Below, piece by piece: positions 1 through 64,000 of a stretch of DNA of 64,000 nt. The translations under genes were made by a program, and so were the position numbers. Every line of letters starts with the position of its first letter. The first letter of the stretch is position 1. Origin of the DNA: Prolixibacteraceae bacterium (GTDB lineage Bacteria > Bacteroidota > Bacteroidia > Bacteroidales > Prolixibacteraceae). Under the pieces are notes generated by a model. That model searched no databases, was not told the origin of the DNA, and worked only from the letters and a program-made list of their open reading frames with translations. The stretch spans positions 2,604,001-2,668,000 of the forward strand of contig CP082230.1 in assembly GCA_019856515.1 (NCBI GenBank). The letters run 5' to 3'.

Positions 1-210
1 TTCAGCATTAATGAATTTGTCTATCTTCTCATTTTGATTGGTATTCGTCATATTTGAGCCAAATCGATCAGGCTTCTTGGCACTACAACAAGACTCTACC
101 TTTTTTGCTACCTTCGGTGCATCTGCTTTTTTAGCCTCTTTCGTTCGACACTGGGTAAGAAAACCGATGACTAAAAATGATCCTATGATGATTCTGATAT
201 ATGCGTTCAT
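1..210 (-). CDS. Putative lipoprotein, C-terminal part outside window
   Basis: The minus-strand frame starts with ATG at 210 and runs off the left edge, so only the first 70 residues are visible. It begins MNAYIRIIIGSFLVIGF and has a hydrophobic stretch to a Cys at residue 21 (LTQC), which looks like a lipoprotein signal peptide. A Lys-rich linker with a vicinal Cys pair (ESCCSAKK) follows. No family can be assigned from this piece. It lies downstream of lon in the same direction but beyond a strong terminator, so it probably has its own promoter. Confidence 0.55.
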   Translation of the reverse strand, partial: MNAYIRIIIGSFLVIGFLTQCRTKEAKKADAPKVAKKVESCCSAKKPDRFGSNMTNTNQNEKIDKFINAE

Positions 211-354
211 TGTGAAATAAAAGAGTTTTAAGTATTCTATTCAAGGGAACACCAATTTGACTGAAATGTTTGTCGTTAAGGCTTATTTATAAAACAATTT
301 CAGTTTTCGATCTCCCTCATGCATCCACCCATGGAAATGAGGTGTTGTAGAAGA

Positions 355-395
355 CAAAAAAAGGTTGTAAAAAGCAACGCTTCTTACAACCTTTA
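355..395 (-). terminator. Rho-independent terminator after lon
   Basis: An 11-bp stem (AAAGGTTGTAA with its complement) and a loop of about 13 nt are followed on the minus strand by a run of seven T. It sits about 95 bp beyond the lon stop codon and before the next minus-strand gene. Confidence 0.85.
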
Positions 396-489
396 ATATA
401 GTGTATAATTAAACCAATATAATAGTTAAGATACTCTTTTAAGGATATATCAAAATAGCATTGGTATAATTAGAAAACAATTCGATCAA

Positions 490-2892
490 TTACTCTTTGA
501 ATGAGATAGCATTATCGACTTTAGACTTTAAAAGTGCGACAGATAGTACATCAGAGATGTTGCGTACATAGTGGAATTTAAGTCCCTGGATGTACAACTC
601 TTTGATATCTTCAATATCTTTTTTATTGTCTTCAGAAAGGATAATCTCTTTAACACCAGAACGTTTTGCTGCAAGAATCTTCTCCTTGATACCTCCAACA
701 GGGAGTACTTTACCTCTCAAAGTGATCTCACCAGTCATCGCAATGTTCTTCTTCACTTTACGTTGAGTAAAGCTAGAAGCAAGAGCTGTAGCCATAGTGA
801 TACCTGCTGATGGTCCATCCTTAGGGATTGCTCCTTCAGGTACGTGGACATGGACATTCCACTTATCAAGTATTTTAGGATCGATGTCGAACTCTTCAGC
901 ATGTGCTCTCAAGTACTGCATTGCAATCATTGCAGACTCTTTCATGACTTCGCCAAGGTTACCTGTAAGAGTTAACTTACCATTTCCTTTGTTGATACTG
1001 GTTTCGATATAAAGAATCTCACCGCCAACTGCAGTCCAAGCTAAGCCTGTTACAACACCAGCATACTCATTTCCTTCATAAAGTTCTTTAGTGTAAACAG
1101 ATGTACCTAAATACTCTTTTAGATCGTCGACACTAACCGCCTTATTATACTCGTTACCAAAAGCGACCTTCTTTGCAATACGACGACATAGTTTAGCCAT
1201 CATCTTATCTAGTAGACGCACACCTGATTCTCTTGTGTAACGATCAATAATTGCCTCAATAGCCTTGTCATCTATCAGAACATCTTCAGTGTTCAATCCG
1301 TGATTTTCGATTTGACGAGGAAGCAAATGACGTTTTGCTATCTCGATCTTCTCTTCCACAAGATAACCACTCACATCGATCAGCTCCATACGATCTCTCA
1401 GTGCTGGATGCAGTGAGCTTAATGAGTTTGCAGTTGCAATAAACATCACCTTAGATAGATCATAATCGATATCTAAATAGTTGTCATGGAATGTTGCATT
1501 TTGCTCTGGATCTAACACTTCAAGTAGTGCAGAAGCAGGGTCACCATGGAAATCATTAGATATTTTATCTATCTCATCCAGAATAAATACAGGATTTGAA
1601 GTACCTGCTTTCTTTATATTTTGGATGATACGACCTGGCATGGCTCCTATATATGTACGACGGTGTCCACGAATTTCAGACTCGTCATGAAGTCCACCAA
1701 GGCTCATTCTTACATATTCTCTATCAAGAGATTTTGCAATCGACTTACCAAGCGAGGTTTTACCGACCCCAGGAGGGCCATAAAGACAAAGAATAGGAGA
1801 TTTCATGTCCCCTTTTAACTTTAACACAGCAAGGTGTTCAAGGATACGATCTTTAACCTTCTCTAATCCGTAATGGTCTGCATCCAAAACTTCCTCAGCA
1901 TGGTCCATATTGAAGTTGTCTTCCGAACACTCACCCCATGGAAGGTCTAATAGCATCTCTACATAGCCTGATTGGACCGAGTATTCTCCAGCAGCAGGAT
2001 TCAAACGTTGTAGTTTATCCAGCTCCTTGTAGAATATCTCAGCGATCTCCTTAGACCACTGCTTCTCATCGGCTCTCACACGAAACTCTTCAATCTCTTG
2101 CTCTAAAGGATTGCCCCCGAGCTCATCTTGAATAGTTTTCATCTGTTGATGAAGAAGGTATTCACGTTGTTGCTGATCCATATCGGTTTTCACCTTGTTT
2201 TGGATATCTTGCTTCAACTCAATGACCTGTACCTCTTTTACTAGATGCGTAATCAGTTTACCACCACGACTACGGATACTATCTAACTCTAACAACTCTT
2301 GACGTTCATCACATGTAACGTTGGAGTTGTTACATAAGAAGTTAATCAAGAAGGTGCTGTTCTCTATATTCTTTAAGGCAAATTGTGCTTCTGCAGGAAT
2401 ATCAGCTCCTCCAGCAACAATCTTACCTGCAAGCTCTTTTAGTGTACTGATAACGGCATCAAACTCTCTTGAGTGAGTGTCAGGCAAATCTTCTGGCGTA
2501 GGTACAACTAAAGCACGGAAATAAGGGTCCTCTTGGAAAATATCCAATACTTTGAATCGTCTCTTACCTTGGATTACCACTGAAGTTGAACCATCAGGCA
2601 TCTCTAAGATCTTAAGAATCTCAGCCATGGTACCAACTTGGTACATGTCTTCCTTGGTTGGATCCTCAATCTTCCCTTCCTTTTGTGCGATAGTACCAAT
2701 CAATCTATTATCAGCATACGCCTCGCGAATTAACTCTAGCGACTTTTTACGCCCTACAGTTATCGGCATCACAACACCAGGAAATAGAACAGTGTTGCGT
2801 AAAGGCAATATAGGCAATGCATCAGGCATTGGAACTGCAGCTAAATCAGCTTCGTTTCCATCTGCGATGATAGGTATATAGTCTTCTCCCAT
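490..2892 (-). CDS. lon: ATP-dependent Lon protease
   Basis: Cytoplasmic AAA+ serine protease that unfolds and degrades damaged and regulatory proteins. At 800 residues it is full length. The N-terminal substrate-binding domain covers about 25-225 and is followed by a helical linker. The AAA+ module carries Walker A GPPGVGKT at 372-379 and Walker B FILDEIDK at about 436-443. The C-terminal protease domain has the nucleophile in DGPSAG (Ser695) and Lys738 in GGIKEKIL; the spacing of 43 equals that of E. coli Ser679/Lys722. Start ATG at 2892 gives MGEDYIPII, a normal Bacteroidetes Lon N-terminus. It stands alone between its own terminator and a 460-bp upstream gap that contains a perfect inverted repeat, which may be a control site. 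Confidence 0.97.
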
Positions 2893-2960
2893 CTTAGGTA
2901 TATATTATTTTTGTTATTATTCAGATTACTACATGACAAACAGTCTTTCAACCATCTGCA

Positions 2961-2982
2961 AATATGACAAAGATGTCATATT
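2961..2982. promoter_or_regulatory. Perfect inverted repeat upstream of lon
   Basis: AATATGACA-aaga-TGTCATATT: two 9-bp arms with a 4-nt spacer, with its near edge about 70 bp upstream of the lon start. There is no T-tract, so it is more likely a protein-binding site than a terminator. It does not match the CIRCE element. The regulator is unknown. The gap between here and 3293 shows nothing else I can name. Confidence 0.45.
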
Positions 2983-3293
2983 GTCTATATGAACCCCCTT
3001 AAAAATTGGGTATTATGAACAGGTCAATAGTTGTGCCAAACTTCCACTTGTGGGTGCAATTTGGGAAGGTATGTAAAATTATGGAAATAATACGATTCTA
3101 TATTAAATTGAACATAAGTTGTTTCGAATATATGTTGTTTAGACAAGACTAAACTACAGACACTGATACCTAAGTTATAGAAATCTCTTTACACATAGTA
3201 TAAACAAGATGTCACGAAAGCAATAGAGATCATCTCAATATCGCATTGTATAACATAAACTACATACATATTTGTAATTATTAAATTACAGTC

Positions 3294-3326
3294 AAAAAAA
3301 AAGCTTCATCGTAAGATGAAGCTTTT
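3294..3326 (-). terminator. Terminator after rpmE2
   Basis: Stem AAGCTTCATC/GATGAAGCTT with a GTAA loop. On the minus strand it is followed by about nine T. It lies 30 bp beyond the rpmE2 stop. Confidence 0.85.
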
Positions 3327-3355
3327 TAATGTTTTCTCGAGAAATAATTTTTCAA

Positions 3356-3613
3356 TTATTTCTTCGTAAGATGTTTCTTGTACTTGTTCATGAACTTGTC
3401 AACACGTCCTGCAGTATCTACAAGTTTCATTTTACCAGTATAGAAAGGGTGTGAAGTACTAGAAATTTCTAGTTTCACTAGAGGGTATTCAACTCCATCA
3501 ATTTCGACTGTATCTTTAGTCTCAACAGTCGATTTAGTGACAAAAGTCTCACCGTTAGACATGTCCTTGAAACAAACTTGTCTATAATTTTCTGGGTGTA
3601 TTCCTTGTTTCAT
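3356..3613 (-). CDS. rpmE2: 50S ribosomal protein L31, type B
   Basis: Large-subunit ribosomal protein of 85 residues. The N-terminus [17 protein letters not shown], the central [10 protein letters not shown] block and the C-terminal FMNKYKK tail are characteristic of L31. It lacks the CxxC zinc pairs of the type A form: only one Cys (Cys14) is present, so this is the zinc-independent type B version. It is monocistronic, with its own terminator and a textbook Bacteroidetes promoter just upstream (3658-3688), giving a leader of about 40 nt. Confidence 0.96.
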
Positions 3614-3657
3614 CTCTATCTATTTGCTTTGATATTCTTACTTTTACGAACGGTTTG

Positions 3658-3688
3658 CAAAGATACTTATTGTATCCACAACTCCAAA
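3658..3688 (-). promoter_or_regulatory. Bacteroidetes-type promoter of rpmE2
   Basis: Read on the minus strand: TTTG (3688-3685), exactly 19 nt, then TATCTTTG (3665-3658). This matches the -33/-7 consensus TTTG-N19-TAnnTTTG. Transcription would start near 3651. Confidence 0.75.
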
Positions 3689-3716
3689 TTTATGAACATC
3701 AAAAGTTTAAATTTAA

Positions 3717-4913
3717 CTAATTCTTGGCACCTTTTGCTTTATCCTTCATTGATTCATGTAAAATAGGTGCCCTTTCAAAGGATTTTGAGGGATCAAACAA
3801 GTAACGCATCGTCAAAAGAGTTGATGCTTTTTTACCACCAACCGACTGGTATAATAGCTCCATTTTGGGATTAAAATCACCAACCCAAGAAAACTCAAGC
3901 TCCGTCATCCAAGGTTGCTTATCTAGCACTTTTTCAAGCTGTGCAAAGATGGCTGATTCTACACCAGAACCTTGAAACTCAGGAACGACACCCATTACAA
4001 AGCAACGAGCACGTGTTATTGTTTTTTTCCTGCGCAAATATAAGAATTTTATGATGGAATAAATATTAATCTTTCCATTTAAATGTTTCAATATCTGATT
4101 CCAATCTGGGATCATCGCAAAGAAAGCAATAGGTTCGTCATCCTTATATGCAAACCAGAAATATTTCTCATCGGCCAATCGCTTTAAGAAAGTTCCAATC
4201 TCTTTTATCTCCTTCACATCGACCCCTTTGAAGTTATCATGACTCCTCCATGCTTTACTATATATTGTCATGAAGTCATTCACATATTTCTCAAGGTTAT
4301 CAAATTTCATATGCCCAAAATGATAACCTGGCCTGCGCGAAATCCACTGGGCAATCTTCATTAATCGAGGATTCAACCCTTCGGAAATATTCATACGATA
4401 GCAGTATTGTTCGTAGTATGTTTTAAATCCGTAATTCTCAAAAAGAAGTTCGTAGTATTTAGGGTTATATGGAATACCAAAAGTTTGAGGATGGAAACCA
4501 TCGACAAGGAGTCCCCAATTGACCATGTTCTCACCGAAATTAATTGGCCCATCCATCGCCTGCATCCCTTGAGTTGTTAACCACTCTTTGGCTGTATCAA
4601 ACAAAAGATCTGCCACTTTTTGATCATCTACAGATTCAAAAAAACCGACACCTCCTGTAGGCTGAGAAAAAGTGAATGCTTTTTTCTCATCATAAAATGC
4701 TGCAATACGTCCTACACATTGGTCATTGTCATCAAAAACAAGCCAACGGTGTGCATCACCATGTTTAAAAAATCCATTCTGTTCACGATTAAAAACAGAT
4801 GTAATCATCTTATCCAGTGGACGAACCCAATTGTGATCATTCTTATAAATGAAAATTGGAAGGGTTAAAAACGCCTTCTCTAGTGAGTCAGAATCTACGC
4901 TAATTATCTTCAT
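3717..4913 (-). CDS. GNAT-fold acyltransferase-like protein
   Basis: A 398-residue cytoplasmic protein without signal peptide or membrane segments. The C-terminal half contains V-P-E-F-Q-G-S-G at 310-317, which resembles the acetyl-CoA pyrophosphate loop (Q/RxxGxG/A) of GNAT acetyltransferases. The N-terminal half (LPIFIYKND, GRIAAFYDEK) reads like a second, degenerate GNAT repeat. The layout resembles a YghO-like family common in Bacteroidetes whose substrate I do not know. It precedes rpmE2 in the same direction, but the rpmE2 promoter sits between or within its 3' end, so the two are probably separate units. Confidence 0.7.
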   Translation of the reverse strand: MKIISVDSDSLEKAFLTLPIFIYKNDHNWVRPLDKMITSVFNREQNGFFKHGDAHRWLVFDDNDQCVGRIAAFYDEKKAFTFSQPTGGVGFFESVDDQKVADLLFDTAKEWLTTQGMQAMDGPINFGENMVNWGLLVDGFHPQTFGIPYNPKYYELLFENYGFKTYYEQYCYRMNISEGLNPRLMKIAQWISRRPGYHFGHMKFDNLEKYVNDFMTIYSKAWRSHDNFKGVDVKEIKEIGTFLKRLADEKYFWFAYKDDEPIAFFAMIPDWNQILKHLNGKINIYSIIKFLYLRRKKTITRARCFVMGVVPEFQGSGVESAIFAQLEKVLDKQPWMTELEFSWVGDFNPKMELLYQSVGGKKASTLLTMRYLFDPSKSFERAPILHESMKDKAKGAKN

Positions 4914-4960
4914 AAGGAGTGGGGTTATTGATTTAATTTATTCAAGTGTTCAATTCACAC

Positions 4961-5665
4961 TCAATCCGGCAAGTAATCTTGTATGTAAGGACTTGTCAAC
5001 TCATCTACAACTTCTTTTACCATCTCTTGTGTGACCGGATTATCTATGGTTAATAAATGCTTTAAATGCATCAAGGTTATTTCATTCAGATTGCGATTTC
5101 TTTTTCCTACCTGTATCAAAGTTCGCTTTAAAACAAATTGCAAAGAAGCATCTTTAGACAGTGGGGGCAATACTTCAAAAAAAGATTCAAAATCCTCATC
5201 AGAAGCCTCTTTATCCACAAGAGCCAATCGTCCCATTAACAGTATTCCAGTATATTTTACTATCTGTTTCTTTCCTAATGCCCAATCTTTGGCTTTGTCA
5301 TAAACATTATCAATGTGCACTAAAAGATGAAGTGCCATCTGTTCCGAAATTTCGATATTTTCAAAGCTTTTTACCCAATAATCCAATTGATCAGGAGAAG
5401 CTAGATGTGGCTCCTCTAACATTGCTGCCAAAATCATCGTTTCACGCCAGCCCTTATTCCATAGCTTTAAAGCCAACAGGTGATTCTTTTGATATTTTTT
5501 AGATAAATCATGAAGGCTCAAAGTAGAAGCACCTAAATTTACCTTATAATTAATACCTCTTGCACTCATTGAGTCTGCAACAATTCCATTTTTCAATGGG
5601 ATAATCATTTTCACAATCTCTTGATATATCTTTTCAATCTCTGGATTATCTAACAAAAAGTCCAT
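4961..5665 (-). CDS. DNA alkylation repair (AlkD-like) HEAT-repeat protein
   Basis: A 234-residue, mostly helical protein. Features such as ALKLWNKGWRETMILAAMLEEP and a repeated helical-pair pattern fit the AlkD/AlkC superfamily (COG4912), which scans DNA for alkylated bases and excises them without base flipping. It is near full length for the family. I did not identify the catalytic Asp with certainty, so the glycosylase activity is inferred from family likeness. It ends 47 bp before the GNAT-like gene on the same strand, so they may be co-transcribed. A 9-bp inverted repeat lies 72 bp upstream of its start. Confidence 0.75.
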   Translation of the reverse strand: MDFLLDNPEIEKIYQEIVKMIIPLKNGIVADSMSARGINYKVNLGASTLSLHDLSKKYQKNHLLALKLWNKGWRETMILAAMLEEPHLASPDQLDYWVKSFENIEISEQMALHLLVHIDNVYDKAKDWALGKKQIVKYTGILLMGRLALVDKEASDEDFESFFEVLPPLSKDASLQFVLKRTLIQVGKRNRNLNEITLMHLKHLLTIDNPVTQEMVKEVVDELTSPYIQDYLPD

Positions 5666-5736
5666 CTTCTCTATTTATTTTTTTTTAAACGACCTGCATA
5701 AAACTACACCTCGGATCAGGTCGCAACATTCCAAAA

Positions 5737-5760
5737 TTACAATTCCCACATGAATTGTAA
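5737..5760. promoter_or_regulatory. Inverted repeat upstream of AlkD-like gene
   Basis: TTACAATTC-ccacat-GAATTGTAA: perfect 9-bp arms. It is 72 bp upstream of the gene at 5665 and lacks a T-tract. It could be an operator. The rest of 5666-5950 holds nothing I recognise. Confidence 0.35.
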
Positions 5761-5953
5761 AGCCTAATAATACACAATTTTTATCGTACCACAGAATTAA
5801 GAGCATTTTTTCAACATCAAAAAAGCCCCCCTTAATTCCTTAATTCCCCCGAATGGATGGTATCGATGAAAAAAAGATCAACTAGGGTTTCCTTCATAAA
5901 CAAGGAGTTAGCACAAACATGCAAAAATAATAGAAAAAAAAGCAGCAAAACTG

Positions 5954-5985
5954 TTGCATAGTAGAATCCGATTTTGCTATATTTG
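5954..5985 (+). promoter_or_regulatory. Promoter of tRNA-His cluster
   Basis: TTG at 5954-5956 and TATATTTG at 5978-5985, spaced 21 nt. This is close to the Bacteroidetes -33/-7 pattern, and it is about 25 bp before the first tRNA. Confidence 0.6.
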
Positions 5986-6009
5986 CAACCGCAAAACAAG
6001 AAATACACG

Positions 6010-6083
6010 GTGGTTGTAGCTCAGTTGGTTAGAGCACTGGATTGTGGTTCCAGGGGTCGTGGGTTCAAATCCCATCATCCACC
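6010..6083 (+). tRNA. tRNA-His(GTG), copy 1
   Basis: Cloverleaf with anticodon GTG at 6044-6046 and T-loop TTCAAAT. A G at 6009 could be the His-specific G-1, paired with discriminator C. Position 5:68 is a T:T mismatch. CCA is not encoded. Confidence 0.95.
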
Positions 6084-6111
6084 CTACTTTTTTATTTTGA
6101 CGATTTACATG

Positions 6112-6185
6112 GTGATTGTAGCTCAGTTGGTTAGAGCACTGGATTGTGGTTCCAGGGGTCGTGGGTTCAAATCCCATCATTCACC
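6112..6185 (+). tRNA. tRNA-His(GTG), copy 2
   Basis: Same body as copy 1, but acceptor pair 4:69 is A:T instead of G:C, a compensated double change. This argues the copy is functional. Confidence 0.95.
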
Positions 6186-6215
6186 CTACTTTTATTTAAG
6201 ATACCGTACTATACG

Positions 6216-6289
6216 GTGGTTGTAGCTCAGTTGGTTAGAGCACTGGATTGTGGTTCCAGGGGTCGTGGGTTCAAATCCCATCATCCACC
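6216..6289 (+). tRNA. tRNA-His(GTG), copy 3
   Basis: Sequence identical to copy 1. The three copies are spaced 102 and 104 bp apart and are presumably one transcript ending at the terminator at 6300. Confidence 0.95.
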
Positions 6290-6299
6290 CTACTTTTGA

Positions 6300-6334
6300 A
6301 AAGAGACTTGCATATTATGCAAGTCTCTTTTTCT
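6300..6334 (+). terminator. Terminator of tRNA-His cluster
   Basis: Stem GAGACTTGCAT/ATGCAAGTCTC with a 3-nt loop followed by a T-rich tract. Confidence 0.85.
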
Positions 6335-6495
6335 TTATAATGTATTTCTCCTCTTTCATCACAAGAAACTGACGTTTAGTCAATTTTTTTTCTTATTTCA
6401 GAACCGTTTTACGTCATTTGTTAACGAAAATTAATAAAACGATTTTCTTAGTCTATTTAAAATAAAAAGTACTGATCCCCCTAGAACTAGAAAAT

Positions 6496-6678
6496 ATGAA
6501 GCTAAAAGTTTTGAATTTAAATGGCGAGACAATTTTTGTAGAAGAAAAGGCGCGTAAATCTTTAAAGAATCCCATCTCTCATATTGAGAAGAAGCTTCGA
6601 GATTTTGCGAAAGGAACATACATTCTTCAGTACAATGAAGACGATAATAAAATTACCAAAGCATTAACGATAAGCTAA
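6496..6678 (+). CDS. Small orphan T9SS sorting-domain-like protein
   Basis: A 60-residue ORF, MKLKVLNLNGETIFVEEK...GTYILQYNEDDNKITKALTIS. The pattern (V.NLNG, then a loop, then GTYILQ, then K.TKAL.I) strongly resembles the C-terminal type A sorting domain of type IX secreted proteins. Here it stands alone, without cargo domain or signal peptide. The frame stays open only 10 codons upstream of the ATG before a TAA. It could be a relic of a larger secreted protein or a real small protein. A bidirectional terminator follows about 140 bp on. Confidence 0.5.
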   Translation: MKLKVLNLNGETIFVEEKARKSLKNPISHIEKKLRDFAKGTYILQYNEDDNKITKALTIS

Positions 6679-6815
6679 CCTTAACGTTTTCCCTTTACAT
6701 TAACCTAAGATGACTCTTACATCATCACATTTATTATCTATCAGAATGAAGTCTATCTAAAAAATCCTCATTCCGACAACCTAATTTTTATTGGCTAATT
6801 TGCCAAAATTCCCTA

Positions 6816-6861
6816 CAAAAAAGCACAATTTAGATCCTAGTCTAGATTGATGCTTTTTTTA
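6816..6861. terminator. Bidirectional terminator hairpin
   Basis: Stem AAAAGCA-CAATTTAGA paired with TCTAGATTG-TGCTTTT, with one G:T pair and small bulges. It has A-runs and T-runs on the two flanks. Nothing else is evident in 6862-7090. Confidence 0.65.
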
Positions 6862-7092
6862 TTGTCCTTCAATTAACAGATTAAGAATACTCCGTTTTAA
6901 CCATATAAATCCACCAACATGGGTTTCTTCTGTGATATTCCTCCTCTAACAATACTCCTATCTGAAACCAAATAACGAATCCCAATTCATTTCTCTAATA
7001 AATTCAACTTTTTTCTCTTTTCGTCCTTCAATGATTTTCAAGCAAATACAGACAAACCCCATTCAATAGACTCTTTTTTTATTGAAATAGCA

Positions 7093-7123
7093 TTTGCAAA
7101 AACAATTTTTTGTTCTACATTTG
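7093..7123 (+). promoter_or_regulatory. Promoter of Ser-Trp-Met-Met tRNA cluster
   Basis: TTTG at 7093-7096, 19 nt, then TACATTTG at 7116-7123: an exact -33/-7 match that ends 12 bp before the first tRNA. Confidence 0.8.
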
Positions 7124-7135
7124 CATCGCAATCAC

Positions 7136-7220
7136 GGAGAGATGGCAGAGTGGTCGAATGCGGTGGTCTTGAAAACCATTGTACCGCGAGGTACCGGGGG
7201 TTCGAATCCCTCTCTCTCCG
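7136..7220 (+). tRNA. tRNA-Ser(TGA)
   Basis: 85-nt class II tRNA. Acceptor GGAGAGA pairs with TCTCTCC, discriminator is G, and a long variable arm with GTACC/GGTAC-like pairing is present. The anticodon loop CTTGAAA gives TGA. Confidence 0.95.
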
Positions 7221-7225
7221 CAAAC

Positions 7226-7298
7226 ACGGGTGTAGCTCAGTTGGCAGAGCACTGGTCTCCAAAACCAGGTGTCGGGAGTTCGAGTCTCTCCTCCCGTG
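7226..7298 (+). tRNA. tRNA-Trp(CCA)
   Basis: Anticodon stem CTGGT/ACCAG with loop CTCCAAA, anticodon CCA. Acceptor ACGGGTG/CTCCCGT has a T:T mismatch at 6:67. Discriminator is G, as is usual for Trp. Confidence 0.94.
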
Positions 7299-7313
7299 CA
7301 AGATTGTTTATTT

Positions 7314-7387
7314 GGCGAGGTAGCTCAGCTGGTTAGAGCGCAGGATTCATAATCCTGAGGTCGGCGGTTCAAGCCCGCCTCTCGCTA
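7314..7387 (+). tRNA. tRNA-Met(CAT), copy 1
   Basis: Anticodon stem CAGGA/TCCTG, loop TTCATAA. Acceptor GGCGAGG ends in a normal pair rather than the initiator's 1:72 mismatch, so it is elongator-type. A lysidine-modified Ile tRNA cannot be fully excluded by eye. Confidence 0.88.
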
Positions 7388-7413
7388 CAATACAATAATA
7401 ACAATCTCACTAC

Positions 7414-7487
7414 GGCGAGGTAGCTCAGCTGGTTAGAGCGCAGGATTCATAATCCTGAGGTCGGCGGTTCAAGCCCGCCTCTCGCTA
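7414..7487 (+). tRNA. tRNA-Met(CAT), copy 2
   Basis: Identical to the tRNA at 7314, placed 100 bp downstream; a recent tandem duplicate. Confidence 0.88.
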
Positions 7488-7489
7488 CG

Positions 7490-7527
7490 AAAGGTTCTTT
7501 TCACAAATGTGGAAAGAACCTTTTTTA
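7490..7527 (+). terminator. Terminator of Ser-Trp-Met-Met cluster
   Basis: Stem AAAGGTTCTTT/AAAGAACCTTT and a run of T directly after the last Met tRNA. Confidence 0.85.
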
Positions 7528-7659
7528 TTTTCACGCCTTTTTGCATCATCTATTTTTATTTAAATCAGAACAGTCATATAAATAGACATTCGCAATAACG
7601 AATTGAACTTTATCATATTACTAATGGTTAAACTCAATATATGCAAAACCTGTTGAGTT

Positions 7660-8778
7660 ATGAAAAAAGTTCGATTCTTACTAGTGTTCCTTCTTGTCTT
7701 GGCAATTACCTCGTGTAATAACAAACAAAATAGAAAGAAATCGCCACCTCCTACTGTATTTGTTTCAGAAGTCACGGTAAAAGATATTCCTTACAATCTT
7801 GAATTTGTTGGTCAAACCTATGGATACAAAGACATATCTATAAGAGCAAGAGTCGACGGGTTTCTTGAAGGGATCTACTTTAAAGAAGGCTCCATTGTAA
7901 AAAAAGGACAACTTTTATATCATATAGAGCCAAGGCAGCTTGAAGCAAAAGTCAATGAAGCAATAAGTCAACTTGCAAATGCAAAAGCAACGTTAATCAA
8001 TGCAAACAATCTATACGAAAGAGTTGCTCCATTGGCTGAGATAAATGCGCTAAGCCAGAAGGATCTAGATCAAGCAACCGCCAATAAGCGTTCAGCAATA
8101 GCTCAGGTTAAAGCAGCACAAGCTCAGGTTAATTATGCAAAGATTGAACTTGGCTACACACATATATATGCTCCCATCTCAGGTGTCATTGGTCAAACAA
8201 AAGCGAAGGTTGGAGATTACGTTGGTAAAAGTCCTAATCCAGTTGTTCTAAATGAAGTATCTCAGATTGACTCTATTCTTGTTGAGTTTTATCTTCCTGA
8301 AAAAACATACTTGGAATTAATGAGAATAAAGTATCAGCTGAAAGAGAATAAAATTTACAGTAGATCAACGGTCTTTACTATGTTTCTTGCTGATGGAAGT
8401 ACATTTCCAGAAAAAGGGAAGCTTAACTTCATAGACAGGAGCATAGACCCTTCCACAGGTAGTCTTAAAGCCCAAGTAAGCTTTTTAAACAAGAATAATA
8501 TTATTAGACCTGGGCAGTATGCATTAATCCAAGCCACTTTAGGACAAATAAAAGATGCTATCCTTATCCCACAAAAAGCAGTAACTGAATTACAAGGGGA
8601 ATTCTCTGTCTATGTAGTAAACAGCAACAAGGTGGATTATCGAAAGGTAGAAGTAGGCGAAAAGATGAAGGATATGTGGCATATCAATAAAGGTTTAAAG
8701 AAAGGTGACATTGTCATTACAGACGGATTGATGGCTGTAAAAAATGGCATGGAGGTTACTCCAAAGATGAATCGATAA
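7660..8778 (+). CDS. RND efflux periplasmic adaptor (membrane fusion) lipoprotein
   Basis: A 372-residue adaptor linking an inner-membrane RND pump to its outer-membrane channel. Residues 1-19 form a lipoprotein signal (LAITSC, Cys19). A barrel-sandwich/lipoyl half-motif (ISIRARVDGFLEGIYFKEGS) follows at about 55-75, then an Ala/Gln-rich alpha-helical hairpin at about 95-165, then the second lipoyl half (YTHIYAPISGVIG) and a beta-barrel domain. The substrate cannot be predicted. It opens a three-gene operon: the pump starts 18 bp downstream. The AcrA/MexA family match is clear from the layout and length. Confidence 0.93.
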   Translation: MKKVRFLLVFLLVLAITSCNNKQNRKKSPPPTVFVSEVTVKDIPYNLEFVGQTYGYKDISIRARVDGFLEGIYFKEGSIVKKGQLLYHIEPRQLEAKVNEAISQLANAKATLINANNLYERVAPLAEINALSQKDLDQATANKRSAIAQVKAAQAQVNYAKIELGYTHIYAPISGVIGQTKAKVGDYVGKSPNPVVLNEVSQIDSILVEFYLPEKTYLELMRIKYQLKENKIYSRSTVFTMFLADGSTFPEKGKLNFIDRSIDPSTGSLKAQVSFLNKNNIIRPGQYALIQATLGQIKDAILIPQKAVTELQGEFSVYVVNSNKVDYRKVEVGEKMKDMWHINKGLKKGDIVITDGLMAVKNGMEVTPKMNR

Positions 8779-8796
8779 CCATTAAAGTATTCAACG

Positions 8797-11700
8797 ATGA
8801 ACAAAGGTAATTTTTTTGTAAAGCATCCGATAGTAGCAATGGTTATCGCAATCAGTACTGTGATTATCGGAATAATATCTCTAATACAACTTCCCGTCGA
8901 GCAGTATCCCAATATTACACCTCCAATGGTAGAGGTGAAGGCTAGCTATACAGGTGCCAACGCAATTAATGTAGAAGAGTCTGTCGCAACTCCGATTGAA
9001 CAAGAAGTCAATGGAGTGGACAACATGATCTACATGAAATCCATTAATGCGAATGATGGTTCTCTAAGATTACAAACGTCTTTTGAAGTAGGTACTAATC
9101 CTGATATGAATACTGTTTTTACTCAAACTAATGTATCAGCAGCGATGGCTCGGCTTCCAAGCGAAGTTCAAAAACTGGGTGTGACAACCAAAAAGACAAT
9201 GAGTAATATCGTATTAGCCATCAACCTTTATTCTGATGGAAGATACGATCAAAGTTTTCTGGCCAACTACTCAATTATTAATATACAAGATGTACTTGCA
9301 AGAATAAAAGGAGCAGGAAGTGTTCGAACGATGGGGGCTGGTGATTACTCCATGAGAATATGGATTAAGCCTGACAAAATGGCTGAGATGAATATCGACA
9401 TCAATGATATTGAGCATGCAATAAACGAACAGAATGTTATTGAATCTGGAGGTAAATTTGGAGGAGAACCAACCTCTTCTGACACAAAGTTCACCTATAC
9501 GGTAAGGATGCCCGAAAGATTAAAGACAGAAGAGGAGTTTGAAGAGATTATTATCAAGAGTCTTCCAAGTGGAGCACAAGTAAAGGTAAAAGATGTTGCT
9601 GATGTAGAACTAGGTTCGGAATCATACAATACATTTGGACATTACGAAGGCAAGGGGTCTGCAGTTATCGTAATCTATCAATCGCCAGGATCCAATGCTG
9701 TTGATCTAGGAAAAGAGGTGATTGCCAATATGGAAGAGCTTAAAAAATCATTCCCTGAAGGTGTAATGTATGAGATTGGACTAGATGCCACTGCTCCTAT
9801 TACAGCCGGTATTGACGAGATTATCGAAACGCTTATCATTGCTCTATTACTGGTTATTTTTGTTGTATACATATTTATTCAAGACACAAGAGCTACATTA
9901 ATACCTATTTTTGCTATTCCTGTTTCATTAATCGGGGCATTCATTCTATTCCCACTGCTCGGGTTTACAATAAATGTACTTTCACTCTTAGGATTAGTAC
10001 TCGCCATTGGTATTGTCGTGGATGATGCTATTGTGGTAGTAGAAGCTGTGCAGGTAAAAATAGAAAAAGGAATGAACTCTAAAGATGCCACCAATGCAGC
10101 GATGAAAGAAGTTACATCTCCTATTATAGGAGTGAGTTTAGTACTCATTGCTGTTTTTATTCCTGTTGCATCGATCTCGGGTATTACAGGGCAACTGTAT
10201 CAACAATTTGCAATTACAATCGCTGTATCGGTCTTCTTTTCTGCTGTAAATGCCTTGTCATTAAGCCCTGCACTTTGTTCTATTTTATTACGAAAACCTA
10301 AAAAACACAAAGGCTTTTTAGGAAAATTCTTTGACGGTTTTAACAAATGGTTTGGGAAGACTACGGATCAATATTTCAACTTCACGTCTATAGCCACCCA
10401 AAAAATAAAACGCGGTCTCGTGTTTGTCGCTATCATTGTAGTATCGATGTATTTTATTGGAAGAAAAATACCTGGAGGTTTTATGCCTACCGAGGACCAG
10501 GGATATTTCTATGTAAATGTTCAGCTTCCATTTGCCTCAGCCCTTCAGAGAACAGATGCCGTAGCACTAGATGTAGAAAAAATTGTTAAAAGTCTTCCAG
10601 AAGTAGATGGTATCACCGTAGTTTCAGGATATAGTCTATATTCTCAAAGTATGTCCACTAGTGCAGGGGTCCTTTTTGTTAGCTTAAAAGATTGGAAGGA
10701 GAGAAAGAGGACAGCCAATGAGCTTATTCGAGCTCTCAACATGGAACTTAGACAAAAAGTAAAAGAAGGAACTGCTTTTGCCTTTGCTCCTCCTGCGATC
10801 CCAGGGTTGGGAACAGGAGATGGTTTTTCGATTATGATCCAAGACAAGGGGGGAAACTCACCGAATTATTTGGCAGCAAACACCAAGACATTTGTAGATG
10901 CAGCGAAGAAAAGACCAGAAATCGGACGCATTTTCTCGGCATATCAAGCCACCGTACCACAAAGGTCTATTGAACTCAACTACGATGCAATACTTAAAGC
11001 AGGGATACCATTGCAGAATATATACAAAAGTGTCAGTGCATTCTTAGGGGGATCTTATGTGAATGACTTTAATCGCTTCGGTAGATTATATCGAGTATAC
11101 ATTCAAGCAGCACCTGAATATAGACAAACAGAGAAACAAATAGAGCTTTACTATATAAGAAATAAGGACAATGAATCAGTTCCTCTTGCAAATTTTGTAA
11201 AGATAAAGAACATCTCAGGGCCTGAATTTACCAATCGATTCAATATGTATCGATCTATTGAGCTTAATGGAGGACCCGCCTTTGGATATAGTTCGGATGA
11301 GGTATTAAATGCACTTGAGGAAGTTGCCAATGAGACTCTACCCAAAGATATGGGCTACTCTTGGAGCAACATATCATATCAACAAAAGAAGGCATCTGGT
11401 ACATCCGGAATCATATTTGCGATCTCTTTGCTGTTTGTATATCTTATTTTAACTGCACTTTATGAGAGCTGGACACTACCATTAACCATTTTATTTGGAA
11501 CACCTTTTGCGGTATTCGGAGCACTATTGAGCATCTATATTGCCCGTCTAATAAGCCCAAGCTTTGTAGATAATATCTTTTTACAGATTTCTCTAATTCT
11601 ACTGCTAGCTCTTGCTGCAAAGAATGCTATTCTAATCATTGAGTTTGCAAAACTAAAGTTTGATGAGGGTGCCAATCTATATGATGCAGCAATGGAAGCC

Positions 11701-11940
11701 GCTAAATTACGTTTCCGTCCAATTCTAATGACTGCATTCTCATTCGTTTTTGGTGTACTTCCTCTAGTACTAGCATCAGGTGCTGGTGCTGAATCAAGAA
11801 AGGTAATGGGAGTTGCACTAGTAGGAGGAATGCTTGTCGCAACAATAATTGGTGTAGTTATCTATCCAATGTTCTTTGTTCTGATTGGCAAACTTGCAAA
11901 GTATGAGAAACATAGAGACAATAAAAAAACTGATAATTAA
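8797..11940 (+). CDS. RND multidrug efflux pump, HAE1/AcrB type
   Basis: Inner-membrane proton-driven exporter of 1047 residues, full length for AcrB/MexB/MexF-like pumps. TM1 lies at about 10-30 and is followed by QLPVEQYPNITPP, the usual entry to the first porter domain. A large periplasmic loop runs to about 340, then TM2-6. The proton-relay Asp pair is in GIVVDDAIVVVEAV at Asp409-Asp410, the same place as AcrB Asp407/408. The second repeat mirrors this, with TM8 near 870 and ALAAKNAILIIEFA near 945. This is drug/organic-type rather than heavy-metal CusA-type. The downstream outer-membrane gene begins 13 bp after its stop. Confidence 0.95.
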   Translation: MNKGNFFVKHPIVAMVIAISTVIIGIISLIQLPVEQYPNITPPMVEVKASYTGANAINVEESVATPIEQEVNGVDNMIYMKSINANDGSLRLQTSFEVGTNPDMNTVFTQTNVSAAMARLPSEVQKLGVTTKKTMSNIVLAINLYSDGRYDQSFLANYSIINIQDVLARIKGAGSVRTMGAGDYSMRIWIKPDKMAEMNIDINDIEHAINEQNVIESGGKFGGEPTSSDTKFTYTVRMPERLKTEEEFEEIIIKSLPSGAQVKVKDVADVELGSESYNTFGHYEGKGSAVIVIYQSPGSNAVDLGKEVIANMEELKKSFPEGVMYEIGLDATAPITAGIDEIIETLIIALLLVIFVVYIFIQDTRATLIPIFAIPVSLIGAFILFPLLGFTINVLSLLGLVLAIGIVVDDAIVVVEAVQVKIEKGMNSKDATNAAMKEVTSPIIGVSLVLIAVFIPVASISGITGQLYQQFAITIAVSVFFSAVNALSLSPALCSILLRKPKKHKGFLGKFFDGFNKWFGKTTDQYFNFTSIATQKIKRGLVFVAIIVVSMYFIGRKIPGGFMPTEDQGYFYVNVQLPFASALQRTDAVALDVEKIVKSLPEVDGITVVSGYSLYSQSMSTSAGVLFVSLKDWKERKRTANELIRALNMELRQKVKEGTAFAFAPPAIPGLGTGDGFSIMIQDKGGNSPNYLAANTKTFVDAAKKRPEIGRIFSAYQATVPQRSIELNYDAILKAGIPLQNIYKSVSAFLGGSYVNDFNRFGRLYRVYIQAAPEYRQTEKQIELYYIRNKDNESVPLANFVKIKNISGPEFTNRFNMYRSIELNGGPAFGYSSDEVLNALEEVANETLPKDMGYSWSNISYQQKKASGTSGIIFAISLLFVYLILTALYESWTLPLTILFGTPFAVFGALLSIYIARLISPSFVDNIFLQISLILLLALAAKNAILIIEFAKLKFDEGANLYDAAMEAAKLRFRPILMTAFSFVFGVLPLVLASGAGAESRKVMGVALVGGMLVATIIGVVIYPMFFVLIGKLAKYEKHRDNKKTDN

Positions 11941-11953
11941 AATACATTGGAAT

Positions 11954-13360
11954 ATGAGAACTATATACAAAATAATCACAGGATCTCTAATCTTTTCCAT
12001 TGTTCTTTTAAGTGGTTGTAAGGTAGGACCTGACATGAAGTCTCCTGAAATTGAGATGCCATCTAGTTATCGATTTGAATCAGAAAATAATGACTCTATT
12101 CCAGACCTTGATTATTGGAAGGTATTTAAAGATACTGTCCTTCTTAACTATATCGATCAAGCGTTAAAGCAAAATCAAGATCTTGAAATTGCCATGACAC
12201 GGATCGAACGTTCAAGAATTTCGTTAGGTATCAGTAAAACCATGCAATTACCATCTATTAGTTTTGATAGTAGTGCTGGTATTGGAACCATGACCTCTGG
12301 TGGTAATGTACTCACCTCAAAAAATGATCAATACTCACTTTTTCCACAGCTATCTTGGGAAATTGACGTTTGGGGAAAATACCGTAGGAACAAAGAGAGT
12401 GCACTGGCTAATTTAACGAAGACAAATTATGGATATCGTGCGGTTACACTATCCATAATTTCACAGGTTGCAAACAACTATTTCACATTATTGGATTACC
12501 GTAATAGATATTTGATCTCGAAAAAGACATACCTATCACGTATGGAGAACTACAAGATTATTAAGGATAGATTTGAAACAGGTTATGTCGCTCTATTAGA
12601 TGTTAATCAGGCAGAGATTCAAATGAACATCGCTCTAAATCAAATGTATCAATTAAGACGAATGATAGGCCAAGCTGAAAATGCCATGTCAATACTTTTG
12701 GGAACGATGCCTAAAAAGATTAATACCTATAGTGAATTATTTGATAGAGATGTTCCATATCAAGTACCTGTTGGGATTCCAACAGACCTACTTCTTAGAA
12801 GACCAGACATTATGCAATCCTATTATAATATTATGGGGTTAAATGCCGAAGTTGGAGTAGCAGTTGCACAGAGGTTCCCTAGCTTATCTCTAACAGCAGC
12901 TGGTGGTCTTGCAAGTGATGATGCGACTAATTTTTTTGAAAGTAATAGCCTTCAGTGGTCTGTTTATGGAATGCTAGCTGGACCTATATTTAATTTTGGC
13001 CGTAATAAGAAAAAGGTCGAAATCGCTCGTATAAAGGTTAAAGCAGCAGTACTACAATATGAGAAAACGGTAATGCAATCTGTTCAAGAAGTAGAAGATA
13101 TTTTGATTGAAATCGACACATATCGAAAACAATTAGATGCAACAACGGATATTCTTACTGCAGCAAAGAGTGCCTATGAGCTATCTAAAGCGAGATATGA
13201 TCAAGGTGTTGTTAGTTATCTAGAGGTATTAGACTCAGAAAAAACCTATTTTCAAGCACAACTAAGCTTATCTCGAATCTATACAAGTCGTATCAATAGT
13301 TTTGTACAACTTTATAAAGCCCTAGGTGGTGGATGGCATGAGATGGAAGTGGTAGAATAA
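11954..13360 (+). CDS. RND outer-membrane efflux lipoprotein (OprM/TolC family)
   Basis: Outer-membrane channel of the tripartite pump. From ATG 11954 it has 468 residues and a clean lipoprotein signal (IVLLSGC, Cys22) followed by KVGPDMKSPE, typical of OprM/NodT lipoproteins. Two long coiled-coil OEP repeats follow; the second carries GLNAEVGVAVAQRFPSLSLTAAGG. An in-frame upstream ATG at 11885 would overlap the pump gene and put 23 extra residues in front of the signal peptide, so I prefer the internal start. A terminator follows at 13372. Confidence 0.93.
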   Translation: MRTIYKIITGSLIFSIVLLSGCKVGPDMKSPEIEMPSSYRFESENNDSIPDLDYWKVFKDTVLLNYIDQALKQNQDLEIAMTRIERSRISLGISKTMQLPSISFDSSAGIGTMTSGGNVLTSKNDQYSLFPQLSWEIDVWGKYRRNKESALANLTKTNYGYRAVTLSIISQVANNYFTLLDYRNRYLISKKTYLSRMENYKIIKDRFETGYVALLDVNQAEIQMNIALNQMYQLRRMIGQAENAMSILLGTMPKKINTYSELFDRDVPYQVPVGIPTDLLLRRPDIMQSYYNIMGLNAEVGVAVAQRFPSLSLTAAGGLASDDATNFFESNSLQWSVYGMLAGPIFNFGRNKKKVEIARIKVKAAVLQYEKTVMQSVQEVEDILIEIDTYRKQLDATTDILTAAKSAYELSKARYDQGVVSYLEVLDSEKTYFQAQLSLSRIYTSRINSFVQLYKALGGGWHEMEVVE

Positions 13361-13371
13361 TTTTAAATAAA

Positions 13372-13408
13372 AGAGAGAGGGATAAGTTAATCTATCCCTC
13401 TCTATTTT
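13372..13408. terminator. Terminator of efflux operon
   Basis: Stem AGAGAGGGATA/TATCCCTCTCT and a T-rich tail (TATTTTATTT). It also stands between convergent genes and may serve the minus-strand GT2 gene. Confidence 0.8.
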
Positions 13409-13427
13409 ATTTAAAGATTACAGTTTT

Positions 13428-14390
13428 TTAACTCTTAGAGATCACTTTAGATACTTTATATGCATTTCTCTCAGTACTACTTCTAGAGACTAGCTCTCCA
13501 ATAAACCCAGTTAAGAAAAGTTGTGTTCCCAATACCATGGAAACCAACGAAAGATAGAAATAAGGGCTTTCAGTCACTCTCTCTGCCTCTATCCCTTGGA
13601 ACACATACCACAACTTACTTCCACCGACCCATAATGCACTCAATACTCCGATAAAAAACATGAAAGAGCCTAAGGCACCGAAGAAGTGCATCGGCTTTTT
13701 ACCGAACTTTGTCATAAAATGAATTGACAATAGATCAAGAAAACCATTAATGAATCTATTTAATCCAAATTTGGTCACCCCATATTTACGAGCTTGATGC
13801 TGCACTACCTTTTCGCCAATATTCATAAAACCAGCCTCCTTAGCTAGGATAGGAATATAACGATGCATCTCTCCATAGACTTCAATGCTTTTAACCACAT
13901 CTTTCTTGTATGCTTTTAAGCCACAGTTAAAGTCATGTAGTTTTATACCAGACAACCATGAAGCTACACCATTGAATAGCTTACTTGGAACAGTTTTGGA
14001 TATAGGATCATACCTCTTCTGTTTCCATCCTGAAACAAGATCGTATCCTTGATCTACAATCATGGAACGCAATTCGGGGATCTCCTCTGGACTATCTTGC
14101 AAATCAGCGTCCATCGTAATTACAACCTGACCTTCGGCCATTTCGAATCCTGCAAAAAGAGCTGCAGACTTACCGTAATTACGACTAAAGCAGATACCTC
14201 TTACCGCATCATTATTTTTAGCTAGAGTTTCAATCACCTGCCAAGATTTATCACTACTTCCATCATTGACATAGATCACCTCATATGTAAACTGATGGTC
14301 GGTCATGACCTTTTTTATCCATTGATCTAATTCCTTCAATGACTCGTCCTCGTTATAGAGAGGAACAACTACGGATACATTTAAAGTCAT
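13428..14390 (-). CDS. Family 2 glycosyltransferase, DPM1/GtrB-like
   Basis: A 320-residue membrane-anchored transferase that likely moves a sugar onto undecaprenyl phosphate. It starts NVSVVVPLYNEDES (nucleotide-binding strand). The acceptor-side VNDGSSD is at about 41-47, and the metal-binding DAD is at 94-96 within DADLQD. Two C-terminal TM helices lie at about 235-258 and 278-305, as in GtrB/ArnC-type enzymes. The donor sugar is not deducible. Its start is 6 bp from the stop of the DUF4199 gene upstream in the same operon, a pairing I know from other Bacteroidetes. Confidence 0.9.
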   Translation of the reverse strand: MTLNVSVVVPLYNEDESLKELDQWIKKVMTDHQFTYEVIYVNDGSSDKSWQVIETLAKNNDAVRGICFSRNYGKSAALFAGFEMAEGQVVITMDADLQDSPEEIPELRSMIVDQGYDLVSGWKQKRYDPISKTVPSKLFNGVASWLSGIKLHDFNCGLKAYKKDVVKSIEVYGEMHRYIPILAKEAGFMNIGEKVVQHQARKYGVTKFGLNRFINGFLDLLSIHFMTKFGKKPMHFFGALGSFMFFIGVLSALWVGGSKLWYVFQGIEAERVTESPYFYLSLVSMVLGTQLFLTGFIGELVSRSSTERNAYKVSKVISKS

Positions 14391-14396
14391 AATCTA

Positions 14397-14936
14397 TTAT
14401 TTTATTTCGTGAAATGGATCGCTGTTAACTCTCCTAGTAAAGAATGACATCAAAAGCCCTAGAAACAACCCCCCGAAGATATAGTTTGACATTTTACTCT
14501 TCCAGATATCCATTGGTGAAATTTTTCTTATATTATCAATTAAGACATCCTTCATTTTATCATCAAAAAGTTCATTGTATTTATCAAATAATGTAACATA
14601 GTTACTCTCGGCCTCTTTAATCATCTTAATGAGAAGGTCTGGATCAATATATTTCATTAAAATAAAGTCGAACAGCCCTAAGATCATTGAGGCTAGAAAT
14701 GATAAGGTTATCATAAATTGCACACTTCTCCAGTAGGACATTACTCCATTTAATTGTTCCTCTCTATATTTCACACTGAAGTGGTACATACTATATACAT
14801 ATACAAAAAGAGAAAGGACAGTTGTAATCCAATTATTAAATCCGCCTAATAAATAAGACACAAGCTCCAATGCAACCAATGCTCCACCGAGCACCATTGC
14901 ATACATCATCGCATGATAAAGAAATCCACCTTTCAT
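14397..14936 (-). CDS. DUF4199 family membrane protein
   Basis: A 179-residue inner-membrane protein with four predicted TM segments: about 8-28, 35-52, 70-92 and 152-172. A soluble, Lys/Asp-rich stretch at about 100-148 separates the third and fourth. Layout and the motif NGVMSYWRSVQF (polar loop after TM2) fit DUF4199, of unknown function. It leads the GT2 gene. A TATCTTTG -7 element lies at 14997-14990 on the minus strand, without a matching -33. Confidence 0.8.
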   Translation of the reverse strand: MKGGFLYHAMMYAMVLGGALVALELVSYLLGGFNNWITTVLSLFVYVYSMYHFSVKYREEQLNGVMSYWRSVQFMITLSFLASMILGLFDFILMKYIDPDLLIKMIKEAESNYVTLFDKYNELFDDKMKDVLIDNIRKISPMDIWKSKMSNYIFGGLFLGLLMSFFTRRVNSDPFHEIK

Positions 14937-15133
14937 TGATTTATTATATTTTTAAAATATTCAACTGTAATAACGTTTCGATACTTCTACAAAGATACAA
15001 AAATAGCAAGCATCATCAGTACCACATGATACATTCAAAAAAAAAGTATTTTTTTTCATCACATTAAGACATTGTTCTTTAGATTGTTCCCATCTAAAAG
15101 GCTTATCTATCTCTAGTAAATTTGAATAAAAGA

Positions 15134-15164
15134 TTTGGTAGCATATCTATTTTTTCTACTTTTG
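15134..15164 (+). promoter_or_regulatory. Promoter of SRP RNA / tRNA array
   Basis: TTTG at 15134-15137, 19 nt, then TACTTTTG at 15157-15164: an exact -33/-7 match ending 4 nt before the SRP RNA. Confidence 0.8.
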
Positions 15165-15167
15165 TCG

Positions 15168-15268
15168 CCGGGTAAGTGCTACACGACATGCTCCCACTGA
15201 AACTCCCCAGGGTCGGAAGGCAGCAAGGATAGGTGGTCGTAGCTGTGCGATGTAGTTAGCTTACCCAC
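15168..15268 (+). ncRNA. ffs: Signal recognition particle RNA, small bacterial type
   Basis: About 100-nt RNA scaffold for Ffh, which targets membrane proteins. The universal domain IV sequence GGTCGGAAGGCAGCAAGG is present in the apical region. The terminal stem pairs GGGTAAG (15170-15176) with CTTACCC (15260-15266). It is short, lacking the Alu domain, as in E. coli 4.5S RNA. It is separated by only 2-3 nt from the first tRNA-Thr, so ffs and the tRNA array very likely share a precursor. Confidence 0.95.
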
Positions 15269-15270
15269 CT

Positions 15271-15344
15271 GCCGAATTAGCTCAGTTGGCCAGAGCACGT
15301 GATTTGTAATCTCGGGGTCATCAGTTCGAATCTGATATTCGGCT
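15271..15344 (+). tRNA. tRNA-Thr(TGT), copy 1
   Basis: Acceptor GCCGAAT/ATTCGGC, anticodon loop TTTGTAA. It starts immediately after ffs. The 29-nt spacer to the next Tyr gene recurs at two other Thr-Tyr junctions. Confidence 0.94.
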
Positions 15345-15373
15345 CAGTTCTTTTTAGAAATTGAAATATTGTT

Positions 15374-15456
15374 GGGGAGATACCAAAGCGGCCAACTGGG
15401 GCAGACTGTAACTCTGCTGTCTTACGACTTCGTAGGTTCGAATCCTGCTCTCCCCA
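15374..15456 (+). tRNA. tRNA-Tyr(GTA), copy 1
   Basis: 83-nt class II tRNA. Acceptor GGGGAGA/TCTCCCC, anticodon loop CTGTAAC, long variable arm. Confidence 0.95.
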
Positions 15457-15475
15457 CTAATTGCAAAAAATATTT

Positions 15476-15548
15476 GCGGGAGTAGCTCAATTGATAGAGC
15501 GTCGGCCTACCAGGCTGAAGGTTATAGGTTTGAATCCTTTCTCCCGCT
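15476..15548 (+). tRNA. Variant tRNA-Gly with anticodon ACC
   Basis: Clearly a diverged copy of the Gly(TCC) genes nearby: same acceptor GCGGGAG/CTCCCGC. The anticodon stem TCGGC/GCTGA encloses loop CTACCAG, so the anticodon is ACC (reads GGU). The T-stem ATAGG/CCTTT has a T:T mismatch at 50:64, and D-loop G15 is A. All stems can form but are weaker. It is either a rare A34 glycine tRNA or a decaying copy. Confidence 0.75.
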
Positions 15549-15587
15549 CAATTGACATTTAAAACGAATCAACTCAATCAGATTGAG

Positions 15588-15627
15588 TTTGAGATTTACA
15601 ATCTCAAAGATTCTATGTTTTTTTTAA
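15588..15627 (+). terminator. Possible internal terminator in tRNA array
   Basis: Perfect 9-bp hairpin TTTGAGATT-TAC-AATCTCAAA (15588-15608), followed about 10 nt later by nine or more T. A second overlapping hairpin, AACTCAATC-A-GATTGAGTT, lies just upstream. It could attenuate or split the array transcript. Confidence 0.4.
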
Positions 15628-15634
15628 AATATTT

Positions 15635-15707
15635 GCGAGAGTAGCTCAGTTGATAGAGCATCAGCCTTCCAAGCTGAGGGTCGCGGGTTTGAATCCCGTC
15701 TCTCGCT
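15635..15707 (+). tRNA. tRNA-Gly(TCC), copy 1
   Basis: Anticodon stem TCAGC/GCTGA, loop CTTCCAA. D-loop AGTTGATA has A19 and T-loop TTTGAAT has T56 in place of the usual G19/C56 pair. Confidence 0.93.
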
Positions 15708-15719
15708 CATTTATTTTAA

Positions 15720-15793
15720 GCCGAATTAGCTCAGTTGGCCAGAGCACGTGATTTGTAATCTCGGGGTCATCAGTTCGAATCTGATATTCGGCT
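15720..15793 (+). tRNA. tRNA-Thr(TGT), copy 2
   Basis: Identical to the copy at 15271. It is followed by the same spacer and another Tyr gene. Confidence 0.94.
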
Positions 15794-15822
15794 CAGTTCT
15801 TTTAGAAATTGAAAATATTGTT

Positions 15823-15905
15823 GGGGAGATACCAAAGCGGCCAACTGGGGCAGACTGTAACTCTGCTGTCTTACGACTTCGTAGGTTCGAATCCTGCTCT
15901 CCCCA
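15823..15905 (+). tRNA. tRNA-Tyr(GTA), copy 2
   Basis: Identical to the copy at 15374. Confidence 0.95.
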
Positions 15906-15930
15906 CTAATTGCAAAAAATGTTTTTTTGT

Positions 15931-15962
15931 TTTGATGTTTAAAATAAATTTCATTAGATTTG
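15931..15962 (+). promoter_or_regulatory. Internal promoter in tRNA array
   Basis: TTTG at 15931-15934, 20 nt, then TAGATTTG at 15955-15962, a near-consensus -33/-7 pair. It lies in the longest spacer of the array, 44 nt before the third Tyr gene, and suggests a second transcription unit. Confidence 0.55.
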
Positions 15963-16005
15963 CATCCGATTTATGAACAGAGGTTTATAAATTTTAACGA
16001 TTATT

Positions 16006-16088
16006 GGGGAGATACCAAAGCGGCCAACTGGGGCAGACTGTAACTCTGCTGTCTTACGACTTCGTAGGTTCGAATCCTGCTCTCCCCA
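16006..16088 (+). tRNA. tRNA-Tyr(GTA), copy 3
   Basis: Same sequence as the other Tyr copies. It is the first gene after the internal promoter, and no Thr gene precedes it here. Confidence 0.95.
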
Positions 16089-16107
16089 CCGAAAGAAAGA
16101 ATTATTT

Positions 16108-16180
16108 GCGAGAGTAGCTCAGTTGATAGAGCATCAGCCTTCCAAGCTGAGGGTCGCGGGTTTGAATCCCGTCTCTCGCT
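16108..16180 (+). tRNA. tRNA-Gly(TCC), copy 2
   Basis: Same as the copy at 15635, with the A19/T56 combination and loop CTTCCAA. Confidence 0.93.
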
Positions 16181-16192
16181 CATTTAGTTTAA

Positions 16193-16266
16193 GCCGAATT
16201 AGCTCAGTTGGCCAGAGCACGTGATTTGTAATCTCGGGGTCATCAGTTCGAATCTGATATTCGGCT
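16193..16266 (+). tRNA. tRNA-Thr(TGT), copy 3
   Basis: Identical Thr(TGT) body. A Gly gene follows directly, so the Tyr gene of this unit appears to be missing. Confidence 0.94.
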
Positions 16267-16288
16267 CAGTTCTTTTGAAAAATATTAT

Positions 16289-16361
16289 GCGGGAGTAGCT
16301 CAGTTGATAGAGCATCAGCCTTCCAAGCTGAGGGTCGCGGGTTTGAATCCCGTCTCCCGCT
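16289..16361 (+). tRNA. tRNA-Gly(TCC), copy 3
   Basis: Acceptor GCGGGAG/CTCCCGC (pair 4:69 is G:C instead of A:T in copies 1-2, compensated). A19/T56 present. Confidence 0.93.
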
Positions 16362-16375
16362 CATTTAGTTTTTTT

Positions 16376-16449
16376 GCCGAATTAGCTCAGTTGGCCAGAG
16401 CACGTGATTTGTAATCTCGGGGTCATCAGTTCGAATCTGATATTCGGCT
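16376..16449 (+). tRNA. tRNA-Thr(TGT), copy 4
   Basis: Identical Thr(TGT) body with the conserved 28-nt spacer to Tyr. Confidence 0.94.
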
Positions 16450-16477
16450 CAGTTCTTTTAGAAATTGAAATATTGTT

Positions 16478-16560
16478 GGGGAGATACCAAAGCGGCCAAC
16501 TGGGGCAGACTGTAACTCTGCTGTCTTACGACTTCGTAGGTTCGAATCCTGCTCTCCCCA
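16478..16560 (+). tRNA. tRNA-Tyr(GTA), copy 4
   Basis: Identical Tyr body. Confidence 0.95.
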
Positions 16561-16579
16561 CATTCGACTTATAATTTAT

Positions 16580-16652
16580 GCGGGAGTAGCTCAGTTGATA
16601 GAGCATCAGCCTTCCAAGCTGAGGGTCGCGGGTTTGAATCCCGTCTCCCGCT
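16580..16652 (+). tRNA. tRNA-Gly(TCC), copy 4
   Basis: GCGGGAG acceptor version, A19/T56 present. Confidence 0.93.
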
Positions 16653-16665
16653 CATTTAATTATAT

Positions 16666-16737
16666 GCCGATATAGCTCAGGGGTAGAGCGCTTCCTTGGT
16701 AAGGAAGAGGTCTCGAGTTCAATTCTCGATATCGGCT
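16666..16737 (+). tRNA. tRNA-Thr(GGT)
   Basis: Acceptor GCCGATA/TATCGGC, anticodon stem CTTCC/GGAAG with loop TTGGTAA, anticodon GGT. Single copy. It corresponds to the last gene of the Thr-Tyr-Gly-Thr block found before tuf in many bacteria. Confidence 0.94.
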
Positions 16738-16765
16738 CATTTCTGAAGAATGAACATTATTTATT

Positions 16766-16848
16766 GGGGAGATACCAAAGCGGCCAACTGGGGCAGACTG
16801 TAACTCTGCTGTCTTACGACTTCGTAGGTTCGAATCCTGCTCTCCCCA
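16766..16848 (+). tRNA. tRNA-Tyr(GTA), copy 5
   Basis: Identical Tyr body. Confidence 0.95.
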
Positions 16849-16866
16849 CTGAAAGAAAAAATATTT

Positions 16867-16939
16867 GCGGGAGTAGCTCAGCTGATAGAGCATCAGCCTT
16901 CCAAGCTGAGGGTCGCGGGTTTGAATCCCGTCTCCCGCT
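16867..16939 (+). tRNA. tRNA-Gly(TCC), copy 5
   Basis: D-loop AGCTGATA keeps A19, T-loop keeps T56. Last gene of the array. Confidence 0.93.
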
Positions 16940-16943
16940 CTAT

Positions 16944-16972
16944 AAAAGGAGATCTTAGGATCTCCTTTTTTC
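16944..16972 (+). terminator. Terminator of tRNA array
   Basis: Stem AAAGGAGATC-ttag-GATCTCCTTT and six T. No gene is evident from 16973 to 17188. Confidence 0.85.
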
Positions 16973-17188
16973 ATTTAAACACTTTTGTCTACCTACTACT
17001 TTAGGATCAGGCAGTATATTAAGGGGACTAGCTCTTTGTTGGATATAGTATTTAAACATGCAAATAAAGCGATTACAAGCAATTATTTCTTTATTGTTGC
17101 AATTATACAATGAAACAAGAAAAGTAGCATAAAACGCATCTAAACTATCACTATATAGGTTAACGAAGAGCATAGAAATCTATTCTAA

Positions 17189-17231
17189 TAAAAAGAGCTG
17201 TTTCATTACAATAATGAAACAGCTCTTTTAT
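17189..17231 (-). terminator. Terminator after ispF
   Basis: Perfect 17-bp stem (17191-17207 with 17213-17229) ending AAAAGAGC/GCTCTTTT, 22 bp past the ispF stop. It can act in either direction. Confidence 0.8.
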
Positions 17232-17252
17232 TATCTTATAATTTAAATAGTC

Positions 17253-17738
17253 TTATTCTTTCTGATAAAGTAAAACAACAGCTTGAACAGAGATCCCTTC
17301 TTGTCTCCCTTCAAATCCTAGCTTCTCAGTAGTTGTCGCTTTAACTGAGACATCTTCCTCATCAACACCCAATGTATTAGCTATTGCTACTTCCATTTGA
17401 GGTATATAAGGCATAAGTTTCGGCTGCTGTGCAGCGATGGTAGCATCTACATTACCTATAACGTATCCTTTTTGCTCAACCATGCGAACGCACTCTTTCA
17501 ACAATATGCTACTATCTGCACCTTTAAACTCAGCAGAAGTATCAGGAAAATGATATCCAATATCACGTAATTTTGCAGCACCTAGAATAGCATCAGATAT
17601 CGCATGTAGTAATACATCTCCATCTGAATGTGCTACAGTCCCTAGTTCGTGTTCTATTTCAATACCACCAAGCCACAAAGATTCTCCTTCAGCTAAAGCA
17701 TGTACATCATAACCTAATCCTACCCTTATCTTTTTCAT
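17253..17738 (-). CDS. ispF: 2-C-methyl-D-erythritol 2,4-cyclodiphosphate synthase
   Basis: Cytoplasmic enzyme of the MEP isoprenoid pathway. It converts CDP-methylerythritol 2-phosphate to the cyclic diphosphate and releases CMP. The 161-residue length is standard. The zinc ligands are visible as Asp11 and His13 in GYDVHAL and His45 in HSDGDVLLHA. The TTTEKLGFEGR substrate loop is present at the C-terminus. It is the last gene of a minus-strand run porU-porV-ispF, 19 bp after porV, and ends at a strong terminator. Confidence 0.97.
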   Translation of the reverse strand: MKKIRVGLGYDVHALAEGESLWLGGIEIEHELGTVAHSDGDVLLHAISDAILGAAKLRDIGYHFPDTSAEFKGADSSILLKECVRMVEQKGYVIGNVDATIAAQQPKLMPYIPQMEVAIANTLGVDEEDVSVKATTTEKLGFEGRQEGISVQAVVLLYQKE

Positions 17739-17757
17739 CGTTCCTATAAATTACTGG

Positions 17758-18957
17758 TTAACGTCCAGAATTCAACATACTACCAATATCAAAGGTAATA
17801 GAAAATCTCAAAGTGTTTGCAAGAGGGTGGTTTTGCTGTGTGGGAATCATATATGCAAAATCCAGAATAAAGCTAGTCAATTTCACTCCCGCTCCTGCTG
17901 TTACATATTTACGATTTCCTTTATTCTCGTTTTCATAAAAATATCCCGTACGAAGTGCAAACTGATTGGCATACCAATATTCCACACCACAAGAAAGCTG
18001 ACACTCTTGTAACTCTTCTGAGAATCCTCCAGGAGCATCACCAAAGGAACTAAAGATCGAACCGATAACACTCTGATCTACCCCTGTGTTGATAGACACA
18101 TTAACAGTTCCATCTTCACCTGTTGTAGAGGTTTGATTTGGCGTTGGTACCATTAGCTTACTAATGTCAGCACTAATCACAATCTTATTGTACTTATCAA
18201 GCTCCATAGAGTAACCTAAACCTAAACGCATATTCGCAGGAAGAAAACTCTCATGAGTACCTCCATCAAAAGAGATTTTAGATCCAATATTGGAAAAGTT
18301 AACTCCAGCAGTAAAAGTACGATCCAGACGATGTCTTGACCATGTATTAGTATAGAAGAAAGCAATATCAGCAGCAAAAGCAGTACCAGGTTCAGCTCCT
18401 TCAACACCATTATTAACTCTCGAATCAATATATCGTGCTACCACACCTCCACTCCAATTTTCTGTAAGTTTACGACTATAACCAATATCAAAACTAAATT
18501 CATTTGGATTCTGAGACCCTAATGGATTACCTTGTTCATCGGTTAGTGTAATATTACCATATTTAAAATATCTCAAAGAAGAACTCAACACCTGTTTATC
18601 ATCCAAACGATAATATCCCGACAGATACATGATGCTCATATCATCAGCTAGGTTTCTCAACCAAGGAATATAGGATACTCCCACAGCTGAAGTTCCATCA
18701 ATAAAAGCATATTTTGATGGATTCCAATGCTGAGAGTTAACATCGGGAGAGGTTGCGGCCCCCAAATCTCCCATACCACCAGCACGTGTATCTGGTGAAA
18801 TAGTCAAAAAAGGTACGGCACTACTGATAATTTTTGATGATGTTACAGTATTGCCACTATCTTGTGCCTTTACATTCTCTACAGACAAAATTCCAATCAA
18901 CATGAATAGTCCTAACATCATGTGCCAAAAACGATTCGTCTTATATCTTAAACTCAT
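17758..18957 (-). CDS. porV: Type IX secretion outer-membrane protein PorV
   Basis: A 399-residue, 14-stranded beta-barrel of the FadL fold that carries cargo from the type IX translocon to the PorU sortase at the outer membrane. A signal peptide ends near VKAQ (about residue 32). The PorV-typical opening FLTISPDTRAGGMGDLGAATSPD follows, with NPSKYAF after it, then repeated amphipathic strands and a C-terminal barrel strand. Its neighbour porU encodes its functional partner, which supports the call. Gene order porU-porV is the usual one in Bacteroidetes. Confidence 0.95.
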   Translation of the reverse strand: MSLRYKTNRFWHMMLGLFMLIGILSVENVKAQDSGNTVTSSKIISSAVPFLTISPDTRAGGMGDLGAATSPDVNSQHWNPSKYAFIDGTSAVGVSYIPWLRNLADDMSIMYLSGYYRLDDKQVLSSSLRYFKYGNITLTDEQGNPLGSQNPNEFSFDIGYSRKLTENWSGGVVARYIDSRVNNGVEGAEPGTAFAADIAFFYTNTWSRHRLDRTFTAGVNFSNIGSKISFDGGTHESFLPANMRLGLGYSMELDKYNKIVISADISKLMVPTPNQTSTTGEDGTVNVSINTGVDQSVIGSIFSSFGDAPGGFSEELQECQLSCGVEYWYANQFALRTGYFYENENKGNRKYVTAGAGVKLTSFILDFAYMIPTQQNHPLANTLRFSITFDIGSMLNSGR

Positions 18958-19040
18958 GGTTATGCAAGTTTTAATAGTATTACGTAATTTCTATGACTTC
19001 ATAACGTCATAACATAAATATTAGTATTCAGCATCTTCTA

Positions 19041-22000
19041 TTATTGAAGAATTATTTTGCTTGTCACAATAGATTCCTCTCCATTCACATTTTGTGCAAT
19101 TAAGCGAACAAAATAGATCCCAGGAGTTGTGATTCCAATACGATTTAAATCAACTTCATATACTAACGAGCTCTGGGTTATCGCTAGAGGTTGTTTCCAT
19201 TTAGATGCTCCTGTAAAATCAAATATCTCTAATACACCATTCACTGTAGTATAGGCCATATTATTTTCCAATACAATACGAACCTTACCGTGTGTTGGAT
19301 TCGGATATATAGAACTCATTTTCACATCTAACATTGGAGAAACAACAAAATCGCCCTCAATGATGCTTGAGTTATTCATCAAGTCCCAAACCTTAAGTTT
19401 AAAGTGATGGCGACCTTCTGTTAAACCAAGAGGCTTCCATGTTATAGTACCAGAAGTATAGTCACCATAATTAAATTGAAAGCCATTATTTAAAACGTAA
19501 CGCTTCGTATTATCATGATCTAAAATAAGAACCATTTGGTGCCCTACACTCGACAAAGAGGTATTTATTCCAGTATGATCATTAATAGTAAATTTCCACG
19601 TGGGTTCATCTCCAATAGTCATTCCACTATTCCATTGATTATTATTTATAGCTAAGGATATCTTTGGACCTACACCATCATCTTCTATATCGCCTGTTGT
19701 TCCATCCATTTTCAAGTTAAAAAACTCTCCAACGCCATCACTTTTTTCATTGTTGAAGTAGTATGAAATACGGCCTCTACCTTCTTTGTAAGAAACATCT
19801 TTAGGTAAAACAAAAACATAATCAAATTTTCCATCCTTAACTTCCACTTGGGCTTGGAAAAGTACATTTACTTGTTCAGTATAAGTTTCAACCTCATTAC
19901 TACCATTTCCACGTGTCTGAACTTCAATAGGTTTGTCAAGTATGCGAACAGTCATTTCACCATTCTGGGAAAGTGCATTTCCTAATTCATCGTTTAATTG
20001 TCCACGAACCTTAATGGGCTCTAGCAATTTGACTGATATATCACTATTAGACACTTTCTCATCATTTATATGAGTGGTTTCAACCTCCCATTTAGGAATA
20101 ATCAACTTTAGAGCAGGGTCCCCCAAGAGAGAAAACTTCCTTTTGTTAATCACCCCAGAAGTTCTTCTTTTGGCTTTCATCATCACCATTCCAAGACTTT
20201 GAATAGCTCCATCATTATCAGTTCGAAAAAGCTCTTCATATATATTCTTATTTAATTGGTAGTTTGAAGAGGAATAAACGAGTCTTGTTGTAGTAAAAAG
20301 TGCTATCCCCCCCCCTTTAGCATGAAACAACACCTCTTCTCCTGCAGAGATATTTTCTTTTAAATCCCAATGACTAAAATCACAAGTAGCAGTCACAAAA
20401 AGAGGCAAATGATACCCATTATTCCACATATAAATATCCTCTTTCTCCAACACTTTTTCATGTGCAAGAGCATAGGTATTTGCATGTCCAGTATAATTCA
20501 TTATTAAACCACCATCTTTCATAAACTGTTTAATCGATTTGGTCACATCTGGATAACTTCGATAGAGTTCTCCAAACTTTTCATATGTATCAAAATATAC
20601 CTTAGTAGTATGAATTGATGGGTAGCCGCTTTTAATAAAATCAGAAATCCTTTCGGCATCATTTAAGTGAAGTCCATAGTCACCATCATCAGCAATTACA
20701 CATGCTTTAGTAGACCAGTCCCCCCTATTTGAAGGATCCATATACCCTTTTATTTTATCTACAACAGCATCAGCTTGAGTTTGATTCACACATGGAATTC
20801 GACCGATTGCGATATCCACAGTACCCGACAACTCATTCTCGCCTTCATCCATCAAACAAAACACATCGTCTGAAACAAATGTATTTGATCCATCTAATGA
20901 ATTCTTAGACTGAAAACATGGAACGTAATTAGGGTTCTCAAATGAAGTTGAAGTATACGGATCATAAGTCCCACGACCAAATATTAGGACATATTGCAGT
21001 GGTTGATCTGTATCTTTCTGTCTATCATATCTTCTCTTCAAATAGTTCCTGATACCATTTGGATCGGCAATACCTCCACTAAAGTTAACTTTAATATCTT
21101 CATAATTAACCAACTCTACATCCAGGTTATTTTCATGCAACTTCTTTAACTGTGTTGCTTGAGATTTGAAATTCCCATGATATATGATAATATAATCAGG
21201 AGATCCATTTATCTCCTCACCAACATTACTTAGCTCTTTGACAAAACTTGGGGAAGCACCTATTTTTGAAGGGTTAAACGCTACATAACGTCCTACGGTG
21301 TTCGTATACTGGTCTTTTAATGATATCCCTTCAGTAGTTTTGGACCCTTCCACCTGAACATACTCCAAAGGAGCTGTTATATCCCATATTATCTCATCTT
21401 CTCCCATTGAACGCACAAGTAAGTTAGCCCCCTTGTTATCCTCCTCTAACATCTTTCCATTTTGAAAATAGAGTGGTGTATTAAGATACTGCAAAGGAGC
21501 ATTCATCACAAATTGGAAATAATCAATATAGTATTTGGTATCACTACCTCCTTCAACATACATCTCAAGATTTGATGATTTAGAATCGATTATAGTTTCA
21601 AAAACAAATGGGTAAGCAGCATTCCCTTCATGCGGATCAACCACCTTATTTAAACTTACCGTAGCAACATCAATCCCATTCTTGACCAATTTAGCTTTTG
21701 AAAAGTTTGAACTACTTCCAACGCCACTCGCTTTCACTTTCATCGAAGTAAAAGGGATTGATATCGGATAGTTAATCTGACTTTTATGAGAACCCAAATA
21801 TGACTTACTAAACCACTGCTGACCCGAATGTAATATATTCTCAGATCTAAAATCAGAACATTTCAACGCTTCATATGTATCAACCGTTTTCTTCTTAGGA
21901 TCTTGTGGGCGTATAGAATTCTCGATAAAGACAGATGCTGGAATTTCAGACACATAAACATATGACCTTCGTGAATAGAGGTTATCTTTATGACTCCACT

Positions 22001-22355
22001 CTTTTATATCCATATCATAACTCCAAGAAACCGTCGGATGAATATAAAAAACTATAACTTCCTCTCCATTTGAATCTGTCGTTCTTAAATAAGGGATCTC
22101 TTTTAACTCTCGATGATCAAAACTATCCCAATTATCGATCTGCGTATTTTTTGTTGTCCATAAAGACAAAGAGGAGATCGAAAGATTATGAGATTTTAAA
22201 TCACTTATTTTTAAACGTAATACACCAGCCTGTGTTGACGAGTACAACAACCATTTATCTGCACCCTTCAACGACATAGAAAACAGCAAAAAGATTGTCA
22301 AAACGCCTATTAAGTTATACACCCTACGTTTCATTATCGTTATATAATCGGTCAT
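19041..22355 (-). CDS. porU: Type IX secretion sortase PorU, C25 peptidase family
   Basis: A 1104-residue gingipain-like transpeptidase that cleaves sorting domains off secreted cargo and attaches the protein to surface polysaccharide. An N-terminal signal (core about residues 12-31) is followed by beta domains to about 380 and then the C25 domain. The catalytic His624 is in YTGHANTYAL and Cys658 in VTATCDFSHWD; the 34-residue spacing is as expected for PorU. The last 80 residues form its own sorting-domain-like Ig fold (SSIYPNPTHGKVRI to GIYFVRL). The start may be at 22355 or at the in-frame ATG 22334 (MKRRVYNLIG), which gives a more standard signal peptide. Confidence 0.95.
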   Translation of the reverse strand: MTDYITIMKRRVYNLIGVLTIFLLFSMSLKGADKWLLYSSTQAGVLRLKISDLKSHNLSISSLSLWTTKNTQIDNWDSFDHRELKEIPYLRTTDSNGEEVIVFYIHPTVSWSYDMDIKEWSHKDNLYSRRSYVYVSEIPASVFIENSIRPQDPKKKTVDTYEALKCSDFRSENILHSGQQWFSKSYLGSHKSQINYPISIPFTSMKVKASGVGSSSNFSKAKLVKNGIDVATVSLNKVVDPHEGNAAYPFVFETIIDSKSSNLEMYVEGGSDTKYYIDYFQFVMNAPLQYLNTPLYFQNGKMLEEDNKGANLLVRSMGEDEIIWDITAPLEYVQVEGSKTTEGISLKDQYTNTVGRYVAFNPSKIGASPSFVKELSNVGEEINGSPDYIIIYHGNFKSQATQLKKLHENNLDVELVNYEDIKVNFSGGIADPNGIRNYLKRRYDRQKDTDQPLQYVLIFGRGTYDPYTSTSFENPNYVPCFQSKNSLDGSNTFVSDDVFCLMDEGENELSGTVDIAIGRIPCVNQTQADAVVDKIKGYMDPSNRGDWSTKACVIADDGDYGLHLNDAERISDFIKSGYPSIHTTKVYFDTYEKFGELYRSYPDVTKSIKQFMKDGGLIMNYTGHANTYALAHEKVLEKEDIYMWNNGYHLPLFVTATCDFSHWDLKENISAGEEVLFHAKGGGIALFTTTRLVYSSSNYQLNKNIYEELFRTDNDGAIQSLGMVMMKAKRRTSGVINKRKFSLLGDPALKLIIPKWEVETTHINDEKVSNSDISVKLLEPIKVRGQLNDELGNALSQNGEMTVRILDKPIEVQTRGNGSNEVETYTEQVNVLFQAQVEVKDGKFDYVFVLPKDVSYKEGRGRISYYFNNEKSDGVGEFFNLKMDGTTGDIEDDGVGPKISLAINNNQWNSGMTIGDEPTWKFTINDHTGINTSLSSVGHQMVLILDHDNTKRYVLNNGFQFNYGDYTSGTITWKPLGLTEGRHHFKLKVWDLMNNSSIIEGDFVVSPMLDVKMSSIYPNPTHGKVRIVLENNMAYTTVNGVLEIFDFTGASKWKQPLAITQSSLVYEVDLNRIGITTPGIYFVRLIAQNVNGEESIVTSKIILQ

Positions 22356-22594
22356 TTCTTTCTTCCTAAGATTTTTGTATATTTATACTTAGTATGAAAA
22401 CGTTTTTACTACATATATATTGTTTTTCTCCTTTTTATGTCCTTTTTTTATAACATAATTATTGAACAAAAAAGGAAACTTTAGTACATTGTACTTATGT
22501 TTTGTAAATTATTACTCAACGCCTTACATTTAATAAAAGTTACAAAAATCAAATTCTTGTAGCTCATTAACAATATAGTGTATTCAATTTTAGT

Positions 22595-22602
22595 TATATT
22601 TG
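22595..22602 (+). promoter_or_regulatory. -7 element of gldJ promoter
   Basis: TATATTTG fits TAnnTTTG. A clear -33 TTTG at the right spacing is not seen. It would place the mRNA start near 22608. Confidence 0.4.
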
Positions 22603-22642
22603 TGAATGTCGAAAAGGAAAAGTGAATAAATCCACATCAATT

Positions 22643-24109
22643 ATGAGTATCAAAAGAATCCTAATATTTGTAGGGTTGTTGACAATCATGTCATCATGTA
22701 GCCTCTTTAAGAAAAAAAGCGGTGGTACTGGTGAGATGTCAACAACAACGGGATGGGAATATAACAATCCCGATAATGGTGGCTTCGAATACCAGTCAGG
22801 TTACGAACAAGCTACAGGCCCAGGATTAGTATATGTTCAAGGAGGAACTTTTACTATGGGGCGCGTTGAGCAGGATGTAATGTTCAATTGGAACAATACA
22901 CCTAAACGTGTAACCGTCGCATCATTCTACATGGACGAATCTGAAGTTCGAAACGTGGACTGGCGTGAATATCTACACTGGATACGTCGTGTCTATCCAG
23001 ATGATCAAGAAGCATATAACAAAGCGCTGCCAGACACTTTAGTTTGGAGAGAAGAGCTAAGTTACAATGAACCTTACCTTGAAAATTACCTTCGTCACCC
23101 AGCTTTTAGTGACTATCCGGTAGTTGGAGTAGATTGGGTACAAGCTTCAGAATATTGTAAATGGCGTACTGATCGTGTAAATGAGCAAATTCTTATTGAG
23201 AATGGAATTCTTGCACATGATGCAGCCCAACAAGGAGAGAATATTTTCACCACAGAGACATATTTTGCAGGTCTTTACGATGGGGTGAAAGGAGAGAATC
23301 CTATTGAAAACCTCACACAAGAAGGTGGAGATCGTAGGGTAAAACCTTCAGATGGTATACTTCTACCACGATACCGCCTTCCAACTGAAGCGGAGTGGGA
23401 ATATGCAGCTCTAGGATTGCAAGGAAACACTACAGGAGAACTTCTTACAGAAAGACGAATTTACCCTTGGAATGGACACCATTTACGTTATTCAGATAAA
23501 AAACAAAGGGGTAAGATGCGTGCCAACTTCACACGTTCACGTGGTGACTTAATGGGACTTGCAGGACATCTTAATGATGGTTTTGATATCACGGGACCAG
23601 TTACACAAGTTGGATCTAACGACTTAGGGTTATACGGAATGGCAGGAAATGTTAATGAGTGGGTTTACGATGTATATCGCCCTTCATCATCTATGGATGT
23701 TTCTGAATTCCAACCTATCCGCGGAAATGTTTACACTCAATATCGTAAAGATGCAGACGGCAATCTTCAACGTGATGAGCATGGTAGACTTGTTCGTGAC
23801 ACCGTTGCAAACTATGTAAACTTCAATGATGGTGATTACCAGTCACGTATCATTCTTGGAGATGATTGGACATTAGATGAAAATGTGAAACAAGGTACAG
23901 ATAAAATGTACATTGGTGATGATGCAGGTAGTGTTAAACCTCGTATTGACGATCACGTGCGTGTATACAAAGGTGGAAGCTGGAAAGATCGCCCTTATTG
24001 GTTATCACCAGGATCACGACGTTATATGAATGAAAATTCAAAAGCAGATGATGTCGGATTCAGATGTGCTATGACACATTTAGGGGATCCCGATAACATC
24101 GATAATTAA
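22643..24109 (+). CDS. gldJ: Gliding motility / type IX secretion lipoprotein GldJ
   Basis: Outer-membrane lipoprotein related to formylglycine-generating enzymes and required with GldK for the T9SS ring. From ATG 22643 it has 488 residues; Cys19 in TIMSSC is the lipidation site. The FGE-like domain is marked by YVQGGTFTMG, PVVGVDWVQASEYCKWR, RLPTEAEWEYAALG, YGMAGNVNEWV and the terminal VGFRCAM. The catalytic role of FGE is not expected here. A GTG at 22622 is an alternative start, 7 codons upstream. Context (porU/porV divergent, murF downstream) matches gldJ loci in Flavobacteria. GldK is the main alternative by sequence alone. Confidence 0.9.
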   Translation: MSIKRILIFVGLLTIMSSCSLFKKKSGGTGEMSTTTGWEYNNPDNGGFEYQSGYEQATGPGLVYVQGGTFTMGRVEQDVMFNWNNTPKRVTVASFYMDESEVRNVDWREYLHWIRRVYPDDQEAYNKALPDTLVWREELSYNEPYLENYLRHPAFSDYPVVGVDWVQASEYCKWRTDRVNEQILIENGILAHDAAQQGENIFTTETYFAGLYDGVKGENPIENLTQEGGDRRVKPSDGILLPRYRLPTEAEWEYAALGLQGNTTGELLTERRIYPWNGHHLRYSDKKQRGKMRANFTRSRGDLMGLAGHLNDGFDITGPVTQVGSNDLGLYGMAGNVNEWVYDVYRPSSSMDVSEFQPIRGNVYTQYRKDADGNLQRDEHGRLVRDTVANYVNFNDGDYQSRIILGDDWTLDENVKQGTDKMYIGDDAGSVKPRIDDHVRVYKGGSWKDRPYWLSPGSRRYMNENSKADDVGFRCAMTHLGDPDNIDN

Positions 24110-24127
24110 GAGATACAATGATTATAT

Positions 24128-24156
24128 AAAGGCTCCTTCTTCGGGAGTCTTTTTTT
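24128..24156 (+). terminator. Terminator between gldJ and murF
   Basis: AGGCTCC stem with GGAGTCT (one G:T pair) and a 7-T tract. It ends directly against the first possible murF ATG, so murF expression may depend on read-through or on an overlapping promoter. Confidence 0.7.
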
Positions 24157-24168
24157 ATGATAAAGATT

Positions 24169-25470
24169 ATGGTTACCGTTAAAGCATTACATGAAATCTT
24201 TCTAGCTCATCCAATAATTTCCACAGATACTAGAAAGATTATTTCTCAAAGTATCTTCTTTGCATTGAAAGGGAGTAACTTTGATGGAAATAAATATATC
24301 GATGAAGCAATCCGTAGAGGTGCTTCATTTGTGGTTTATGACAACCCTGAATATGGAAAAGAAGATGATAAATACCTTTTGGTCGATGATGTATTAACGA
24401 CACTCCAAAAGCTAGCAAACTATCATAGGAGATCCAGTCAAGCTAAGATTATAGGTATCACAGGGACAAATGGAAAAACAACCACCAAAGAACTTATCTT
24501 TGCTGTTTTAAAAACGACTTTTAAAACAATCGCAACGGAAGGAAATCTTAATAACCATATTGGAGTACCTCTCTCTCTTCTTACTATTAAGCCTGAAGAT
24601 GAGATAGCCATTATTGAAATGGGAGCAAATCATCCCAAAGAGATTGGATTCTTGTGCTCCATTGCAGAACCTAACTATGGTATTATTACCAATGTCGGGA
24701 AAGCCCATCTAGAAGGTTTTGGATCATTTGAGATGATTCAAAAAACCAAAGCAGAATTATACCATTGTGTAGCAAACAGAGGTGGGAAATTATTTATTCA
24801 TTATGAAGATACACTTCTGAAAAATCTTCTTCCTAAGGATGTCTCAACGATCAGCTACAGTACCGAAGGAAATTCTAATGCAGACACCTATATCAAGGAA
24901 GAGAGTGATAATAGCATTCTGATTCGTCTAAAAGCGAAATTCCCTAAAGGGTTTTTATATATATTAACCAATTTGGTCGGAACATATAACTGTTCTAATC
25001 TTGCGGCAGCAATCTCAATAGGAAAGTATTTTAATGTTGAACCATTAAGAATAAAAGAAGCTATTGAGGGATATATACCAACGAACTTACGATCACAATA
25101 TACGCGACGACAATATAATGATCTCATTGTAGATACCTACAATGCAAACCCGTCAAGTATGCAGGAAGCCATCAAGAACTTCCTAAAGCTTAAACACCCC
25201 AATAAAATTGTCATTTTAGGGGATATGTTAGAGTTAGGTGATGTTTCAGAACAAGAGCATCTAAAACTAATTGAACTACTTAAAGAAGGCTCTCTAAAGG
25301 AGTGCATATTAGTAGGTGAAATATTCTCTAAAATTGCTCCTAATGCAAATACATTCCTCAACACAGACGAATTAATCCAACAACTTCAGAAAGACGAAAT
25401 CAAAGAGGCATTAGTTCTAATTAAAGGATCAAGAGGCATTGGACTTGAAAAAATACTGTACCTGTTCTAA
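24169..25470 (+). CDS. murF: UDP-MurNAc-tripeptide--D-Ala-D-Ala ligase
   Basis: Cytoplasmic Mur ligase that adds D-Ala-D-Ala to the UDP-MurNAc-tripeptide, the last soluble step of peptidoglycan precursor synthesis. The N-terminal UDP-binding domain reads ISTDTRKI...IFFALKGSNFDGNKY. The P-loop GITGTNGKTT is at 96-105 and EMGANHPKEIG follows. The C-terminal ligase domain has NANPSSMQEAI and LGDMLELG. I chose ATG 24169 because the alternative ATG at 24157 abuts the terminator T-tract and adds four residues not expected before the family's first helix. Length 433 is normal. Confidence 0.95.
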   Translation: MVTVKALHEIFLAHPIISTDTRKIISQSIFFALKGSNFDGNKYIDEAIRRGASFVVYDNPEYGKEDDKYLLVDDVLTTLQKLANYHRRSSQAKIIGITGTNGKTTTKELIFAVLKTTFKTIATEGNLNNHIGVPLSLLTIKPEDEIAIIEMGANHPKEIGFLCSIAEPNYGIITNVGKAHLEGFGSFEMIQKTKAELYHCVANRGGKLFIHYEDTLLKNLLPKDVSTISYSTEGNSNADTYIKEESDNSILIRLKAKFPKGFLYILTNLVGTYNCSNLAAAISIGKYFNVEPLRIKEAIEGYIPTNLRSQYTRRQYNDLIVDTYNANPSSMQEAIKNFLKLKHPNKIVILGDMLELGDVSEQEHLKLIELLKEGSLKECILVGEIFSKIAPNANTFLNTDELIQQLQKDEIKEALVLIKGSRGIGLEKILYLF

Positions 25471-25494
25471 AATGAGATGAAACAGAGTATGAGA

Positions 25495-25528
25495 TAAAGA
25501 TGACTTTAGAAGTAAGGTCATCTTTTTT
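25495..25528 (+). terminator. Terminator after murF, first
   Basis: AAAGATGAC...GTCATCTTT stem with T-run, 25 bp past the murF stop. Confidence 0.75.
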
Positions 25529-25590
25529 CATATAAGAGGGGTATTATATCAACTAAGTATTTGATGACAATATTGACACATATATTTTAA

Positions 25591-25619
25591 CTCAAGATAG
25601 AAGAGCTTGAGTTTTTTTA
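25591..25619 (+). terminator. Terminator after murF, second
   Basis: AACTCAAG/CTTGAGTT stem with seven T, a backup to the terminator at 25495. Confidence 0.75.
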
Positions 25620-26072
25620 AACATCTATTGAATTAAGTAATAAAGAGGTATCGCTCTCCCAAATAGCTTGAGAGTGTAGATAGGTTCATGAATATATCCA
25701 ACTATTGATTGACAGTAGAATAAAAAATAGTCTTATGATATTATCACCATAGAATATTCATCTATTTAACATTTTTGATGAAGCAAGTATCTTTGAAGTA
25801 TCCTTGAAGTATCAACAAACTACGAAGGAAACCTATGTCAATCCACTTTCCGTTATCTGTTTTAACGACAATTCATTATTGAATGTCTTCAAGAACCCAT
25901 AACTTGCATGTATCAACCATCATTACTTACAACAATGAACACCTTCAAGATGTATGGAGAGAGCATGCCCTCTTGAAAGAAGTTTCAAAGTAAAACCTAT
26001 CAAATAATTAATTCAAAATATAAACCAACAGGGTATGTTTTAAGTTATACTTTAGGATTGAATGATTATTTA
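25620..26072. other. 450-bp gap without recognisable gene
   Basis: All six frames are interrupted and I see no RNA family. It contains a short direct repeat (GAAGTATC twice near 25795-25810). Several short open pieces on the plus strand near 25830-25990 do not resemble anything I know. It could be an old gene relic. Confidence 0.4.
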
Positions 26073-26080
26073 TAACTTTG
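26073..26080 (+). promoter_or_regulatory. -7 element upstream of cca
   Basis: TAACTTTG matches TAnnTTTG, 45 bp before the cca start. The -33 is weak. Confidence 0.45.
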
Positions 26081-26125
26081 CAAAGAATTAGAAGCATCTG
26101 CTTCCTCATCAATTAATAATAAACA

Positions 26126-27559
26126 ATGAATCTAAAATCATATTTAGACCATCATATATTTCATGCTATTTCAGAAGTCGCCGATAAAAGAGGATTAGAG
26201 ACTTATGTTATTGGAGGGTACGTAAGAGACCTTATTTTACATAGACCATCTAAAGATATCGATGTAGTTACCGTAGGAAGTGGTATTGAATTGGCACAAG
26301 AAGTTGCAAAGAAATTTGGACCTAAGGTTAAAGTTAATGTCTTTAAAAGTTATGGAACTGCCATGATTCGCATTCGCGAAAACGAAGTGGAATTTGTTGG
26401 AGCAAGAAAAGAGTCATATCAAAGACATTCACGTAACCCGATAGTAGAGGATGGGACTTTAGAAGACGATCAAAAGAGAAGAGACTTTACCATCAATGCA
26501 CTTGCTCTCTCTCTAAACAAAGAGACTTTTGGAGAGCTAGTCGATCCTTTTGGTGGCTTAGAGGACATGGAAGACCAACGCATCATCACCCCTTTAGAAC
26601 CTGGGATAACATTTTCTGATGATCCATTACGAATGATGCGAGCAATTCGATTCGCAACCCAATTGAATTTCGATATTGAAGAGCATACGCTCCAAGCCAT
26701 TGCTGACAATGCTTCACGTATCGAAATTGTATCAGGTGAACGTATCATGGACGAAATGAATAAGATCATCCTGTCACCAAAACCATCCGTAGGCTTTAAG
26801 CTATTGGAATCGACAGGTCTATTAGCTCTTATTTTTCCCGAACTTCAGGAGATGAAAGGACGAGAAGTGAGAAATGGTATCGGACATAAGGATAATTTCT
26901 TTCATACTCTTGCGGTGCTTGATAACATTTGTGCCCATACTGATAACCTATGGTTACGTTGGTCTGCAATACTTCATGATATTGGCAAACCTAAGACCAA
27001 ACGTTTTCATCCAAAGTTTGGATGGACATTTCATGCACATAATCATGTAGGAAGTAAAATGGTTCCAGCCATCTTTAAACATTTAAAACTTCCGCTGAAC
27101 GACAAGATGAAGTATGTTCAGAAAATGGTATTTCTTCATATGCGTCCTATCATTCTTTCTGAAGAGATTGTAACGGACTCTGCTGTTCGTAGACTACTGT
27201 TTGATGCTGGAGACGATGTGGATGAACTCATGACATTATGCGAAGCTGATATTACCTCTAAAAACCCAGAGAAAGTAACAAAATACCTTAAAAACTTCAC
27301 CATCGTTCGTGAGAAACTTAAGGAACTTGAAGAGCGCGATGCCATTCGAAACTTTCAACCACCTGTTTCAGGAGAACTTATCATGGAGTGTTTCCAATTA
27401 AAACCATCCAAAGAGATTGGAATGATCAAAGTAGCAATAAAGGATGCTATTTTAGATGGTGAAATTCGTAACAACTTTGAAGAGGCCTTTGAATTCATGA
27501 AGAAAAAGGGGATTGAATTGGGACTCACTTTTACTGAGCCCAAAGAACATACAAATTAA
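26126..27559 (+). CDS. cca: CCA-adding tRNA nucleotidyltransferase with HD domain
   Basis: Class II nucleotidyltransferase that builds or repairs the tRNA 3' CCA end. This matters here because the window's tRNA genes do not encode CCA. The 477 residues include the head motif GGYVRD (30-35), metal-binding DID (44-46), RRDFTINAL (about 118-126), the EDxxR-like nucleotide-selection region in [16 protein letters not shown], and a C-terminal HD phosphohydrolase domain ([17 protein letters not shown]). A poly(A) polymerase of the same superfamily is the alternative. Its stop overlaps the stop of the convergent nuclease gene by 4 bp. Confidence 0.93.
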
Positions 27560-28578
27560 GGAGTATATCGAAACGTTACATATACAGGAAGGTGGTCACT
27601 AAAACCACCTTTCTGATATCTATACCCTATATAGGTCCTAAAAGGTTTTACCCCTCCATATTTAGTCTCTGATGTAAGAACAAACGGTGGATTAAAAATA
27701 CCACTATCTTCCACACTAATTCTATCAGGCAGGCGCTTCCACAAAAAGATTAAATCATAAAGATACCACCGCTCATGATAACGAAGAGAGCCTGGGTGTG
27801 TCTTATCTCTCTTCACCAAAGATTCAAGAACACCTTTAGATGACAGGCTATTTTTAACATAGGTAACATTCCTACTTTCGGGCTCCATATTAAAATCTCC
27901 TAGCCATATATGGCATAACGAATCTTGATACTGAAGCATCAATGAGGATAAAAATGTTACACACTCTTTCCTCTCTTTTTGTGACTTACGAACACCTGAA
28001 TAGTTTGATGGCAGGTGGGTAGCCCATAGATGAAATGTAAAGTGATGCCAAGTGAAAATAGGGTGAACCACTTCTCGATATGCCCTCCTTTCAGATACGA
28101 TAGTAACAAACGCAAGAGAATCAAGCCATATATCAGTTTTTCGGTATAGGATAGCTACATCAATACCTCTAGGATCAGGACCATCACGATGTACTATTTC
28201 ATATCGTGCTCCTTTTAACAGTGGATGGTAAATGAGATCTTTTAAGACCTTCTTATTTTCAACCTCCGAAAGACATATAATATCGGGGTAAGCATGAGGG
28301 AAAACAGCAACTAAAACCTTCGCGATCTGATCTATCTTATGGTAATATTTAGTATAAGACCACCTTCTGTAATGAGACATGGTAAATTCATCATCCAAAG
28401 TGTTTGCATCATCCTCTGGATCAAAAAGGTTCTCCACATTATATGAAACAACTCGTAGTAAAAAAGGATCAGACTCCTGAGCTACACCCCAAAAGGGAAC
28501 CACCATACAGATTAAAGTAAAACAAAACCAGCTAATCTTCTTTTTTAGGTGGTGCCATCCAACGATAACAACCCACAT
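27556..28578 (-). CDS. Secreted endonuclease/exonuclease/phosphatase family protein
   Basis: A metal-dependent EEP-fold hydrolase. Visible motifs in order: [29 protein letters not shown] (metal-binding Glu), [28 protein letters not shown] (catalytic Asp/Asn) and FSDHLPVYV (catalytic Asp/His). Substrate is unknown: DNA, RNA or a phosphoester lipid head group. The frame is open to 28722, but that would overlap the upstream gene by 190 bp. ATG 28578 gives a basic N-region (HHLKKK) and a hydrophobic signal ending VAQ, with a 47-bp overlap. Last gene of the set namZ-lipoprotein-EEP. Confidence 0.82.
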
Positions 28579-29947
28579 CATAAATACCATTCTGACCTCG
28601 AACAATACCGTCAAGATCCACCAAGATGTTTGGAACTTGATATTTGCCCAGACCTCTAGCAAGAGAGCCCTCCGATAGATGATAATTTGGTTCACTTGTA
28701 TCCTCAAATGTTTTTCTATCACTTACAACGGAGCCACTAATTTGTTCATTCTCTAAGCCTAATAATTTAAAATTAGTCTGTAATAAACAATGTTCAAAAC
28801 GAACAGAGGCCTTTCCTGATGGGCTACTTCTTATCTCCACCTCATTCATAAAAGGACCATCTATAACTGAATTAGTCCATACAATATGTTCAAAATCGAC
28901 ACCACCAAGGTCACTCTCAGCATCAAGCTGATCGGTAATCACCAACGAAGGGTCTGTTCTAAACCCATTGAAACCATAGCTCTTATAATTTGCTACAGTA
29001 CAAAAATCAAACGTATAGCTTCCTCCACCCTCTAATAAAACGGCATAATAACGTACATCAGCAATCAAACTGTTTCTCACATCTAAAGTTGCATTCTTTG
29101 CATGAATCCCAGCCCAAGTCATATTCTTTGACACTGCATGGTCTATCATAGCTGAACTATTCTCATCAAAAATAAAGCCACTCTTTGCATTCCCCACTTC
29201 ACACCATGATATTTTATTATCTACACTTGTCGATTTAAAATGAATACCTTCCCATTGATTAGGTACCGAAATATAGTTTGTATCAACATTAGAGCTATAT
29301 AGCTTCACAAGATGAGAAGAACTCCCCTCGATCTTCAAACACCCTTCCACATCAATACCTGTATTCAGATCGAAATATAATCTCACATCCTCAGGTATTA
29401 CCAACTCTTTTCCTAAAGGAACAGATACTTGATTTCTTATTAAATAAGGCATATCTGAGTTCAACCTTGTCACACGATTCTCAAAAGTAGGCATCGACTG
29501 AATATTTTGATTCCACCCTTGTAAAACCACCTTCGCACTTCCGGCATCCGACATAAATTGAATCCCATCTTCTTTGAGAATAGGTTTTGATCCTTTACTT
29601 GCAACAAAGTTGGCTCTAATAAAAATAAATAGGCTATCCTTAGGAAGAATAGATATATCCTGAAATTCATTCCCATTACCCCCATCCACATTAATATGAA
29701 ATGGGGATGCTTCTCCTCCAATCAGCTTTACTTGATGCAAAAGAAGATTTCTTTCCGAAGGGTTATAAACCTTTAGAGTATACACTTTGGAGGCGCGTTC
29801 AGCAAATAGCGTGTCCACAGAAATAGTATCATTAGAGAACCTCATTTCACCTTGACTAAACCCAACTTCATCATTCATTTTACACGAAGACAAAGCTGCA
29901 ATGCCAACCACCAAACATACGATAAAAATACGCTTTAAATAATACAC
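28532..29947 (-). CDS. Lipoprotein with right-handed beta-helix-like region
   Basis: 471 residues. A lipoprotein signal (AALSSC, Cys22) is followed by an Ig-like domain (SNDTISVDTLFAERASKVYTLKVYNPSERNLLL, about 38-125). A parallel beta-helix-like stretch (about 200-400) contains repeated short strands such as WEGIHFKSTSVDNKISWCEVGNA and WAGIHAKNATLDVRNSLIADV. The C-terminal DVGCYRW motif resembles the end of choice-of-anchor/beta-helix proteins. It is probably cell-surface exposed; ligand or substrate unknown. It lies 12 bp after namZ on the same strand, so a role with cell-wall glycans is possible but only inferred from position. Confidence 0.7.
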   Translation of the reverse strand: MYYLKRIFIVCLVVGIAALSSCKMNDEVGFSQGEMRFSNDTISVDTLFAERASKVYTLKVYNPSERNLLLHQVKLIGGEASPFHINVDGGNGNEFQDISILPKDSLFIFIRANFVASKGSKPILKEDGIQFMSDAGSAKVVLQGWNQNIQSMPTFENRVTRLNSDMPYLIRNQVSVPLGKELVIPEDVRLYFDLNTGIDVEGCLKIEGSSSHLVKLYSSNVDTNYISVPNQWEGIHFKSTSVDNKISWCEVGNAKSGFIFDENSSAMIDHAVSKNMTWAGIHAKNATLDVRNSLIADVRYYAVLLEGGGSYTFDFCTVANYKSYGFNGFRTDPSLVITDQLDAESDLGGVDFEHIVWTNSVIDGPFMNEVEIRSSPSGKASVRFEHCLLQTNFKLLGLENEQISGSVVSDRKTFEDTSEPNYHLSEGSLARGLGKYQVPNILVDLDGIVRGQNGIYDVGCYRWMAPPKKED

Positions 29948-29959
29948 AATATTAGACTC

Positions 29960-31153
29960 CTACTTTTCTGGATATAACAAATATTTATCTCTTACCTTCT
30001 TATAACGAGATAAACCCGAACTATATTTCTTTTTCCATTCATCAATTGGCAACTTATTTTGTAGAGCCACCCTCACCCAGTTATCCCCGACAAGTAAGTC
30101 TAGCCATTTAGGTCTATCCACAAAATCATCTACTGTTGAAAACTTTTGTGACCATTGATAAAAATAGGAGAACGTAAAATGATCATATGGTTGTTCATCA
30201 CGAATCTTCTCTCCAAAACATCGTTTCCCCTCTTGTTTTGGATATTTTGACACATGAGGAGTCGAAACAGGAGTAAACGCATATGAGCCATAATTCTTGT
30301 TTGGATAACCAATCACTTGAAACGGAAAATCAGTTCCACGACCAATACTAACTGTTGTAGCTTCAAAGAAACATAGAGATGGGTACATCCTTATCGCTTT
30401 ATAGTTTGGTAGGTTAGGTGACGGTGCAATAGGTGGAATATATTTCAGACTATGCGTATAATTTAAACAGGGGATGACTTCTAAATCGAGCTTCTCTGAT
30501 AAGTTAAACCACTTTTCTCCTTTATACATTCGTGCCAGCTCACCAACAGTACAGCCATGAACTACTGGAATAGGCGCAATACCTACAAATGAACGATATT
30601 TCATATCCAGAACAGGCCCATCCACATAATCTCCATTTGGGTTGGGTCTATCTAGTACGATACACTTCACATTATTCTCAGCACAAGCCTCCATCACATA
30701 AAATAGGGTGGAGATATAGGTATAGAATCGACAACCAACATCTTGAATATCAAAAATACAAACATCAATATCTTTCATTGATGATTTCGTCGGTTTTCTA
30801 TATTTCCCATATAAAGAGAAAATCTCAACTCCACTTCTTAAGTCCACTCCATCCTTTATCTTAGCACCATCACTATGATCGCCTCTAAACCCATGCTCTG
30901 GAGCAAAAATACGCTTTATCTTTATCCCCTTCTCTTGTAAAAGATCAACGAGATGTTTCTCTTTAACATATGAAGTATGATTAACGACCATAGCTACACG
31001 CTGATTCTGCAGTGCATCAACATACCTCCCGAAACGTTCCGCTCCAACGTATATCCCTTCTTTATCACGCCCTTGACAGGAGGAAATGAAGAACATAAAA
31101 CAAATTACCAACGGAACCACATATCGGTTATTATTTTTTATTCCTACAATCAT
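29960..31153 (-). CDS. namZ: Exo-beta-N-acetylmuramidase NamZ family (DUF1343)
   Basis: 397 residues. A lipoprotein-type signal (FFISSC, Cys26) indicates a periplasmic or outer-membrane-facing enzyme. DUF1343 hallmarks include VVNHTSYV, FAPEHGFRGDHSDGAKI, DVGCRFYTYISTL, VLDRPNPNG, PSPNLPN and ATTVSIGRGTDFPFQ. Characterised members (NamZ, GH171) cleave terminal MurNAc from peptidoglycan fragments, which suits scavenging or recycling. First gene of the minus-strand set. It is divergent from the GH3-like/serine-hydrolase fusion across a 139-bp promoter region, a pairing that suggests a shared cell-wall turnover role. Confidence 0.9.
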   Translation of the reverse strand: MIVGIKNNNRYVVPLVICFMFFISSCQGRDKEGIYVGAERFGRYVDALQNQRVAMVVNHTSYVKEKHLVDLLQEKGIKIKRIFAPEHGFRGDHSDGAKIKDGVDLRSGVEIFSLYGKYRKPTKSSMKDIDVCIFDIQDVGCRFYTYISTLFYVMEACAENNVKCIVLDRPNPNGDYVDGPVLDMKYRSFVGIAPIPVVHGCTVGELARMYKGEKWFNLSEKLDLEVIPCLNYTHSLKYIPPIAPSPNLPNYKAIRMYPSLCFFEATTVSIGRGTDFPFQVIGYPNKNYGSYAFTPVSTPHVSKYPKQEGKRCFGEKIRDEQPYDHFTFSYFYQWSQKFSTVDDFVDRPKWLDLLVGDNWVRVALQNKLPIDEWKKKYSSGLSRYKKVRDKYLLYPEK

Positions 31154-31292
31154 ATTTTTAACTTGTTTTTATCTTATTAATTAACAAAATTTGGAAGACC
31201 AATTGCAAACACACAACAACATATATTAACGCACATGAAGAAACATTTCTTATCTCGTCATGGTTAAGTTAATACATTAAATCCTATAAACG

Positions 31293-34118
31293 ATGAACAC
31301 ACATATTTTTCCATATATCATCACATTACTCCTTCTCTCGTTTTCGCTCTCGAAGCCATTAACAGCATCCACTGAGAAAGAGAAGGCATCTATGTCAATT
31401 ACCAAAGAGCAAAACAACAACCCTGTTGAGAATGTATTTATGCTAGACATGTCAACAGACACACTATTTCAACAAGGGTTATCTATTGTCAGCAAATACA
31501 AGATTGGAGGAGTACTATTAGGAGAGAATCATATCGATGCTCTATCAAAAAAGATAGAGCAGATACATAAACGAATCTCACATCCCATTTTTATTGCGGT
31601 GCTTGAGAACCCAAACCAACCCCTTGTCAAGTTATCTTCTGAAAACATCAATAACATCGTAGAAGACTCTATTGCCTACTACTATGGTTCACTCCAAGGG
31701 CAATACCTTCAGCAGATAGGTGCAAACATGTATATATCTAGAGCCCTCTCTCATCATCAAAACGCTCAACAACTATTGGCATCTCCGAATATCTCAAAGC
31801 CCCACTTAGCAACTCTTCATAAAGAGATCCTATTTTGGGAAGGACTACACAATTCACACATCGTAGGTATTAAAGAGGTGACAGAAACATTTCATATAAA
31901 CAAAGAGAGCAACCTAAGCCTGCTTGAAAAAAGATACAAAGAGATACACCATCCCAAGGAGCAAAATAGATGGAAGGGAACATACTATAACTATAAAAAT
32001 AGTAAAACACAACAAAAGACAATCCAATCTCTTCTTCACGATCCAATCCACTTTAGCACATATAGCTTTATGGATTTAAATGATATTGCGAGTATCAACT
32101 CAAGATCGCTACAAAAACATCTTGCACTAGAGTCTATCATGGATGGCAATGAAATGGTTCTAATTAAACCGAATCAATGGAAAATCGTTGGCAAAGTAAC
32201 CCAACGTCTATTTAAAGTTGCGGAGTCTACATCGAGCTTATCTGCAACTCAGAAAAATATGTTCGAGCTATATAAATGGAGTAAATCAGGCAATACCATT
32301 CCGAAGAATAGACTCGACAAAATACAAGATGTTTTTGCCCAACACTTCTATCAAAAAAGCATTGTGCTCTTAAAAGATGAAAGCAATAACATCCCTACAA
32401 ATAATTTAGGATCAACTCACTTTACCTCAATTTCGTTTGAGATAGATTCATTAGAATCTTTTACAGAGAGGTTAAAATCATATACTCATATTGAAGAATT
32501 TAAAATAGATGATAAAATAGAGTCTAAGGAGGTCGATGAGTTTTTAAAACACCTTCCCACCAATACACAAGTCTTTTTATCCATTGGAAAGAACATGGTG
32601 TTCAGTTCAAAAAACATCATCCTATTAAACAAAATACTACACCACAAACAAGTACAACTAGTATGGTTTCGTGGAGCCTCTCTTCTCTCTACAGACTTTA
32701 ATATTAATAAAGTAAAAGGTGTGATCATTGCACCCTCAACCACCACCTTGGCACAAAACACTACTGCCCAGTCAATTATGGGAGCGAACAGAATTGATGG
32801 AATACTTGCAAAATCACTCTCTAATGAGTATCCCATAGGCTATGGACTCGTAAGAGATGATATGGGAAGATTGGGATTTAACACCCCAGAGTATGAACAG
32901 ATCGATTCTGACAAACTACAATCTAGAATTGATTCACTCGCACATTTAGGTATGACAGAGAAAGCATATCCTGGATGTCAAATTCTTATTGCGAAGAACA
33001 ATAAGATCATTTTTCACAAAACCTATGGATATCACACTTACAAGAAACAATTTGCAGTAAAAAAAGATGATATTTATGACTGGGCTTCCATCACGAAAGT
33101 GGCAGGACCTACCATTCCAATTATGCAACTGTATGAGAAGAATGTCATATCTCTAGATGTTCCATATGCAACATATTGGCCTATGTGGCAGAACTCAAAT
33201 AAAGAAGAAATTTCTTTACGAGACATCTTAGCACATCAAGCCCAACTGAAACCATATCTTCCACTTTGGAGTAATACATTGGACAGAAATGGGAGGTATA
33301 AGAAATCTATAATTCATCATAAGAAGTCAAAGCACTTCAACTTGAAAGTCTCACCCAACCTATACATTAAGAATAGTTTCAAAGACACCATATTCTCAGA
33401 AATCACTCAATCAAAACTCCTAGGTCATAAAAAATACACCTATTCAGGTTTGGCATTTTTCACATTCCCTCGTATGATTGAGCTAGTGACACATCAAAGC
33501 TATGAGAAATATCTAAGAGACTCCATCTATAGGCCTCTAGGTGCAACCACTGTTACCTATAACCCTTATAAATATTTTGCCCATAATAGGTATGTTCCTA
33601 CAGAGAACGATCAATTCTTTAGAAAACGTCTTATTGTTGGATATGTACACGATGAAGGAGCCGCATTAATGGGAGGAGTCTCAGGTAATGCAGGTCTATT
33701 TGGAGATATCGTAGACTGTGCCAAGATATTCCAAATGTTCTTAAACGAGGGGACATATGGAGACAAGAAATTTATCGAGCCTTCTACAATAAAAGAGTTT
33801 ACTAGATGTCAATTTCCTGAAAATGAAAACCGTAGAGGATTATCATTCGACAAACCACTGATAGATAATTCCGACAAAAGTATTGACGAATGTTACCCTG
33901 CGTATGGATGTTCAAACCAAAGCTATGGACATGGTGGCTTTACTGGAACATTTGCATGGGCTGATCCCAAAGGCAAATTACTTTTTATATTCTTTTCCAA
34001 TCGCGTATACCCAACGCGCAAGGATAAGATTCTTTACGAACTCAACCTGAGGCCACAGATACAACAAGTGATCTACAACTTAGTTGATTCTGTGGATTAT
34101 AAAAAGGAGTTGAGCTAA
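31293..34118 (+). CDS. Degenerate GH3-like domain fused to serine beta-lactamase-type hydrolase
   Basis: 941 residues with a signal peptide (about 1-26). Residues 45-560 follow the layout of a GH3 N-terminal domain and its alpha/beta sandwich (YKIGGVLLGE at about 69; YQKSIVLLKDESNNIP at about 352). The usual GH3 signature blocks (KHFPGHG, DVNNNP-type) are absent, so this half is probably catalytically dead. The C-terminal half is a class C beta-lactamase/DD-peptidase fold with Ser599-x-x-Lys602 (ASITK), Tyr717-Ser-Gly and His880-Gly-Gly (YGHGG). GH3 NagZ-serine hydrolase fusions are known in Bacteroidetes and act on cell-wall fragments. The namZ neighbour agrees. Confidence 0.8.
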   Translation: MNTHIFPYIITLLLLSFSLSKPLTASTEKEKASMSITKEQNNNPVENVFMLDMSTDTLFQQGLSIVSKYKIGGVLLGENHIDALSKKIEQIHKRISHPIFIAVLENPNQPLVKLSSENINNIVEDSIAYYYGSLQGQYLQQIGANMYISRALSHHQNAQQLLASPNISKPHLATLHKEILFWEGLHNSHIVGIKEVTETFHINKESNLSLLEKRYKEIHHPKEQNRWKGTYYNYKNSKTQQKTIQSLLHDPIHFSTYSFMDLNDIASINSRSLQKHLALESIMDGNEMVLIKPNQWKIVGKVTQRLFKVAESTSSLSATQKNMFELYKWSKSGNTIPKNRLDKIQDVFAQHFYQKSIVLLKDESNNIPTNNLGSTHFTSISFEIDSLESFTERLKSYTHIEEFKIDDKIESKEVDEFLKHLPTNTQVFLSIGKNMVFSSKNIILLNKILHHKQVQLVWFRGASLLSTDFNINKVKGVIIAPSTTTLAQNTTAQSIMGANRIDGILAKSLSNEYPIGYGLVRDDMGRLGFNTPEYEQIDSDKLQSRIDSLAHLGMTEKAYPGCQILIAKNNKIIFHKTYGYHTYKKQFAVKKDDIYDWASITKVAGPTIPIMQLYEKNVISLDVPYATYWPMWQNSNKEEISLRDILAHQAQLKPYLPLWSNTLDRNGRYKKSIIHHKKSKHFNLKVSPNLYIKNSFKDTIFSEITQSKLLGHKKYTYSGLAFFTFPRMIELVTHQSYEKYLRDSIYRPLGATTVTYNPYKYFAHNRYVPTENDQFFRKRLIVGYVHDEGAALMGGVSGNAGLFGDIVDCAKIFQMFLNEGTYGDKKFIEPSTIKEFTRCQFPENENRRGLSFDKPLIDNSDKSIDECYPAYGCSNQSYGHGGFTGTFAWADPKGKLLFIFFSNRVYPTRKDKILYELNLRPQIQQVIYNLVDSVDYKKELS

Positions 34119-34154
34119 ACCAAAGCTTCAGTTATTCAACCACGGCGTCATAAA

Positions 34155-34187
34155 GAAGGACAATCTTGAGATTAGAAGGTCCTTCTC
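34155..34187. terminator. Terminator hairpin between convergent genes
   Basis: GAAGGAC/GTCCTTC stem with an inner AATC/GATT pair, then a T-rich tract on the plus strand. It overlaps the 3' end of the convergent gene at 34172. Confidence 0.45.
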
Positions 34188-34534
34188 TCTTTTACGTTTG
34201 CATCTCTTGTCGAGACATAAGTCTTCTTACGTTCTCTCTTCTTCTTAGGACAGTCTACTGCTTTAAGAATAGCATCGATCTCTTTTACAAAATCTCTATT
34301 CTCTTTTGAATACCACCTTACCTCAAAGAATCGTGTATTCTTTTGATCAGGTAACTCCTGCTCCTCTTTTTGATATGTGAATGAGACATCCGGAAACTTC
34401 TCTGTATGCAATTTCTTTACATCATACCCTACTTGCATCATTTGCTTCTTTGTAGGTAATAAACGTGCACGTACCATTCGTTGATATATGGTAAAATGAG
34501 TCTCTTCGGTAACGGTAATTTTTTTCTTTTGCAT
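34172..34534 (-). CDS. Small basic hypothetical protein
   Basis: 120 residues, strongly charged, with no signal or membrane segment. The N-terminal part (ETHFTIYQRMVRARLLPTKKQMMQVGYDVKKLH) looks helical. The C-terminus is Lys/Arg-rich (CPKKKRERKKTY), which suggests nucleic-acid contact. I do not recognise the family. It stands alone between convergent and divergent neighbours. Confidence 0.6.
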   Translation of the reverse strand: MQKKKITVTEETHFTIYQRMVRARLLPTKKQMMQVGYDVKKLHTEKFPDVSFTYQKEEQELPDQKNTRFFEVRWYSKENRDFVKEIDAILKAVDCPKKKRERKKTYVSTRDANVKERRTF

Positions 34535-34932
34535 GTTTTCTTAACTATTACTCCAAATAATCCATCTATTTATGGACTGGAGATTAACTGATCTAACTAA
34601 ATCCATTTAGTCCAAACTATAGAACGATAGGCTAGGTATAATACTTGTTGATTCATCTTCATCTCTTGCAAACGATATGATTATAAGAGCTTTAAACCAT
34701 AAAATATGATTCAATAATCAACACCCAAAGATCATGTTTGGATGCACTTTTTATTATTAAAGCAATGAAATTAATAAATTTAGCATATATTATTACACGA
34801 ATATAAATAAAAATCGCACTTTATTCGTTATGTTAATATTTATACCCCTCTATTAACAGTTATTTATCAACATTTTTCTCTCTAAACTAGCCTGAGAACA
34901 AACCTCGAACGGTAATATTCCTATAACATTTA
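34535..34932. other. 400-bp AT-rich gap upstream of mutS
   Basis: No ORF or RNA family recognised. It contains a weak hairpin with arms TGGACT/AGTCCA (about 34573-34614). Confidence 0.4.
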
Positions 34933-34940
34933 TATCTTTG
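34933..34940 (+). promoter_or_regulatory. -7 element of mutS promoter
   Basis: TATCTTTG, 33 bp before the start codon. No good -33 is seen. Confidence 0.45.
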
Positions 34941-34972
34941 TTCTAAGGTAAGATTTTTAAAATTAAGAGACG

Positions 34973-37594
34973 TTGGCAAAACAAAAAAAATATGTCGAAA
35001 CGCCTTTGATGAAACAGTACTATTCCATCAAGGCCAAACATCCTGATGCAATACTCCTTTTCAGAGTAGGTGACTTTTATGAAACTTTTGGAGAAGATGC
35101 GATTAAAGGGGCATCTATACTTGGGATCACATTAACCAAAAGAGCCAATGGAGCAGCAAGCTTCGTGGAACTTGCAGGCTTCCCACACCACTCACTAGAT
35201 GTCTATCTTCCAAAGTTAGTTCGTGCAGGACAACGTGTTGCGATTTGTGAACAACTTGAAGATCCTAAAACAACAAAGAAGATTGTTAAGAGAGGAATTA
35301 CCGAACTGGTTACTCCAGGAGTTTCTATTGACGACAATGTTCTGAACCATAAGGAAAATAACTTCCTAGCATCCCTCTATTTTACCAGACAAAGTATTGG
35401 GGTATCCTTCTTAGATATATCCACAGGAGAGTTCCTTGCCGCTGAAGGCGATAAAAGCTATATCGACAAACTTATCAGCTCTTTCAAACCTAAAGAGATT
35501 CTTTTCCCCAAAGAGGCGAAAGAGATGCTTAAAGATGTTGGAGCTGACGCATTCTACACTTATGGTCTTGACGATTGGGTCTACAACTATGATAACTCTT
35601 TAGAGAAACTCACAAAGCATTTTCAAACCAATAACCTCAAAGGATTTGGTATAGATACACTTCATACAGGTATTATTGCTGCTGGAGCCATCCTATGTTA
35701 TCTTGATTTGACCCAACACCATCAAGTACAACACATCTCCTCTATCGCTCGAATTGAAGAAGATAAATATGTATGGCTCGATAAATTCACAATCCACAAC
35801 CTAGAGTTGTTTGGCTCTCTTCACGAAGGAGCAAAAACACTTATTCACATCCTCGATAAAACCATTACTCCAATGGGGGCAAGGATGATGCGCCGATGGG
35901 TAGCGCTACCTCTTAAAAATGTAGAAGCAATAAACCATCGTCTTGAAGTGGTGAAAGAGATGTATTCCAATGATGGACTACAAGATGAGATCGACTATGA
36001 GCTTAGAAAGATTGCCGATCTTGAGCGTATTATATCGAAAGTAGCTGTTGGGAGAATCAACCCTCGTGAGGTGGTCCAACTGAAAAATGCTCTTGAAGCC
36101 ATAGAGCCAATTATTGCTTATTGTAAGGCATCAGGAAACGAAACGCTTCAGTCCTATGCCGATCAGCTTAATCCATGTACTGCGATTAAAGAACGTATCT
36201 CTAAAGAGATTGTAGCGGAACCACCTGTCCTTCTAAACAAAGGAAGTGTTATTGCAGATGGCATCTCTGATGAGTTAGATGAACTAAGAAGCATTGCATT
36301 CTCTGGTAAAGATTACTTGCAACGCCTACAACAACGCGAAAGCGAAGAGACTGGAATTCCATCATTAAAGATTGGATTCAACAACGTCTTCGGGTACTAT
36401 ATTGAGGTACGTAATACCCACAAAGATAAAGTACCAGAAACATGGATACGAAAACAGACACTCGTTAGTGCTGAAAGATATATCACAGAAGAGCTTAAAG
36501 AGTATGAGTCAAAAATTCTTGGTGCAGAAGAGAAAATTGCTCATCTAGAACTAACACTTTACAACAAACTTATATTTGCCCTTTCTGAATATATTCAAGC
36601 CATTCAGCTTAATGCCAATATTCTATCCTGTATCGACTGTTTAAGCTCATTTGCTAAGGTTTCAACCGAAAATGAATATAACTGCCCAGAAGTAAACGAC
36701 ACTCTGATTATCGATATCAAAGAGGGAAGACACCCTGTGATTGAACAACAGTTACCTATTGGAGAGAGCTATATAACAAACAATATACGTCTCGATAATA
36801 ACGCGCAACAAATTATGATGATTACAGGACCTAACATGTCGGGTAAGTCAGCACTATTGCGTCAAACAGCATTAATCACACTAATGGCACAAGTCGGGTG
36901 TTTTGTCCCTGCATCGGAAGCTAAGATAGGGGTCGTAGACAAAATATTTACCCGAGTGGGCGCTTCTGACAACATCTCTATGGGAGAATCAACATTCATG
37001 GTAGAGATGAATGAGGCAGCTAGCATTTTGAACAATATATCACAACGTAGTCTCATCCTATTTGATGAACTAGGGCGTGGTACAAGTACCTACGATGGTA
37101 TTTCCATTGCATGGTCTATTGTGGAGTATATCCACCAAATGAAAGATATTAGAGCCAAAACACTTTTTGCGACACACTATCACGAATTAAACGAGATGGA
37201 AACTAGTTTTGAGAGAATCAAAAACTACAATGTCTCTATCAAAGAATCAGGCAACCAAATTATCTTTCTACGTAAACTCGAAAGAGGTGGTTCAAACCAC
37301 AGCTTTGGTATCCATGTAGCCAAATTAGCTGGAATGCCTAAAACGGTTGTCGATAGAGCAAATAAAATATTAGTTCAGCTTGAGAGTAAAACCAAGGAAG
37401 ATGTTTCAAATGAAAAAACAACCTCTTCTGTGCCTTCAAATATGGAAGGAGACTACCAATTAAGCATTTTTCAACTAGACGACCCTGTCCTCGAACAGAT
37501 ACGAGAACAAATAAAAAACACCGATATCAACAATCTTACTCCCATGGAGGCACTAAACAAGCTCGATGAAATAAAAAAAATTTCAGGTTTATAG
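34973..37594 (+). CDS. mutS: DNA mismatch repair protein MutS
   Basis: Mismatch-recognition ATPase of 873 residues, full length. The start is TTG at 34973; no in-frame ATG gives the conserved N-terminus. The mismatch-wedge motif Phe35-Tyr-Glu37 is in [11 protein letters not shown], so this is a true MutS1. Connector, lever and clamp domains follow to about 560. The ATPase domain has Walker A GPNMSGKS at 619-626, [10 protein letters not shown], Walker [17 protein letters not shown] and the trans-acting ATHYHELNE. The C-terminal dimer segment ends [12 protein letters not shown]. Single-gene unit with its own terminator. Confidence 0.97.
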
Positions 37595-37623
37595 TACATC
37601 CTATTTTTTTGATAATGAATAGA

Positions 37624-37671
37624 ATCATAAGGACTACTCAAATTAAATTCGAGATAGTCCTTATTTTTTTT
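37624..37671 (+). terminator. Terminator after mutS
   Basis: AAGGACTA/TAGTCCTT stem with an inner CTC/GAG step and a run of eight T. Confidence 0.8.
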
Positions 37672-37681
37672 GCTCTCAACC

Positions 37682-37712
37682 TTTGGCGGAAAGGAAATAT
37701 GATATATATTTG
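37682..37712 (+). promoter_or_regulatory. Promoter of Gly-Leu-Gly tRNA cluster
   Basis: TTTG at 37682-37685, 19 nt, TATATTTG at 37705-37712: an exact -33/-7 match about 48 bp before the first tRNA. Confidence 0.8.
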
Positions 37713-37760
37713 CAACGCCTTTCAAGAGAAAGACGTTCTTTAAAACACTGAAATAATAAT

Positions 37761-37833
37761 GCGAAAATAGCTCAGTTGGTAGAGCACAACCTTGCCAAGG
37801 TTGGGGTCGCGAGTTCAAGTCTCGTTTTTCGCT
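37761..37833 (+). tRNA. tRNA-Gly(GCC), copy 1
   Basis: Acceptor GCGAAAA/TTTTCGC, anticodon loop TTGCCAA. It keeps the normal G19 and C56, unlike the Gly(TCC) family in the array. Confidence 0.95.
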
Positions 37834-37848
37834 CTTTAAAAGTATTAC

Positions 37849-37933
37849 GCTCGAATGGTGGAATTGGTAGACACGTTGGACTTAAAATCCAATGATCATC
37901 GCGATCGTGCGGGTTCAAGTCCCGCTTCGAGTA
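37849..37933 (+). tRNA. tRNA-Leu(TAA)
   Basis: 85-nt class II tRNA. Anticodon stem TTGGA/TCCAA, loop CTTAAAA, long variable arm, acceptor GCTCGAA/TTCGAGT, discriminator A. Confidence 0.95.
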
Positions 37934-38001
37934 CTGCTTTTTTAATTACAATTTCTGTATAAGATAGCTTTCGTGTTAATAGAGAGTTATCCTTATTTTA
38001 T

Positions 38002-38074
38002 GCGAAAATAGCTCAGTTGGTAGAGCACAACCTTGCCAAGGTTGGGGTCGCGAGTTCAAGTCTCGTTTTTCGCT
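38002..38074 (+). tRNA. tRNA-Gly(GCC), copy 2
   Basis: Identical to the copy at 37761. Confidence 0.95.
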
Positions 38075-38079
38075 CACTT

Positions 38080-38118
38080 AAAAAGCCGAAAACATTGTTT
38101 TGTTTTCGGCTTTTTTGG
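38080..38118. terminator. Terminator between tRNA cluster and gldN
   Basis: AAAAGCCGAAAAC/GTTTTCGGCTTTT stem with flanking A and T runs. It serves both converging units. Confidence 0.85.
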
Positions 38119-38135
38119 CATTATACCCAGAAGTA

Positions 38136-38969
38136 CTAATACTCCCAAACATCCTGCTCCCAATTAAATATCTCATTTTCGATTCGCTTAGCCTCTTTTA
38201 ATGCATACTCTCCTTTTGCATACTGAATAATAAATCTATTATCATACTGATTGGCCTCTCCAATAATATAGGCATCAAACCTTCGATTAATGAACACATC
38301 ATCAAAGCTCATACTTCTAGCTTCATTATAGGGATTAAAAACCATTCTTTGGCATAGAAGATTTCGCGTCTCAGGGTATTCAACCCAAAAAGTCAACTTC
38401 TTTAATAAATTCTGATTTGGATAGAGAGGATCTTTTGGATAGATCAAAATAGGACACAAAGCCTCGATACGAACTTCCATTATCGAACTCTGTTTATTAA
38501 AAAACCAAACCTCCTTTACCATGATCTGTTTTACCAAAGTAAAGTCTAGATTATCTTGATAATTATAATCATCTGGAATACTATCTGGACTCATCGTATT
38601 CGCAAAACCAGGCTGCATACTACTCACCAACTCACCCCACGTCATAGGCTCACTAAAGTCACCTGGAGACTCCCCTGGCTTAAATCCAAGATATTCACCA
38701 TTCTGAATCCCCTCAATAAGACACGAGACTAAATTTTTTCTTGTATCGATAGGCTGGGTTGGAAAATATAGATTCTGATTCATTCTTTCTCTTAAATCTA
38801 TAATTCGCCATAAAGTCTTTTTCCAAATCACATCTGCCTCTCTCACAGTTGGTAATTTCGATGGCTTTCTCTGCTCTACAGTCACCATCCGTAATCCAGA
38901 CTGTGCGTAGATCGAGAAGGCTCCAAACATGGTAAAAAGAAATACAAATAAAGTGATACATCGTTTCAT
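38136..38969 (-). CDS. gldN: Gliding motility / type IX secretion protein GldN (PorN)
   Basis: Periplasmic T9SS component that binds the GldK (PorK) ring and the GldM shaft. From ATG 38969 it has 277 residues with a signal peptide ending IYAQS. Family traits: DVIWKKTLWRIIDLRERMNQNLYFP, RKNLVSCLIEGIQNGE, MVKEVWFFNKQSSIMEVRIEALCPI and EIFNWEQDVWEY at the end. The ORF extends to 39029, but the extra 20 residues precede the signal. Unusually, no gldK, gldL or gldM is adjacent, so it is either an orphan or a second, GldO-like copy. Confidence 0.9.
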   Translation of the reverse strand: MKRCITLFVFLFTMFGAFSIYAQSGLRMVTVEQRKPSKLPTVREADVIWKKTLWRIIDLRERMNQNLYFPTQPIDTRKNLVSCLIEGIQNGEYLGFKPGESPGDFSEPMTWGELVSSMQPGFANTMSPDSIPDDYNYQDNLDFTLVKQIMVKEVWFFNKQSSIMEVRIEALCPILIYPKDPLYPNQNLLKKLTFWVEYPETRNLLCQRMVFNPYNEARSMSFDDVFINRRFDAYIIGEANQYDNRFIIQYAKGEYALKEAKRIENEIFNWEQDVWEY

Positions 38970-39519
38970 TCTATGGATCTTTTTTAATAGGAACGTTTCT
39001 TTAACGATAGTAAAACGCAGCAAAACCACATTTTATTATACAACTCATTTTCAGTCAATAACAAGAACGCCCTGTGTGTTCACATGTAAATTTACGTTTC
39101 ATAAGGATATCTCTTAAGATAGCAATAATTTCTCATAGAACTACTATTTCTATGCAGATATACACATATCACGACAAGAGAAACCTCCATCATGGCGAAA
39201 CAACCCCCTTAGAGAAACAAAAACAGAAAAATAAGCCAATTGTACCATACACTCCATTTTAGCCCTCCACAGGACTAAAAACAAGGAAATACAGAGTTCG
39301 TATTCAATTTATTATATCAACTATATTTTAAAACGAACAATAGAAACTTACGAAGAGATCTTGTGTAAACAAGGCAAAAAATAGTAGTGTCGTTTTTACC
39401 TACGATGAAATGCATTCACAACACATAAACAACATCTAACATGAAGATATCGTCTATCTAAATATATAATTGACATTTCACTCCCCAACAAAGAGCATAC
39501 CAATTTAGTTAAAACGAGA
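38970..39519. other. 550-bp gap, no gene seen
   Basis: AT-rich. No ORF with recognisable content and no RNA fold that I can name. Confidence 0.4.
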
Positions 39520-39557
39520 AAGGAGACCATTCTCAAAACTGAGAACGATCTCCTTAA
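39520..39557 (-). terminator. Terminator after nagB fusion gene
   Basis: Long stem AAGGAGAcCaTTCTC / GAGAAcGaTCTCCTT with loop AAAACT, 36 bp past the stop. The T-tract is modest. Confidence 0.65.
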
Positions 39558-39592
39558 ATCACAAAAACGAAATATGTTTACTTAACCTAAAA

Positions 39593-41512
39593 TTACTTTC
39601 TAAAATCATATTTAGCGAATACTTCCATCGCCTCATACTCTGCCAAACCTAGTTGGTCATACAACTTAGCTGTAGCATTATTACGATCACGTGCTCTTTC
39701 CCAGAATTCACGCTTATCTTCACCTGGGAATAGTACGTTATCTTTCTGAGATCCGTGACAGTAGATCGCTTTGATCTTACCATCCATTTCACAAGGACTC
39801 AAAGGAACTGCCATATCTACATCAGCAATATTCCACTCTGCCCATGCTCCACGATATCCCCAAAGAACACAATCTTCTAACCACGCTTCTCCTTCAAGTT
39901 GCTTCAATGCACCAATTAAAGCATCAAAACAAACCCCATGAGTTCCGTGTGGATCAGCCAAGTCAGCGGCAGCATAAATCTGATGAGGCTTCACCTCTTG
40001 TAGGTAATTTACAATCACATCAATATCAGCTTGCGACAATGGCTTCTTTTTCACAGTACCTGTCTTATAGAAAGGCATGTCTAAGAAAGTCACCTTATTC
40101 TCTGGAACACCTACAAACTCATCTGCGTTTAGTGCTTCCAAGCGACGAATCAATCCTTTAATCTCTAATGCTTCTGGTGAATCAAGATCTTCTGGCTTAC
40201 GATTCTTGATGATCTCAACAATCTTAGCTAACTTATCTTCTGCGATAGATTCTCCACCACCAAAAGCACCATTAAACATCTTAATAAACTTAGCATAACG
40301 AAGTACATCCTCATCCGATACCGCGATATTACCTGATACATGGTATGCAACATTTACATCGTGACCTTGAGAAGCCAAACGGATAAATGTTCCTCCCATA
40401 GAAATCACATCATCATCAGGGTGAGGAGAGAAAACAACCACTCTCTTACGTGCTGGTTCAGATGGTGCTGGGCGATGAGAATCATCAGCATTAGGCTTTC
40501 CACCTGGCCATCCTGTAATCGTATGCTGTAGGTCGTTAAAGACCTTAATATTTATGTTATATGAATTACTACATGCCTCTAATAGGTCACGCATTCCATA
40601 TTTTATGTAATCTTCATCTGTAAGTTTCAACACAGGCTTTTTCACTTGTAGTGCCAACCATGTTACTGCCTTACGAATCATTCTGTCTGTCCACTCGATA
40701 TCTCCAAATAACCATGGAATCTCTGTAGTAGCCAAATCTGTTGCTGCCTCATTATCCAAAACATATTGAACATTTGAGTGATACTGTAGATAAGTTGCTG
40801 GAATTAAATCTGTCACCTCATCCTCAATTGATCTCTTTACAATCGCAGCTTTATTCTCACCCCAAGCCATCAATACAACACGCTTAGCATTTAGAATAGT
40901 ACTTACTCCCATTGTAACAGCCTCTTTAGGAACACCGGCTTCACCACCAAAATCTTTAGCAGCATCTTTGATCGTGATTGGGTCCAATTTAACTCTACGA
41001 GTCAATGAGTAAAGACCTGATCCTGGCTCATTGAATCCAATGTGACCAGTACGACCAATTCCTAGAATTTGTAGATCTAATCCTCCGAAAGAAGCAATTT
41101 TAGCTTCATATTCACGACAAAAATCTACCACTTCATCTTCTCCTAAACTTCCATCAGGAATGTGTACGTTCTCCGACTTAATATCGATATGATCGAAAAG
41201 ATTCTCATGCATAAAACGCACATAGCTATTCTTATCAGCTGGCGCCATCGGTAAGTACTCATCCAAATTGAATGTAACAACATTCTCAAAGCTAAGTCCC
41301 TCTTCCTTGTGCATACGAACTAATTCAGCATATACACCTAGAGGTGTAGATCCTGTTGCCAATCCCAAAACGAATGGCTTCTCTTGGGTAGCCTTCTTAC
41401 GAATTAAGTTTGCAATACGCTTAGCTACTGCTACCGATCCTAAACTTTTATTCTCAAATACAGAAGTTACAACATTCTGATATTTTTGCTTGAGTTGGTT
41501 AATTTCTCTCAT
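39593..41512 (-). CDS. nagB: Glucosamine-6-phosphate deaminase fused to PIG-L/LmbE deacetylase-like domain
   Basis: 639 residues, cytoplasmic. Residues 20-290 are NagB: LGLATGSTPLG (phosphate loop), FNLDEY (Asp84) and GIGRTGHIGFNEPGS (His157, Glu162). It converts GlcN-6-P to Fru-6-P and ammonia. Residues 355-639 are a PIG-L/LmbE-type domain with the zinc motif HPDDD at 364-368 and the later DPHGTHG. This two-domain form is about twice the usual NagB length and is known from other Bacteroidetes; the role of the second domain is unclear, though a GlcNAc-type deacetylase would fit. It is probably controlled by the LacI-family gene upstream through the two palindromes at 41574 and 41771. Confidence 0.92.
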   Translation of the reverse strand: MREINQLKQKYQNVVTSVFENKSLGSVAVAKRIANLIRKKATQEKPFVLGLATGSTPLGVYAELVRMHKEEGLSFENVVTFNLDEYLPMAPADKNSYVRFMHENLFDHIDIKSENVHIPDGSLGEDEVVDFCREYEAKIASFGGLDLQILGIGRTGHIGFNEPGSGLYSLTRRVKLDPITIKDAAKDFGGEAGVPKEAVTMGVSTILNAKRVVLMAWGENKAAIVKRSIEDEVTDLIPATYLQYHSNVQYVLDNEAATDLATTEIPWLFGDIEWTDRMIRKAVTWLALQVKKPVLKLTDEDYIKYGMRDLLEACSNSYNINIKVFNDLQHTITGWPGGKPNADDSHRPAPSEPARKRVVVFSPHPDDDVISMGGTFIRLASQGHDVNVAYHVSGNIAVSDEDVLRYAKFIKMFNGAFGGGESIAEDKLAKIVEIIKNRKPEDLDSPEALEIKGLIRRLEALNADEFVGVPENKVTFLDMPFYKTGTVKKKPLSQADIDVIVNYLQEVKPHQIYAAADLADPHGTHGVCFDALIGALKQLEGEAWLEDCVLWGYRGAWAEWNIADVDMAVPLSPCEMDGKIKAIYCHGSQKDNVLFPGEDKREFWERARDRNNATAKLYDQLGLAEYEAMEVFAKYDFRK

Positions 41513-41573
41513 ATCTAATTCTATTTTAGAAGATATATCTTTTTAATTATTTCTGCTCTACTCAAATGCACAA

Positions 41574-41587
41574 TGCAATAAATTGCA
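41574..41587. promoter_or_regulatory. Palindromic operator, site 1
   Basis: TGCAAT-AA-ATTGCA, with 6-bp arms. An identical arm pair occurs at 41771. It lies 62 bp upstream of the nagB start codon and just downstream of a -7 box, where bound repressor would block transcription. Confidence 0.65.
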
Positions 41588-41610
41588 CTAATTACATATT
41601 GATTACATTA

Positions 41611-41618
41611 CAAAAGTA
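41611..41618 (-). promoter_or_regulatory. -7 element of nagB promoter
   Basis: TACTTTTG on the minus strand fits TAnnTTTG. Start site is estimated near 41605, which places operator site 1 at about +18 to +31. Confidence 0.45.
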
Positions 41619-41770
41619 GGACAGATCAAAATAAAAAAAAATGGCTGAAGCATAAAAAAACACAAACACTTCGTTAAAACAGAAAAACAAAAGAGATAAA
41701 AACCTAATAACCAAGAGTATAATATTAAAATTAATCAAATGTTTTTTTCGACAACAAATACGTATATCAA

Positions 41771-41784
41771 TGCAATTTATTGCA
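41771..41784. promoter_or_regulatory. Palindromic operator, site 2
   Basis: TGCAAT-TT-ATTGCA, the same site as 41574 with shared flanks (CAA before, CT after). It is one base beyond the regulator gene's stop codon, 197 bp centre to centre from site 1. Confidence 0.65.
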
Positions 41785-41785
41785 C

Positions 41786-42775
41786 TTACAATGTTGACTT
41801 TCTCAAAATAAACGAAGATTCCACACACTTATCATCTATACTACAGTCACTTACATTTTTATGATCCAAAATTTCGAAACACTTTGTCATAATATCTATA
41901 ATATTAAAATTAAGGGAAGTTACCTTTGGAGAAATAAAATTAGGGAAATCACTATAAGAGAGCGATATGACCTTCACATCACGCGGTATCTTTCGTCCCA
42001 ACTCTCTTAATGAGGAGACAACCTGAAGCATATGATGGTGGGAAGCAGTGAAAAGCCCCGAAATGTCTCTACGAAAGTCTAATAGAGAAAAAACCCAACG
42101 ATGCAGATCCTCTAGATCACCCGAGTCATCATAGATACACTCAGGATTATAAGCAACACCATTACGGTGTAATACATCTATATATGCCCTCTCTATCTCT
42201 CGATGTAACATAGGTAGCTTTGGCGTACCAACCATTGCAATATTTGTACCGGCCATCAACACAAGATGCTGAAAGGCTTCATAAGCTGCCTTATAGATGT
42301 CAATATACAAAGTAGGAAGATCACTTTTTTGTCCTACAGGATTCACAACTACCACACGTATTCCTTTTGCTTCCAATTGCTTGAGATACACTACCGCCTC
42401 GGTAGTTGGAAAGAAAAAGATCACACTATGATACTGTTTCTCAACCAATAATTTACTCAACACCGTGATATAAGAGGGAGTAGAAATCGGAAAGAGTGCA
42501 ACGGCATAGCCCTTTTGCTCTGCTATGGAGATCATCTCTACAGCATCTTGAATCACATCGCCAGCCGAAACAGGATAAAGAACTGCAGTTGTCTTATATG
42601 GAAATGCAGATAAAGACTGTACTTCACTATCAAAATAGCCTAACTCATGGGCTTTATCTACAATTTTCTTCTTTGTTTTATCACTAATCTTAGGATGATT
42701 ATTTAATGCTCGCGACACGGTAGAAGATGCTATTCCTAACGCCTCGGCAATATCTTGCACTCGCACTTTTGCCAT
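41786..42775 (-). CDS. LacI-family transcriptional regulator
   Basis: From ATG 42775 (MAKVRVQDIAEALG) the protein has 329 residues. An N-terminal helix-turn-helix with hinge (VQDIAEALGIASSTVSRALNNHPKISDKTKKKI) is followed by a periplasmic-binding-protein-like effector domain. An alternative ATG four codons upstream is possible. It is oriented like the nagB fusion gene and sits directly upstream of it, so it most likely senses an amino-sugar phosphate and represses nagB. The effector is inferred from position only. Confidence 0.9.
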   Translation of the reverse strand: MAKVRVQDIAEALGIASSTVSRALNNHPKISDKTKKKIVDKAHELGYFDSEVQSLSAFPYKTTAVLYPVSAGDVIQDAVEMISIAEQKGYAVALFPISTPSYITVLSKLLVEKQYHSVIFFFPTTEAVVYLKQLEAKGIRVVVVNPVGQKSDLPTLYIDIYKAAYEAFQHLVLMAGTNIAMVGTPKLPMLHREIERAYIDVLHRNGVAYNPECIYDDSGDLEDLHRWVFSLLDFRRDISGLFTASHHHMLQVVSSLRELGRKIPRDVKVISLSYSDFPNFISPKVTSLNFNIIDIMTKCFEILDHKNVSDCSIDDKCVESSFILRKSTL

Positions 42776-42998
42776 ATACAATATCATAAAACTGACATTA
42801 CCGTCAGTGGTTAATAACTTATCTTCTTGCTACCTTCATAGCATTCTTATTCAATACAAATGAAACAATTTCAGTCAAAAAGTTTTACTTAAATATAGGA
42901 GAAAACATTGGAAATGTTCGAAAAAATGTATTTCTTACATCTACATTAAGTAGTAAATTATTTACCAATTTATTTGTTTTTAATACCACGTACTAAAA

Positions 42999-44357
42999 AT
43001 GAAAACAACTTTAATTACCAACGTTAAAATTGTAAACGAAGGTAAAATTCATAAGAAATGTTCGGTACTCATCAAAGGAGATACCATAGAGAAAATCTTC
43101 AGAAATGAAGTCCCACAGAACATAATCGATAAATGCGAGGTTCTAGATGGTGATAATCGCTATCTTATCCCTGGTGTTATTGACGATCAGGTACATTTGC
43201 GTGAACCTGGACTCACCCACAAAGAAGATATATACCACGGTTCTAGGGCTGCGGTTGCAGGTGGAGTTACCTCGTTCATGGAGATGCCAAACACCATTCC
43301 TCAAGCAACGGATCTCAAAACATTAGAAGAAAAATATGATATCGCTGCCAATAGCTCGCTAGCAAACTACTCTTTTTATCTTGGTGCTACCAATACGAAT
43401 ATCGAAGAGGTAGAGAAAGTAGATAAGAAGAATATCTGCGGTGTTAAGCTATTTATGGGATCTTCTACGGGAAACATGTTGGTAGATAACGAAGAAGCAT
43501 TAAATCTTCTTTTTGCTAAGTCTCCTGTTATCATCACATCTCACTGTGAAGATGAGCAGATTATTCGAGAAAATATTGCAAAAGCAAAGGAGCAATATGG
43601 CGAGAATGTACCGATTAGCGAACATCCAAAAATTCGTAGTGCCGAAGCTTGTTACCAATCAACGGTAAAAACCATTGAGCTTGCAAAAAAACATAATGCT
43701 CGCCTCCATGTGTTGCACCTTTCGACACAAAAAGAGATGTCTCTTTTCCAATCGGGAGACCTGAAAAACAAAAACATTACATCGGAAGTCTGCGTTCACC
43801 ACCTTTGGTTTGACGACAGCGACTATGAGAAGTATGGCACCAAAATAAAATGGAATCCAGCCATCAAAGCCGCGTCTGACAAAGCTGCATTATGGGAAGC
43901 ACTAAACAACGATAGAATCGATGTCGTAGCTACCGATCATGCTCCTCACACTGCTGAAGAGAAAGATAACAACTACTTTAAAGCACCGTCTGGAGGACCA
44001 CTTCTTCAACACTCACTGGTAGCCATGCTAGATATGGCGCGTAAAGGTAACACCACCATTGAGAAAGTCGTTGAGAAGATGTGTCACGCTCCTGCCGACC
44101 TTTTCGAAGTAGAGAAACGTGGTTATATCCGTAAAGGATACAAAGCCGATATCGTATTGGTGGATCAAGTGCCATGGGAAGCAACATCCGAAAACACGGT
44201 ATACAAGTGTGGATGGAGTCCGTTTGAAGGTACTCGCTTTGCATTTAAAGTGACCCATACCTTCGTAAATGGAGAGTTGGTCTACAAAGCAGATAAAGAA
44301 GGTATGCACTTCTACGAAGAGAACAGAGGACAACGTTTAACTTTCGATCGTGAATAG
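42999..44357 (+). CDS. pyrC: Dihydroorotase, Bacteroidetes type
   Basis: A 452-residue amidohydrolase that closes carbamoyl aspartate to dihydroorotate in pyrimidine synthesis. Metal-site motifs: VIDDQVHLREPG (His66, Arg68), the carboxylysine candidate in GVKLFMGSSTG, TSHCED, LHVLHLST and ATDHAPH (Asp). The first His of the usual HxH pair is Gln64 here. I recall this as common to Bacteroidetes homologues, but it should be checked. Allantoinase or hydantoinase are the close alternatives. The following lipoprotein gene overlaps its 3' end by 8 bp, so they form an operon. Confidence 0.88.
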   Translation: MKTTLITNVKIVNEGKIHKKCSVLIKGDTIEKIFRNEVPQNIIDKCEVLDGDNRYLIPGVIDDQVHLREPGLTHKEDIYHGSRAAVAGGVTSFMEMPNTIPQATDLKTLEEKYDIAANSSLANYSFYLGATNTNIEEVEKVDKKNICGVKLFMGSSTGNMLVDNEEALNLLFAKSPVIITSHCEDEQIIRENIAKAKEQYGENVPISEHPKIRSAEACYQSTVKTIELAKKHNARLHVLHLSTQKEMSLFQSGDLKNKNITSEVCVHHLWFDDSDYEKYGTKIKWNPAIKAASDKAALWEALNNDRIDVVATDHAPHTAEEKDNNYFKAPSGGPLLQHSLVAMLDMARKGNTTIEKVVEKMCHAPADLFEVEKRGYIRKGYKADIVLVDQVPWEATSENTVYKCGWSPFEGTRFAFKVTHTFVNGELVYKADKEGMHFYEENRGQRLTFDRE

Positions 44358-44820
44358 AATAATCATATTCTTTTGTATTACAATATCAATGTGGGGGTGC
44401 AATAGCACCCCTTCTGCTACCCAAGGACCAAACAAAAGAAAAAATAGCGATGTCGGTTCCGTTTATTACGATGTGATCATTCAAAGCAATAAACCCAAAG
44501 ACGATTGGGAACAAATTGCCATCGAAAAACTAGACCGTGACAAGCTTGTCCAACAACTCTTTAAACAAATCATCGACAACAAACTACGTATCGAAGATTT
44601 CTACGAAGAGACAAAGATACCTGTAGCCGAGTTCAAGAAGAAGATCTCCAATGGGGAGATCGATCCAAACAAAATCACAAAACTACAGTTTGAAGAGGTC
44701 TGGAACACCCAACAAGTCCCAATACAAAAAAGAATAAAATCAATCGTATTTGCCGAAAATGCATACGATCATCTTGGAAAGAAGATGGGATACAAACCGC
44801 TTTTTATCTGCTACTACTAA
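44350..44820 (+). CDS. Small lipoprotein, unknown function
   Basis: 156 residues with a short lipoprotein signal (SMWGC, Cys17). The rest is charged and helical (KDDWEQIAIEKLDRDKLVQQLFKQIIDNKLRIEDFYEETKIPVAEFKKKISNGE). It overlaps the end of pyrC by 8 bp, which implies translational coupling. Small lipoprotein genes after dihydroorotase are often DUF4296 in this phylum; the fit here is weak, so I leave it unassigned. Confidence 0.75.
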   Translation: MNRIIIFFCITISMWGCNSTPSATQGPNKRKNSDVGSVYYDVIIQSNKPKDDWEQIAIEKLDRDKLVQQLFKQIIDNKLRIEDFYEETKIPVAEFKKKISNGEIDPNKITKLQFEEVWNTQQVPIQKRIKSIVFAENAYDHLGKKMGYKPLFICYY

Positions 44821-44874
44821 CAGACACACAAAGCACATTTTCCATCTGAAAACGCAAAAAACAACTTGCAACCC

Positions 44875-44935
44875 AACTACTGCTAACATCTCTTAGACAT
44901 CAATTATTCGACGATCTATACTGTTAGCAGTAGTT
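44875..44935. repeat. 14-bp inverted repeat spanning 61 bp
   Basis: AACTACTGCTAACA (44875-44888) is repeated as its perfect complement TGTTAGCAGTAGTT (44922-44935) around a 33-nt loop. No T-tract follows. It may be a terminator variant or a small palindromic repeat element; it starts 54 bp past the lipoprotein stop. Confidence 0.6.
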
Positions 44936-45380
44936 CTAAAAACCAAGTAAAAAAAGTCGGCCCATTTCCCCTTCTTTTTATTTCTACAAAATTTTAAAAT
45001 ATCAATACTGAAAAGACGATCCTCTCACCCCTCACTCCCCTTAAAAAACACATATTCACAAAACTTCACTCCGCCTAAACAATTTATATCCCAAAAGCTT
45101 CACCTCACTCTAAAATATCTAATCGATAAAACTCATACCACTTAACCTACCACATCCTCACTTTAAATTCACCACAACCTCAGCAGCCCTTTTCACATCC
45201 TCAACCAATTTCCTGACATCAAAAAATCCCCAACTCCCTCAACCAGAACCTTCAAAAAGGCACTTACAGGGATTTAAAAACAGTATATTTAAAATCACTA
45301 CGAAAAATAACCCAGACAGAGTTTAAGTTACACTACCTCTTTCCCTCTACTACAAAGTGACATCCCCCCGAACTCCAAGC
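44936..45380. other. Non-coding stretch with extreme C-over-G skew
   Basis: In 45001-45240 I count 86 C and 9 G on the plus strand. No frame is open for a sensible length. It leads directly into the inverted-repeat element at 45381. The function is unknown. Confidence 0.65.
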
Positions 45381-45663
45381 TACCAACATCGCACCTAATC
45401 CGCCCCAAGTCCGTACCTAATATATCCCTTATCCGTCCTTAATCCGTCCTTAATCCGTCCTTAATCCGTCCTTAATCCGTCCTTTGTCCATGATTCGTCC
45501 ATCATTGATCCATGGTTCAGCCATCAAAAACCCCGAAATCGATGGACAAACCATGGACGAACCATGGCTAAAGCATGGACAAAGGACGGATTAAGGACGG
45601 ATTAGGGATATATTAGGTACGGACTAAGTACGATGTTGGTATAGTGTTGGTACGGTGTTGGTA
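45381..45663. repeat. Large imperfect inverted repeat element
   Basis: The left arm (about 45382-45525) and right arm (about 45541-45663) are imperfect reverse complements around a loop of about 15 nt. Shared perfect blocks include 20 nt at 45410-45429 (GTCCGTACCTAATATATCCC) and about 30 nt spanning TTAATCCGTCC repeats into TTTGTCCATG. The inner part is rich in CCATGG words. The left arm has five 11-bp units, the right arm only two. It would fold into a hairpin of over 100 bp as RNA or a cruciform as DNA. Confidence 0.85.
45429..45482. repeat. 11-bp tandem repeat, five units
   Basis: TTAATCCGTCC repeated head to tail; the first unit lacks one A. Two complementary units lie in the opposite arm near 45581-45604. 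Confidence 0.9.
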
Positions 45664-45793
45664 TAATCACAGTGGGTATTATTTAGCAAAATGAATATAC
45701 TCAAACCACTATGTTATGTGTTGATGATATCTGTTATTCACAAAGTTCATGGTTTGTTAACATCTAGTAAAAGAATCGCATCTATTAATATCG

Positions 45794-45809
45794 TAATATT
45801 GCAATATTA
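45794..45809. promoter_or_regulatory. ArsR operator
   Basis: Perfect 16-bp palindrome TAATATTGCAATATTA, ending 13 bp before the arsR start codon. Position and symmetry fit autoregulation by the ArsR dimer. Confidence 0.7.
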
Positions 45810-45822
45810 AATTATCACGATT

Positions 45823-46161
45823 ATGGGAATAACCAAAACGAATTTATTTAGTGATCGTCAAAATAGGATTGCCAATTATGCAAAGGCAATTGGACATCCT
45901 GCGAGGGTTGCTATTATCGAATATCTTCTATGTGAGGGGAAGTGTATCAACAAATCTCTTGTGGAAGAGCTTGGACTATCTCAGGCTACTATTAGTCAAC
46001 ATCTTAAAGAGTTGAAGCATATTGGTCTGATCCAAGGTGAAGTGGAGGGACATTCGGTTCACTACTGTCTGAACAAAGATAATTGGAAACTGTTTGAAGA
46101 GGAACTAGGAGACTTACTAAAGAATATATCAACACAAAAAATTACTTGTAAATCACAATAG
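45823..46161 (+). CDS. arsR: ArsR-family transcriptional repressor
   Basis: 112-residue winged-helix repressor that leaves DNA on binding arsenite or antimonite. The HTH is in LVEELGLSQATISQHLKELKHIGLI, followed by the wing (GEVEGHSVHYCL). Candidate metal-binding Cys residues are Cys37 and Cys41 (CEGKC) and Cys109 near the C-terminus, a different arrangement from the CVC motif of E. coli ArsR. First gene of an arsR-arsC-acr3 operon; the next gene starts 3 bp after its stop. Confidence 0.93.
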   Translation: MGITKTNLFSDRQNRIANYAKAIGHPARVAIIEYLLCEGKCINKSLVEELGLSQATISQHLKELKHIGLIQGEVEGHSVHYCLNKDNWKLFEEELGDLLKNISTQKITCKSQ

Positions 46162-46164
46162 ATT

Positions 46165-46773
46165 ATGAATTGGAAAGAGATTATTAGCAACATGGATACC
46201 AATACGATAGCTCAAGATCGTAAAGATGTTTTGCAACCAGTTATTGACTATGTACAGAACAAAGTGGACGATGGTAAAGTTCCTGTATTAAACTATATAT
46301 GTACGCATAACTCTAGAAGAAGCCAGTTGTCTCAAGTTTGGGGATATGCAGCAGCAGCATTCTATGGTATTGAAATAGTTAGCTATTCAGGAGGTGTTGA
46401 AGTGACAGCATTTAATGAAAGAGCAGTTCGAGAAGTGGTTGATTGTGGTTTTGAGGTTTCTATTAAGGATCCAAATGGTGACAATCCTATTTATGAAGTG
46501 AGATTCGATGACCATGTAGCTCCTTTGATGATGTTCTCTAAGGTATTTGATGATAAAGCCAATAGTGTTCGACCATTTGCTGCTATTATGACTTGTGGTC
46601 ATGCAGATGAAAATTGTCCTTTTATTCCTGATGCGGAAGCTCGTTTGGCTGTTCGATATGAAGATCCTAAAGCATTCGATGACACGGATAAAGAGGCCGA
46701 GATGTATCATGTTCGCTCGATGCAGATAGCACAAGAGATGAAATATGTCTTCTCTTCTATTCAAAAGAAATAA
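46165..46773 (+). CDS. arsC: Low-molecular-weight phosphatase-type arsenate reductase
   Basis: 202 residues, cytoplasmic. The catalytic loop C-T-H-N-S-R-R-S starts at Cys46 and matches the CX5R(S/T) signature of the LMW-PTPase fold used by thioredoxin-linked ArsC. It is longer than classic ArsC (about 130-140 residues) and carries an N-terminal helical extension and a C-terminal part with further Cys residues (TCGHADENCPF) that could act in the redox relay. Context between arsR and acr3 strongly supports arsenate reduction. Confidence 0.85.
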   Translation: MNWKEIISNMDTNTIAQDRKDVLQPVIDYVQNKVDDGKVPVLNYICTHNSRRSQLSQVWGYAAAAFYGIEIVSYSGGVEVTAFNERAVREVVDCGFEVSIKDPNGDNPIYEVRFDDHVAPLMMFSKVFDDKANSVRPFAAIMTCGHADENCPFIPDAEARLAVRYEDPKAFDDTDKEAEMYHVRSMQIAQEMKYVFSSIQKK

Positions 46774-46785
46774 TTAGTACACGTT

Positions 46786-47814
46786 ATGAAAAAACTAAAT
46801 TTTGTCGATCAATATCTTACCCTATGGATCTTTCTTGCCATGGCTATAGGGGTTGCTTTGGGATATATCTTTCCATCTTCTTCTGCAGTGATAAACAGTT
46901 TGAGTAGTGGATCTACAAACATCCCTATTGCGATAGGTTTGATTGTGATGATGTATCCTCCTTTGGCAAAGGTAGACTACAAATTATTGCCTAAAGTATT
47001 TAAGAACACCAAAATTCTATCCATATCATTAGTGCTGAATTGGATCGTTGGACCTATATTAATGTTTGCTTTGGCGATGATATTCCTTCATGATAAGCCT
47101 GACTATATGGTAGGGCTAATTCTGATTGGATTGGCACGATGTATTGCTATGGTATTGGTGTGGAATGATCTTGCAGACGGTAGTAGCGAATATGGTGCGG
47201 GGCTGGTTGCACTCAATAGTATCTTCCAAGTGTTTGGGTATAGTTTTTATGCTTGGTTGTTCATCACCAAACTTCCACCGCTATTTGGATTCGAAGGTGC
47301 TATTGTGGATATTTCTATATCAACCATTGCTGAGAGTGTGGCAATATATCTTGGGATTCCATTCTTAATGGGGCTTTTATCACGAATTATCCTAGTAAAA
47401 TGGAAAGGTGAAACATGGTATAAAGAGACTTTTATTCCTAATATTTCTCCATTAACATTGATCGCGCTGCTATTTACTATCATTGTGATGTTCTCACTAA
47501 AGGGGGAGTTGATAGTGCAAATTCCTTTTGATGTGGTACGTATTGCAGTGCCATTGTTGATATACTTTATTCTGATGTTCTTACTTAGTTTCTTTGCAAG
47601 TCGTAAGATGGGAGCAGGGTATAAAGAGAATGCTTCGATCTCGTTTACTGCAACAGGGAATAACTTTGAGCTTGCGATTGCAGTGGCTATCGCAGTGTTT
47701 GGATTGAATTCAGGACAAGCTTTCGCAGGGGTTGTTGGACCGCTTATTGAGGTTCCGGCACTCATATTATTGGTGAAAGTAGCCAAAGTTCTAAGAAAGA
47801 AGTATTACGCATAA
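46786..47814 (+). CDS. acr3: Arsenite efflux permease ACR3
   Basis: 342-residue inner-membrane carrier with about ten TM helices. The family's essential Cys is present in [18 protein letters not shown] (Cys119), and the [11 protein letters not shown] motif marks the later crossing helix. It expels arsenite produced by ArsC. Spacing of 12 bp to the arsC stop confirms the operon. Confidence 0.94.
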
Positions 47815-47825
47815 TTATAAATAAA

Positions 47826-47861
47826 AAAGAAGGGGCCCCACCAAAAAGCCCCTTCTAAAAT
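47826..47861. terminator. Terminator between acr3 and GH20 genes
   Basis: Stem AGAAGGGGC/GCCCCTTCT. The T-tract is on the minus strand, so it best terminates the PUL transcript coming from the right, but the hairpin also ends the ars operon region. Confidence 0.7.
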
Positions 47862-47911
47862 TAACAGATAATCTATGTGTAAGGATTTGCATTAAACTAG
47901 AGTCTATCATC

Positions 47912-47927
47912 TAATACTTTAGTATTA
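47912..47927. promoter_or_regulatory. Short palindrome
   Basis: TAATACT-TT-AGTATTA, 7-bp arms, in the gap between converging ars and PUL units. Significance uncertain. Confidence 0.25.
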
Positions 47928-48020
47928 ATCGAATAGTTGCGAAACTCTTACAAGATCATTGTTAACCACAATGAACTATCTCACTGTTCAATCTCTAATA
48001 TGTAATTGTTGTTGTTTTAA

Positions 48021-49658
48021 TTAATACTTTGTCTCTCTATCATAACGAATCTCTTTATTGTACCACCTTTTCTCTAGTCTAGGAATCTGTGTTACGAAAT
48101 TTTGATAGTGTTTCTGATCTAAGTTAGTCCATCCGATTTCAGCTAATGCAGCCAAACGTGGGAATATTTGTCGCTCGATATCACAATTTGTTGGACACCA
48201 TTCGGTCCACATTTGACCACTGACCCCCATTATGTTCTTCGCTAGATCTTCACTTATCCCTTTGGGTACTGGATCGTAGTTGAACATTTTTTGTAGAGTT
48301 AACTTTGTTGGTTTATAGTCTAAGTAGGTGAAAATATGATATGCATTCACCACCTTATATCCTCTTTCTAATGTCTTCTTAATTAACTTAGGATCGCCTT
48401 TCCAGAAATGCACAATAGTCGATTGACTCAATGTTTCACTCGGGTTAAGGTTATCTTTAGATTGCCATCCATGAATATCATCTCCAAGGATATCATTCCA
48501 TCCCATCATGTTTCTATTGTTCTGCTCAAAGAATTTAGAGAGGTTGTTGGTAAAGTAAATTTGTAGATCTGAAGGTGTTTTTAATTTCTGATCTGCCATA
48601 TATCTTTGGACCTCTTTACTCTCATTCCACGAATCATAAAGCACTTCATCCCCACCAACATGAACTACTTTAGATGGAAATAGGTTAAAGACTTCTTCTA
48701 ATACATCGTGAATAAATTCGATCACTCTTGGATCTGAGACATTATATATCTCTTTGAACTTTCCAAAGCGTGTAGGGACAGGGATCTGTTTTTTGCTGGC
48801 AGTAAGCCATGGATAAGCAGCAATGGCTGCAGCAGCATGACCAGGCATCTCTATCTCAGGAATAATTGTGATATGACGTGCTTTGGCATATGCAATCACT
48901 TCTTTTATGTCTTCTTGTGTATAGTATCCTGAATGGGCACGGCCTAATTTCTTTCCACTCTTCCACCATACAGCCTCACTATCTTTACGGTAAGCACCAA
49001 CAGAGGTTAGTTTGGGATATTTTTTGATTTCGATACGCCACCCTGCATCATCAGTCAAGTGCCAATGAAAACGATTCATCTTTAGGTATGCCATCTCATC
49101 TAATATCTTCTTGACTTCTCGCTTTCCCTGAAAGAATCTTGCTTCATCTAACATCATGCCTCTCCATTGGAAACGTGGGCTATCTGTTATGACACAACTC
49201 TCAATGATACCGTCCTCAGACAACTGTTTTAATGACTGTATTCCGTAAAATATTCCTCTCGCATCGGCTGCTGTTATTAACACATGTTCATCCTTTGCCT
49301 CCAGAATATATGCACCCTCTTCTTTAAAGAATTTATTACTTTTATCTATAGTTATTTCAATGTAATTTCCTTTTCGCTGTTTCTTAAGTTTTCGCGTATT
49401 TCTAATATCGAATACTACGTTCTCTTCGTAACCTTCAAACAAATTTTGTTGTAAGAAACTCTTCTCGTTCGATAACTCTTTGTCATAAATGACACGAATT
49501 GGGTCTCCCCATTTTATCACAGTTTCTGATCCTCTTGTAATACTATTAGGTTGTGGCACAATGCGACTTGATGTCTCCTTGTTCACTGCTGTAGCCCCAA
49601 TAGAGATCATCATCCCCAAACATATCAACACTAAATGTGGTACGTATCTCTTTCTCAT
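48021..49658 (-). CDS. GH20 beta-N-acetylhexosaminidase
   Basis: 545 residues with an N-terminal signal peptide (ending about ATA, residue 24). A GH20b-type beta domain at about 30-155 precedes the TIM barrel (WRGMMLDEARFF onward). The catalytic pair Asp337-Glu338 lies in VVHVGGDEVL, the standard substrate-assisted mechanism. It removes terminal beta-GlcNAc or GalNAc. Its ATG overlaps the sulfatase stop by 4 bp, so the two are translated together. This suggests desulfation followed by removal of the same sugar. Last gene of the PUL. Confidence 0.94.
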   Translation of the reverse strand: MRKRYVPHLVLICLGMMISIGATAVNKETSSRIVPQPNSITRGSETVIKWGDPIRVIYDKELSNEKSFLQQNLFEGYEENVVFDIRNTRKLKKQRKGNYIEITIDKSNKFFKEEGAYILEAKDEHVLITAADARGIFYGIQSLKQLSEDGIIESCVITDSPRFQWRGMMLDEARFFQGKREVKKILDEMAYLKMNRFHWHLTDDAGWRIEIKKYPKLTSVGAYRKDSEAVWWKSGKKLGRAHSGYYTQEDIKEVIAYAKARHITIIPEIEMPGHAAAAIAAYPWLTASKKQIPVPTRFGKFKEIYNVSDPRVIEFIHDVLEEVFNLFPSKVVHVGGDEVLYDSWNESKEVQRYMADQKLKTPSDLQIYFTNNLSKFFEQNNRNMMGWNDILGDDIHGWQSKDNLNPSETLSQSTIVHFWKGDPKLIKKTLERGYKVVNAYHIFTYLDYKPTKLTLQKMFNYDPVPKGISEDLAKNIMGVSGQMWTEWCPTNCDIERQIFPRLAALAEIGWTNLDQKHYQNFVTQIPRLEKRWYNKEIRYDRETKY

Positions 49659-51013
49659 TTCTTTCTATTATCTGGTTTAGGTGCCATTACATAATCTACT
49701 TCTGCTGGGGCGCGTCTTCCTTTCACAATCTCGTTATCCATATCATGCATTTGCTTCTCTAACCTTTCCGCCAATTTTGCATGCTTTTTAATAATGTTAT
49801 AATCTTCGGAGATATCTACTTCTACATTAAATAGATGTTTCTTTCCCTTTAGTTCTAAGAATTTATATGCTCCTACACGAATACCTCTTGCAATACCTTT
49901 CTTGTCGTAATACAACATTGGTTGTTGATCCACTTTTTGGTTGCCATCTAGAATGTAGTGACTCACATCTACACCATCAATCTTATTGGTTGGCATGGGA
50001 GCATTACACAATTTCATGATAGAAGGAAGTATATCCATCGCTCTCACTGGGGAGACACGAATTCCAGGATTGATATGTTTTGGCCAGTACGCAATAGTAG
50101 GGACTCTTAGACCACCTTCCCATAAGGTACCCTTTGCTCCATGCAATGGACCTGCCGACCCTCCTTCTGTTTTATATACTTTCCACGGTCCATTATCCGA
50201 AGAGAAGATAACAATCGTATTTTTGTCTAGCTTGGACTTTTTTAAAGCATCTAATACCTGCCCTACTCCCCAGTCAACTTCGGCAACTGCATCACCATAC
50301 TTACCACGTTTGGTCGAGCCTTCGTACTCTTTAGATGCATAAACTGGTACATGAGGCATTGGGTATGCTAAATATAAGAAGAATGGTTTCTTACGATTAT
50401 TCTTAATGAAGTCTACAGATTTGTTTGTAAGCTTACGCGTAATATTATGCTGATCTGGATCGACTTCTAAAGTATCTTTTTGTGATATAAATGCTAATGT
50501 ATAAGGATAGTTCCATTTTGGATTAAGTATTTTCTGCTCTCTCTTACTCATATCATTGCTGTAAGGAAAACCGTAAAACATATCAAACCCATGGTTCCAA
50601 GGCATAAACTCTTTTTGGTAACCTAAGTGCCATTTACCAACACAAGCAGTGGTATAACCAGCATCTTTTAATTGTCTAGGTAAAGTTTGCTCTTTAGGAT
50701 TTAAACCTATCTTATCCCATGGCATAAGGACATTTTTTTCGAGTCCCACTCTTTTTGGAAAACACCCTGTTAACAAAGCTGCTCTTGATGGTGTACAGAC
50801 AGATGCCCCTACATAGAATTGAGTAAACTTTGCACCATTGGTGGCCATTTTATCAAGATTCGGAGTAGGGATTGTCGGATTACCATAACAGCTAAGGTCT
50901 CCATATCCCATATCATCCGCGAAAATGATAACGACGTTTGGTTGCGGATTTTTCTTTGCACTGACAGTACCTACAGTTAAGGCTGCCAACATAAAGCTTA
51001 TTTTCTTGATCAT
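49655..51013 (-). CDS. S1-family sulfatase
   Basis: 452 residues with a signal peptide (MLAALTVGTVSA). The active-site Cys73 in C-T-P-S-R, the site converted to formylglycine, sits in VCTPSRAALLTG. Metal-binding FADDMGYGDL near the N-terminus and the later SSDNGP complete the site. Substrate is unassigned; the GH20 and GH18 neighbours suggest a sulfated GlcNAc or galactose unit. The C-x-P-S-R form needs a formylglycine-generating or anaerobic maturase enzyme, not seen here (GldJ is FGE-like but structural). Confidence 0.92.
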   Translation of the reverse strand: MIKKISFMLAALTVGTVSAKKNPQPNVVIIFADDMGYGDLSCYGNPTIPTPNLDKMATNGAKFTQFYVGASVCTPSRAALLTGCFPKRVGLEKNVLMPWDKIGLNPKEQTLPRQLKDAGYTTACVGKWHLGYQKEFMPWNHGFDMFYGFPYSNDMSKREQKILNPKWNYPYTLAFISQKDTLEVDPDQHNITRKLTNKSVDFIKNNRKKPFFLYLAYPMPHVPVYASKEYEGSTKRGKYGDAVAEVDWGVGQVLDALKKSKLDKNTIVIFSSDNGPWKVYKTEGGSAGPLHGAKGTLWEGGLRVPTIAYWPKHINPGIRVSPVRAMDILPSIMKLCNAPMPTNKIDGVDVSHYILDGNQKVDQQPMLYYDKKGIARGIRVGAYKFLELKGKKHLFNVEVDISEDYNIIKKHAKLAERLEKQMHDMDNEIVKGRRAPAEVDYVMAPKPDNRKK

Positions 51014-51046
51014 TATTTATGTGTGTTTAGTTTTATTCCGTTTAAA

Positions 51047-51103
51047 TCACACTACCTCATGCCTTACTCTTTAATATAAAGAATAGAGAAAAAGGTAGTG
51101 TGA
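51047..51103. promoter_or_regulatory. Intercistronic stem-loop, GH18-sulfatase gap
   Basis: 11-bp perfect stem TCACACTACCT/AGGTAGTGTGA enclosing a smaller hairpin (CTCTTT...AAAGAATAGAG). No T-tract follows on the minus strand, so it is more likely an mRNA processing or stability element than a terminator. Confidence 0.55.
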
Positions 51104-51147
51104 GAATAGACAAAGAACAAGCTGATAACAACTTGAATCCTCCTAAG

Positions 51148-53619
51148 TTACTTAATAAATACTTTGGTCGCTACTTCATTTAGATCTTGTTTACAAACAA
51201 GCACATAAATTCCATTAAGATTGGATGGAATAGTAACTTGGTTAGACAATATTGAACATGTAAAAACCTTATGTCCCATCATGTCATAGAGGCTAAGGGT
51301 ACTGTATGGCTCATGCAACAGTATTGTATTTTCACGAATGGTGATCGGAAGAGACGATTTTATATCGATGTTAGATGTTGATTTGAGTTCGTATACCTTA
51401 TTAATTACGTCTTGTACTTCCTTCGATTTTTCGCCATCTAGTCCAAAGCTCCAGAATCCAAAACCTTGGTATCCTGCATCACGAACATATCCCAGTTTAT
51501 ATTCAAATGATTTGGCATCATCTATATAAGCTCTATACCATTCTCCTTTATTTTGATAATCATAATAGTTCATTTTGTAAGGATCATGCCATACAATATG
51601 GTTGTCGGCAGCATAAAGATCTAGATTCTTAACAAGTGCTGTTCCAACAGGAGACGACCCCTCTGTAGCTCCTCCTTGTCCAGATATTTTCCAGATATTA
51701 CCATAGAGAGGATAGCATATAACCAATTTGTCTTTAGGTACTCCTTGAGATAAAAAGAAATTATTTACTCGTGTTTGTATTGTGTTCAAGGGAGAGGTGT
51801 GCCTCTGTGTTATATCATAGCTCATCACTACGATGAAGTCTACAGCTTGTGAGAGTTTCAATACATCAAATTCGGAAGCAGAGACAGGCAAGCATATTGA
51901 CAGCTCATAACCTTTTGCTCTTTTATCTAATGATGATCGAATTGCTCTGACAAAAGCACCATAATTTGAATCCTCTGCAAGGTCAGTTCCATAGAACAGT
52001 TCAAAGTCGATATTTACACCATCTAAGTGAAATCTATCGACATAATCTGCAATCTTCTCTGCAGCATAGTTCATCATATTAGGATTCTTAAGAAAGCGAT
52101 TGTAAAAATCCTTTCTTGAAGCACTACTTTTATTGATGCGACCTGAAAGGCAAAGGAGATTTTTGGTTCCAGCATTATGATTTTCATTCATCTCTTTAAC
52201 AAAAGGCCATGCTGAATTTGCATCAGGAAAATCTACAATATTAAGATTATCATCAAACATTACACCAAAGAACGCAACATGACTCTGTTGTGTATGGTTC
52301 ATGTATTGTTGATAACCATTGGCATGATGATTATATCTATAGTAGGTGATGTTGGTAAAAGAGTGTTCATTGAATTTCGAAAGGTTCAGATCGACCAGCG
52401 GTGTAAAATCTAACTTGATAGCTCCCTCTGGAGATGCGTTGGATACTGTAATTTGTTTTATCGAGCCGTCTATCGCAACACCGACTTTATTGATGGTTGC
52501 ATCGATAGTAAATGAATGACCGACATCTGCTTTTAACGAATAAGAGAGAAAAAGTTTAAATGCCGAAACATCACTCTTTGAAACAGGGAGATTCATCACA
52601 AAGTTCTGAGTTCGGGCTAAAGTTATTATCTCTTCAGGCGTTAGTGTTTTTCGTGGGGTTTGATAATCTAATTTATCCGAAATGGAAGCCCATACAGTAA
52701 GGTCTTTCACTTTACTAAGATCAGTAGTCCCTTCTAGAGATAATGATAAAGATTGGACAGAAGCGCGTGCCTCATAAGGTAACGAAATCTTTAGCCCACC
52801 CCATATTGCATTCTCCTTTAGAAAATGAATAGGTGTATTGGTTTGAAAAGCAAGTGCCGCTGCTTCACGCTTTCCTTCGACAAATGAAATATTTGAACTA
52901 GAAGGAGTTCCATTGGCATCTCCACTACTATCCAACAGGTTTGTCACTACACCAGAAGTCTTATCATCTGTTTTCCAATTATGAATCAGATGGGTAAACT
53001 GAGGGTGTTTGTTGTCGATGTATTTTCCAGACCACTCATTTACCTCTGATGAATTAAGTGCAATATTCCACATTCTAGTGTCTGCAATATTTCCGCAGAA
53101 GCTTCCAAATGCAAAAGAGAAAATGTTTCCCACTGATGGAAATTCAGTTGGAACATTGGCTTGTTGATTTTGGGACATAATCATATAGCCAAAACTTGTT
53201 TTGACTCCATTAACATAGAGACATATTCGCTCTGAAGGTTCGGCAATAGTTCCATCGAATGTTAGTGCAATATGAGACCATGTATCTGCAGGAAGTGCAT
53301 CAATACTGCTGTTTACTTTCATGCTACCTAAGACTACAGTTAGGTTTGTCATATTTTGGTTCGCAAGGATAGCAAAACCATTTCCATCAACTTTTCCACT
53401 ATACCCCATATTAATCACACGACAGTTTGCAGAGGTACCATCTCTATATATCCATGATTCGAAAGAGAACTGTTGTTGTCCAACAGGTAGTTTTATTTCA
53501 GAAGCCTTAAAATCGATTCTGTCACCCCATACTTTCTTAAATCGGATTGATGGACCTGGTTGTGCAAAAGCATAAGTTGTAAAGAGACATAGAAATAGTA
53601 ATGTATATAACGTTTTCAT
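51148..53619 (-). CDS. Type IX secreted GH18 glycosidase with LamG-like domain
   Basis: 823 residues. Signal peptide (1-19, ending AFA), then a concanavalin/LamG-like jelly-roll at about 30-215 (SFESWIYRDG, WSHIALTFDG, GNIADTRMWNIALNSSEVNEW). A beta-sandwich region follows to about 400. The GH18 barrel has DGVNIDFE with catalytic Glu540 (Asp533, Asp538). The last 70 residues are a T9SS type A sorting domain (SLYDMMGHKV to NGIYVLVCKQD). It likely cuts chitin-like or N-glycan core GlcNAc linkages at the cell surface, acting before the GH20 and sulfatase. Confidence 0.88.
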   Translation of the reverse strand: MKTLYTLLFLCLFTTYAFAQPGPSIRFKKVWGDRIDFKASEIKLPVGQQQFSFESWIYRDGTSANCRVINMGYSGKVDGNGFAILANQNMTNLTVVLGSMKVNSSIDALPADTWSHIALTFDGTIAEPSERICLYVNGVKTSFGYMIMSQNQQANVPTEFPSVGNIFSFAFGSFCGNIADTRMWNIALNSSEVNEWSGKYIDNKHPQFTHLIHNWKTDDKTSGVVTNLLDSSGDANGTPSSSNISFVEGKREAAALAFQTNTPIHFLKENAIWGGLKISLPYEARASVQSLSLSLEGTTDLSKVKDLTVWASISDKLDYQTPRKTLTPEEIITLARTQNFVMNLPVSKSDVSAFKLFLSYSLKADVGHSFTIDATINKVGVAIDGSIKQITVSNASPEGAIKLDFTPLVDLNLSKFNEHSFTNITYYRYNHHANGYQQYMNHTQQSHVAFFGVMFDDNLNIVDFPDANSAWPFVKEMNENHNAGTKNLLCLSGRINKSSASRKDFYNRFLKNPNMMNYAAEKIADYVDRFHLDGVNIDFELFYGTDLAEDSNYGAFVRAIRSSLDKRAKGYELSICLPVSASEFDVLKLSQAVDFIVVMSYDITQRHTSPLNTIQTRVNNFFLSQGVPKDKLVICYPLYGNIWKISGQGGATEGSSPVGTALVKNLDLYAADNHIVWHDPYKMNYYDYQNKGEWYRAYIDDAKSFEYKLGYVRDAGYQGFGFWSFGLDGEKSKEVQDVINKVYELKSTSNIDIKSSLPITIRENTILLHEPYSTLSLYDMMGHKVFTCSILSNQVTIPSNLNGIYVLVCKQDLNEVATKVFIK

Positions 53620-53657
53620 CTATTTAGTTTTTAAAATTTAGACAATATGATCCCTAT

Positions 53658-53684
53658 CCTATGCACCAACAATTGGCACATAGG
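53658..53684. promoter_or_regulatory. Intercistronic stem-loop, SusD-GH18 gap
   Basis: CCTATGCACCAA pairs with TTGGCACATAGG (two mismatches) around a 3-nt loop. No T-tract. Together with the loop at 51047 it may set different transcript levels along the operon. Confidence 0.5.
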
Positions 53685-53711
53685 GACATAGATTGACTTA
53701 TCTTCAATTAG

Positions 53712-55289
53712 TTAGTACCCTTTATTTTGGTCGGATTCTGTTATCGCATCATTGGTATTGATCTCCTTTAAAGGTATCGGCAAATACATGTTTCTTTCTG
53801 CCTTACTCAGATCATATACATGATCTGACCATACAGGGTGTTGATCTGGACGATTGTTTTTATTTTTGTTATGACGAAGAAGCATCCACTTAAATTTCTC
53901 TACTCCTCGTCTTCTTGCATCAATAAAATCATCACCTTCCCCAAGAAGTTCAAATTCACGCTCCACAAATAGTCGATCTCGAATTTCCTCTTTTGTCATA
54001 CTCTCAGACCAATTGGTTGGATTTATTGCTCCCCAAGCTGATGTTGAAGAATTTCGAGCTCTCGTCATTACTTGATTTACATAGCCAAGAGCTGTCGTCT
54101 TGTTCCCAAGTTCATTCTCCACTTCTGCCATCAATAAAAGGATATCAGCATAACGTATCGGGGTTATATCTCGAGATGAATAGGTTGCAACTTGGTCTTT
54201 ATCCCAATATTTCTTAAGGTTAGGCCACTGTCTAAAGTCTTTATTATTTTCCCAATTAACACTTGGGTAGACTTCGTATGCACTATTAAATAGTTCTTGT
54301 TTTTTATAGTATGCATAGCTCGTATGGAAATAGGAAATATCGATACGGGGATCTCCAGGATATAATTTATTATGCTCATCAAATACAGTTTTTGACACCT
54401 GTATCCTTGACCAATTAGTTCCATTCTTCGTTGAACCTTGAGGACAAAATACTGCACCTGTTCTATTGTAATTACTATATTGGTATGTCATAAAATGAAG
54501 AGAGAAAATTGTCTCCTTATTCGACATTCCATCAAATAATTTTTGGTAGTTTTCTGCTAATTTATATCTACCAGATGTTATTACTTTCTCACCAGCTAGC
54601 TTCGCTTTTTCCCATAAAGTCATGTCATTTTGTGCTCTACTCGCCATAATAAAAAGCGTCTTCGATTTCAAAGCATAAGCTGCAATTTGACTTACATCTC
54701 TGTTCTCTGGTTTTAGCTCTATAATTGCTTTATCAAGATCTGAAAGGATGGCATCATAACATGCTTGTTCTGTTGCACGTGGTTCATTAATATGTTCCTT
54801 ATTAGTTGGAGATAATCTTAAAGGAACACCACCCCATTTGGTTACCAGCTGATAGTATGCCAATGCTCTTAAGAAGTATACCTCTCCTTTGGTTCTTGAG
54901 ATGAACTCTGGTCTCAAATTGGCTTTATCAATGAATGCCAAATAGTTGTTGAATTGACTTATGGCTCTATACAGTTCATCCCAATGCATCACTAATAGTG
55001 TATTTGTAGGAGATACGTTTAAAGAGCCTAACTCCTCCATCCAATTGCCTTGCTTTCGCAGATAGAACAAACCTGAAGTTCCTGCAGATAACTCTTCGGC
55101 ATAGTTACCAAATGTTCCTAGGGTAGTCATACTACTATAACATCCATATAGCGCCATTTGTGCACTCTTCTCACTTTCGAAAACAGTCTTTGCATTTAAA
55201 GTGTATTGGGGATCTTCATCTAACCAACTATTACAACTGGAAAAAAGAAACGATCCAATCATTAAGGTATATAATATTGTTGTTTTCAT
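53712..55289 (-). CDS. susD: SusD/RagB-family glycan-binding lipoprotein
   Basis: 525 residues with lipoprotein signal (FLFSSC, Cys19). It continues NSWLDEDPQYTL and QMALYGCYSSM, then tetratricopeptide-like helices (VYFLRALAYYQLVTKWGGVPL), all SusD traits. The C-terminal part has RYADILLLMAEVENELG and a final VREFELLGEGDDFIDARRRG block. It caps the SusC channel and binds glycan at the surface. The gene is a paralogue group member, so the symbol denotes family only. It sits 23 bp after susC. Confidence 0.93.
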   Translation of the reverse strand: MKTTILYTLMIGSFLFSSCNSWLDEDPQYTLNAKTVFESEKSAQMALYGCYSSMTTLGTFGNYAEELSAGTSGLFYLRKQGNWMEELGSLNVSPTNTLLVMHWDELYRAISQFNNYLAFIDKANLRPEFISRTKGEVYFLRALAYYQLVTKWGGVPLRLSPTNKEHINEPRATEQACYDAILSDLDKAIIELKPENRDVSQIAAYALKSKTLFIMASRAQNDMTLWEKAKLAGEKVITSGRYKLAENYQKLFDGMSNKETIFSLHFMTYQYSNYNRTGAVFCPQGSTKNGTNWSRIQVSKTVFDEHNKLYPGDPRIDISYFHTSYAYYKKQELFNSAYEVYPSVNWENNKDFRQWPNLKKYWDKDQVATYSSRDITPIRYADILLLMAEVENELGNKTTALGYVNQVMTRARNSSTSAWGAINPTNWSESMTKEEIRDRLFVEREFELLGEGDDFIDARRRGVEKFKWMLLRHNKNKNNRPDQHPVWSDHVYDLSKAERNMYLPIPLKEINTNDAITESDQNKGY

Positions 55290-55312
55290 ATGTCTTGAAT
55301 TAAATCTTTAAT

Positions 55313-58300
55313 CTAAAATTGAATATTACAACCAAAAGTTACAGTGGTTGCTTTGGGAAATGAGTTCCAATCCACACCTTGTCTCGTTCCATCAAAAGAG
55401 AAACTATTTACCTCAGGATCATATCCTTTATAGTCTGTCCATATGGCAAGGTTATTTCCTGTAACATAAAATTTTAACGAAGAGGTGTGTAGTTTGTTAC
55501 AAATTCCTTTAGGAAGTGTATACGAGAGTGTGACATTTGAAAGCCTTACAAAACTTCCGTCTTCTATATATCGATCTGTTATATCAGTAATCTCTGACGA
55601 ACCTATTTTAGGATAAAGTGAAGATGGAGTATCTACTCTCCATGCATTTTGGTAAACATCCGTTCGTATGTTCCTTGAACTAGAAGGACTCTCTTCTAAA
55701 TAAAGACCTGAATTCAATATGTCTTGACCAATAGTTCCATTTAATGCTACGGATAGATCGAATCCTTTAAAAGAGACAGATGCATTAAGACCAAAAGAGA
55801 AATCGGGATTTGGGTTGCCAATAAATGTCTTGTCATTGACATCAACGACGCCATCACCATTGACATCAACAAACTTGATATCTCCCACTTCTGCTCTACC
55901 TGAATTCTTGTATTCAATGGTCTGCTCTTTTCCATCTTTTACTATTGTGATATCGGATTGCTCTTGAATAATACCATCCGTTTTATACCCCCAAAATAGT
56001 GCTTGCTCTCTTCCCACAGCGAAGATATTTGCTGGCATGGCAAAGTAGTTTCCATTTCCGATAGAGCTTCCTAAAAATGCTTCGAGTTGATGTGCTCCAA
56101 ATTGGGCTGTATTGAAACCTAAATCCATTACCTCACTTCGGTTCACAGTTAAATTACCTCCGAATCTTAGCTTCACTGCCTTATCAATTAACACAGTATT
56201 TATGTTGAGTTCTAGACCTCGGTTCTCCAGTGATCCTTGGTTTATTAACATTATACCAAAACCTGTAGAGGTAGGAACTTGCTTTTGATTTAAAAGTTCT
56301 TTAGTTAATTTACTATATACATCAATCGATCCTGATATACGATTTTCAAAAAGTCCGAAGTCTAAACCGAAATTAATTGATTCTGATGTTTCCCAAGTAA
56401 TATCTGGATTTGCTAGATTGTTAACACCTACCCCAACTAATTTACCATCGTTGATATCCGAATAGGTAAAGTTCGTTCCTGTATAGTTTGGAATCGTAGA
56501 ATATGGTGCGATACTTTGGTTACCTGTACGTCCCCACCCTGCACGTAGTTTTAATAAATACAATGCATCTACTTGTTTTAAGAAACGTTCTTCACTTAGC
56601 TTCCATGCAAAAGAGGTCGAAGGAAAATATCCCCATCTATGATTTGGAAATTTACTTGATCCATCAGCTCTGAAATTTGTTGTAAGGATGTACTTTCCAT
56701 CAAAGAAATAGAAGTTCATTCGTCCCAAATACGACTGCAATTGGAAGTCACGCTGTAATGGAGTTAATGCGACAACCGTATTGGCAAGATGAATTCCTTT
56801 CGCTCTAAGCACCTGTGAATCGAATCCCAAACCTTTCTCTAACTTGTTCAATGAGGTGTACTTATCTAGAGACGTTCCTATAACCCCTGAGATACGGAAA
56901 TTGTTAGTAAAGCTTTTATTGAAATTAATCAAATTCTCAATAGTATAATTGGTAGATAGTAGATTTGAGTTTGCAGCCAATCCATTGTTTGCGAACCCCT
57001 GGAATAGCCCTAAACCAAACCAACGACTTCTCTCCTTACTTCTATAATTCCCACCAGTTCTGAAGGAGTAACTTAACCCTTTTGCTAATTTGTACTTAAT
57101 ATTCAGACCTAATTGCATGGCATATTCATTACTTAGGTCATCGTAATCGTCTATCCAATCTTTTACGGATGATCTTCCTGTGATATTTTCAAACTCATCA
57201 GATTCTGTAAAATATGGTCTTTGATTCACTGCTGCACGAGTTGAGCTTCCTGTGATCCCACCGTTTAAATCACCACTTTGCATCATTGTGTTTCTACGGA
57301 TATTACCACTCATTGTTAAAGCCATAGATAATTTCTCCGAAAGATTGGAGTTAAGGTTGACTCTCATGTTACTCTGCTGAAGTGATGAACCTTTTACAAT
57401 ACCTTCGATATCCTTATGTCCAAAAGAGACAAAGTAGTCAAGTCCTTTGATTCCTCCACTTGCACTGATACTATAGTTTTGAGATACTCCTGTTTGATAG
57501 AGTTCATCTTGCCAATTACGTGGCTGATAAAGAGCATAAGTGGTTGGATCCTTTGGATCATAAACCCCCATTGATGATCCCGCCATATTAATACGATGGA
57601 CATTTCCATCAGGTTGAACAATAAAATCTTCTGTACCTAAGAATTCATTCTGATATGCTGCGTATGACTTTAAATCAAGTACATCTATTTTTTTTGAGAC
57701 ATTAGATATACCTGTACTCGCTTGGAAATTTATTTTCGCTTTTCCTTTTTTTCCCTTTTTTGTTGTGATCAAAATCACCCCATTTGCACCTCTTGATCCA
57801 TAAATAGCTGTTGCGGATGCATCTTTCAGTACTTGTATATCTTCGATGTCGTTTGGATCAATATTACTTAAAGCATTTTGCACAGTTTGGTAATCATAAC
57901 TCCCAATCGCATTTCCTTCATTCTGAGCTGCTGAAGCAAGAGGTATATTATCAACAACATAAAGTGGTTGATTGTCCCCCCTTAGGGATCCTGCTCCTCG
58001 GATAATAACACTTTCAGCTGCACCAGGAGTACCACCATTACTTTGAACTTGTACTCCAGATAGTTTTCCTTTTAACATACCGTCAACAGATGAGAAAGAG
58101 AGTCCTTCACCCTCTTTTGGACTTAAGGAGCTTACAGAACCTGTTAAATCACTTTTTTTAGCAGAACCATATCCTACAACGACAATCTCTTCAATCTGTT
58201 TCTGATCACTTTCCATTACAACTTTAAAGGTGGACTTTGATCCAACAACAATTTCTTGTTGCTTCATTCCAATATAGCGAATGACAATCACCTCAGTAGC

Positions 58301-58804
58301 ATCACGTATTTGTAATCTGAATTGACCTTCTACATCAGTTATAACCCCATTGTTGGTGCCTTTGACCATCACTGTGACACCCACCATCGTTTCGCCATTC
58401 TCATCATATACAACTCCACTAATCGTATGCTCTTTTGAAGTATCGCTAGCTCTCTTTATGATCATCACATCATTCTCTGTTACCTTATAAACGAGTGATG
58501 TACCATCAAGAATTTCTGATAAAATATTATTTATTGTACTCTCTCCTTCGTATGACACCCGATGAAAATTGGAAACATCTTCGGCATTATAGTAGAAGTT
58601 TAAAGAGCTCGTCTTTTCCATCGTCTTTAAAGCATCCTCGACAAGAATATCTCTAAAAGCAACTTTAATGATATTGTCACTTGCTCGAAGATTGGATGTA
58701 AATAGGATCATTAAAATGAAGAAAAGAATATTACTCTTTCTCCTTTGAATACTCCACGCATAAACATTTGCAGATGTTTCACGTAGACTCGACATTTTTT
58801 TCAT
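55313..58804 (-). CDS. susC: SusC/RagA TonB-dependent transporter with STN domain
   Basis: 1163 residues, outer-membrane glycan importer. A signal region (about 25-42) is followed by a secretin/TonB short N-terminal (STN) domain at about 45-115, which contacts the FecR anti-sigma factor. A carboxypeptidase-regulatory-like beta domain (HTISGVVYDENGETMVGVTV, about 126-205), TonB-box-like IEEIVVVGYGS, plug domain with ILKDASATAIYGSRGANGVILITTKKG, and a 22-strand barrel complete it. The STN domain and the FecR/sigma genes upstream show trans-envelope induction by the substrate. Confidence 0.95.
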   Translation of the reverse strand: MKKMSSLRETSANVYAWSIQRRKSNILFFILMILFTSNLRASDNIIKVAFRDILVEDALKTMEKTSSLNFYYNAEDVSNFHRVSYEGESTINNILSEILDGTSLVYKVTENDVMIIKRASDTSKEHTISGVVYDENGETMVGVTVMVKGTNNGVITDVEGQFRLQIRDATEVIVIRYIGMKQQEIVVGSKSTFKVVMESDQKQIEEIVVVGYGSAKKSDLTGSVSSLSPKEGEGLSFSSVDGMLKGKLSGVQVQSNGGTPGAAESVIIRGAGSLRGDNQPLYVVDNIPLASAAQNEGNAIGSYDYQTVQNALSNIDPNDIEDIQVLKDASATAIYGSRGANGVILITTKKGKKGKAKINFQASTGISNVSKKIDVLDLKSYAAYQNEFLGTEDFIVQPDGNVHRINMAGSSMGVYDPKDPTTYALYQPRNWQDELYQTGVSQNYSISASGGIKGLDYFVSFGHKDIEGIVKGSSLQQSNMRVNLNSNLSEKLSMALTMSGNIRRNTMMQSGDLNGGITGSSTRAAVNQRPYFTESDEFENITGRSSVKDWIDDYDDLSNEYAMQLGLNIKYKLAKGLSYSFRTGGNYRSKERSRWFGLGLFQGFANNGLAANSNLLSTNYTIENLINFNKSFTNNFRISGVIGTSLDKYTSLNKLEKGLGFDSQVLRAKGIHLANTVVALTPLQRDFQLQSYLGRMNFYFFDGKYILTTNFRADGSSKFPNHRWGYFPSTSFAWKLSEERFLKQVDALYLLKLRAGWGRTGNQSIAPYSTIPNYTGTNFTYSDINDGKLVGVGVNNLANPDITWETSESINFGLDFGLFENRISGSIDVYSKLTKELLNQKQVPTSTGFGIMLINQGSLENRGLELNINTVLIDKAVKLRFGGNLTVNRSEVMDLGFNTAQFGAHQLEAFLGSSIGNGNYFAMPANIFAVGREQALFWGYKTDGIIQEQSDITIVKDGKEQTIEYKNSGRAEVGDIKFVDVNGDGVVDVNDKTFIGNPNPDFSFGLNASVSFKGFDLSVALNGTIGQDILNSGLYLEESPSSSRNIRTDVYQNAWRVDTPSSLYPKIGSSEITDITDRYIEDGSFVRLSNVTLSYTLPKGICNKLHTSSLKFYVTGNNLAIWTDYKGYDPEVNSFSFDGTRQGVDWNSFPKATTVTFGCNIQF

Positions 58805-58877
58805 AAATTTGTGTGAGTTTTATTAAGTGTGATAGTATTATATATTATCATCTAATTGGGTGTTGTTGCAGCAACAC

Positions 58878-59855
58878 TCAATTCTGATTTTCTTTTAATT
58901 GTATCCTATATCCGATTCTTCCAGAAGTTTTTATTGGGATAAAATGAACTGGTAGTACATTCTCCAAAATATTTATAAACGACTGTAGGCCTCTTTCATG
59001 ATTAAGGGATCCCGTAAAAGACACATTGGGAAGATTCGTACTTCCTCTATCAATTTCTATATCATACCAAGACTCCATTACACATAGAATATTTTCCAAA
59101 GTGCTACGATCAAAATGGTAGATACCGTTCATCCACTTATTATAGGCACCTTTAGAGATTGGTTCTAAACTAATAGTATTGGCTTCTATATCATAGATAA
59201 TTTTCTCTGATGGCTTCATCCGTATGGAGCGACCTTTTATATGGAGTTTTATACTTCCTTCCTCTAATACCGTTTCTATGATATTATCCGTTGGATAGGC
59301 TCTAACGTTGAATTGTGTTCCTAAAACTTCAACAGTTTGATCTCCACTCGAGACTAAAAAAGGATGGGATTTATCTTTATGTACATTGAAAAAAGCCTCT
59401 CCTTTCATCTGAACAAGCCTTTTTCCATCGTTATATTTATAAGCTAAAGTTCCTCCTGCATTAAGCCATACATGTGTAGAATCAGGAAGAATACACTCTA
59501 ATATATCTTTATTATCTGCATAATATATTTTTGACTGATCGTAAGGGCTCTTTTGCAATATTATTGATGCGACTAAACCCAAGATAAAAATAACTGATGC
59601 TGCTGCACTATATCTGAGGAATTTCCTTACACGTAACCTATTTCTATGTCTTTTTATGGAAAGTAATACCTTTACATCCTTATGATATGATTGGGTATCA
59701 AAGCTACAAGACATAGTATCCTGGAAATCCTTCTCTCTGAAAAAATCACAACGAAAGATCTCATCACTCTTGAGGCGATTCCGTATCTGACGTAGTTCTT
59801 CTTCATTAATCTCATTAGTTCTATATAATCTTACAATATCTTCAATACTTGACAT
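58878..59855 (-). CDS. FecR-family anti-sigma factor
   Basis: 325 residues. A cytoplasmic N-terminal sigma-binding part (1-80) is followed by one TM helix (about 82-102, AAASVIFILGLVASIIL) and a periplasmic FecR domain. That domain contains LPDSTHVWLNAGGTLAYKY, VQMKGEAFFNVHKD and VEVLGTQFNVRAYP. It relays the SusC STN signal to the sigma factor encoded 61 bp upstream. Confidence 0.94.
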   Translation of the reverse strand: MSSIEDIVRLYRTNEINEEELRQIRNRLKSDEIFRCDFFREKDFQDTMSCSFDTQSYHKDVKVLLSIKRHRNRLRVRKFLRYSAAASVIFILGLVASIILQKSPYDQSKIYYADNKDILECILPDSTHVWLNAGGTLAYKYNDGKRLVQMKGEAFFNVHKDKSHPFLVSSGDQTVEVLGTQFNVRAYPTDNIIETVLEEGSIKLHIKGRSIRMKPSEKIIYDIEANTISLEPISKGAYNKWMNGIYHFDRSTLENILCVMESWYDIEIDRGSTNLPNVSFTGSLNHERGLQSFINILENVLPVHFIPIKTSGRIGYRIQLKENQN

Positions 59856-59916
59856 ACCATCATTTTGTTGGTGAGTATATAAGAAATACAGGTATATATC
59901 TAAAAACCCTACCTTA

Positions 59917-60459
59917 TCATTGATTTTTTTTTATCAATAAACAAATTAAGTCTCTGTACTTCATCAAATCATCTCTTAATAGTTGTCTTGCTCGATGTAG
60001 ATGTTTTTCTACTGTCTTTATTGATATTCCTAAAATAATAGCAATTTCCTTATTCTTTAACATCTCCTTTTCTTTCAGTAGTAATACTTCCTTGCACTTC
60101 CCAGGAAGATCTTGCACCTTCTGTTCTAGCCTTTTAATTAGGTTTTGTTCTATCAAACTTTGCTCTTGTCTATCCATAAAGGAAACCTCTTCAAGCTCTA
60201 TTTCATGGCGTAATTGATCAGCATGTCTTCCTTGAACACTCTTATGTTCAAGATGATTCAAACACCTATTCTTTACTGAAAGAAATAAATATGATTTTAT
60301 AGTAGAGGGGTCTAATTGCTTATTTTGGTCGATAAGTGTTACAAAAACATCTTGAATAATATCATAGGCACTGTCTTTATCAACAAATTTCTGCGCATAA
60401 TAAAATAGTCGCCGTGAAAAAGACTCATATAATTCCGAATAGTTAGTTGTTGTGTTCAA
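59917..60459 (-). CDS. ECF sigma factor, SusC/FecR-linked
   Basis: 180 residues. Sigma region 2 (about 10-75, with YDIIQDVFVTLID and FLSVKNRCLNHLEHK) and region 4 (about 115-165, LPGKCKEVLLLKEKEMLKNKEIAIILGISIKTVEKHLHRARQLL) are complete. It is released by FecR on substrate signal and should transcribe the PUL. It lies 135 bp past the last 5S-like gene of the rRNA operon on the same strand. Confidence 0.94.
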   Translation of the reverse strand: MNTTTNYSELYESFSRRLFYYAQKFVDKDSAYDIIQDVFVTLIDQNKQLDPSTIKSYLFLSVKNRCLNHLEHKSVQGRHADQLRHEIELEEVSFMDRQEQSLIEQNLIKRLEQKVQDLPGKCKEVLLLKEKEMLKNKEIAIILGISIKTVEKHLHRARQLLRDDLMKYRDLICLLIKKNQ

Positions 60460-60554
60460 AATATTATGTGTTGGTTATGGCTTCGTAAATTAATCAACAA
60501 CTTTTTCTATTAAAAGAAATAGAGAGTTTTTTTATCATAAGAATATATTGACAT

Positions 60555-60588
60555 AAAACCGACTCTTTTAACAAGAATCGGTTCTCTG
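60555..60588 (-). terminator. Terminator after 5S-like copy A
   Basis: ACCGACTCTT/AAGAATCGGT stem (60558-60582). Only four T follow on the minus strand, so it is weaker than those of the other units. Confidence 0.6.
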
Positions 60589-60593
60589 TAAAA

Positions 60594-60706
60594 TGGCGGC
60601 GACCTACTCTCGCCCATATCTGCAGTAGCCTCAGCGCGGTAGGGCTTAACTTCTCTGTTCCCAAAGGGCAATGATGTCGGGAAGAGGTCCCTCTTGCCAT
60701 AATGGA
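60594..60706 (-). rRNA. Divergent 5S-like copy A
   Basis: The 3' half (AACAGAGAAGTTAAGCCCTACCGCGC onward to GTAGGTCGCCGCC) matches the true 5S at 62233. The loop C/helix III region carries a 13-nt longer replacement and the 5' end differs, which should damage helix I. Probably a pseudogene or a specialised 5S-like RNA. Confidence 0.6.
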
Positions 60707-60761
60707 GACACTACATTAAGATATAGTCCATATACATTATTATTACAAAGAGTATAGACAC

Positions 60762-60794
60762 AAAAAAACCGACTCTTTAATAAGAATCGGTTCT
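60762..60794 (-). terminator. Terminator after 5S-like copy B
   Basis: Stem ACCGACTCTT/AAGAATCGGT with seven T on the minus strand. Confidence 0.75.
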
Positions 60795-60802
60795 CTGTAA
60801 AA

Positions 60803-60914
60803 CGGCGGCGACCTACTCTCACCCATATCTGCAGTAGCCTCAGCGCAGTAGGGCTTAACTTCTCTGTTCCCAAAGGGCAATGATGTCGGGAAGAGGTTCC
60901 TCTTGCCATAATGG
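60803..60914 (-). rRNA. Divergent 5S-like copy B
   Basis: Same altered 5' half as copy A, with a few point differences. Period to copy A is about 209 bp. Confidence 0.6.
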
Positions 60915-60969
60915 AGACACACATTAAGATATAGTCCATATACATTGTTATCACAAAAAGTATAGACGC

Positions 60970-61004
60970 AAAAAAACCGACTCTTTAACAAAAATTGGTT
61001 CTCT
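60970..61004 (-). terminator. Terminator after 5S-like copy C
   Basis: Same hairpin with changes in one arm (AAAAATTGGT), so weaker pairing. Confidence 0.55.
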
Positions 61005-61010
61005 GTAAAA

Positions 61011-61122
61011 CAACGGCGACCTACTCTCCCACATCTCTGCAGTAGCCTCAGCGCGGTAGGGCTTAACTTCTCTGTTCCCAAAGGGCAATGATGTCGGAAA
61101 GAGGTTCCTCTTCCCATAATGG
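61011..61122 (-). rRNA. Divergent 5S-like copy C
   Basis: Same class as A and B, but its 3' half is closer to the true 5S (the CCCACATCTCTGCAGTA block on the plus strand). Confidence 0.6.
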
Positions 61123-61177
61123 ATACACAATAATTTCCATAGTTCATCTATAGCATTATTCACAAAAAGTATAGACG

Positions 61178-62191
61178 ATCGGGTAGATGGCTGGAAGATA
61201 TTTAATCTTCCAGTACACCTCCCACACCACCGTACGTACGGGTCTCGTATACGGCGACTCCCTAAATCACGACTTTACTTTCTGATAATAATCACTTAGC
61301 GTAATATAGCCTGCCTTCTCCAAATTCTTATTCGTTATAGTCGTTTGTAGAATTGGACTCTTTGAAATGAAATGCGCCAATACTTTTTCCTCGTATTAGC
61401 ATATTCATACGCTTTGCTCTTCAAAACTCCGATCAAATATGCCGCATGAAATAATGATAATTCGCCATCGGGTTAACACTTACCTTTTCGTAGTTCTGTT
61501 ATTAAAACTTTTCGATGAAATCTGAGATAATCTTTTAAGGATTCCACCTGCATCTCATCAACTCCATGACTCCCTTTATTTCGATAAACCTGTAAATAAG
61601 CCTTATTTAGGTTATCTGATTCTAGGACTCGTTCTAATAAATTATCTGTTGTAATGGTCGTTTTCATAATGGCTTCAGTTATCCCATTGAAAGTGTGCGC
61701 TCTTGAGTTATTATCGAGTTCCGCTCTACCTTCACTCAAGTAGCTATCTTCCGATATTTTCTGCATTGATCCCTTCATTAGGTAACAGTCTGTATTATGA
61801 ACAATTTAAGATTCAGTCCTTCCTGTAAAGTGGATACAGTACTATGACCTCGGCTGACTTCTCACAGTTAACTTTTTGTGAATGGACAGGAAAAAAAATA
61901 CACTGTATCCATCTGTGAGACCTCCCATGGTAAGGAAATTAACTTTCACTCCATCTATCCGCCACATCTACGGTATAAACTCCGTGTAGAATTCGGACTT
62001 CACTTTGTTTGGCAAGCTTATCCAGTTATATACCGCCTAATGAGATTCGTATACCTCGGATCAGAGTTTTGCATACGGCTTCCTTCAGGTTATACCTCAC
62101 GATAAGCACCCTTGCCTTCTGCTAGGTGGTTGGCTCTACAAACCTCCACTACGGACTTGCACCGATTAGTTAATTTACATGCATGGCACAC
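61178..62191 (-). mobile_element. Degraded group II intron
   Basis: 1014 bp. The minus-strand 5' end is GTGTGCC at 62191 and the 3' end is ...ACCCGAT at 61178. Domain V-like CCGTATACGAGACCCGTACG/TACGG is at about 61225-61257, and domain VI hairpin TGGAAGAT...ATCTTCCA at about 61191-61213. Comparison with the neighbouring uninterrupted repeat units shows a clean insertion between tatagacg and caaaaaaaccgac, just past a 5S terminator stem. The internal ORF is deleted and frameshifted, so the element cannot move by itself. Confidence 0.85.
61267..61778 (-). pseudogene. Group II intron reverse transcriptase/maturase remnant
   Basis: The first 101 residues (61778-61473) match the RT N-terminus (LLERVLESDNLNKAYLQVYRNKGSHGVDEMQV...LITELRKGK). 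A stop then follows, and the catalytic RT blocks including YxDD are missing. Downstream, in other frames, the C-terminal maturase end is recognisable (LKSKAYEYANTRKKYWRIS, then SPILQTTITNKNLEKAGYI) to the stop at 61267. So about 300 residues are deleted, with a frameshift. Confidence 0.85.
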
Positions 62192-62192
62192 C

Positions 62193-62226
62193 AAAAAAAC
62201 CGACTCTTTAATAAGAATCGGTTCTC
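62193..62226 (-). terminator. Terminator after true 5S rRNA
   Basis: Stem ACCGACTCTT/AAGAATCGGT, seven T on the minus strand. The group II intron begins immediately after the T-tract. Confidence 0.8.
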
Positions 62227-62232
62227 TGTAAA

Positions 62233-62340
<108 letters not shown>

Positions 62341-62469
62341 AAATTGTTAATACGGTTATTTATATCTGACTTAATGTTACAATCTAACATATATCAGCAT
62401 ACATAGTTCAATATATCTTTTTGACATGCTCCTGGAAAAAGTAATCTAAATACAACTAATCTTTTATTC

Positions 62470-64000
<1,531 letters not shown>

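Follow-up and report, generated by a model that had tools for sequence, protein, structure and literature searches.

A dispersed intergenic inverted-repeat element with phased 11-bp units and mutually spaced copies in a genus of Prolixibacteraceae

RESULTS

Structure of the element in the window

The window is a stretch of 64,000 nucleotides, positions 2604001-2668000 of the complete 5,187,288-bp chromosome of a Prolixibacteraceae bacterium (genome G000). Between a short ORF with a lipoprotein-like start and a gene for an ArsR-type regulator lies an intergenic element composed of two inverted arms, each with about ten 11-bp units, around an apex. The features of the locus, in window positions, are the following.

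44350..44820, + strand: left neighbour, a 156-aa ORF with a lipoprotein-like start and no Pfam match
45247..45340, no strand assigned: probable remnant of a Mutator-type IS end, outside the element; 94 bp with 96.8% identity to the stretch of L039 between the IS gene and the element
45412..45654, + strand: whole element, delimited from the 11-bp phase signal; an apex flanked by two inverted arms, each with about ten units of 11 bp
45412..45522, + strand: 5' (left) arm of 11-bp units; near the apex, more variation between copies than in the right arm
45439..45482, + strand: left-arm tandem block, four exact TTAATCCGTCC units, which are of outer type A
45521..45545, + strand: apex, a 7-position stem (45521-45527 with 45539-45545) and an 11-nt loop (45528-45538)
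45531..45585, + strand: most conserved block, CCCCGAAATCGATGGAC plus CATGGACRAAC-type units with GGACAAAG at the end
45544..45654, + strand: 3' (right) arm, 11-bp units GGACAAACCAT and then GGATTAAGGAC-type units; nearly every copy has A at phase 6 in units 0 to 7
45823..46161, + strand: right neighbour, ArsR-type regulator, PF01022

The limits of the element are approximate; the wider interval 45381-45663, outlined in the initial annotation, takes in weakly phased edges. We anchored the register of this copy at 45544 in the 3' arm and at 45522 in the 5' arm. The apex stem, drawn from an alignment of 32 copies and from pair counts, has one mismatch in the window copy, and most columns of the block at 45531-45585 are invariant among the aligned copies (32 of 38).

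The initial annotation, made from the letters of the window, described two imperfect inverted arms with an 11-bp tandem unit, and the arms are real: 45381-45491 is 76% complementary to 45542-45652, and the longer pairing of 45381-45503 with 45541-45663 is 72% complementary. The longest perfectly shared blocks measure 31 and 22 nt, where about 30 and 20 nt had been given. Five tandem units had been counted in the left arm; four are exact copies of TTAATCCGTCC, starting at offsets 58, 69, 80, and 91 from 45381, and the fifth is a degenerate unit that precedes them. Of the two units counted in the right arm, one is exact and the other has a single mismatch. CCATGG-like words do fill the inner part, in 11-bp steps, and no ORF of at least 60 aa runs across the element. 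The statement that no known family matches was borne out by an Rfam search at the gathering threshold, which returned nothing at 45.4-45.7 kb. When each strand was folded, z scores were -10.2 for the + strand and -14.7 for the - strand, and none of 100 shuffles folded as well.

The six genes beside this copy have, in order, Pfam matches to amidohydrolase, none, ArsR, none, SBF, and GH20, and the same scan found no parM or parR gene among them. Elsewhere in the window, tRNA gene clusters with near-identical units repeated in tandem lie at 6000-6297, 7136-7487, and 15271-16940, and Group II intron D1D4 matches lie on the - strand at 61816-62106, about 125 bp from a 5S rRNA gene.

Copy number and distribution

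A chance local duplication, present once and absent from relatives, had been named as the refuting outcome. Searching G000 with the 283-bp element (40 of 46 candidates scored) instead returned 77 DNA matches at 38 places, mostly matched on both strands; a covariance model of the core again returned 77 matches (150 of 1,807 candidates scored), and the element is present in relatives as well, in all four genomes searched of its genus. We confirmed that the element exceeds chance and that the initial observation was real and larger than first reported.

The G000 copies lie outside long ORFs, as none is overlapped by an ORF longer than 112 aa in mechanical gene calls. By hand reading, with short ORFs passed over, 14 of the 38 copies are in divergent gaps, 13 are between tandem genes, and 3 are unclear. 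The remaining 8 are in convergent gaps, too few for a transcription terminator between convergent genes, which we set aside. Read-through transcripts are not expected at the 14 copies that lie between divergent genes.

Across the family, with five candidates scored per genome, the element was found in 4 of 140 genomes, all of one genus; the other 136 genomes, from 22 other genera, gave no match. The genus with the element might conceivably be Halosquirtibacter. Genome G074 has 74 matches at 38 places (37 if a weak match, at 32.7 bits, is discounted), G075 (99% complete) has 123 matches at 62 places, and G076 (77% complete) has 59 matches at about 30 places. G075 is the metagenome-assembled genome (MAG) JAOARB (Prolixibacteraceae bacterium McBI.27), based on exact 300-nt matches at three of five loci tested. 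Another MAG, JAOARN, filed as Marinifilaceae bacterium McD1.32, appeared outside the family search, among the matches listed in a separate genome-wide scan for CCATGG arrays. The element, apex and inverted arms included, is present in it at L196 and L203, and these loci are not equal to the G075 or G076 loci compared. A distant-mode search of plasmid and phage records with the 131-bp core gave no match.

A three-fold CCATGG pattern in 11-bp steps occurs in 3 of 393 genomes of the order: G000, G074, and G382, the last being a MAG (RGIG5934) from another family, Paludibacteraceae. G382 bears 11-bp arrays, but no inverted repeat of at least 18 nt was present in the four places tested, and we rejected it as evidence of the same element outside the genus. 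In a sister genus, 200 kb of genome G001 held no 11-bp array. CCATGG arrays with an 11-bp step also occur in unrelated bacteria among the matches listed; 21 array loci from these matches were viewed by eye, and most of those outside this group seemed to be plain minisatellites. On a Nitrospinota MAG contig (L197:1524-1720), the 11-bp units are themselves palindromic (ATCCATGGAT type). Short tandem arrays abound in G382, for instance at L346:4700-5480; it contains 561 per Mb (in 189 kb), compared to 81 to 109 in four other sets, and 7-bp arrays are the most frequent (38), followed by 11-bp arrays (15).

An 11-bp phase shared by different unit sequences

Most G000 copies have an apex of CATCGA, an 11-nt loop, and TCGATG, with 11-bp units on either side. 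We aligned the cores of 32 of the 38 copies, excluding L015, L017, L026, L028, L032, and L045 for their differing unit number, and found more variation in the 5' arm than in the 3' arm, most of which is invariant. By their outer units, the G000 copies divide into 18 of type A, with GGATTAAGGAC in register, and 20 of type B, with GGAGAAGGTAC and similar sequences; the core and both outer types keep one common register.

What varies least is an A at phase 6 of the unit, often within GGANNAA, in both arms. Among the 38 G000 copies, this A is present in units 0 to 7 in 94-100% of copies in the 3' arm and in 86-100% in the 5' arm. In units 8 to 10, the values are 50-78% (3') and 63-73% (5'), with a background of 0.32 to 0.33, and the signal falls near background from about unit 11 (3') or unit 13 (5'). 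The phased A extends to about unit 11 in G076, unit 6 or 7 in G074, and unit 4 to 6 in G075. The 5'-arm phase is one base off in G076 and G074, which we ascribe to a different loop. In eight arm sets, the best period of the A profile was 10.9 to 11.4.

The conserved arm block has a standard length in 32 of the 38 G000 copies; two of the others are shorter by one unit, and four are longer by one to four units. Length therefore changes only by multiples of 11 bp across all 38 copies, which fits the slippage-prone core proposed in the initial annotation. The same annotation had suggested a one-faced protein-binding array, and this gains support from the phased A in both arms, though a repeat merely homogenised by recombination could also retain register.

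Pairing of the arms and the case for linear DNA

A structured RNA had also been suggested. Here the element would be transcribed as a long hairpin with one cleavage or binding event in every A-form turn, and it would work either as a small RNA or as part of neighbouring messages. One turn of A-form RNA is 11 bp, so phase alone does not exclude RNA, and the strong predicted folds agree with a hairpin, as does the core alignment, with standard pairs in 87% of its cells. Three measures of this alignment (covariation score, percent paired, and cells changed on both sides) exceeded all 500 shuffles; both-side-changed pairs (49 of 500 shuffles) and pair types (220 of 500 shuffles) were not beyond the shuffles.

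Because related sequences can beat shuffles without any structure, we compared the pairing of each copy's own arms with pairing to the arms of other copies. Over four in-register blocks, P values were 0.240, 0.442, 0.060, and 0.490 for G000 type A; 0.306, 0.990, 0.078, and 0.338 for G000 type B; and 1.000, 0.136, 0.268, and 0.466 for G075. In G076, own arms paired better in units 4 to 7 (P = 0.000) and units 8 to 10 (P = 0.010) and no better in units 0 to 3 (P = 0.252) and units 11 to 13 (P = 0.216). The in-register blocks of G074 gave 0.990, 0.378, 0.138, and 0.012 (the last for units 11 to 13), at an offset too narrow for this genome. With a free offset, own arms and the arms of other copies both scored 0.566 in G074, and the reversed-sequence control scored 0.377. 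Under the same procedure, own arms scored above other copies in the pooled G000 types (0.724 versus 0.690) and in G076 (0.674 versus 0.634) and below them in G075 (0.651 versus 0.667). A gapped pairing test in G000 gave P = 0.023 for type A and P = 0.887 for type B.

Pairing follows mostly from the shared arrays; it is coupled in G076 and perhaps in type A. Since the phase is kept in all four genomes and pairing is mostly uncoupled, recognition of linear double-stranded DNA is favoured: a conserved hairpin is weakly supported, and phase on linear DNA is better supported. The coupled pairing in the outer arms of G076, and perhaps in G000 type A, speaks for the RNA, but coupling is slight or absent in the G000 types, G074, and G075, where own arms pair no better, and the G074 score stands above its reversed-sequence control regardless of which copy supplies the arm. 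Both strands fold, no Rfam family matches, and more than a third of the G000 copies (14 of 38) are in divergent gaps. Thus, we consider a transcribed hairpin distinctly unlikely.

Spacing around the chromosome

Copies avoid each other in three genomes (smallest-gap P of at most 3e-4). The smallest gap between copies in G000 is 27,642 bp, against a random median of 2,535 bp (P = 0.00026); when four of the five rRNA-linked copies were removed, it was 31,611 bp (P = 0.00042). In G074 the smallest gap is 24,531 bp (P = 0.00024). For G075, we used the 36 within-contig gaps of the 62 places, with 32 contig breaks assumed over 3.8 Mb; the smallest gap is 13,738 bp (0 of 50,000 simulations).

The evenness of the gaps was also pronounced in G074, with a coefficient of variation (CV) of 0.418 compared to 0.964 at random (0 of 50,000 simulations) and of 0.450 without the weak copy (again 0 of 50,000). 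In G000 (CV 0.798, P = 0.107) and G075 (CV 0.795, P = 0.090), the CV is not significant by itself, and it is the absence of short gaps alone that is significant. Under a null with more copies near the origin, the G000 CV reached P = 0.0063; this two-density null was chosen post hoc, with the data already seen. As a control, an IS with a 482-aa transposase, present at 16 places in G000 (one weak match omitted, split copies counted once), was distributed at random by both measures (P = 0.48 for the CV and 0.74 for the smallest gap). Copies missed at random make a pattern look more random, not less. The mutual exclusion of copies in three genomes lends support to the initial suggestion of a chromosome-organisation site.

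In G000, 26 of the 38 copies point with replication (P = 0.034), including 16 of 20 of type B (P = 0.012) and 10 of 18 of type A (P = 0.81). We set this orientation bias aside, as it comes from one genome and several tests and no such bias was visible by eye in G074. The tendency of type A copies to lie closer to the origin than type B copies gave P = 0.08, and origin distance compared with a uniform distribution gave P = 0.025.

The variable unit number, the 11-bp CCATGG arrays in unrelated bacteria (among the matches listed, one with palindromic units at L197), and the G382 arrays, without inverted repeats in the places tested, would all suit an ordinary intergenic minisatellite family, produced by 11-bp slippage and ectopic recombination and tolerated without function or dedicated spread. 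Alone, such a family leaves unexplained the symmetric arms and single apex in tens of copies, the one register kept by different unit sequences, and the spacing. We regard it as slightly less likely than the hairpin RNA.

Insertion sequences and rRNA operons near copies

Probable Mutator-type IS ends lie within about 300 bp of several copies (window 45247-45340, L039, L025, L030, L036, and L043). The protein of this IS matches PF00872, and three of its four protein matches in G000 start less than 1.5 kb from an element; the IS was not found in G074. It may insert near these palindromes. The IS with the 482-aa transposase lies less than 5 kb from an element at 5 of its 16 places, compared with a mean of 1.2 at random (P = 0.005). 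The genome is repeat-rich, and several loci (L043, L045, L014, and L025) share further dispersed repeats, about 130 bp long, in their flanking sequence.

Five element copies in G000 are on the upstream side of rRNA operons. The operons form tandem arrays, head to tail and about 5.2 kb apart, at L309, L310, and L311 (G000 positions 2960000-2979500, 3335000-3350000, and 3518000-3532000), with two or three 16S genes per stretch; L312 and L313 have two rRNA matches each.

Turnover between species

Several elements in G076 and G075 adjoin the same genes as in G000, based on flanks of about 1.5 kb. The window's site has a G075 counterpart on the dihydroorotase and lipoprotein side, and L023 is kept on both sides. 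In 272 kb from two G076 contigs, a syntenic region was present for three G000 loci, and at each of them G076 has an element next to the same genes, shown on both sides for L018 and L039 and on one side for L017.

G074 is the more distant relative, and its positions are largely unlike those of G000. Within 10 kb on either side of 34 G074 copies (15% of the genome), at least two syntenic genes were found for 6 of the 38 G000 loci, about the chance expectation, and one of the six, L026 beside an rRNA operon, is at the same place. The lipoprotein and ArsR genes that flank the window's site are present in G074, with no element between them.

For sequence comparison, we used 38 cores from G000, 34 from G074, 28 from G075, and 17 from G076; two of the nine orthologous G076 pairs (L017 and L018) were left out, as their G076 cores were not extracted. 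In the seven remaining G000-G076 pairs, the positional counterpart ranked 14, 1, 14, 4, 10, 1, and 16 of 17 in similarity, and one of the two rank-1 counterparts was nearly identical (0.991). In three G000-G075 pairs, the ranks were 4, 28, and 27 of 28. Core identity was 0.70-0.88 within species compared to 0.63-0.77 between species. The species have some positions in common and mostly differ in element sequence, so copies were gained or lost over the divergence of the species and homogenised within each of them.

These patterns bear on the initial suggestion that the element is MITE-like. It has no coding capacity, many dispersed copies, and inverted repeats, as MITEs do, and it is gained or lost between species. 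However, no target duplication was visible between species, where the intergenic DNA is too diverged to show a junction at the empty G074 gap; in the empty-site comparison at rRNA operons, the flanks diverge before the element. The Y1 transposase family (PF01797) has two matches in G000 and one in G074, and none was found in G075 (99% complete) or G076 (77% complete). We therefore set aside mobilisation by RAYT.

Much of this could be accounted for by a mobile repeat of the MITE or REPIN kind, selfish and non-autonomous, without host function and spread by some enzyme. Its even spacing would come from target immunity or from recombination that purges close copies, and its homogeneity would come from recent spread and gene conversion. 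Dispersed copies confined to one genus of the family sampled, presence and absence differences between species, and higher identity within species than between them are all consistent with such a repeat, as are the inverted outer arms common to copies (L022 with L037; L024 with L026, L031, and L036). Set against these, G075 has the most copies and is one of the two genomes in which no RAYT-type transposase was found, no target duplication was seen in the diverged intergenic DNA, exclusion is not seen for the one IS examined in G000, and some positions are common to several species. Strict phase with little coupling of pairing is also unexpected for a hairpin substrate. A selfish repeat with exclusion is a real possibility, nearly as likely as the protein-binding array that we prefer.

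DISCUSSION

Our best reading, which we hold tentatively and derive from sequence comparison, is a fast-evolving, helically phased, putative protein-binding array that would serve as a regularly placed chromosome site. It is favoured by the phased A together with several unit sequences in one register, the 11-bp steps, the spacing, and the shared positions. The element would act as double-stranded DNA, its two inverted halves together holding as many as about 20 units of 11 bp in helical phase. A putative DNA-binding protein would contact roughly one helix face at every unit and might oligomerise along both halves into a nucleoprotein body, by analogy with ParR on the tandem repeats of plasmid parC. 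Some 40 to 60 such sites, at mean intervals of roughly 60 to 140 kb, could anchor, bridge, or divide the chromosome. If only the phase and a short motif were needed, the unit sequence would be free to drift fast, while slippage and ectopic gene conversion would homogenise units within a species. Close neighbouring copies would either not form or be selected against.

Several observations do not fit this array reading well. The G074 positions mostly differ from those of G000, and the window's site is empty there. Own arms pair better than other arms in G076, in the gapped test of G000 type A, and in the pooled G000 types with a free offset, and three pairing measures of the core alignment exceed every shuffle. 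The CV alone does not reach significance in G000 or G075.

A more specific version, by analogy with known partition and satellite systems, is a satellite-like system of distributed chromosomal sites. Arrays at least 14 to 28 kb apart, quickly re-sequenced in each species, would be read by a putative ParR-like or other oligomerising protein to give evenly spaced bodies that organise or segregate the chromosome. We consider this specific version unlikely. If true, it would parallel dispersed centromere satellites in function.

Repeats dispersed in bacterial genomes are usually taken as mobile debris. Phase with little coupling of pairing, exclusion in three genomes where an IS is random, and some shared positions whose sequence is species-specific point instead to constraint on a DNA site placed at regular distances. 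Should a protein read the array, this would be a new way of organising or segregating Bacteroidota chromosomes; should the element prove selfish, a mechanism would still be needed for the long-range exclusion of copies.

Comparison with known systems

A dispersed intergenic palindromic repeat is a known kind of element. In the open-licence literature, covered mostly by titles and abstracts, we found no published description of its phased 11-bp arms or of the exclusion that its copies show.

REPINs and BIMEs are described as dispersed intergenic palindromic repeats, present in many copies, that evolve within one genome and also occur as tandem clusters (PMC3116915). With their RAYT systems, they resemble the element in being dispersed intergenic palindromes in many copies. 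They differ in that a REPIN consists of two inverted short REPs that form one hairpin, whereas the element has 11-bp phased units over about 240 bp; in that the REPINs described there form tandem clusters, whereas element copies are at least 14 to 28 kb apart; and in that RAYT systems have a Y1 transposase in the genome, which was not found in two of the element's four genomes. The BrickBuilt MITE of Porphyromonas gingivalis is reported to have 23-nt tandem repeats and short terminal inverted repeats (PMC4596501). It is, as here, a tandem repeat inside an inverted-repeat element of the Bacteroidota. From that description, its 23-nt repeats lie between IS-type terminal inverted repeats, whereas the 11-bp units here form the symmetric arms themselves.

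The parC unit of plasmid R1 is 11 bp. Type II partition sites of this kind (R1, pSK41) are described as tandem-repeat arrays, continuous or, in R1, split in two, which the RHH protein ParR wraps as a superhelix with one dimer per iteron (PMC5016525). Both parC, as so described, and the element, as known from sequence alone, have tandem repeats at about one helical turn. The element differs in having inverted halves and tens of sites per chromosome.

Noc and SlmA sites are dispersed, with tens per chromosome, and each kind is read by one protein. The matS site is reported as 13 bp, with 23 copies in 800 kb, read by MatP (PMC3330122). The element is like matS, so reported, and like the Noc and SlmA sites in comprising tens of dispersed sites per chromosome; those sites are short fixed motifs, whereas the element forms arrays of about 240 bp that change fast and spread over the whole chromosome.
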